32,625 bases of DNA from Planctomycetota bacterium (GCA_028280785.1 JANQLF010000065.1:1-32625); one strand, 5' to 3'. Positions 1 through 32,625 are shown, counted from the stretch's first letter. The notes: generated from the letters alone by a model not told the origin. Numbers and translations: made by a program.

Positions 1-582
1 GTGGCCGCCATCAACCCAGACCATCTTCTTTGGATCCATACGTTTTTCATAGGTATGATAGCTCATATAGCCGAACGCATCTTCATAAGCACAACCACGC
101 TTATTCCATTTTTCGTAACACATATTATGTGCATATTGCACATAGTGATTAGCCTTATCGCCATACTTAGCTTTGAGCTTTTCATCACTTAAAATAATTT
201 CTGCTAATTTGGTAATCGGCATGCACTCGATAGCATCACCAACAACCGTGTCCCAGTGAAAGGCGAAGTCCTTCGTCTTCTCTTTACCCAAACCAGCACC
301 AAAAGTCCCATAATAACCATCAGGATCTTTTTTATTTTTGGATAAATACATATCGTAAAGTTCAATCGCTGCGTCTATCCAACGGGTGTCTTTCGAAACC
401 AAGTAGCCCTTCCAATAGGTGCCAGCATAAAACTTGGCTCGCCATGCATATTGCTCACCATCTTGGCCACGCGTGTTGCTCAGCATCGACATCGCATGTT
501 TATGGTAGGCATCGAGGCCATAATCCTCAGCACAGAGCTGACTGATGGGTAATGCTAAAATAAGTATGAGTAAAAGTCGCAT
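1..582 (-). CDS. Secreted protein, C-terminus cut off by the window edge
   Basis: The reading frame starts with ATG at 582 and stays open to base 1, giving 194 residues with the C-terminal part missing. A Shine-Dalgarno GGAG lies 5 bases before the ATG. The first 20 residues (MRLLLILILALPISQLCAED) are a typical Sec signal peptide, so the protein is exported. The mature part is rich in Trp, Tyr and Lys and looks mostly alpha-helical, with features such as RGQDGEQYAWRAKFYAGTYW and HWDTVVGDAIE. This texture recalls alpha/alpha-toroid enzymes that act on polysaccharides or their fragments, but I recognise no family with certainty. The polysaccharide-use genes that follow make a carbohydrate role plausible. 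It lies 144 bp downstream of the XylR-like gene on the same strand, with its own palindromic site in the gap. Confidence 0.8.
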   Translation of the reverse strand, partial: MRLLLILILALPISQLCAEDYGLDAYHKHAMSMLSNTRGQDGEQYAWRAKFYAGTYWKGYLVSKDTRWIDAAIELYDMYLSKNKKDPDGYYGTFGAGLGKEKTKDFAFHWDTVVGDAIECMPITKLAEIILSDEKLKAKYGDKANHYVQYAHNMCYEKWNKRGCAYEDAFGYMSYHTYEKRMDPKKMVWVDGGH

Positions 583-636
583 GGACACTCCATAGGTACG
601 TTTGAAGTAACACGGGTTATCAGCAGATAAAACTCC

Positions 637-652
637 CAATTGCATGCAATTG
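637..652. promoter_or_regulatory. 16-bp perfect palindrome, candidate operator
   Basis: CAATTGCATGCAATTG reads the same on both strands. It lies 55 bp before the start codon of the secreted protein gene that runs leftward from 582, and 75 bp beyond the stop of the XylR-like regulator. A dimeric regulator site for the secreted protein gene is the simplest reading. No binding protein can be named from the sequence. Confidence 0.4.
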
Positions 653-726
653 TGACGACGAACTTTATCTACCAAAAGTCACGTCTAAGCGTTTGATATT
701 ATTACACTTAAAGTATAGCGCTAGTC

Positions 727-1803
727 TCACTCCAAGTGCTTTTGACGCCAGTTCTGCGGTGTCTCTTTGAAGCGACGCTGGAAAGCCCGTGAAAAATAAC
801 TCGCCGTATTAAAGCCACAGTGCACGGCGACTTGTCCACAGTTCCAATCATTTTCGATCAAAAGCTTAGCCGCCAACAATAAACGCTGTTCTTGGATATA
901 GGCACCAGGACTCGTATGCATTTCTTGCTGAAAACGTCGCTCCAATGTACTTCGCGACAGTCCAGTCTGCGCTAAGACTTCTTCCAGTTGAATACCTTCG
1001 CTCAAACCATCTTTAATTATTTTTAGTGCCAGTGCCACATCCGGATCTAATGCCGCAAATGTATCAGTGGAGCGCCGTGCAATCATACCAAGTGGAGCGG
1101 TCACCATGCGCTGGGGAATTTTTTTACCTTTTTCTAAAAAATTATATAAAGCACGAGCTGCGGTGCTTGCCATTTCCGGAATATTGGGATCGACACTACT
1201 CAATGGCACAGCTGCACAGAGCACCTGAAAAAGATTATTATTTATCCCACAAATCGCTACATCATCTGGAACGCGAAGTCCAGATTCCTGAGCATGATGG
1301 ATCAATTCAACAGCATGACCATCACTGTGGCAGAGAACTGCCGCGGGTTTTGTTAAAGATTTTAGCCATTTTTTACTTAAACGCGCTTGCCCCATATGTG
1401 GACCGCGCTCGATGCGTTTCTGACCCGTTATACTGCGAATTCCTTTAAGCACTCCGGGATCTTCTGGGCCAGCAAACTTAATTTCCCTAAAACCCAAATC
1501 ATAAAAATGTTGTGCAGCAACTCGCCCAATCGCTTGGCGATCACAATAAACACTCGGGATGCCTGGCTGTGGATAACGAATATTTATCCATGGCACACCA
1601 CTCTTGTTTAAAATGTCGCAGGTAGGCTGCTTTCGGGTACAGGCGATAACACCCTGTGCATGTTTAAGCGGGATCGATTTGGTACCGACCGTATTATCGC
1701 TGAAGGCTATTAAACGCCATCGTGCATGCCCTTCATTAAACGCACTAATCGCTGAGATCATCGATTCAGTAAGATGCTGGACTAATACAATGGCTTCGGT
1801 CAT
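727..1803 (-). CDS. XylR-type transcriptional regulator (sugar-binding domain plus AraC HTH)
   Basis: This 358-residue protein has a periplasmic-binding-protein-like sensor (about residues 1-245) followed by an AraC-type double helix-turn-helix (about 262-358, with TGLSRSTLERRFQQ and AVHCGFNTASYFSRAFQRRF). That order, with no LacI HTH at the N-terminus, is the architecture of E. coli XylR (392 residues), a sugar-responsive activator. Related proteins are common near carbohydrate genes in PVC bacteria. The ligand cannot be read from the sequence. The gene is divergent from the lyase-like propeller gene at 1872 across 68 bp that contain a phased direct repeat, so that gene is the likely target, together with possible self-control. 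The start at 1803 gives a natural N-terminus but has no strong Shine-Dalgarno sequence. Confidence 0.9.
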   Translation of the reverse strand: MTEAIVLVQHLTESMISAISAFNEGHARWRLIAFSDNTVGTKSIPLKHAQGVIACTRKQPTCDILNKSGVPWINIRYPQPGIPSVYCDRQAIGRVAAQHFYDLGFREIKFAGPEDPGVLKGIRSITGQKRIERGPHMGQARLSKKWLKSLTKPAAVLCHSDGHAVELIHHAQESGLRVPDDVAICGINNNLFQVLCAAVPLSSVDPNIPEMASTAARALYNFLEKGKKIPQRMVTAPLGMIARRSTDTFAALDPDVALALKIIKDGLSEGIQLEEVLAQTGLSRSTLERRFQQEMHTSPGAYIQEQRLLLAAKLLIENDWNCGQVAVHCGFNTASYFSRAFQRRFKETPQNWRQKHLE

Positions 1804-1804
1804 C

Positions 1805-1838
1805 TGACGTAAAAGTATTATGATAATGACGCAATAGT
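1805..1838. promoter_or_regulatory. Phased direct repeat, candidate XylR/AraC-type binding site
   Basis: TGACGTAAAAGT (1805-1816) recurs as TGACGCAATAGT (1827-1838), 10 of 12 bases identical and offset by 22 bp, close to two helical turns. AraC-family proteins characteristically bind direct repeats with this phasing. The site fills much of the 68-bp gap between the XylR-like gene and the divergent propeller gene. Confidence 0.5.
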
Positions 1839-1871
1839 CAAATAAGCAAGATTCCCACGAGGTATACTGCC

Positions 1872-2999
1872 ATGAACTTCAACCACATGGATGCCCCTAT
1901 GCTGCAAACACAAACTCAACATCAGATTCGCCAAATCAGTGATTTACCTGCAATTCACACCTATTTCGACGTGATTCCTGAGAGCCCCGATGGCCAGTAC
2001 GTCACCTTCTTTGCCTTTGACGGCAAACCGCTTAATCACGGCACCATTATGCTCGCTAGGGCTGATGGCAGTGATCCGATAAAAGTTTCAGAATGCGCTG
2101 GCAATGCCCATGGCGGAGCCAACCAAGGCTGGCTTGATAACGAGCACATCTTTTTTTGTGCAGATGGTTTTATTCACATCGCTAACACCAAGGGCGAAGT
2201 CGTAGAAAAAATTCGCGGCGCTGTAGATACCATTCATCAAGGCTCGCATCGCGCGCTGACCCATAGTGCAAATATGCGTCAACGCGATTTGGAACCTGAA
2301 AAAGAACAAGCCTGTTATTTAGTCGATTTAAATTCAAATACGCTAACCGAATTATTAGATCGCGAGACAGCCTATAAACTGCTTAGCCAACACATGGATA
2401 TGAGCCAGGTTCCGATTGAATTAATGGGTTTTAAACACACCAAGTGGGCTCCTAATGGTAGAGATTGGTTTGTTGTTTTCGATAACATGAAACATCGCAA
2501 AGCGAATCCCGATTTACCGCGCAGAAAAGTAATCATAGCGGCAAAAGACGACGGCAGTGAATTACGCTTCATTGATGAGTTTGGACATCATCCGAATTGG
2601 ATGCCCGATTCATCAGGTATTTATGCCTTTGACGATAAGCACACCAATAAAATATTTCATTGGGAAAAAGACAGTGGTCAAAAAAGCCTGCTCGTGCAAT
2701 TAGACTGCGAAGGCCATCCCTGTGTTCACCCAAATGGTCAGTTAATTTCTACAGATTCTTATACGTATACTGAAGATGGTGTCATGCGCGTGCATCTGCA
2801 TGATCTACGCAATGGGTCTACTGAATTAATTAAAGAAATGCCTTTTCCAAATGTAGACTGGCAGTTACATCACCCACCAGGCCACGTCTGTCACGCTCAT
2901 CCCGTGTGGTCCGCCGATGGCAAACGCCTCTATTATAATGCTATCGTTGATGAAATGCCGAGATTAATGGTCATCGATATTGATGAATCCCTGCTGTAG
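1872..2999 (+). CDS. Oligogalacturonate lyase-like (PL22/TolB-type) beta-propeller protein
   Basis: The 375-residue protein shows repeated propeller strands of the TolB type, such as SPDGQYVTFFAFD, WAPNGRDWFVVFD, WMPDSSGIYAFD and WSADGKRLYYNA. The C-terminal HAHPVWSADGK (histidines 341 and 343) matches the region that in PL22 oligogalacturonate lyases supplies metal-binding histidines; His338, three residues before, sits where those enzymes have a Gln. PL22 enzymes cleave short unsaturated pectin oligomers in the cytoplasm, and no signal peptide is seen here, which fits. The start at 1872 has GAGG about 10 bases upstream; Met6 is a second in-frame choice. The neighbouring XylR-type regulator supports a sugar-catabolic role. 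A non-enzymatic TolB-like propeller is the main alternative. Confidence 0.7.
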   Translation: MNFNHMDAPMLQTQTQHQIRQISDLPAIHTYFDVIPESPDGQYVTFFAFDGKPLNHGTIMLARADGSDPIKVSECAGNAHGGANQGWLDNEHIFFCADGFIHIANTKGEVVEKIRGAVDTIHQGSHRALTHSANMRQRDLEPEKEQACYLVDLNSNTLTELLDRETAYKLLSQHMDMSQVPIELMGFKHTKWAPNGRDWFVVFDNMKHRKANPDLPRRKVIIAAKDDGSELRFIDEFGHHPNWMPDSSGIYAFDDKHTNKIFHWEKDSGQKSLLVQLDCEGHPCVHPNGQLISTDSYTYTEDGVMRVHLHDLRNGSTELIKEMPFPNVDWQLHHPPGHVCHAHPVWSADGKRLYYNAIVDEMPRLMVIDIDESLL

Positions 3000-3019
3000 A
3001 GGAACCCTACATGAAATAA

Positions 3020-3056
3020 GCTGGCTCAGGGCGTCTTATATTAGTGAGGAGCCAGC
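3020..3056 (+). promoter_or_regulatory. Hairpin covering the prepilin ribosome binding site
   Basis: GCTGGCTC (3020-3027) pairs perfectly with GAGCCAGC (3049-3056), with 21 bases between. The right arm contains part of the Shine-Dalgarno AGGAG (3047-3051) and ends directly at the ATG (3057). No U-tract follows, so it is not a standard terminator. Folding would hide the ribosome binding site. It could also be chance. Confidence 0.45.
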
Positions 3057-3695
3057 ATGTGTAGAGCATTTACTTTAATCGAAATTCTCATTGTCATCGC
3101 TATCATAGCCTTGTTGATGTCATTAATCATGGCGGTCATAACACCACGTTCTGCTTACATGGTAAAAACAGATGCGAGCATCAAGAAATTAGAATTAGCG
3201 GTCATAACGTATGAAAGAGATAATGGTCGCTATCCACTCTTTCACTTAGCGGTCACCGATTTTTCCGACACCAATCTCGAGACGATCGCATCGCGTAATC
3301 ATGATCTACGCGAAATACTCAGTGCGACCAATGACGAATATATGCGAGGCTTTGAATCAGAAATCAGCTACAGCGCCGCCAGCACAGCAGTGCTCAGCAG
3401 CTCACCCAAAACAGCCACGTGTATCGTTGATGCCTGGGACATGCCACTGGTTTACAAACCATACAGCATCTATTTCAAAGCACCGATGGGATGGCCGGCT
3501 ACAGGACCGTCACGCTATGCGCCACCCAAACGCAGCAGCTTCCAGATCTGGAGTGCTGGTGAGAACGGCATCTATGAGATGAACTCTGGGGACGCTGACC
3601 CAAGTACCTATAAGCCATATAGCAGCAGCCAGGCCAAGGACGGCAAGCTCTTCATCGACGATATTGTTTCCTGGAAGCGACCAGGAGAGCTCTAG
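3057..3695 (+). CDS. Prepilin-like (GspG-type pseudopilin) protein
   Basis: The 212-residue protein begins MCRA-FTLIE followed by a hydrophobic helix of about 20 residues, the class III signal cut by prepilin peptidase before Phe5, with Glu at +5. Residue -1 is Ala instead of the usual Gly. The segment YERDNGRYP and the C-terminal SAGENGIY...DDIVSW resemble GspG, the major pseudopilin of type II secretion, although this protein is longer than the roughly 140 residues typical of GspG. No other secretion genes are nearby. In PVC genomes such single prepilin-like genes are numerous and their roles are mostly unknown, so a link to type II secretion is only an analogy. The start is fixed by GAGGAG and the cleavage motif. 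Confidence 0.88.
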   Translation: MCRAFTLIEILIVIAIIALLMSLIMAVITPRSAYMVKTDASIKKLELAVITYERDNGRYPLFHLAVTDFSDTNLETIASRNHDLREILSATNDEYMRGFESEISYSAASTAVLSSSPKTATCIVDAWDMPLVYKPYSIYFKAPMGWPATGPSRYAPPKRSSFQIWSAGENGIYEMNSGDADPSTYKPYSSSQAKDGKLFIDDIVSWKRPGEL

Positions 3696-3717
3696 AATCA
3701 AAAGTCAAATGTTAGAT

Positions 3718-3753
3718 ATGTAACGTCACATACAATTACATGTAACGTTACAT
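3718..3753. promoter_or_regulatory. Doubled LacI-type operator, autoregulation likely
   Basis: The perfect 14-bp palindrome ATGTAACGTTACAT (3740-3753) has a near copy, ATGTAACGTCACAT (3718-3731, one mismatch), exactly 22 bp upstream. Both carry the central CG typical of LacI-family operators. TACAAT (3731-3736) between them would serve as a -10 box. The second copy ends 4 bases before the LacI-family start codon, so binding would block transcription of that gene and of the glycoside hydrolase after it. Confidence 0.72.
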
Positions 3754-3757
3754 ATTC

Positions 3758-4771
3758 ATGATATCAGCCAAAAGAGTCACTTTAAAGGATGTTGCTGCAG
3801 AAGCTGGATGCTCGGTTTCAGCCGTAAGTAAGGTCCTGAACCAAGCTAAAGGCGGAGCTGGAGTCGGGCAGGATCTAGCCCAGCGCATCCACGACACCGC
3901 TGCAGAACTCGGTTATGCCACCAATGTCGCTGCCCGCTCTCTGCGCCAGGGTCGCAGCGCCTGCATTGCCCTCATTCATGGTTCCTGCACCACCGACCAC
4001 TTGTGGTCGAGTCTCATAGATGGAGTTCATCAGAGCGCTCGTGAGCACAATCAACGTATCCTCCACCTCGACACTGCGGCGAAGCTCAAGCAAGCTTATG
4101 AGCAAGGTCAGATAGACGCAGCTATCATTCTACGCGCCGCTTATCCTGAACGACTCATGGCGGAATTTGTTAATTTAGATATTCCGCAGGTCAGCGTCGA
4201 TGCCTGTGTTCGCGACCGCTTAAGCGCAGATTTAATTCCTAATTTAAAATCTGCGACCGAAGAAGCAGTGGCGGCGATAGCTGCATCAGGCAAAAAAAAT
4301 CTACTGTGGGTACATCCAGGCGAAGACCATCAACGCATCGATAACGATCGTTGGCATTATTTAAAACAAAGTTGCGCAGCACATACTATCCAATGCCAAG
4401 ATTTATTGGTTAATTATAGCAGTGAAGAATGGAATTGGGGTGACGCCGAACGTTGTTTCGAAGCAGTTAATCAACACCTCAACGAACACAGCTACGATGC
4501 CGTAGCTGCATTTAATGATTCGATGTTGCCTGGCGTTTTAGCAGCATTGCATCAGCGTCGATTAAACATTCCACAAGACGTCAGCGTCTTTTCTTACGAT
4601 AATATTTTAGCACATAAATTATACCCAACGGTCAGCAGCATCGACCTTGGACTACAAAATGTTGGTGAAGCGGCGCTCGCACTCGTCCTACAACGTTTAG
4701 ATGATGCCCAGGCCCAACACCACGAAACTATTCATGCATCATTTATTCCACGACAAAGCACTCGTTCCTAG
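3758..4771 (+). CDS. LacI-family transcriptional regulator
   Basis: The 337-residue protein has the standard LacI layout: an N-terminal helix-turn-helix (VTLKDVAAEAGCSVSAVSKVLN, from residue 7; first part VTLKDVAAEAG), a hinge helix region near ARSLRQGRS, and a periplasmic-binding-like effector domain to the end. It should bind a sugar or sugar-like ligand that cannot be named. No Shine-Dalgarno sequence precedes the ATG; the space where one would lie is filled by the operator palindrome, and no other start codon gives a complete HTH. The stop is 9 bp before the glycoside hydrolase start, so the two form an operon and the hydrolase is the obvious target. Confidence 0.93.
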   Translation: MISAKRVTLKDVAAEAGCSVSAVSKVLNQAKGGAGVGQDLAQRIHDTAAELGYATNVAARSLRQGRSACIALIHGSCTTDHLWSSLIDGVHQSAREHNQRILHLDTAAKLKQAYEQGQIDAAIILRAAYPERLMAEFVNLDIPQVSVDACVRDRLSADLIPNLKSATEEAVAAIAASGKKNLLWVHPGEDHQRIDNDRWHYLKQSCAAHTIQCQDLLVNYSSEEWNWGDAERCFEAVNQHLNEHSYDAVAAFNDSMLPGVLAALHQRRLNIPQDVSVFSYDNILAHKLYPTVSSIDLGLQNVGEAALALVLQRLDDAQAQHHETIHASFIPRQSTRS

Positions 4772-4780
4772 GAGCACCTC

Positions 4781-6982
4781 ATGTCTGTTCGCATTTTTTT
4801 ATTATTGCTTAGCGCATTCACTGTTCTAACGGCCATGGAACGCCCACAACAAGACACCTCTGATTGGTTTGCCTTTACCCCACATAGCGATGCCACACAA
4901 GAATCAGCAGTTGCCATGAACGAATGGTTGCACAAACCAGCGGGACAACATGGATTTTTACAATACAACAAAGACAAACTTGAATTCGAAGATGGCACTC
5001 CGATTACATTCTGGGGAACCAATGTTGAATACATGAAAACTGGGCCCAAACATGAAGAGGGTAAAAAAGCTGCTGCATTTTTTGCAAAATACGGCGTCAA
5101 TATTGTACGCTTACATAAAATGACCAACCCAGGCTGGGAAGGTCTCGGCAGCCGCAGTAGCGCCAGTGTTTATGATCCTGCAGCCATCGAGCGCCTCGAT
5201 TATTTCACCAACGAAATGAAGAAAAACGGTGTCTATTTTGGTTTCTCCCCTATCTGGGATTTGAAAATATTTCCTGAAGACAAAAAGAAATTGATTGCCT
5301 ATGACGAACTCAAAGGTCCCGGTAACGGCAATACGCAAGGCGCTGTCTGGTTTGCCGACGATGTTCAAGACCTGCATATCGAAACCATGCTGAATTTAAT
5401 TACCCATAAAAATAAATACACCGGTAAAACCTATGCTAAAGATCCAGCATTAGCTTACATAGAAATTCAAAACGAAGAAGACATCTTTTTTTATACCACT
5501 CTACCAAAATTGCAAAAATTGCCTACCTATCGTAAAATAGCGGCAAAGAAATTTAGCGCTTGGCTTAAGAAAAAATATAAATCACAGGATGCATTGTTAA
5601 AAGCCTGGGGAGCAGGCTCGCTCAATGCATTTCCTGAATTTCGTGATCAAGAATCGCTTGCCGCAGATTCAATCGTACCTGCTTTAAATCCCTGGTTTTT
5701 AGAGAACCGCCTGAATCATCCACAACAAGGAAAACGCTTGCTCGACACCCTGGCATTTTGCTATGATATGCAAAACGCCTTCTATTCAAAAATGACTAAA
5801 GCAATACGCAAAGCAGGCTTTAAAGGCTGTATCGTCAGCGGTAATTGGCAGGCCGGCAACGGTGTCGGTCATTATGCCAACCTGATGTCTGATCGTGAAC
5901 ATGGTATTATTGACCGCCATAACTACATGGGCGGTACTGGTAAATATAATATTCAAAATGGTTTTAATGTGAATACTATCACGATGCTTAATAATCCCGG
6001 CAGTGCATTATTATCGACCGGATCTCAGCAAGTTGCCGATCGTCCATTTATGCTTTCCGAATGGTTAAGCATTCAACCCAACCACTGGGCTGCTGCTGAT
6101 ACCACCATTATCGCTGCCTATGGCATGGGTTTACAGGGCTGGGATGTAAGCTTCCATTTTGCCAGTAATCATCATGGCTTTACCAAAGGTTTTTATGAAG
6201 GACATAACAATAAAGTTTTTAATAATCAAACGCCAATGGGATTTGGTATTTATCCAGCGCTCGCGCGCATGGTTATCCGTGGTGATGTGACGGAAGCAGA
6301 CATCGTTGCCCGTCGTAATGTCTCTGCTGAACAAATTTTTACTCACACACTACCATTCAGTGATAAAGTCGCACAACACGGTGACGTGAAATCGTTTGCT
6401 GGTGATGTTGACCCACGCTGCCTAGCCGTTGGTCGCGTCGTTGTTGACTTCACAAAAAAATCTGAGTCATTTAAAAAGCCGAGCATTAACTCACATATCA
6501 ACGGCAACACTATCACATCAAGCACTGGAGAATTGGCTTGGCATACACCTAAATCCGGTGGCTGGATTAGCATCAACACCAAGGGCACACAAGCTGTTGC
6601 TGGATTTGTCCCTAACAGTAAACAGGAGTTTGATGACTGCAGTATAAACTTAAAAAATGATTATGGCCTGGTGTTCGTTTCAGCAGCAGAATCCGATAAA
6701 ACGATTAAGAAATCAAAACGCTTATTGATTACCGTTCAGGCCTATTGCCAACAAAGCGGACAACAAATTCGTAATGGCAAAGTTATTCAAATTGGCCGCC
6801 CACCTATTCTTATGCAACCAGTCCAGGCAGACATTTCACTCAAAAACAAGAAGACAGCAACGGTTTATGTCCTTAATCAAGATGGCCAACGCACCGATAA
6901 AACCATTGCGATAAATAAAGGCACATTCAGCATCGATACGGCCAATGATAAAACTCTCTATTATGAAGTTGTCTATAAATAG
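4781..6982 (+). CDS. Secreted glycoside hydrolase, clan GH-A (cellulase-like)
   Basis: The 733-residue protein starts with a signal peptide (residues 1 to about 18). A TIM-barrel region follows: ITFWGTNVEY near 75-84, VNIVRLHKM near 106-114, IQNEED with Asn231-Glu232 as candidate acid/base, and FMLSEW with Glu427 as candidate nucleophile. The Asn-Glu pair on strand 4 and Glu on strand 7 are the clan GH-A signature (GH5-like families). Residues of about 540-733 look like beta-sandwich domains. The family and substrate within the clan cannot be fixed by eye. AGGAG lies 7 bases before the ATG and overlaps the LacI stop codon region, so the two genes are co-transcribed and probably induced by the hydrolase product. 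Confidence 0.85.
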   Translation: MSVRIFLLLLSAFTVLTAMERPQQDTSDWFAFTPHSDATQESAVAMNEWLHKPAGQHGFLQYNKDKLEFEDGTPITFWGTNVEYMKTGPKHEEGKKAAAFFAKYGVNIVRLHKMTNPGWEGLGSRSSASVYDPAAIERLDYFTNEMKKNGVYFGFSPIWDLKIFPEDKKKLIAYDELKGPGNGNTQGAVWFADDVQDLHIETMLNLITHKNKYTGKTYAKDPALAYIEIQNEEDIFFYTTLPKLQKLPTYRKIAAKKFSAWLKKKYKSQDALLKAWGAGSLNAFPEFRDQESLAADSIVPALNPWFLENRLNHPQQGKRLLDTLAFCYDMQNAFYSKMTKAIRKAGFKGCIVSGNWQAGNGVGHYANLMSDREHGIIDRHNYMGGTGKYNIQNGFNVNTITMLNNPGSALLSTGSQQVADRPFMLSEWLSIQPNHWAAADTTIIAAYGMGLQGWDVSFHFASNHHGFTKGFYEGHNNKVFNNQTPMGFGIYPALARMVIRGDVTEADIVARRNVSAEQIFTHTLPFSDKVAQHGDVKSFAGDVDPRCLAVGRVVVDFTKKSESFKKPSINSHINGNTITSSTGELAWHTPKSGGWISINTKGTQAVAGFVPNSKQEFDDCSINLKNDYGLVFVSAAESDKTIKKSKRLLITVQAYCQQSGQQIRNGKVIQIGRPPILMQPVQADISLKNKKTATVYVLNQDGQRTDKTIAINKGTFSIDTANDKTLYYEVVYK

Positions 6983-7072
6983 GACAGACAAGATAAGTCA
7001 TAGTTCCTAAACAACTTAAGACCCACTAGCATTCATTGCCACGTATGCAACATTTCAGCTAAGGAATTTTGC

Positions 7073-7600
7073 ATGCGCTTACTTATTTGTATTATCATTT
7101 CCCTAAGCATCTTCACTGCTTGTGATCATAGACATTCTAACAAATGGACGCCGGAAGACAGCAAACTGGTAGCCATCGATATGAGTAAAAAAATATTAGA
7201 AGGTGATTGGCTTATAAAACACCTTCAAAATACTCAAAAGAAACCAATGCTGCAAATTGACTACATCAGCATCCAAACCAACGGTCAAGTCATCGACTCT
7301 ACTATTTGTACTGACAAGATGGTGGAGATACTCCTCAATTCAAATCGCACGCGCGTGAGTAGCGACAAAGATGTCAGCCGTAAAGTTCGAGAACACCTAA
7401 GAGATCAAGACAATTACGCCTCTCTAGAAACCAAGAAAAAAATGTTCCGAGAAATAGGTGCTGATTACTTTTTAACTGGATCGATTCGCTTACACGATGA
7501 CAGAGACACCGGTAAGAGAACTTACTCAGTCAACATGAAGCTACTCAATATCGAAAACAACGAAATTGTCTGGATTGGCAATTACGACTTACTCAAGTAA
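7073..7600 (+). CDS. LpoB-like lipoprotein
   Basis: The 175-residue protein has a lipoprotein signal with lipobox ending FTAC, so lipidation at Cys17 is expected. The body contains IQTNGQVIDSTICTDKMVEILLNSNR and GADYFLTGSIRL (shown in part), and ends with a strand on NIENNEIVWIG. This pattern resembles the LpoB family of outer membrane lipoproteins, which activate penicillin-binding protein 1B in E. coli; homologues in PVC bacteria are often annotated this way without evidence of function. AAGGAA sits 6 bases before the ATG. It stands alone between the hydrolase and fumarase genes with 90 and 78 bp gaps. Confidence 0.65.
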   Translation: MRLLICIIISLSIFTACDHRHSNKWTPEDSKLVAIDMSKKILEGDWLIKHLQNTQKKPMLQIDYISIQTNGQVIDSTICTDKMVEILLNSNRTRVSSDKDVSRKVREHLRDQDNYASLETKKKMFREIGADYFLTGSIRLHDDRDTGKRTYSVNMKLLNIENNEIVWIGNYDLLK

Positions 7601-7678
7601 TCGATTCATTTTTTGCATAGGTTTCTTATCGAGCATCTTTTTGCTGTTAGATAGGCTCAACAACAGCAGATTAAGAAC

Positions 7679-9166
7679 ATGGCAGCTATCAGCTTTGATC
7701 AAATCAGCCACAGCATCTGCAATGCGCTGCAGTATATCTCTTGCTATCATAGCAGTGATTTCATACAGGCCATGCATCAGGCTTATTTGACTGAAGAATC
7801 TCCAGCTGCCAAAGATGCTATTCGACAAATTTTAATTAATTCACGCCTTGCCGCTGAAGGACGGCGACCGATTTGCCAAGACACTGGCATGGCAGTTGTT
7901 TTTGTCGAGTGCGGCATGCAGGTTGATTGGGCAGATACATTTTCGATTGAAGAAGCAATAAACGAAGGTGTCCGTAAAGCCTATACGCATCTCGATAATC
8001 CACTGCGTGCATCAGTTATTAGCGATCCAATCGGTGAACGCCTCAATACCCGCGATAATACCCCCGCCGTGATTCATTTTAATCTAGCACCTGGAAATAA
8101 AATTTCATTTCGTGTAGCTGCCAAAGGATTTGGTTCTGAAAATAAAGCGAAGCTCGGTATGTTAAATCCAAGCGATAATATTGTTGATTGGGTTGTCGAA
8201 CAAATTCCAAGCATGGGCGCTGGCTGGTGCCCACCCGGCATGCTGGGCATCGGTGTTGGTGGAACTGCCGAAAAAACCTGCCTGATGGCTAAAGAGTCTT
8301 TACTCGATCCTATCGACATGACTGCATTAATGAAGCGTGGTGCACAAAACGCACGAGAAGAAATGCGCATTGCTATTTACGAACGCGTCAATGCACTCGG
8401 TATTGGTACTCAAGGCCTTGGTGGCATGACCACTGTGCTAGACGTAAAAATAAAAGATTACCCAACTCATGCAGCCGCCAAACCAATTGCCATCATTCCG
8501 AATTGCGTCGCAACTCGCCACGTTGAATTTTCACTTATCGATGAAGCCATTGCAGAATTTGTACCACCGTCTTTAGACGATTGGCCAATTATTGAAGGTG
8601 AACCGAATCGTGCACGCCGTGTTCATTTACAAACTGTAAGCAAACAAGACATCGCTGAGTGGAAAACCGGAGAAACTATTTTATTAAATGGCAGCATACT
8701 TACTGGTCGCGACGCTGCGCATAAACGCTTATGCGATTTAATCAGACAAGAAAAAAACCTCCCTGTCGATTTGACGAATAAATTTCTCTACTATTGTGGA
8801 CCAGTTCCTAAAGTCGGCGATGAAGTGATTGGACCAGCAGGACCTACAACGGCAACGCGCATGGATCCATTTACAGAAATGATTCTCGCCCATACTGGCT
8901 TAATCGGCATGATTGGTAAAGGCGAACGTTCGCGCGACACCTGCGATACCATCGCTCAGCATCAATCTATTTATTTAATTGCTGTTGGTGGTGCTGCCTA
9001 TCACGTCGCTCAGTCAATTAAACAAAGTCGTATTGTAGCATTTGAAGACTTAGGCATGGAAGCCATTCATGAATTCGAAGTTGTTGATTTTCCAGTAACG
9101 GTTGCCGTGGACAGTGCCGGCAATTCTATTCATGAACAAGGCCCCAAACAATGGAGCCGTACTTGA
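7679..9166 (+). CDS. Fumarate hydratase, class I ([4Fe-4S])
   Basis: This 495-residue protein interconverts fumarate and L-malate in the cytoplasm. Family marks are PICQDTGMAVVF, GFGSENKAK and GAGWCPPGMLGIGVGGTAEKT (shown to show the pattern; positions 64-200). Candidate cluster ligands are Cys66, Cys184 and Cys276; their spacing (118 and 92) closely matches the three cluster cysteines of E. coli FumA (105, 224, 318). The N-terminal alpha and C-terminal beta domains are fused, as in FumA. A related dehydratase (tartrate type) with the same fold cannot be excluded from sequence alone. The last 16 bases overlap the start of the AtuA-like gene, so the two are translationally linked. Confidence 0.92.
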   Translation: MAAISFDQISHSICNALQYISCYHSSDFIQAMHQAYLTEESPAAKDAIRQILINSRLAAEGRRPICQDTGMAVVFVECGMQVDWADTFSIEEAINEGVRKAYTHLDNPLRASVISDPIGERLNTRDNTPAVIHFNLAPGNKISFRVAAKGFGSENKAKLGMLNPSDNIVDWVVEQIPSMGAGWCPPGMLGIGVGGTAEKTCLMAKESLLDPIDMTALMKRGAQNAREEMRIAIYERVNALGIGTQGLGGMTTVLDVKIKDYPTHAAAKPIAIIPNCVATRHVEFSLIDEAIAEFVPPSLDDWPIIEGEPNRARRVHLQTVSKQDIAEWKTGETILLNGSILTGRDAAHKRLCDLIRQEKNLPVDLTNKFLYYCGPVPKVGDEVIGPAGPTTATRMDPFTEMILAHTGLIGMIGKGERSRDTCDTIAQHQSIYLIAVGGAAYHVAQSIKQSRIVAFEDLGMEAIHEFEVVDFPVTVAVDSAGNSIHEQGPKQWSRT

Positions 9167-11109
9167 GCGAAATTTTTCGAATTTTATCACCGACCGCAAT
9201 TTTAGGCTATGGCTTTCCTGAACGTTCATTCGAACAAGCCATGCAAGAGCATATCGACCTTATTGCCGTCGATGCCGGATCGGTGGATGCTGGCCCTTAT
9301 TATTTAGGTTCTTCAAAACACTATGTCGCGATGGCGGCTCTTGAACGCGATTTGCGTTTCATGATTCGCGGCAGCATTCAACAACAATGCCCCTGCATTA
9401 TTGGCAGTGCTGGCTTTTCCGGCGCCAATCCGCAATGCCATGCGGTTCTCGAGTTAATTCAACGCATCACTATTGAAGAAGGCGGCAACGAATTAAACAT
9501 TGCACATATTGATGCAACAGTACCAAGTGAGCTCATTCGCAATTACCAAAGTGAATTAACTGCACTCGGACGCATGCCCGTATTAAGCGATGACATTTTA
9601 ACAGAAAGCAAAATCGTTGGGCAAATGGGCATTGAACCCATCATCACTGCACTTGAACAAGGTGCCGACATAATTGTTTGTGGTCGTGCTTATGACCCTG
9701 CTGTTTTTGCAGCTGCCCCTATACACGCAGGATTCGACCCAGGCATTTGTTATCACGCCGGAAAAATTCTCGAATGCGGCGCGATTGCCTGCACACCTGG
9801 TTCGGGCAGTGACTGCTTAATTGCAGAAATACATCGCGATCGGCACGCTGAATTTTATCCATGCAATGATATGCGTGCATGCACCATCAAATCTATCGCC
9901 GCACACAGTTTATACGAAAAGTCACGCCCAGACTTTTTTCACCTCCCCGGTGGCATTCTTTCCATACAAAAGACTGAGTTTTATCACGTTAACGATAAAC
10001 GTGCAGGCATTCGCGGCAGTCAATTTATTGCCGAAACTCCATCAATTAAATTAGAAGGTAGTCAAGCTGTTGGTGAACGCAGTATTTCATTAGTCAGTCT
10101 CAATGACTGCAATGACATCAGCGATGATATACGCATTTATGGACGCAACGGCGTTGAAGCAGATCACGATGATACTGATATGGGCATCATTTGCTTAGTG
10201 CAAAGTGATAATAAAACGGCTGCTCATGATGTCTTAGCCAATCTGCGATCTGGATTACTGCACTACGGTTATCCCGGCCGCATATCGACTGCAGGTAATT
10301 TAGCCTTTCCCTGTTCGCCGAGCGACATTGATTGTGTTATTGATGAAACACCAAGTAGTTTGTTTATCGCAGGGACGCGCGATCCAATCTTTCAACGAGA
10401 ATGGAGCCAGACCCAAATCGCTTTACTGCAACAAGTACAATCGCAAATACCAGACCTCTTTGAACAATGTGATATCAAATGGATTATTGCCGATGCCAAT
10501 AATCCTGTCGCTTTTATTCAAGATCAGTCACAACTAAGCAGTTTAAATAACAAGCGAAAAGCAAATGGCTTCCATCTTGAAAGTCTCTCGATTGGCACTG
10601 TTTATCAGTGGTCAGTGCATCATTTAATTAAAGAACAGGCCTGCCTTGAACAATTATTTCCAATATCCCTATGGAAGCATGATCAAACCTGGCAATGCAC
10701 GCAAACTATTCCATGCAATTGGCATCACAGCCCTAGCGACAGCACTGGTACCATAGGTGCTGATCAAGCACTGCTTATTCAAGATAAAACACAAGAACAT
10801 GGCATCGCATTAATTGATGCAGCTGAAGTTATCCGCAGCAAAAATGCCGGCATTAATGAAATCACCTTTGATATCATCTTTAAAAACGAAGATAATTTCA
10901 AACTGGCCCTTGCATCGTCTGCTTTTGAAAACAGCAGCATTACTTCGCTTTTGGGAATACCGGATTCAGCATTAATAGGCTGCTACCAGTACCCTATTGT
11001 TAACGCGATTAAAATAACCTGCCATCGATCCTGCCTTGCTGGATCACCACAAGACCGTGATGTATTTGGCGCACAGCAACAGAGTAAATTACTCAGATTG
11101 TTGTTTTAA
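9151..11109 (+). CDS. AtuA-family (DUF1446) protein fused to a DUF4387 domain
   Basis: The 652-residue protein has an acyclic-terpene-utilisation AtuA-type domain over about residues 15-450, with VDAGSVDAGPYYLG, IIVCGRAYDPAVFAAAP, and GSGSDCLIAEI. The last 100 residues end RDVFGAQQQSKLL, which matches the C-terminal signature of the small DUF4387 family. These two families are usually adjacent separate genes; here they are one chain. The biochemical role is not established. AtuA is needed for growth of Pseudomonas on citronellol-type terpenes, but most homologues lie near organic-acid genes. The 16-bp overlap with class I fumarase supports an organic-acid role here. The 3' end overlaps the convergent metallopeptidase gene by 21 bp. 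Confidence 0.82.
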   Translation: MEPYLSEIFRILSPTAILGYGFPERSFEQAMQEHIDLIAVDAGSVDAGPYYLGSSKHYVAMAALERDLRFMIRGSIQQQCPCIIGSAGFSGANPQCHAVLELIQRITIEEGGNELNIAHIDATVPSELIRNYQSELTALGRMPVLSDDILTESKIVGQMGIEPIITALEQGADIIVCGRAYDPAVFAAAPIHAGFDPGICYHAGKILECGAIACTPGSGSDCLIAEIHRDRHAEFYPCNDMRACTIKSIAAHSLYEKSRPDFFHLPGGILSIQKTEFYHVNDKRAGIRGSQFIAETPSIKLEGSQAVGERSISLVSLNDCNDISDDIRIYGRNGVEADHDDTDMGIICLVQSDNKTAAHDVLANLRSGLLHYGYPGRISTAGNLAFPCSPSDIDCVIDETPSSLFIAGTRDPIFQREWSQTQIALLQQVQSQIPDLFEQCDIKWIIADANNPVAFIQDQSQLSSLNNKRKANGFHLESLSIGTVYQWSVHHLIKEQACLEQLFPISLWKHDQTWQCTQTIPCNWHHSPSDSTGTIGADQALLIQDKTQEHGIALIDAAEVIRSKNAGINEITFDIIFKNEDNFKLALASSAFENSSITSLLGIPDSALIGCYQYPIVNAIKITCHRSCLAGSPQDRDVFGAQQQSKLLRLLF

Positions 11110-12153
11110 GTCCTGTTTAAAATGTTCTTTAAACCAAGCGCGTAAGGGACCAAGAACCTTGTTAACTTGTTCCACTTGTTGTTCAGGAATAGGTTGGGCC
11201 TTTGAAATAATATGATCAAAGACAAATAACTTTGGGAACATATCCGCTGATGCTTCATTAGGATGATAAACATTACCACTCATAGGAAATAGCTGGCGAA
11301 AGTTAGGTGACATCATTAAATTTATCGAACGCGGTTGATCATCACCTTCTGCGATTACTGAGGCAACACCATCTTTGACTTCTACATCAATGGCAAGCAT
11401 GGAAAAATCCATAGGCATATGTTTAATAGGCTTTTCACTTTCGCGAAACACGACCAGAGGCCATAAATATTTATTCTCACCATTCGGCAATACCCACAAA
11501 CATTCGACCCCATCAGGATTAGACAAATGATGTTTTACTAACCACGGGCATGTTTTGATTTCTTTTAACTTTTTAAATCCCCAAACATCTGTATATAACT
11601 TATCAAACGCCCCTTGATGTGTACGTTGGTAAACATGTATTTGTTCATGTAACAATAAAGTGATCAATGCAGCCTGCATCACCATATTATCACCACCACG
11701 CTTATGCATAAAAACGAAACGCTCGCACTGAGCTTCTGAAAAGACAATGCAATCACCTCGTGTATGCGGTAAACCACCCTCTATGTTATTGACCATCTTA
11801 AGAAATTTCCACGGTACTGCTGCAAGCTTTGGATAATGCTTCTGCAATACTGGATGGATACTTTTAACAAATCCACGAAAAGCTTCCTGCTCTTCCTCGG
11901 TAATTGCTCGTGCACCAGCGATATAACGTTTACGGCACTCTTCTCGTTGTGACGCAAGGTCATCACCGGTTATAGGTGATCCTGTTTTCGCTGTCATTTC
12001 CATTGGCTGCAAGGTTTCGAAATATGGTTCTAAAGAATCATCAACAATTGCTTTTTGTGCTTCTTCTAGCGTCAAGCACTTTAATACAAAGGAATCTTCC
12101 TCAGCACTAATCCAACAACAAATTACAAGGGTCAATATTAAACGTACATACAT
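11089..12153 (-). CDS. Secreted zinc metallopeptidase-like protein (HExxH, NExxA)
   Basis: The chosen ATG at 12153 gives 354 residues, has CGGAG 7 bases upstream, and starts directly with a signal peptide (MYVRLILTLVICCWISAEED). A longer frame from a TTG at 12201 lacks these features. LLLHEQIHVY places HEQIH at residues 169-173, and HPNEASADMF places Asn299-Glu300 about 130 residues later. HExxH plus a downstream NExxA..D is the gluzincin-type arrangement in which two His and one Glu hold zinc. No named peptidase family was recognised, and the substrate is unknown. It is the third gene of a minus-strand row after the 1246-residue membrane protein and a lipoprotein. Confidence 0.75.
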   Translation of the reverse strand: MYVRLILTLVICCWISAEEDSFVLKCLTLEEAQKAIVDDSLEPYFETLQPMEMTAKTGSPITGDDLASQREECRKRYIAGARAITEEEQEAFRGFVKSIHPVLQKHYPKLAAVPWKFLKMVNNIEGGLPHTRGDCIVFSEAQCERFVFMHKRGGDNMVMQAALITLLLHEQIHVYQRTHQGAFDKLYTDVWGFKKLKEIKTCPWLVKHHLSNPDGVECLWVLPNGENKYLWPLVVFRESEKPIKHMPMDFSMLAIDVEVKDGVASVIAEGDDQPRSINLMMSPNFRQLFPMSGNVYHPNEASADMFPKLFVFDHIISKAQPIPEQQVEQVNKVLGPLRAWFKEHFKQDLKQQSE

Positions 12154-12185
12154 GACTATCTCCGAATCTTGTTCAGAATAGGTGT

Positions 12186-12204
12186 GTCTTGATTCAATCA
12201 AGAC
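12186..12204. repeat. Perfect 9-bp inverted repeat between two minus-strand genes
   Basis: GTCTTGATT (12186-12194) and AATCAAGAC (12196-12204) flank one base. It lies just after the lipoprotein gene (stop at 12208) and about 33 bp before the metallopeptidase start. There is no run of U after it on either strand, so a classic terminator is not supported. An operator or an mRNA-processing hairpin are options. Confidence 0.4.
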
Positions 12205-12207
12205 GTG

Positions 12208-12663
12208 CTATTTCACTTCCTCTTTCCAAGACTCTGGTAATGGCTTGGGCACCGTTTTCTTGGGCTTTAATTTATTATGAGAAATAACAAATTCAGCATA
12301 GTCATCACCAACTAAAAAATTAACCAGTTTTTCTACACGAATAAAGAGCAGCGTATCATCATAATCATAGGTAATCACCTGACCGAATTGAACAGAATGC
12401 GCATCAATTATTATTTTACCCTTTGAACTGATGACCGAAAACATCACTTGTCCGCCGGTAATATCTCCAAGTCTGATAAATGCACGTCCCCGTGAACCAG
12501 GAATCGCTTCTCGACGCCGCTGATGAACTACAACTGTGATTGGATCCTTGGGTAAGGTGATTTTACCAACCACATAGGGGCTTGGCGGCTGATCATGGCG
12601 AACGGCCTCTTGCCCACACGCAATGAGGCTCAAGGCCACTAAACCCAGAACTAAAAAACGCAT
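12208..12663 (-). CDS. Small lipoprotein of unknown function
   Basis: The 151-residue protein has a lipoprotein signal peptide (MRFLVLGLVALSLIAC) with Cys16 as the lipidated residue. The mature part is short, mainly beta-strand in character (ITVVVHQRR, GQVMFSVISSKGKIIIDA, LLFIRVEKLVNFL) and ends with a Lys/Pro-rich tail. I recognise no family. Its ATG follows the TAG of the 1246-residue gene with no gap (TAGATG), so it is almost certainly made in fixed proportion with that protein. A structural or assembly partner in the envelope is a reasonable inference, not shown. Confidence 0.85.
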   Translation of the reverse strand: MRFLVLGLVALSLIACGQEAVRHDQPPSPYVVGKITLPKDPITVVVHQRRREAIPGSRGRAFIRLGDITGGQVMFSVISSKGKIIIDAHSVQFGQVITYDYDDTLLFIRVEKLVNFLVGDDYAEFVISHNKLKPKKTVPKPLPESWKEEVK

Positions 12664-15600
12664 CTATTTTAATTCAGCGAGCGTTTGTTTATAATCCAAG
12701 AAGCTCTTGTCATTTTTATCAAACTTAATGACGAAGGCATCTTCTTTATGCGGCAAGACGTTAAACAACGCGCCTTTGGTTATGCCACCAAAGTAAATGT
12801 CACCCTTATCACTAATCGCGACTGCTGTACCTGTATCCTCGGCATGTGAATTAATTGTTTTGGACCACAGGGTTTTGCCATTGATGTCCAGGCGACTTAT
12901 CTTCGCGTTTTTCGCTTCGCTACCTGCTGCGTAAATACGTCCTTTGGTATCCTGACTGAGTGCATTTATTTTTTCACCACCAATACCGCGCGCCCACTGC
13001 TTAGCCCACACTTGTTTGCCGTCAGCCGTCCAGGCCATTAATAAGGCATCGGTGTCTCGTGATCGTTTTGTCGCAAAGGTCGTACCGTAAGTGTGGCCAC
13101 CGACATAAATGTGTTGATTGCTATGACAGAGCAGACTGGTTGGCGTCTCGCGACCTGTGCCACCAAATTGTTTGGACCACAAGGCTTGGCCTTCTGCGCT
13201 ATATTTAGCTAAGAACATATCTTGGTCACCACTTTGACCTGCACGTTTTGCAAATAAATCACCCTTGGTGGTACCGCAGACATAGAGATTACCAAGACCA
13301 TCGGTATCCATGCTCGTGACAAAATCATCGTCTTTGCTACCGAACTGCTTGCCCCACATGACTTCGCCAAGACTGGAAATCTTGACAATGACGGCGTCAT
13401 GTAAGCCATTATTTTTAGCATAGAATTTTTGATCGCTGCTACCAGCAATGTACACATTGCCAAGATCGTCGACATGCATGCATTGTGCAGTTTCACGACC
13501 ACTGGTTCCTAATTGGGTTTTCCAGACAATCGTTCCACCCGCATCCATTTTCAACACAAAGATATCGCTGACACCTTTTTTACTGCCAGCTAATTTTCCT
13601 TCGCAGTAACCGGATACATACATAAAGCCTTCTTTATCCACATGCGAACCAGCAATAATGTCCAATCCAGAAGAACCAAACTGTTGCTTCATTATTTGCG
13701 TACCAGTCGCATCGTAAGACAGTAAATAAACATCGTGATCACCTAAACCTGGGCCACCCAAACTGCCATCAGTATCACCACTGACAAATAAATGACCCTT
13801 GCTGTTTAAACTCAAGGTGTGCAGGGAGTCATAATCGTAGGTGCTGATTTGCATGCAGGTATTACTATTCGTTACAATGGTTTGGTAATGCTTATACCAT
13901 TTATCATAAGTTTTCTTCGAAAGCTTGGCAGCTTTAAACATACGCAATGAATCTTCATAAGGCTGCAATGCACCTTCATCCAATTCTTGAATGGTCTTCT
14001 TCGACAATACAGCAAAGCGTTGACCGACGCCAATCATTACATCACGCTTCCATTTTTTAGCAAAGTCACTGGATTTGGTATACTGCGCATGTTTTTTCAG
14101 ATCAGTAAAAACTCCACCTTTTAATGCCTTATAAATGGTGCCCATATCGACTGAAGCAAACGATTTACTCGACGGATTAAACGGCAGACGTTGTTCTATC
14201 TTAGCAGCAATCGCCACCTTAATCGCGGCATGCCATTGTTCAGATTGCTCACTTGAGCCAGACCAGGCTTCATGTTTTTTCATTGCGGCAAATATAGTAT
14301 TCGATTCATCATTAAGCATAGCCTCTAAGTCAGCCTCTGTTTGCTCGCCGAGTTTTTTACTATCGTTAATAAAGGCCAAGCGCTTAACAATATGCGTCGC
14401 TAAGGCTTTTTGAATATTTAGGTTCCACGCGTCGGCTACGTCTTGCTTGCCACCGAGCTCTTTAAATACCGCGACATCCTTGGCCCAAGCACTTTGTTCA
14501 TCCTCTAGCATTGCAGTTAATTGCGCTTCATCATGCGCACTTAAGATATCGACACTAGCAGCCGCACTTAAACGTTTTTCAACCTTAGCCAATAATGCGG
14601 ATTCAAAATTCGCTTGCCATTGTTTACGCTGTTGATCCCCACCACTCAAACGTGCATGGAGCGTCATATCTAATGACAATGCATGGTCGCCTACGTAGAG
14701 AATTTGATGCAAGGTTTTCTCGTCCATCGTTGCGACGTTTGCTGCCTCAACACGTGCAGTGATTTGTTGGCAAATAACTTGATTCAAAGTTTGCATCCAA
14801 GTGTCACGTTGGGCACTATCCCCACTCATTCGTTCATGTGTTTGCATTAATTGATGATGCGCATTATTCGTATCTTCTAAAATTGCTAATAGTTCTGTTC
14901 CTGAACGCTCGCCCAACATGGCCGCTTCATCTAAAAACGATAATTCTTCGGCGATGCGTGTAGCGGCGTAGGATTTCACCTGCGTACGCCACTCATTTTC
15001 CTGGTCAGTTGATTGCGCCAGAATAGATACCAATCCCATTTGACGAAATGTTTCATTGTCATTCGATTCAATGATTGCCACGACGCTATGTATATCTGAT
15101 TTATCAAGTACAGCAGATTCAACACTTGCTTGCACGTCTTTTTCTAATTGAGCCTGCATCTCGGCGATGGCTTCTTGGCTACCGCGTTCGGCTCTAAATA
15201 AATTCAATTTATTGGCATCAGCCTTCGATTGCAGAAATGCCGCTAGCAATGGCTTGCTGAAAACACTCGCGCACTGTTGCGCTTGTTTGCTGCTCCACGC
15301 GGCTTCATCTGGCTTTGCACTTTCCATACGTGTAAGTGCTGCATCCAATTCGCCATTAGGCACATCTTTGACAGCCGCTAAATCAGCATGCAATGCGTGT
15401 TGCTTAATTTCTTTTTCCAACCACTGATGATAAGCCTGGTAAAAGTCGTGACGTTTTTGGTAGTAAGCAGTACTCTTTTCACCATCGCCCTTTTCACTGA
15501 TATCACTGTTCATTTGTGTAAGCAATGCAGCGCTATCAGCCAATAATGCATCACAAGCACTCAGAAATTCATTAGCTTGGCTTACATGTGTTGCCAGGGT

Positions 15601-16404
15601 GTCACGCTTAGCTTGAATTTTTGCTTGGTAATCCTGGTAATACCAAAACCCTCCGCCGAGTAATAAGGCCAAGACCGCAGCCATCATTAATTTACCTTTG
15701 CCGCCTTTGCTACCACTTTGTTTGGCAGATTCGCGTGCTGGCCGCGATGGCTTAGCATTGCGCTTATTCGATTTACTTGGCTTGGCTTTATTTGATTTAT
15801 TCGCACGACGTTTTGTTGTCGGCTTGGTTTCAGGCAATGCTTCTTCAACAATCGCTGCTTCTAATTCTTCTTCGTTAATTAAATCCTCTTCGACTGCGTC
15901 AGTTGCAATGTGTTCTTCTTGAATTGAAGCTGGTTCTTTTTCCTGAATTTCTTCAGCAGCTGCTTCGATTAAATTCGAAACAGAGTCATCAGTAGAAACA
16001 TCTTTAACGTCGGAGAAACTTAAGTTGGTCTCGAGTTCCAATTCAACTGATTCTGTTTCGGCCTTGGTAATTGATGCTGTAATTGGCACATCGATATGTT
16101 CATCCTCATCATCGACCTCATCTAAATCGATCTCGTGCTCTTCGGTATCCAAACCGTCATAGTCGACTTCAGCCTCAACTGATGGCGGACGTTGTGGCTG
16201 TGTCGGCGCCATCATCTGGATGATATTCATCGCCTCGTTCATATCTTCGAGCGCAGCTTCGGCTTCGTTTTGCTCTGACGGATTCTTGGCAGCGGCGAGT
16301 TCAGCTTGAAGCGTCGCTCGCTTCAGGCCATAAGCCTCACGACGCTCTTCTTCAGAGCTGTCATAGGCGATGTTGAATAGGTCTAGCGCTTCTTCGAGAT
16401 TCAC
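12664..16404 (-). CDS. Large one-pass membrane protein: J-like N-terminus, Trp-anchored helical repeats, SBBP propeller
   Basis: This 1246-residue protein starts at GTG 16404, with GAGGG 7 bases upstream. Residues 1-62 form a helical unit resembling a J-domain (SSEEERREAYGLKRATL) but without the HPD triplet. Residues 78-190 are strongly acidic, 196-238 strongly basic, then one membrane helix (about 239-256). Residues 410-845 hold about seven copies of a roughly 62-residue helical module, each closing on a Trp (472, 536, 596, 660, 724, 785, 836). Residues 850-1246 contain seven SBBP-type repeats (for example GNVYIAGSS, GNLYVCGTT, GDIYFGG), enough for a seven-bladed propeller. The basic stretch before the helix predicts the N-terminus inside and the propeller outside the inner membrane. 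Function is unknown; the lipoprotein and metallopeptidase genes downstream suggest an envelope complex. Confidence 0.85.
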   Translation of the reverse strand: MNLEEALDLFNIAYDSSEEERREAYGLKRATLQAELAAAKNPSEQNEAEAALEDMNEAMNIIQMMAPTQPQRPPSVEAEVDYDGLDTEEHEIDLDEVDDEDEHIDVPITASITKAETESVELELETNLSFSDVKDVSTDDSVSNLIEAAAEEIQEKEPASIQEEHIATDAVEEDLINEEELEAAIVEEALPETKPTTKRRANKSNKAKPSKSNKRNAKPSRPARESAKQSGSKGGKGKLMMAAVLALLLGGGFWYYQDYQAKIQAKRDTLATHVSQANEFLSACDALLADSAALLTQMNSDISEKGDGEKSTAYYQKRHDFYQAYHQWLEKEIKQHALHADLAAVKDVPNGELDAALTRMESAKPDEAAWSSKQAQQCASVFSKPLLAAFLQSKADANKLNLFRAERGSQEAIAEMQAQLEKDVQASVESAVLDKSDIHSVVAIIESNDNETFRQMGLVSILAQSTDQENEWRTQVKSYAATRIAEELSFLDEAAMLGERSGTELLAILEDTNNAHHQLMQTHERMSGDSAQRDTWMQTLNQVICQQITARVEAANVATMDEKTLHQILYVGDHALSLDMTLHARLSGGDQQRKQWQANFESALLAKVEKRLSAAASVDILSAHDEAQLTAMLEDEQSAWAKDVAVFKELGGKQDVADAWNLNIQKALATHIVKRLAFINDSKKLGEQTEADLEAMLNDESNTIFAAMKKHEAWSGSSEQSEQWHAAIKVAIAAKIEQRLPFNPSSKSFASVDMGTIYKALKGGVFTDLKKHAQYTKSSDFAKKWKRDVMIGVGQRFAVLSKKTIQELDEGALQPYEDSLRMFKAAKLSKKTYDKWYKHYQTIVTNSNTCMQISTYDYDSLHTLSLNSKGHLFVSGDTDGSLGGPGLGDHDVYLLSYDATGTQIMKQQFGSSGLDIIAGSHVDKEGFMYVSGYCEGKLAGSKKGVSDIFVLKMDAGGTIVWKTQLGTSGRETAQCMHVDDLGNVYIAGSSDQKFYAKNNGLHDAVIVKISSLGEVMWGKQFGSKDDDFVTSMDTDGLGNLYVCGTTKGDLFAKRAGQSGDQDMFLAKYSAEGQALWSKQFGGTGRETPTSLLCHSNQHIYVGGHTYGTTFATKRSRDTDALLMAWTADGKQVWAKQWARGIGGEKINALSQDTKGRIYAAGSEAKNAKISRLDINGKTLWSKTINSHAEDTGTAVAISDKGDIYFGGITKGALFNVLPHKEDAFVIKFDKNDKSFLDYKQTLAELK

Positions 16405-16426
16405 GTTTATGCCCTCTTAAGTTAAG

Positions 16427-16446
16427 GCATTTGCTCTCGCAAATGC
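16427..16446 (-). promoter_or_regulatory. GNRA-capped hairpin in the leader of the 1246-residue protein gene
   Basis: In the minus-strand transcript GCATTTGC, loop GAGA, GCAAATGC forms a perfect 8-bp stem with a GNRA tetraloop. It ends 10 bases before the Shine-Dalgarno GAGGG (16412-16416). The bases between (CTTAACTTAAG) are themselves an 11-bp odd palindrome. The position suits control of translation or mRNA stability. The remaining part of the 215-bp gap back to 16619 shows no gene. Confidence 0.5.
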
Positions 16447-16619
16447 GCGCAGCACTTTGGGAGGATCTCGAAAATTCCAATAAATTAACTGTTTGTCTCG
16501 TATCTGTGTGCGTTTCTCTGCGCCGATTTAGATACACAAGTGCTGTGAAAACACCTGTTATCAGTAGCGATCTCTACAAATTGAGCCTCAGTACCATTTC
16601 AGAGTGACTAAAATCACCT

Positions 16620-19265
16620 TTATTGCTTAATCGATGCAGTGGCCTCGGCCTGATAGAGCAAATCAACCTCGGCGATGCGGTTGTTGACCATATCGCAGAT
16701 ATACAAGGTCTCACCAATGCGACTCACGCTAAAGGGCCATCCCAGACCTACTTTCTCAGGATCTCGCTCTGCACTATCACGATTGTCGTAGCGACCGATG
16801 CGTTCCATTTGATTACCGTTGGTGTCGATCATCTCCACTGAAAAGCGGAATGCATTCGGCGTAAAGACACGCCCATAAGGATCGGTGCACATTCGAATGT
16901 TCCAACATGAACACGATGGGTCGCCCCAGCTTTCGCCATCCGTTGGAATTGGTGAGCAGCCTTTGTAAATCCATTTCGCCCCAGTAATCGCGTGCACGAC
17001 ATTTAAATAGCCAGTACGAAATAATTGTGCATCTTTGGGAATATCAGTAGGTTTCGCTGCGAGATAGGCACCTTGTTTACCAGTATAACCCTCTGGGCGC
17101 CAAGATGTGAACTTACCACCTTCAGGGCCAAATTTAACGACACTGCCCCAATAGAACATGTAAGTATTATAATAGACGCGATCCCACGGTGCTGGTCGTT
17201 CTTTTTTATAATATTTCCAACCGTACTTCGGCACATGCTTATCGAAGCCATGTGGCCAAAATTCCTCATCATCACTCATCGGACGTAAGCTGGTACCGAC
17301 ATAAATATTTCCTTGGAAATCTACTGCTATACCACCAGATCCATATGGTAAGTTATCAATTAATTTTTCTTTTAATAATTCACCGTCAGCGGAATACTTA
17401 TCGATTTGAGCTTTTTGATATTGACCCATTTTAATCACATAAAAATTTCCATGTCCATCATAGGTAAATCCACGGCCACCCTGGCCTGCACCTTTGACCT
17501 TAGCAATAACATCCTTGCCCTTAGCATCAGCGCCCAGTTTCCACGGACCAATACCTTTTGGCTTACCCGGGAACCCCTTCTTTTTTCCATCTGCTTCAAA
17601 AAGCGTCATACGTACATTCCAACCTGATGGCCCCAACAAATGGCCACTTGGACTCACCGCTACTTCATCTAGTTGCAGTTTGAAATCTGTGACTTCGTTG
17701 GTTTTTAAATCAATTTGCTTAAAGCTAGCCTTCTCTTGGAAATTCTTAACAATCACACGATTGTTTTTTTCATCAGCAGTCACATAGAGCGGAAACAATA
17801 AGCCATTACGATTATTAATATCCTCGCCTCGTTCGAGGGCCGTACCTTTATCGTACAAAGCATAAACCGAATCAGCCGACATGTAGCGGTGATGATGAAC
17901 CACCCATATTTTAGTATCGGCACCGGTATCATCGAGGGCCATAGCCTTAAACGATGGCGTATTACGCTTTTCCTGCGTTACAACAGACGCAAGTTCCTTA
18001 ATGTCGCCAGTAGATAGCGCTGAAAATTTACGTACTGAACTCAACGGTTTCTTAGTTGGGTTCTGCTTAATATCGCGACTGAGCACATAAATCTCACCAG
18101 TTTTACGATGTATTTTTACTTGGTAGGGATCTTTAACTGTAAATTTATTTAGAAATTTTCCTTCACTATTATAAATCATCACTCGTGCATTACCATGATC
18201 ACAGACATAAATATTACCCTTAGTGTCTACGCCAATGCCAATGGGCATATTAAAACTATAGTCATCATTACCTGGTTCTTTTTTACCGATAAATAGTTTT
18301 TCAGGTAATTTTTTATCTGACCACGTTACGCGATAAATACCGTGCGTACGCAATTTGTCATAAGACCAACCGGCAATATGGGTTTTTAGATAAATCCACT
18401 TATAATCAGGACTACAGGCTGTCGATGAAAACACATTACTCACTGATTCACCAGCCCCACCAAAAAAACCACGCTCATTTATGATTTGTGGACCCATGTA
18501 GCCATCTTTGACCGGATGTCCGCCTTCAGGGTGAATTTTTAATAAATAGTGTGCAGGACCATGATTAGATAACGAGCCAACCGCACTTGATATAATTAAA
18601 TTGCCATCTTTATCATAACTGATGTCTTGTTCACGCAGTGCTGACATAAAACTCTGGGTCGAACCATTTTGCGCATTCGCCACATACGGAATACGCTCAC
18701 CATTTATTTCAAAATAATGTATATCCTTTAGCCGCTCTTTCGGTGTATTCGCTGGATACGGTACAATGGTGTTTTTATATTTACCTTGATTATCAAAACG
18801 TCTAACCCAACTACGACCCCATTTATTTTCACTACCAAGCAAAATAAGATCACCATTGGGCGCTACACTAATAGCGCGGACAAACATACTCAGTACTTGC
18901 TTATCATCACCGAGGTAACGTTTTAATTTTGAATAAACACCCAACTTGACCAGAACCTGACAATCGCCGGAAACTTTTTTACCAAAATCATCGTTTCCAT
19001 CCCAGGTTACCGTCTGCGACAATGTATTGGCCTGCAATGGTGCTGGAGGATTTTTACCTAGCGCTCCCGAGACCAAATGTCGAACGACTGTTCCTGATGC
19101 ATCAACAATCGCCACAGTGACATCAGTATAGTCACTCAGCGTGAAACTTATCTCATGAACACCGGCCTTCGAGGTAACGGCAGGTTCCTTCTTAAAAGTC
19201 ACGCCCTGCAAATGGGCACACAGCAACATTAAGGCGCTACAAATGACAACGGCTAATCTCGGCAT
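16620..19265 (-). CDS. Large secreted NHL-type propeller protein with FlgD-like Ig domain
   Basis: The 881-residue protein has a signal peptide (about residues 1-21), then a FlgD-like Ig segment that includes VTWDGNDDFGKKV (near residue 90). The rest is made of NHL-like propeller strands such as IGVDTKGNIYVCDHGNARVMIY, GGIAVDFQGNIYVGTSLR and the final TLYICDMVNNRIAEVDLL (each quoted in part as pattern evidence). A Cys-rich stretch (GDPSCSCWNIRMC) lies near the C-terminus. Proteins of this build are frequent in PVC bacteria; their role outside the cell is unknown, with ligand or glycan binding or lactonase-like activity as possibilities. GGAG lies 7 bases before the ATG. It is separated by 215 bp from the next gene on the same strand, so it is probably its own unit. 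Confidence 0.82.
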   Translation of the reverse strand: MPRLAVVICSALMLLCAHLQGVTFKKEPAVTSKAGVHEISFTLSDYTDVTVAIVDASGTVVRHLVSGALGKNPPAPLQANTLSQTVTWDGNDDFGKKVSGDCQVLVKLGVYSKLKRYLGDDKQVLSMFVRAISVAPNGDLILLGSENKWGRSWVRRFDNQGKYKNTIVPYPANTPKERLKDIHYFEINGERIPYVANAQNGSTQSFMSALREQDISYDKDGNLIISSAVGSLSNHGPAHYLLKIHPEGGHPVKDGYMGPQIINERGFFGGAGESVSNVFSSTACSPDYKWIYLKTHIAGWSYDKLRTHGIYRVTWSDKKLPEKLFIGKKEPGNDDYSFNMPIGIGVDTKGNIYVCDHGNARVMIYNSEGKFLNKFTVKDPYQVKIHRKTGEIYVLSRDIKQNPTKKPLSSVRKFSALSTGDIKELASVVTQEKRNTPSFKAMALDDTGADTKIWVVHHHRYMSADSVYALYDKGTALERGEDINNRNGLLFPLYVTADEKNNRVIVKNFQEKASFKQIDLKTNEVTDFKLQLDEVAVSPSGHLLGPSGWNVRMTLFEADGKKKGFPGKPKGIGPWKLGADAKGKDVIAKVKGAGQGGRGFTYDGHGNFYVIKMGQYQKAQIDKYSADGELLKEKLIDNLPYGSGGIAVDFQGNIYVGTSLRPMSDDEEFWPHGFDKHVPKYGWKYYKKERPAPWDRVYYNTYMFYWGSVVKFGPEGGKFTSWRPEGYTGKQGAYLAAKPTDIPKDAQLFRTGYLNVVHAITGAKWIYKGCSPIPTDGESWGDPSCSCWNIRMCTDPYGRVFTPNAFRFSVEMIDTNGNQMERIGRYDNRDSAERDPEKVGLGWPFSVSRIGETLYICDMVNNRIAEVDLLYQAEATASIKQ

Positions 19266-19559
19266 GCTTGAACTCCATAATGGAATATCGTTCTAAAACT
19301 TTGAACGGATATACCCATGATAACAACAATAACGCACAGCTGTGACCATGAATATGTTGTAAGCAGTTGTAATAACATGGCTTATAACATTAATCTCAAG
19401 TCAGAACAGTGTTCTATTTTCTCTCTAAATGGGCTTCAACACAAGCAGCTACGTCTTAATTTGCATCTCACCCAAACAGTTAAAACGTTTTGATCTTAGG
19501 CGCTTTCAGCATGCTTAAAAGGGACTTAGACAGCGAAATCTTCGCTATGTCCACGCACA
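19266..19559. other. Intergenic stretch without a supported gene
   Basis: These 294 bp separate the NHL-type gene start from the PhyH gene end. They should contain the promoter of the NHL-type gene on the minus strand. An imperfect inverted repeat (ATATCGTTC 19285-19293 against GAACGGATAT 19303-19312) sits 20 bp before its ATG. A 38-codon frame at 19377 has no ribosome binding site and is not called. Confidence 0.5.
19529..19551 (-). terminator. Candidate hairpin after the PhyH gene
   Basis: AGCGAA (19532-19537) pairs with TTCGCT (19541-19546) over a 3-base loop, extended by GAC/GTC (19529-19531, 19549-19551) past a 2-base bulge. On the minus strand it begins 9 bases after the PhyH stop. TAAGTCCCTTTT follows, so the T-run is short and displaced; a weak terminator at best. 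Confidence 0.4.
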
Positions 19560-20369
19560 TCATTGCTGATTAGGTGTTGTGGGCGGCGGCGGAAAGGTGC
19601 AGATGGATGCATCACGCATAGCCCAATGCAGCGCTTGGTCTTGATGTAAATTGGGAAATTGCTCAGGGCTAACCCAAACGGCACCGCAGCCCATGCGATT
19701 ATCATCGCTTTCATTAGGCGGTGAGTAATGCCACAGATGACTATGCCAAAACACCACATCACCTGGTGCTAATTCAATATGTTCGATTAATAAATCCTTA
19801 CAGCGATCACGCGGTAATTCAGCATGAATCGAATCTTCATACATGACATGTTCTATAACAGGCCCAGTGTGCGATGCTTTAACAAATTGCAGACAGCCAT
19901 TTGCTTTGGTCGCCGGATCAATTGCCAACCACGCATTCATCGCTAATGAATTCGCATCACGCCATAATCCAATGTCTTGATGCCACGGCGTTGATGCCCC
20001 ACCATGCGCTGGCTTTAAAAAAGCCGAGGCATATTTATTTAAAATATCAGGGCCCAAAAACAACGAAACATACTCAATCACCCTTGGATTCGCTAACCAA
20101 TAATTCCACACATGCTCGCATTGATGTAATTCATTTAATTTGCGAAAGCGCTGCTCCAACGGCGTATTATAAAAATCATCCTTAGCTAAGGGCTCGATAA
20201 TTGCATCGCCAAACTGGCTTTGTTCAGCCTGAGCATGAATGCGTGCCAAGAGATCCTGACGAATCGCTTCGATCTCATGCGCTTGCACCAAAGCGCGCGC
20301 TATAAAATAACCATTCGCCTCGAATGCTTGTTCAGGTGATTTTGTTTCTAGATGCTGTGTCATAGTCAT
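19560..20369 (-). CDS. Phytanoyl-CoA dioxygenase (PhyH) family oxygenase
   Basis: The 269-residue protein is a Fe(II)/2-oxoglutarate-dependent oxygenase of the PhyH family. WHQD gives the iron ligands His130 and Asp132; WHYSPPNES supplies the distal His214 with the family H-x-S-x-x-N-x-S pattern, and Arg225 is placed to bind 2-oxoglutarate. The length is usual for bacterial PhyH proteins. The substrate is not predictable; members hydroxylate lipids, amino acids, and small natural products. The gene is divergent from an AraC-type regulator across 73 bp, which suggests regulation by it. Met3 is an equally possible start; no strong Shine-Dalgarno sequence is visible. The C-terminus ends in a Pro-rich tail. 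Confidence 0.9.
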   Translation of the reverse strand: MTMTQHLETKSPEQAFEANGYFIARALVQAHEIEAIRQDLLARIHAQAEQSQFGDAIIEPLAKDDFYNTPLEQRFRKLNELHQCEHVWNYWLANPRVIEYVSLFLGPDILNKYASAFLKPAHGGASTPWHQDIGLWRDANSLAMNAWLAIDPATKANGCLQFVKASHTGPVIEHVMYEDSIHAELPRDRCKDLLIEHIELAPGDVVFWHSHLWHYSPPNESDDNRMGCGAVWVSPEQFPNLHQDQALHWAMRDASICTFPPPPTTPNQQ

Positions 20370-20442
20370 AGGTAAATACTAATAGAATATCGCTCATTTG
20401 CATATCATCGATCGGTTACTACTATGCGAGTTCCGGTGATCT

Positions 20443-21240
20443 ATGATTGACCTTAAAGTCTATGCCCAAGCACTGGTTCAAAAACCTGGGCATCTGCGCC
20501 TCCATCCCGAATACCTTGGCACACGATTTCGTGATGATGCCTGGTCATGCACGCAATGGCAACGCATCGAAGATTTTCACATCCTACTGATTGTTGACGC
20601 GGGCTTTTGTGAAATCACTTATCAGCAAAAACAGCTGCGCCTTGGCCCAGGCGATGCTATTTTATTAGCGCCTATGGCTAATCCTGACATCGCCTTTTCG
20701 CAACAATTACACTTTCATGAAATTTATTTCAGTGTTGGCACTGAACAGATTCAACCTGCACTCCAACACATTCGTGCAGCCTGGGAACTTTGTCCACACT
20801 TAGATGAAATTGCCGCACTCCATCAACGCCAAGATGCACAATCATTAATTGGCCATCAATTAGCATTCGTTTTAAGCAAGTTCGCTTATCTCCTTCAAGA
20901 GCAAGAATCCCAAACCGGCCTCTCCATTGCTCAAAGCAATAAGATTATTCAATGGACTCGTGAACATATTTATCATCAACCCAATCCCAATGACATTGCC
21001 GCATTACTCGATTTGACCCCTGATTATTGTGCGCGTGTTTTTCGCCAGAGCTTTGGTATCAATCCACGTGATTGGTTGATTAAAGAGCGCATGCACGAAG
21101 CAGCGCGCCGTCTCCGCGAAGGCGATGATAGTATTGAACGCATTGCCGAAGAACTCGGTTACACTAATCCGGCCCATTTCAGTCGTCAGTTTAAAAAAGT
21201 AATGCACAGCACACCAAGTCATTGGCGTACTGGTAAATAG
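20443..21240 (+). CDS. AraC-family transcriptional regulator
   Basis: The 265-residue protein has an N-terminal cupin-like sensing half (GDAILLAPMANPDI near residues 69-82) and a C-terminal AraC HTH pair (about 163-262), with IAALLDLTPDYCARVFRQSF and IAEELGYTNPAHFSRQFKK as the two recognition units. It most likely activates the divergent PhyH gene in response to a small molecule; this rests on gene position only. A weak GGTGAT lies 3 bases before the ATG. The HupE/UreJ-type gene begins 3 bases after its stop codon, so that gene is in the same transcript. Confidence 0.92.
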   Translation: MIDLKVYAQALVQKPGHLRLHPEYLGTRFRDDAWSCTQWQRIEDFHILLIVDAGFCEITYQQKQLRLGPGDAILLAPMANPDIAFSQQLHFHEIYFSVGTEQIQPALQHIRAAWELCPHLDEIAALHQRQDAQSLIGHQLAFVLSKFAYLLQEQESQTGLSIAQSNKIIQWTREHIYHQPNPNDIAALLDLTPDYCARVFRQSFGINPRDWLIKERMHEAARRLREGDDSIERIAEELGYTNPAHFSRQFKKVMHSTPSHWRTGK

Positions 21241-21242
21241 GC

Positions 21243-22358
21243 ATGCAAAAATTAGCATCTCTCATGCATTGGCTTCGCAGCTTCCTTTTATTATGCAGCA
21301 TCAGCCTGCTTTCCGCGCACAACATGCCGGTCAGCATTATGCATGTTAAATTTTTCGAAGATGGGCACTTTGAAATAGAACTCAAATTTGATGCCGATAG
21401 CAATATTGGTGATTTAGAAGCTGAAGGCGAACTCCTCGATTTATTTGTCGCCTACAGTAAAGCTCGCATGACCAATAATGCCGAAAAAGAATTACTCGCT
21501 TTGGCACAATTAACCATCAAAGGCGTCAAACTTCGCTTCGGTGAAACGCTCATCAAACCTGAACTCATTGGCTTGAGCATGGGCGATGTCAATGACAGCA
21601 GCCGTTTTCAAATAGCCACCTTTCGCGGCAAGATTCCTAGCGCCAAAACACAATGCCACGTCCTTGGCAATTCAATGACGCCGATTGTTCACCTCGAAAT
21701 GAAAAGTGAATTGGCTGATGGCTCCTTTAGTGTTCCCTTCGTCGAAATACTGAATGATGGCGAAGACAGTCAGATCTATACGGGCGTACCGAGCAGCAAT
21801 TTTGACGTGTGTAGCGCCTACTTAGTCGAAGGTGTTATTCACATCATTCCATACGGCTTTGACCATATTTTATTCATACTTGGTTTGTATTTCGTTTGTC
21901 GCAATAAAGCGAGTTTACTGTGGCAAGTCACCGCATTCACCATTGCCCATTCCATCACGCTTGGATTCATTGCCAGCGGTTATCAAACACCTTTGTGGTT
22001 AGCGCCATGGGTTGAGCCGATTATTGCGTTATCGATTGCCGCGGTTGCCATAGAGAATTGTTTCTTCAGAGAAATGAAACCCTGGCGACCCTATGTGGTA
22101 TTTTTATTCGGCTTAATTCACGGTCTCGGTTTTGCCGGAGTTCTTGCAGAAATTGGTATTCCTGACTCTTATTTTTGGCTTGCCTTGTTAAGCTTTAATA
22201 TTGGCGTTGAATTCGGCCAAGTATTTGTCCTCGCTTTTGCTGCGCTGTGTTTGTGGCACCTGCGAGAACGCGAATGGTACCATCATCGTGTTACCATTCC
22301 GATCAGTGTACTCATCGGCGCAACTGGTCTCTACATGTTAATTGAACGCGTTATTTAA
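21243..22358 (+). CDS. HupE/UreJ_2-type membrane protein
   Basis: The 371-residue protein has a signal peptide (to about residue 25), an extracytoplasmic part of about 170 residues, and a C-terminal membrane domain from about residue 195. The membrane part carries the family marks: GFDHILFILGLYF, TAFTIAHSITLGF, FGLIHGLGFAGVLAE and FNIGVEFGQ. The conserved histidines (DH, AHS, IHG) suit metal handling; classic HupE/UreJ proteins are nickel transporters for hydrogenase or urease, but no such enzyme is encoded here, and the role of this subfamily is unproven. It starts 3 bases after the AraC stop. Its end overlaps the convergent lactonase-like gene by 8 bp. Confidence 0.87.
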   Translation: MQKLASLMHWLRSFLLLCSISLLSAHNMPVSIMHVKFFEDGHFEIELKFDADSNIGDLEAEGELLDLFVAYSKARMTNNAEKELLALAQLTIKGVKLRFGETLIKPELIGLSMGDVNDSSRFQIATFRGKIPSAKTQCHVLGNSMTPIVHLEMKSELADGSFSVPFVEILNDGEDSQIYTGVPSSNFDVCSAYLVEGVIHIIPYGFDHILFILGLYFVCRNKASLLWQVTAFTIAHSITLGFIASGYQTPLWLAPWVEPIIALSIAAVAIENCFFREMKPWRPYVVFLFGLIHGLGFAGVLAEIGIPDSYFWLALLSFNIGVEFGQVFVLAFAALCLWHLREREWYHHRVTIPISVLIGATGLYMLIERVI

Positions 22359-23391
22359 TGCCGTGTACAGCCGCTTGATGTCCAAGCGCAGCTGAACAGA
22401 CACAAACCGGTGCTAGAATTTCTACGCTATCCAGTCGCTTGCCGATTAATCCATTCTTTGAATTACGTTCAAATAATTCGAGGCGGTCTTCTTTTTCATT
22501 ACCACATAAAAAGGCATGGCCATCATCACTAACGCTAAAACCACGTGGTCGACCGCCAACAGCCACCGTCTCAACTAATTGTGGCTCAGCTTCATGAAAG
22601 CAATCGATAATCGCAATCTGATTATTACTGCGTAATCCCGCATATAAATACTGACCTGCCCAGCGTAAATCTGAAGTTGCTTCACCCGGTAATTCTAATA
22701 ATCCCACATGAGATAAAGCGCCTGATACCGCATCCCAACGCATCACCTCTAAGACACCAGTCATCTCATAAACCACATAGGCATACGGCTTACTTGGATG
22801 AAATACCATGTGGCGTGGTCCACCACCCGGCACTTTAATCGCATAATCGCCATGTGACTTAAGACCAGTTTCATGTACTTGGTAAATAAATATTTTATCA
22901 GCGCCGAGGTCACAACTATAAGCAAATGTATTACTTCCATCCGCGATAATCTGATGTGCATGTGGACCTTTTTGACGCTTCGCATCGACGCTAGTACCTT
23001 GATGCTGAAATACCTGCCGATCACTTAAAGATCCATCATCTGCAATTGAAAAATGCGCGACACTGCCGTTGCCATAATTCGCGGTCATCACATGCGTCTG
23101 AGTCGACCACAAATAACACGGATGTGGTCCTGCACTTGGCTGTTTACTGATTAATTCCAGTGCAGCGTCTTTTATTTTGAGACTACAGACTGAACCGCTT
23201 TTATCAGGATCTGTTTTATTACCGTAGGTTTCTGTTGCGAATAAGAGGCCGCGAGCTTTGTCCAAATGCAGCCAGGATGGTTTAATCAAATCGACGAGTT
23301 TCTTCAAACCCGTTAATTTACCATCAGCAAGCGTAACCTGATAGATGCCGTCACCATCGCTGCCTTTGTTGGTACCGATGTAATAATGCAT
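22351..23391 (-). CDS. Lactonase-type seven-bladed propeller (6-phosphogluconolactonase-like)
   Basis: The 346-residue cytoplasmic protein begins MHYYIGTNKGSDGDGIYQV and has the family strands: SAGPHPCYLW, GPHAHQI, GGGPRHMVFHPSKPYAYVV and GGRPRGFSVSDDGHAFLCGN. These match the PF10282 lactonase family, whose best known member is E. coli Pgl, which hydrolyses 6-phosphogluconolactone in the pentose phosphate pathway. Many homologues outside enteric bacteria act on other sugar lactones or are untested. It starts 8 bp after the sulfatase stop, so it belongs to the same transcript, suggesting a role in using sugars released from sulfated polymers. Confidence 0.87.
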   Translation of the reverse strand: MHYYIGTNKGSDGDGIYQVTLADGKLTGLKKLVDLIKPSWLHLDKARGLLFATETYGNKTDPDKSGSVCSLKIKDAALELISKQPSAGPHPCYLWSTQTHVMTANYGNGSVAHFSIADDGSLSDRQVFQHQGTSVDAKRQKGPHAHQIIADGSNTFAYSCDLGADKIFIYQVHETGLKSHGDYAIKVPGGGPRHMVFHPSKPYAYVVYEMTGVLEVMRWDAVSGALSHVGLLELPGEATSDLRWAGQYLYAGLRSNNQIAIIDCFHEAEPQLVETVAVGGRPRGFSVSDDGHAFLCGNEKEDRLELFERNSKNGLIGKRLDSVEILAPVCVCSAALGHQAAVHGIK

Positions 23392-23399
23392 GGCTTACA

Positions 23400-24947
23400 T
23401 TAATAGGGCATGGGGTTCGGTGTAAAGCGCTCTTCGAGCCAATACTGACCATGTAAATTACCAGGCAGAACCTGCCCGGTCTCCCAATTGTCGTATTGAT
23501 CTTGTAACTGACGAATAGAAATCGGATCCAACGGATCTTCAGACAGGGCATGCCATTCGAGCAAACGCATTTTGTGGTCGCGCTTGATCGCCTGCATATT
23601 CGCATCATCAGCAAGATTAAACTGTTCGTCTGGATCCTTATTCAGATCGTATAATTCCTCTTCGCCAGTGCCGTACCAGATATAGCGATAATCCTTGGTA
23701 CGAATGCATTTATTGTAATCACCCGGTACATTATACGGCGTGGCTTCCCAGGAACCGTGGTGTGCCTCAAAGGCTTCATAATTCTCAAATGTATTATAGA
23801 GCCATGGTGGACAGATTTCGCCATAGACCTGTTCTTTATGTGTATCGCTGTCACCTTTTAAACAGGCAGCTGCCGAGCGCCCCTGCACCCCAAACGGAAT
23901 GGCAACACCAAGTAAATCAAGAATGGTCGGCATTACATCGACTTCCTCGATAAAGGTATCGGTAATGACTTTCGGTTTTAATGCGCGTGGGTAATGCACC
24001 AAGAATGGCACATGTAACAACGACTCCAACAAAACTAAATCTTTTTTATACATGCCATGCTCAAAACAAAATTCACCGTGATCGGTGGTAAATACAATGA
24101 CGGTATTATCAGCAAGGCCCTGTTCTTCTAATGCAGCACGGACCCGACCGATGTTTTCATCGATCCAGGTAATCATCGCATAATAGACAGCCATGTAATG
24201 ATAGTAATCATCTTCGCTCGCACGATCAGCCTTTTGTGCACGCCATTTAATGCCGAAACGTCTGGCTTTCTCATCCAGCTCACCCTTGCGCTTGGGATAG
24301 AGTTTCAAATTATCTTTCGAATAATACTCTTCGTATTTCTTCAGTGCTAAATGTGGCACATGTGGATCGGTAAACGATAAACACAGCGCAAATGGATTAT
24401 TGGCATCCTGTTGCTTAATAAATTCGATGGCACTATTACTGCAGCGATAGGTATTGGTGCACTCAGGCGGGAATTCATGGAACAAGCCCTGACGCCACAA
24501 TTCTGGCTTGCCATTTTCCGCGTTATCTTTTTTATACTGGGCATAAAAATCACTAAGCTGCTTTTGCTCTGGTTCGTTTTTGATGGTGTCATTGGTGTCG
24601 ACATAATCGAAGTTAGCAAACTCTTCTTTTTCCAATAAATGATTTTTGCCAACATAGCCAAGCTTGTAACCTGATTGCTTCAAAACGCGGAATAAATGGA
24701 TCTCTCGACCGCACTCGAGTAAATTATGGTTCTCGCGCACCCGATGCGAATGGGCATAGCGTCCTGTAAATAAACAACAACGTGAAACCACACAGACCGG
24801 TGCATTGACATAATACGACTGAACATTGACACCCTCATTGGCTAATTGATCCAAATGTGGTGTTTTAATTGCAGGATTACCATTGGCACCAAGTGCATCA
24901 TAGCGTTGCTGGTCAGTCATTATAAACAATAGGTTCGGTTGAGACAT
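23400..24947 (-). CDS. Sulfatase-family hydrolase with a non-canonical active-site motif
   Basis: The 515-residue protein is an S1-type sulfatase. Metal ligands Asp12 (MTDQQRYDALG) and Asp289-His290 (TTDHGEF) are present, as are Lys101 (GKNH), His196 (DPHVPH) and GRYAHSHR. The residue normally turned into formylglycine is Cys52, but its motif reads CVVSR, whereas the usual motif is CxPxR or CxAxR. There is no signal peptide, so it should act in the cytoplasm. AGGGA precedes the ATG by 8 bases. It is the first gene of a pair with a lactonase-like propeller. A phosphonate or phosphate monoester hydrolase of the same superfamily is the alternative to a true sulfatase. Confidence 0.9.
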   Translation of the reverse strand: MSQPNLLFIMTDQQRYDALGANGNPAIKTPHLDQLANEGVNVQSYYVNAPVCVVSRCCLFTGRYAHSHRVRENHNLLECGREIHLFRVLKQSGYKLGYVGKNHLLEKEEFANFDYVDTNDTIKNEPEQKQLSDFYAQYKKDNAENGKPELWRQGLFHEFPPECTNTYRCSNSAIEFIKQQDANNPFALCLSFTDPHVPHLALKKYEEYYSKDNLKLYPKRKGELDEKARRFGIKWRAQKADRASEDDYYHYMAVYYAMITWIDENIGRVRAALEEQGLADNTVIVFTTDHGEFCFEHGMYKKDLVLLESLLHVPFLVHYPRALKPKVITDTFIEEVDVMPTILDLLGVAIPFGVQGRSAAACLKGDSDTHKEQVYGEICPPWLYNTFENYEAFEAHHGSWEATPYNVPGDYNKCIRTKDYRYIWYGTGEEELYDLNKDPDEQFNLADDANMQAIKRDHKMRLLEWHALSEDPLDPISIRQLQDQYDNWETGQVLPGNLHGQYWLEERFTPNPMPY

Positions 24948-25038
24948 AAGATTTTCCCTTTATGTCGGATAATTTAGAATGACTAAAGTTTTGTAAATAT
25001 TTAATTAATATTTGTTACACATACACGTTTGTAGCAGA

Positions 25039-25070
25039 TTGATATTCTTCGTTAAATAATCTGATATAAC
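25039..25070 (+). promoter_or_regulatory. Candidate promoter with extended -10
   Basis: TGATATAAC contains an extended -10 (TG at 25062-25063, TATAAC at 25065-25070). TTGATA at 25039-25044 could be the -35 but the 20-bp spacing is long. It would start a transcript about 50 bases before the small coiled-coil gene at 25128. Confidence 0.4.
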
Positions 25071-25127
25071 TCGTTGATTCATATTAGTATTATGTAAGGT
25101 TTGAATACCCAATCGGAGACACATTCT

Positions 25128-25499
25128 ATGGATGCCAGAGACAAAACTCCAACGCACAACTATGACGGCTCTTATTCCCAAGAGGGACTCTCTGGCTTTG
25201 CCTTATATGAATCAGCAGTGGATTTTTTCAAGAAACTCGGCATCCAACAAGAAGTGATTGAACAAATGCCCGAAATTGTCCTCACCTCAGTAGGCAGTCT
25301 CTTGAATCAAATTGAATCGGGCAGTGTTGAGGTCAATAGATTACACAACGCCCTTGCTGAAGAGAAAAATACCAGCGGTCGACTACGTGCCCAGCGCAAT
25401 GCCTTACGCGGCATGTTTGAGCGCATGGGTCACGACCCCATGCCTGGCTATGAAAGTCAAAGCAAAATTAAAGCGTTACGACCCGAGGATCTCGCTTAA
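25128..25499 (+). CDS. Small soluble protein with a predicted coiled coil, unknown function
   Basis: The ATG at 25128 is chosen because GGAG lies 9 bases before it; a TTG at 25101 would add 9 residues but has no such site. The 123-residue product has a disordered polar N-terminus (about 1-20), an amphipathic helical region (SAVDFFKKLGIQQEVIEQMP), and a likely coiled coil around residues 60-95 (SVEVNRLHNALAEEK, RLRAQRNALRGMFERMG). No signal peptide, membrane helix or known motif is seen. It is convergent with the HSP90-family gene and overlaps its end by 4 bp. I do not recognise it. Confidence 0.75.
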   Translation: MDARDKTPTHNYDGSYSQEGLSGFALYESAVDFFKKLGIQQEVIEQMPEIVLTSVGSLLNQIESGSVEVNRLHNALAEEKNTSGRLRAQRNALRGMFERMGHDPMPGYESQSKIKALRPEDLA

Positions 25500-27292
25500 T
25501 TATCATCGAGTAATGTTTCAATTAAGGTTGAAATACCCTGATCTAAAACCTTATTCTCATCCTCACTCAAGGGATGATGCCCCTGCAACATCGATTGCAC
25601 GTAAATCATTTTTACTGGCAACTCGATGGCGTCAAAATTCTCAACTTTAATGAGTCGTTTAATGAGATCATGCTGCCAATTTAAGAGTAAACGGGCTCCA
25701 GTCACACTGGACATATCAAAGGCATTAAACAAACCGCTAAATGCGCTGCCCTCTTCTTGAGACGCTTCGTGTTGACGTTTTTGCCAAGCGCGTTCATCAA
25801 CGTAGACCAAAGCAGTTAAGGAACTCGGCTGAAAGTCTCGCACTTCAGCAGAGACACTAAATGGCGATAGAATACGATTACAGGCTGCCTCTAATTCGCT
25901 AACACGATCTTGATCATCAAGCGGTGCTTCACCTAAATCTTGGCTAAAGTCAGCACCGGTTAATGCACGAATCGGTAGTTTATGGACATAGGCAAACATT
26001 TTCAGCAAGGGTTCAACATCCTGATAACCTGCATTTACCACTAAATTATTTTCGGCACTCGCTACTGGACGAAATTGACGAAACTCATCTACGCTTGGTA
26101 CATAAGTTATTTCTTCTTTATTATCGATAAAATGCTTGAGCTTTCGCACACCCATCGAAGTTTCTACAGGTAACAAAGCACCTAAAGCCTGACAAGCACC
26201 CTCATCATCTGCGGCGAGGTGACGAATATTCGCATGATGAATACTGATGAGTAATTCTGCCAATTCTGGCTGTTCATTAACTAAATTAATCAACCAGTGG
26301 CGCAATTGCTTGTCAATTGATTCGCGCATCGTCAACAACTGCTCATCTTCACGCACACCCTCGCGTGAAGCTGTCGGGGTTAAATTACGTGCATTCACAA
26401 TGACCTGAATAAAAAATGCCCAGTCTGGACTCAGATCTTCCAGTTCATTGATAAACATACCCTTCAAATAAACCGCATTGTTTAAACGCGCATTACTCGA
26501 CAAGGGATGATTTAAAACAACGGCCATCGCTTCGTACTGGCCGTCTGGGTCACGAAAATCAAAGGCCATCGCATAACGGTCAGCGCTGGTATCCAATACC
26601 GTAGCAGCAAACTGCATGTACTCATCACGCTGGTCACTAGCGTTGGCATACTGTTTATTCCACGGCGCACCGTCTGGATTCATACAGCGCTCATCGTCAC
26701 CAGAGATCATGTAAATCTTGAATGGCAATAAACCTCCGTAACGCAGAATCCACTCACCAACAACTTCAGGATCGAATAATTCTAGATAATCATTTTTTAT
26801 CGTTAGATGCACAGTGGTACCTGCATCCTTTTGATAATCGCTCGGAACCAATTCATAACGCCCGTCTATGTAACCGGTCCAGGCGTAAGCTTGATCAGAT
26901 TGCACTGACTTGGTGAACAAACGCACCTCATCAGCAACTATAAAGCACGAAAGAAAACCAACGCCGAATTGGCCGATAAAAGCCCCACCCTCGGCAAGGT
27001 CGCCACGCTTAGAACTCTTAGCAATAGTCGCCAAAAACTCATGGATTTGCGACTCGGTTAAACCAATACCATTATCAGCGAAAGTAAATACGACCTGATC
27101 GCCATTAAAGATTAATTCACAGGTAATTTTGGGGTCGTCCAAGACATCTTGAAATTGTCGCGTAGTAATCGCATCAACGGCATTTTGCATCAACTCGCGC
27201 AAGAATGCCATGGGCTGTTCATAGAGATGATCAGAAAGTAAGTGGATTAATCCTGCGAGGTCAACCTTAAACGCGTGTTCTTCGCCAGCCAT
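25496..27292 (-). CDS. HSP90-family chaperone (HtpG-like)
   Basis: Starting at ATG 27292 gives 598 residues. This start has GGAG 7 bases before it and overlaps the previous stop as TAATG. The N-terminal GHKL ATPase domain is intact: Glu33 and Asn37 (FLRELMQNAVDAI), Asp73 (DNGIGLT) and the lid-end glycines (GQFGVGFLS, 108-115). LTPTASREGVRED in the middle domain supplies the Arg of the catalytic loop. The length is shorter than E. coli HtpG (624) and the C-terminal third is divergent, so this is a side branch of the family rather than the standard housekeeping form. ATP-driven protein folding or remodelling in the cytoplasm is expected. It is coupled to an upstream helical-repeat protein gene. 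Confidence 0.9.
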   Translation of the reverse strand: MAGEEHAFKVDLAGLIHLLSDHLYEQPMAFLRELMQNAVDAITTRQFQDVLDDPKITCELIFNGDQVVFTFADNGIGLTESQIHEFLATIAKSSKRGDLAEGGAFIGQFGVGFLSCFIVADEVRLFTKSVQSDQAYAWTGYIDGRYELVPSDYQKDAGTTVHLTIKNDYLELFDPEVVGEWILRYGGLLPFKIYMISGDDERCMNPDGAPWNKQYANASDQRDEYMQFAATVLDTSADRYAMAFDFRDPDGQYEAMAVVLNHPLSSNARLNNAVYLKGMFINELEDLSPDWAFFIQVIVNARNLTPTASREGVREDEQLLTMRESIDKQLRHWLINLVNEQPELAELLISIHHANIRHLAADDEGACQALGALLPVETSMGVRKLKHFIDNKEEITYVPSVDEFRQFRPVASAENNLVVNAGYQDVEPLLKMFAYVHKLPIRALTGADFSQDLGEAPLDDQDRVSELEAACNRILSPFSVSAEVRDFQPSSLTALVYVDERAWQKRQHEASQEEGSAFSGLFNAFDMSSVTGARLLLNWQHDLIKRLIKVENFDAIELPVKMIYVQSMLQGHHPLSEDENKVLDQGISTLIETLLDDN

Positions 27293-28365
27293 TAAGCGTC
27301 TCCGAGTGATGCTTGATAAATCGCTTCCATACGTGCGAACCATTCACGATTACCGTCGCTGCCATTACGCTTATCAAATGCATCAATAAGCTCATCAGCT
27401 TTTTTAGCAGTATGATCTATCGCTTCATCAATATCCATTTCCAATACCTTAATGCTCTTCACATCGTTTTGCTTCAAATTACGCAATGCACAATTTAAAC
27501 CGAAATAATTCCACATACGGCACCAATCGTTTTCACCTTCTTCCACACGTTTAAGCAATGTATTCAAGAAGCGGCGTGTATTTTTCCCCTTATCCATCAC
27601 TGCACCTAGCCAGAGGAATGCCCCAGAGATTGAACCATTGCTCGGATACTTGCCTTTTGCTTTAGAAAGACCATTAAAATAGACTTCGAGATTATCGCGA
27701 TTGCCTAATTCCAAATCCGCAACTGCCACCCAGGCCCAGGTTACCTCAGGTACCTCGGCGCAACTTAAACTCCCTGATATGATTCGCTTAGCCTCTTTCA
27801 ACGCCTCTTTATTATTTTTTAACCAAATCAACACGCGCACCATTTTATTCGATACACATGCCGCGCAGTCACTCAAGCCATCACGTGGCATAGTACGCCA
27901 TTTTTCCAGTAATTGCTCTACCGATTCCTTATCATCGTATTCAAAAGCAATCTGTAATTCCAAACCCATCACCGTGTGTTTACCATAACCCAATTTTTCA
28001 CTACGTTTGATGATATCCTGATGCAAGGCCTCAACGTCAGCACGTTTAATCACCAACCAATCACCAACACCCTCGATGATCCATTTATACTTCCACATTA
28101 AACCATATTCGAAATCTTCGTTTAATTCCTCATCTTCATCAATACGCGCAAAGCACCATGCCAACATCGGAAACGCACGATGATGCTGATCACAATAAGC
28201 TGCACCTTCGATATATTCCTGACGCGCGACGATTCCCTTATAAATATCCTTATGCTCATCGGCGATATTGATCAGGCGTCTTGCGACTTCCATCTTCGGT
28301 TCTTTTTCCAGATACACCGACTCATAGTATAAGTTCTCAAATTCCTCTTCCCAAGAAGCTTCCAT
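27292..28365 (-). CDS. Helical-repeat (TPR-like) protein coupled to the HSP90 gene
   Basis: The 357-residue protein is almost entirely alpha-helical, with paired helices such as CDQHHRAFPMLAWCFARI, VRVLIWLKNNKEALKEAKRI and TWAWVAVADLELGNRDNLEV that resemble degenerate tetratricopeptide units. No enzyme motif, signal peptide or membrane segment is visible. AAGGAA lies 6-7 bases before the ATG. The stop shares its last base with the HSP90 start (TAATG), so translation is coupled. TPR proteins are the classic partners of eukaryotic HSP90, making this a good candidate cochaperone or client, but this is an inference from gene order. Confidence 0.85.
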   Translation of the reverse strand: MEASWEEEFENLYYESVYLEKEPKMEVARRLINIADEHKDIYKGIVARQEYIEGAAYCDQHHRAFPMLAWCFARIDEDEELNEDFEYGLMWKYKWIIEGVGDWLVIKRADVEALHQDIIKRSEKLGYGKHTVMGLELQIAFEYDDKESVEQLLEKWRTMPRDGLSDCAACVSNKMVRVLIWLKNNKEALKEAKRIISGSLSCAEVPEVTWAWVAVADLELGNRDNLEVYFNGLSKAKGKYPSNGSISGAFLWLGAVMDKGKNTRRFLNTLLKRVEEGENDWCRMWNYFGLNCALRNLKQNDVKSIKVLEMDIDEAIDHTAKKADELIDAFDKRNGSDGNREWFARMEAIYQASLGDA

Positions 28366-28505
28366 TTATAATTCCTTTACACCGTTTCGCTTGAGAGCTG
28401 TAGACTCACAACACTAGCTTCTTATACAGCACAGGCAATCTTCAGGTGCGAATGTACTACCCAAGCGTCACTAGTAGAAACCAGTATTCATGGTAAAATC
28501 AGGCC

Positions 28506-28898
28506 ATGTTACTACTCAAGCTCATCTTCTCGCTTATTCCAGTCATTGGTGCGGCCATTTTAGTTCGTTATGGTCAGTCACCGTACCTCTGTGCAATATT
28601 GGCATTATTATCAGTAAGTGGTTGGTTCTTAATTATCGAAACCAAACGGAATCGTGGCTTTTTTGCCTATCTGACCGCTGGCTGTATAGGCGCTTATTGC
28701 ACCACTATTTATATATATGAGCACATGACAGACGAGTCGTGGGTAGAATATTTATTCACCTGCATCGTCTTCTTTTATATGGGCACTGTTTTCGGCACTT
28801 GGATTGGTGGAGTGCTAATTCCCAGCTCCTGGGTTGTTGGTACCGAAGAATCGACCAATCAAGAAAAAAATATTACAAATACAATAGAAGGTGAATAA
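28506..28898 (+). CDS. Small integral membrane protein, unknown function
   Basis: The 130-residue protein has about four hydrophobic segments (near residues 4-22, 28-45, 52-70 and 82-107) and a polar, Asn/Glu-rich tail of about 18 residues. No charged catalytic residues or known motif are seen. The start has only a weak AGG 2-3 bases upstream. It is divergent from the TPR-HSP90 pair over 140 bp, a gap with no other gene; TAAAAT at 28491-28496 just before the ATG could be a -10 box. Confidence 0.7.
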   Translation: MLLLKLIFSLIPVIGAAILVRYGQSPYLCAILALLSVSGWFLIIETKRNRGFFAYLTAGCIGAYCTTIYIYEHMTDESWVEYLFTCIVFFYMGTVFGTWIGGVLIPSSWVVGTEESTNQEKNITNTIEGE

Positions 28899-28955
28899 TT
28901 TTGAGACGTTATCACATGATGAAGGGCCGCAAAACAACCGCTATCGACAGAAAGG

Positions 28956-30098
28956 CTAATCTTCTTTCGCAATTACTTTCTTAAAGAAATTAAAGCTAAT
29001 ACCAATGTAGACATCATCGTCGAGATCTTCCATGCGGTAAGCCCCAATAGTGAGATTCGGAATGTTATTCTTCCTCAATGATTTATGTCCGAAATGGAGT
29101 GCTGGTCCATAGCCGACTCCAAGATCCTCGGCTACCACTGCACTGAGACTGGCGCCTATATGCCAAGTAAAGCTGCTATTGTATTTGACGATTCCCAATC
29201 CATGCAGGAAGAATGCCGGATTTGGATTGGCCTCTTCTGAGTCATTGTCGAAATCAAATCCTATAGAATCGGAATTGAGGTTAAATCCTACTTCTGGATG
29301 AAGAAAAAGGAGCTGCCAGGTACTTGGCGATATCAAATCGTGCGAAAATAATTTACTATTGATCACGAGCTCCCACGGGTACTGATACTTACCATTTATC
29401 AGTTTATTTTTAAATTTTGTACTCGACTCTTTCAGGTTGTTTTTAACATCCTTTAGGATCTCGTTGTTATAATATGCCATCACCTGTCGGTACGGTGTTA
29501 TGACGTCACTCAATAGTTTTTCGCTGCCGACTTTATCCAACGGTGCATACATTTGCTTATCCGGCCCGTGGTAATAGCCCAGGTCAATGTGCTTACTTAC
29601 TTTGGTTCCTTCATTTGCATTGACATCATATTTTTTCAGAGCACTCCAGCGATAATGCATACCAATCGTATCGTCATCATCTTCAAATTCTTTGGCTTTA
29701 AATTGATCGGCAAAGACGTTTTCTTGTGCCAATTCTAGCAAAAGAAGCGCATCTAATTCAGCGCGCCCTTCGTTGATAGCGCTCAGGTCAACAATCTTCT
29801 GCAGTCTCGATGTAATGGATTTATCAAATGTGCCATCTCTATTTAAAGGAGCCTTTACACCATTGCACTCTCGGATAGAGAGCCATTCCCTCAGTGCGCC
29901 AACACTAATATCCCCTAGATCTTCTCGTTTTACCTTATCCGCGCCTGCATCAAAATTGCTCTTGTACGCTGTACTTAAATCTTTTGCGCTTTGGCCTCTT
30001 ATCTGATGCCAATCTTTGGTGTAGTCGGGCGGTGGCGTATCCACTGCGCATAAGCACAATGGAACACATAAGACTACTATCTGAAATAATCTATTCAT
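28956..30098 (-). CDS. Exported protein, possibly with an outer-membrane barrel-like C-terminus
   Basis: The 380-residue protein has a signal peptide (cut likely after CLCA, residue 18). The first two thirds are polar and helical (LQKIVDLSAINEGRAELDA). From about residue 255 the sequence becomes strand-rich with alternating hydrophobics (WQLLFLHPEVGFNLN, NPAFFLHGLGIVKY, FTWHIGASLSAVVAED, LTIGAYRM, VYIGISFNFF), which suits a small beta-barrel or beta-sandwich near the C-terminus. No family was recognised. It begins 2 bases after the stop of the alpha/beta hydrolase (TAATAATG), so both are made together; one product stays in the cytoplasm and the other is exported. Confidence 0.78.
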   Translation of the reverse strand: MNRLFQIVVLCVPLCLCAVDTPPPDYTKDWHQIRGQSAKDLSTAYKSNFDAGADKVKREDLGDISVGALREWLSIRECNGVKAPLNRDGTFDKSITSRLQKIVDLSAINEGRAELDALLLLELAQENVFADQFKAKEFEDDDDTIGMHYRWSALKKYDVNANEGTKVSKHIDLGYYHGPDKQMYAPLDKVGSEKLLSDVITPYRQVMAYYNNEILKDVKNNLKESSTKFKNKLINGKYQYPWELVINSKLFSHDLISPSTWQLLFLHPEVGFNLNSDSIGFDFDNDSEEANPNPAFFLHGLGIVKYNSSFTWHIGASLSAVVAEDLGVGYGPALHFGHKSLRKNNIPNLTIGAYRMEDLDDDVYIGISFNFFKKVIAKED

Positions 30099-30100
30099 TA

Positions 30101-31120
30101 TTACTGTCCCGGATATTCTTTGAGTTTAATAAGATCAGAAATGAAATTCCAAAATTGTTTTTCAGTAATATTTTCCCAATCAGATATGTCTAAATTATCC
30201 TTACTATATCGGGCATTCTCTTCAAAATATTCTTGCAACTCGGCAACTTCATCTTTTATATCAAATATATCTAGGCCGCTGACATAGCGAAATATTTGCG
30301 CCGATGCCTTTGGAGCCTGCATGTAGGTCAGAAACGAGTGCACATCTTCAAGATTGATATCTTTGCCAATATGATTAATTGGGATGTTTTTACCCTCAGC
30401 CTTATCGGCATCATAACGTTTAAACCAGGTAAATGGATCAAACACATTATAGATGTGTCGTAGATTGCGCATAAGCGAACCATTTTTTGCATTGCAAGGT
30501 TTTTTGTAGACTCGGGCATATTTTTGACTTAAAATCCTGGCAACGGAAGAATAGAGCAATACCGACGGAACACTATTTCCGCTTGCGTTAAAGCCCTGCT
30601 TTTGCAAGGCCGTAAGCGCACCATGTATCACGGCGGTACCCAAGCTATGCGCAACAATAATTGGTGGTGGGTCTGCGGCGTCTATTTCATTCATCAATTG
30701 CAAAGCAACTTCGTTAGCAATCCAACCCATCATATCGCCACCAAATCGCCAGAGAATAACATCGGCTACATGGCTCCAGAAAAAAAATTTTTCATCCGCA
30801 GTAGAGTTGGCGTTATAGCTATTTGCAAGCTCAGCGATGTCAGCTCCATGAACCTTGGTTTTCATTGAAGCCAGCCCAAGGTCATTGCCAAATTTACCGT
30901 TTAATGGGCTCTTTTCCCAGTATTGTTCAAAATATTGATCGTAATTAATTGGAACGAATTTAACACGATCCTTGAGTTTTTTTGTTTTAAATACTTTAAG
31001 CTTTTTTGATTGCTCTTCTATACTCTCTATCCATTCGCTATGCCAATCATTGCCTGGCTTTCCATTTTCATCAAGGAAATCACCCATTCCATGAATCAGA
31101 AATATTTTCTGTTTAGACAT
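30101..31120 (-). CDS. Cytoplasmic alpha/beta hydrolase, lipase/esterase-like
   Basis: I use the ATG at 31120 (339 residues, MSKQKIFLIHGMGD) because the fold begins directly with it; a GTG at 31150 would add 10 residues with no ribosome binding site. Motifs of the fold are present: HGMG (His10) for the oxyanion loop, VAHSLGTA with Ser159 as nucleophile, VFDPF with Asp228 and DVHSFL with His261 as candidate acid and base. No signal peptide is seen. The substrate could be a lipid or an ester, and no close family was recognised. An insertion rich in Trp and Phe precedes the nucleophile. It is the first gene of a pair with an exported protein. Confidence 0.82.
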   Translation of the reverse strand: MSKQKIFLIHGMGDFLDENGKPGNDWHSEWIESIEEQSKKLKVFKTKKLKDRVKFVPINYDQYFEQYWEKSPLNGKFGNDLGLASMKTKVHGADIAELANSYNANSTADEKFFFWSHVADVILWRFGGDMMGWIANEVALQLMNEIDAADPPPIIVAHSLGTAVIHGALTALQKQGFNASGNSVPSVLLYSSVARILSQKYARVYKKPCNAKNGSLMRNLRHIYNVFDPFTWFKRYDADKAEGKNIPINHIGKDINLEDVHSFLTYMQAPKASAQIFRYVSGLDIFDIKDEVAELQEYFEENARYSKDNLDISDWENITEKQFWNFISDLIKLKEYPGQ

Positions 31121-31156
31121 TTCGTTTAATCTTTCTTTACTAGTCACCACGGCGAC

Positions 31157-31171
31157 ACTGCACTTTGCAGT
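31157..31171 (-). repeat. Short perfect inverted repeat in the hydrolase leader
   Basis: ACTGCA (31157-31162) and TGCAGT (31166-31171) flank 3 bases, 37 bp before the hydrolase ATG. It may be an operator or a leader hairpin; neither is proven. Confidence 0.3.
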
Positions 31172-31245
31172 AAACGCTTATGGCGGAATCCGTTATTCAG
31201 TATATAAATGTTGTGTAATATAAAATGCAGTCAAGGTAAATCTGA

Positions 31246-31278
31246 TTGACCTAGTTCCCTAGATTCGGTCCATATATA
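31246..31278 (+). promoter_or_regulatory. Candidate promoter for the 33-residue peptide ORF
   Basis: TTGACC (31246-31251) is a good -35 box. The AT run CATATATATA (31271-31280) offers -10 boxes, but with a spacing of 19-21 bp. A mirrored TTGACT on the other strand (31229-31234) may serve the divergent hydrolase gene. Confidence 0.35.
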
Positions 31279-31285
31279 TAGAGAG

Positions 31286-31309
31286 AGCCTTCCAACCATA
31301 AGGAGGGCT
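31286..31309 (+). promoter_or_regulatory. Hairpin that would hide a near-perfect Shine-Dalgarno sequence
   Basis: AGCCTTCC (31286-31293) pairs with GGAGGGCT (31302-31309) with one U-G wobble and an 8-base loop; a further G-U pair can close the base. The right arm holds the Shine-Dalgarno AAGGAGGG (31300-31307), 7 bases before the ATG at 31315. No U-tract follows, so a terminator is unlikely. The fold suggests that translation is switched. Confidence 0.55.
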
Positions 31310-31314
31310 TATTC

Positions 31315-31416
31315 ATGAAGGGTAAACGCGTATCCCATCGCGATAGCCCCCAAGCCGCTGCATCACCCGTTGCCGCTGGTGACGGTAGCTGGCAATGCGG
31401 GAGCGGATGGCTTTGA
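31315..31416 (+). CDS. 33-residue peptide ORF, candidate precursor peptide or leader peptide
   Basis: ATG 31315 follows the strongest Shine-Dalgarno sequence in the window (AAGGAGGG, 7-base spacing). The frame encodes 33 residues: a basic start (MKGKRVSHRD), an Ala/Pro-rich middle (SPQAAASPVAAG), and a tail DGSWQCGSGWL with one Cys and two Trp. The ORF is visibly richer in G and C than its surroundings. The split between a charged first part and a Gly/Trp/Cys tail resembles precursor peptides, and a cysteine protease gene follows 90 bp downstream. I do not recognise a family. It may equally be a regulatory leader peptide or the first part of a frameshifted gene, because the +1 frame continues with a similar W-x-C-G. 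Confidence 0.5.
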   Translation: MKGKRVSHRDSPQAAASPVAAGDGSWQCGSGWL

Positions 31417-31506
31417 GAGTGACTGGAATTGTGGACATTGAGAACCACTGTCTGAAAAATTTAAAGTATTCCAACTACATTCAATTGATAGGATGTCTGG
31501 AAGAAC

Positions 31507-32040
31507 ATGGACATATACCACGGAATCGACCCAACCTCATTTCGACAGTTTTACTTAACCCAGCATCCAAATGGTGTCGGCGAAGCCACCAATCGTGAAT
31601 GCTGGTCCTGTTCCATCGGCATGCTCATAGCTTACTATGAAAATAACACCAGCATCGACCCATCCACAATAAGTAATTTTTTTGACAGACCTGACGGACT
31701 CCCTGTAAATGAATTCACGGATACTATGTCCTCCTGTGGACCAAAGACGGAAGGATCACACTCATTCTTTCAACCCAAAGTGGTTCAATGGGAAGCCACT
31801 GATTTAAATAATCACGCAATCTGCCTCAATGCGTTTAGAAAGAGCAGGCCAGATCCTGCAATTATATTAACTGGCAACATACAACCAACTCATGCAATGG
31901 TTGCAATCGGAGCAGCATCTAATGGCGACAAAATAAATCGTTTTAAAATTTTTGATCCGTGGAACCCAGACCGCCCACTAAGAACACTATCCGCAGATAA
32001 CAGCAACATTCTCTTTGTCATCTTACCTTGGAATCAATAA
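31507..32040 (+). CDS. Papain-like cysteine protease (AvrRpt2/C39-like)
   Basis: The 177-residue protein has the order and spacing of papain-like proteases: ECWSCSIGMLIAYY with Cys32 as nucleophile, QPTHAMVAIGA with His129, and FKIFDPWNP with Asp150. The CW...C start and the DPWNP end are typical of the AvrRpt2-type papain-like family and are also seen in C39 enzymes. There is no signal peptide, so it acts in the cytoplasm or is exported by another route. GGAAG lies 5 bases before the ATG. The next gene starts 3 bases after the stop. A target could be the peptide encoded just upstream, but nothing in the sequence proves that. Confidence 0.75.
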   Translation: MDIYHGIDPTSFRQFYLTQHPNGVGEATNRECWSCSIGMLIAYYENNTSIDPSTISNFFDRPDGLPVNEFTDTMSSCGPKTEGSHSFFQPKVVQWEATDLNNHAICLNAFRKSRPDPAIILTGNIQPTHAMVAIGAASNGDKINRFKIFDPWNPDRPLRTLSADNSNILFVILPWNQ

Positions 32041-32042
32041 CA

Positions 32043-32414
32043 ATGAAAATTGAAGCAACTATAATTGATCTTAAGTATGATGTCTTTCAGGTTTCTAAGA
32101 TAGTTCAGGGCATTAAAAGCAACGAAGAAAGCAGCTACAAAGAACCTGAATACTTTGGAGGTCGAGGCACCTTCAGGAAAGGGTATCCAGAGTCCGTCCA
32201 ATCACTGTTGCTTTACCTAAAGGTTAAAGGAAGGCCTCATGTTAAAATTGATGTTTTATCTCAAGTATTAGAAATAAACAAAAGAAAAAAGATTACACAA
32301 CCTTTCCTTGGAAAATTACGAGACAAACTACTAGGTAAACACATTACCATACAAAGCGCAGGAGACGATGAGCGATACGCACTGGATGATCTGAGTGCCC
32401 TCTCCGTATTATGA
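32043..32414 (+). CDS. 123-residue protein of unknown function
   Basis: The ATG at 32043, 3 bases after the protease stop, is preferred over a TTG at 32028 that would overlap the protease. The product is soluble and basic, with a beta-like start (MKIEATIIDLKYDVFQV), a Gly-rich turn (YFGGRGTFRKGYPE), a helix (VQSLLLYLKVKG) and the strand pair VKIDVLSQVLEINKRKK and HITIQSAGDDERYAL. No known motif is recognised. Its TGA overlaps the next start codon (ATGA), so the three genes from 31507 onward form one tightly packed unit. Confidence 0.75.
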   Translation: MKIEATIIDLKYDVFQVSKIVQGIKSNEESSYKEPEYFGGRGTFRKGYPESVQSLLLYLKVKGRPHVKIDVLSQVLEINKRKKITQPFLGKLRDKLLGKHITIQSAGDDERYALDDLSALSVL

Positions 32415-32625
32415 AACTCGAACCAATCACCGTCGAACATTTTGAACACATGCTGCCCTCCTAAAAGAACACATCAAAGCTGCCGGAATCGAGCAGCAGG
32501 AGTTCGCAGTTAAGGTCGGTAAATCCAAGAATGCTATCACGATGCTCATCAAAGGGTCGATGAAGCTCCCCATTGGTGATGTAGATAAGTTTGCAAAGGC
32601 GCTGGGCCTTAAAGGTAATGACTTA
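32411..32625 (+). pseudogene. XRE-type helix-turn-helix gene split by a frame change, cut by the window end
   Basis: ATG 32411, overlapping the previous stop, opens a frame of 17 codons (MKLEPITVEHFEHMLPS) that ends at TAA 32462-32464. The -1 frame then runs open to the window end with a clear XRE/Cro helix-turn-helix: LKEHIKAAGIEQQEFAVKVG, followed by KSKNAITMLIKGSMKLPIGD and DKFAKALGL. That frame has a stop at 32443-32445 and no ATG, GTG or TTG before the HTH, so the two parts must be one gene joined at about 32459-32463. A missing C in TCC-CTAAAA, a sequencing error, or programmed frameshifting would all explain it. The small antitoxin-like size recalls HigA-type regulators, but the gene is incomplete here. 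Confidence 0.6.

Follow-up and report, generated by a model that had tools for sequence, protein, structure and literature searches.

A large predicted envelope protein of a Planctomycetota bacterium combines a Trp-anchored helical repeat resembling the TssM/IcmF helical domain with an SBBP propeller

A Planctomycetota contig of 32,625 nucleotides (GCA_028280785.1, JANQLF010000065.1:1-32625; this whole stretch of DNA is called the window below) encodes a protein with a repetitive helical middle part and a propeller at its end, and the question is what such a chain is built from and what it might do in the cell envelope. The gene (12664-16404, minus strand) is a single ORF of 1246 residues, with a GTG start preceded by AAGAGGG and a TAG stop. 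The initial annotation had assigned the span 12208-16404 to this protein; the large ORF was confirmed, but the span takes in two genes, since a lipoprotein gene is included. The features are listed in Table 1.

Table 1. Features of the large gene and of its two downstream neighbours in the window.
Feature	Position	Strand	Basis or remark
N-terminal domain, three-helix bundle, residues 1-66	16207..16404	-	AlphaFold2, single sequence; presumably cytoplasmic
Acidic linker, probably disordered, residues 67-190	15835..16206	-	D/E content
Basic juxtamembrane linker, residues 191-237	15694..15834	-	K/R content
Single transmembrane helix, residues ~238-257	15634..15693	-	Hydropathy
Proximal segment, residues 258-459, probably helical	15028..15633	-	Possibly a degenerate module at 418-456
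Module m1 (W472)	14836..15027	-	Leave-one-out HMM 13.4 bits
Module m2 (W536)	14656..14835	-	Leave-one-out HMM 6.5 bits, borderline but in register
Module m3 (W596)	14464..14655	-	Leave-one-out HMM 27.6 bits
Module m4 (W660)	14272..14463	-	Leave-one-out HMM 30.0 bits
Module m5 (W724), with RLPF where TssM has RYPF	14089..14271	-	Leave-one-out HMM 22.6 bits
Module m6 (W785), doubtful, shortened	13936..14088	-	Missed by leave-one-out HMM
Last helix, lone W836	13855..13935	-	Only Trp and its surroundings left
SBBP beta-propeller, residues 856-1246	12667..13839	-	Pfam SBBP 3.5e-21
Lipoprotein, 151 aa	12208..12663	-	Lipobox LIAC
Secreted metallopeptidase-like protein, HEQIH and HPNE motifs	11089..12153	-	Motifs and homologues

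The large protein is probably a scaffold or sensor that spans the cell envelope, as judged from the layout of its chain. The two charged linkers proposed initially were recovered, one acidic (36% D/E in residues 70-190) and one basic (30% K/R in residues 190-245), and so was the one membrane helix: no other part of the chain is as hydrophobic as the single stretch at ~237-257 (hydropathy 1.45 over 19 residues). The basic stretch precedes this segment, and therefore, by the positive-inside rule, the N-terminus would be cytoplasmic and the C-terminus outside. Between the membrane helix and the propeller lie about 600 mostly helical residues, the helicity having been modelled for residues 1-77 and 584-712 only. 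Residues 418-456 gave weak matches to the module HMM, and no period was found in residues 260-420.

Self-comparison of residues 400-870 gave peaks at lags of 188, 64, 124 and 128, among others, and the observed repeat maximum was reached by none of 1000 shuffles of this region. The repeat length is about 64 residues. The initial annotation had described about seven modules with a period of some 62 residues, anchored by Trp 472, 536, 596, 660, 724, 785 and 836. All seven Trp residues are present and the period is real; however, only four modules are firm in the leave-one-out HMM test carried out for each module. Module m2 is borderline because its score barely exceeds the shuffle maximum of 6.0 bits (taken from the all-module HMM), m6 is doubtful, and W836 is a lone Trp. 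The count as read from the sequence is five modules, perhaps six. The expected three-helix unit was also obtained: the AlphaFold2 model of m3-m4, for which modules of the protein itself were aligned in three rows as input, has moderate confidence (pLDDT 70) and contains two copies, each with one long helix of ~26 residues followed by two short ones of ~10. A Foldseek search with this two-module model returned no TssM and nothing significant. The module profile also matched UDP-2,3-diacylglucosamine hydrolase in the PDB (E 0.0075); this candidate was dropped, the match being weak, isolated and without the RYPF feature described below.

The chain ends in a clear SBBP propeller, related to that of CylK and predicted to have seven blades. 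It passes the SBBP model PF06739 (75.3 bits, cut-off 20.5), matches CylK chains at ~1e-53, and has a 56-residue period that was reached by none of 1000 shuffles. The seven blades follow from the W-x-K-Q-F-G / I-Y-V-x-G register (completed by eye) together with the CylK homology, in agreement with the seven repeats counted initially. The NCBIfam LipL53 model gave 1.9e-45 on the propeller, yet this is below the model's cut-off. In a plasmid search with the full protein, the matches listed fall in the propeller region. The large protein shares the propeller sequence with CylK and LipL53-type SBBP proteins, whereas its overall build differs from theirs; we know of no membrane anchor combined with a repeat stalk among them.

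The N-terminal domain is modelled as helices at residues 3-15, 18-38 and 42-65 (AlphaFold2, single sequence, pLDDT 73.8). It had been read as a degenerate J-like domain, which was not upheld. The HPD motif is missing from residues 1-66, Pfam DnaJ (PF00226) gave no match, and the hhalign score against a profile of J domains from the host genome and its relatives (12.0) lies within those of the shuffles (mean 9.2, maximum 17.4). When the fold was checked with Foldseek, generic three-helix bundles came up (of the MIT, Dps and sensor kinds), along with a single DnaJ in 41st place; no match was significant, and a J domain is not supported. The domain has no known signalling match in Pfam or the phylum genomes, and no homologue was found in 294 phylum genomes. 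A genuine, though divergent, J domain (HRPDKD) is encoded elsewhere in the host genome, far from the window, in a protein that directly follows a DnaK-like gene (L104 3808-6863, genome G000, contig C175).

The closest resemblance found for the modules, missed by the initial annotation, is to the helical domain of IcmF/TssM (PF21070), at its W-x14-RYPF start. To our knowledge, this domain is known only from type VI secretion. TssM was chosen beforehand as a lead by its W...RYPF motif, which steered the search, and TssM-like proteins were gathered from the phylum by their IcmF_C match; several of them lie in T6SS-like clusters of same-family genomes, and PF21070 is present in all eight that were aligned. 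Their helical domain has a W followed by R-Y-P-F, or a variant of it, at +15/+16/+17/+18, and the R-L-P-F of m5 has the same spacing from its Trp. Against the 618-column TssM alignment, the module profile scored best (28) exactly at the W-x14-RYPF site; TssM windows without this site scored at most 15, and column-shuffled YPF profiles (n=150) reached a maximum of 15.4. Comparison of the module and TssM profiles gave 81.6% and E 1.1e-5 in hhalign, this being a single comparison of small alignments. Moreover, a reciprocal test among 292 proteins showed that the best foreign match of the modules is TssM at the W-x14-RYPF spot, and that the best non-TssM match of the TssM profile is the large protein. 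The top three local matches of the stalk as a single-sequence query (m5, m4 and m1) all fall on the same TssM region. With the TssM YPF-profile, m5 scored best (9.4 bits against a shuffle maximum of 5.1, n=200), followed by m1 (5.7 bits), and m4 scored 4.2 bits. The single-profile HMMER search against Pfam found no IcmF_helical in the large protein. Homology between the modules and the TssM/IcmF helical domain is thus regarded as likely but unproven.

The comparison with TssM (PF21070 IcmF_helical; PDB 4y7l/4y7m/4y7o, 6hs7 and 6ixh) can be extended to the whole chain. TssM and, by its predicted location, the large protein share the inner membrane, a periplasmic portion made mainly of helices, a beta domain at the end, the W-x14-R-(L/Y)-P-F spacing in the unit and a lipoprotein gene nearby. 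The large protein differs in that it has no GTPase (no Pfam match was obtained, and its N-terminal part consists of ~66 ordered residues plus linkers), one membrane helix instead of the three in TssM, and a unit that is repeated five to six times, unlike in TssM; it ends in a propeller, whereas TssM ends in its own beta-domain. The lipoprotein partner of TssM is TssJ (PMC3213119), but the neighbour of the large gene is not. Identity with TssJ was rejected after hhalign gave a probability of 1.3% against lipoproteins that take the place of TssJ in the T6SS clusters of same-family genomes.

No convincing relatives of the stalk or the N-terminal domain were found in up to 392 phylum genomes, in two scans covering 85,000 species, in viral contigs or in phages, apart from weak leads in G011 and G124. 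Both parts are orphans in ~390 phylum genomes, and the large protein has so far been found in one bacterium. Neither the N-terminal domain nor the modules have a homologue outside the host genome, and therefore conservation or co-occurrence gives no functional support. The same predicted build nevertheless recurs in two proteins of the phylum, where a cytoplasmic domain is followed by a basic stretch, a single membrane helix, a stalk and a terminal head. In G011, a same-family genome, a 1742-aa frame that runs off the contig end (L119 3862-9090, contig C340) contains a kinase, a membrane helix, about ten Trp-anchored repeats and an FGE-sulfatase domain, with a weak BON match. Common to both chains are the cytoplasmic domain, the basic stretch, a similar Gly-rich membrane helix, Trp-anchored repeats (of ~48-57 residues in G011) and the C-terminal head; the G011 protein differs in having the kinase in place of the small N-terminal domain and FGE in place of the propeller, and its repeats are only weakly similar. 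As the closest relative of the stalk it was set aside, because it scored below TssM. The protein in G124 (L107) consists of DUF4388/TPR domains, a membrane helix, an intervening region and a PQQ propeller. It shares with the large protein the cytoplasmic domains, basic stretch, membrane helix, intervening region and terminal propeller, whereas the N-terminal domains are different, the propeller is of the PQQ type and the Trp modules are absent. It matches the large protein across the basic/membrane region (E 9.5e-5), which may reflect the composition of that stretch.

The two genes downstream of the large gene belong to unnamed families. The lipoprotein ATG follows directly after the TAG stop, as had been noted initially. 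Homologues of the lipoprotein are present in 14 others of the 198 phylum genomes and share a conserved domain, QR..PGS.G....(G/D)DIT.GQV...L(V/I)G(E/D)D. This family has no Pfam entry and is phylum-wide (L041-L062); the domain is sometimes found within longer frames, and once it adjoins an FHA-like protein (L051). The probable start of the metallopeptidase-like gene is the ATG at 12153, which leaves 54 bases between this gene and that of the lipoprotein. Its homologues, found in nine other genomes of the 198 (L063-L067 among them) and likewise giving no Pfam match, align at HExxH and HPNE; in L063 the former reads HKQTH, so this member may be inactive, its glutamate being replaced by lysine. 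Between the two genes lies a 13-pair inverted repeat (12181-12209) with no clear T-run after it on the minus strand. On the other side, an ORF on the same strand (16620-19265) lies upstream of the large gene at a distance of 215 bases. Its product is a secreted protein of 881 residues that contains NHL repeats and, weakly, a FlgD-like Ig region; the two genes could share a transcript.

The best explanation, held tentatively at a little under an even chance, is a bitopic protein of the inner membrane that tethers or senses the envelope by means of a binding propeller on a repeat stalk in the periplasm, its modules being distant copies of the TssM/IcmF helical domain outside a type VI secretion system. 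The significance of the repeat, the three-helix model, the firm propeller, the profile and reciprocal matches to TssM, the phylum proteins of like build and the abutting lipoprotein gene count for it. Against it count the negative HMMER and Foldseek searches for TssM, the orphan state of the stalk and N-terminal domain, and the homologues of lipoprotein and peptidase that occur elsewhere without the large protein. The sequence itself gives the order of the parts. The N-terminus would lie in the cytoplasm, one helix would cross the inner membrane, and the modules would span the periplasm as a rod. At its tip, the propeller might then bind a partner at the peptidoglycan or the outer membrane, for which the co-encoded lipoprotein is a plausible candidate, and the protein would tether or sense the envelope from both sides; we infer the link to the outer membrane. 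For the modules, it is conceivable, though rather doubtful, that the TssM helical domain was taken from its original context, copied in tandem to give a rod in the periplasm and fused to a propeller, to work without the secretion system. That the protein is instead a degenerate or repurposed TssM, the remnant of a lost type VI system, is very improbable. The modules do resemble the TssM helical domain, and same-family genomes keep T6SS clusters with TssM; however, GTPase and C-terminal TssM beta-domain are lacking, there is one membrane helix, and the unit is repeated. Moreover, the two T6SS marker families tried in the host genome, which is ~90% complete, gave no match for either IcmF_C (PF06744) or VipB (PF05943), and no T6SS-like neighbours were found among the window ORFs read.

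A signalling receptor is possible but on the unlikely side: propeller and stalk would detect a ligand in the envelope or outside the cell and relay its state to the helical domain at the N-terminus, as in the kinase receptor of G011, but with a small protein-binding domain in place of the kinase. The G011 protein does carry kinase, membrane helix, Trp-anchored repeats and FGE-sulfatase in one chain, with one repeat pair (blastp E 0.001-0.003) and, weakly, the membrane helix (20 residues, E 0.21) matching the large protein; but comparison of the repeat profiles gave 14.7, barely above the best shuffle (14.5, n=100), and the N-terminal domain is without a known signalling match. The initial proposal, an envelope complex in which the large protein, lipoprotein and secreted peptidase, here taken as co-transcribed, would link the inner to the outer membrane, is unlikely. 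The evidence for it is adjacency: the three genes lie on the same strand, with the first two abutting and the third close behind. Against it, the inverted repeat separates lipoprotein and peptidase genes, and the homologues of these two occur elsewhere in sets of genomes that do not overlap, and without the large protein being found there. No relatives of the N-terminal domain or the modules were found in the genomes carrying them, and no conserved neighbourhood of either gene was found in the phylum genomes. Since the sets are disjoint and no stalk relative was found in them, a conserved complex cannot be argued from the order of the genes at this locus. Of the initial description, an envelope protein with a helical repeat and a propeller is supported, together with an N-in/C-out topology, but not the J-like domain or the complex.

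If the relation to TssM is true, the TssM helical domain would serve these bacteria more generally as a building block of the envelope, and its repeated form would show a mechanical role of the helical part of TssM. The locus also points to a class of proteins composed of a cytoplasmic domain, a membrane helix, a stalk and a head, with swappable ends.
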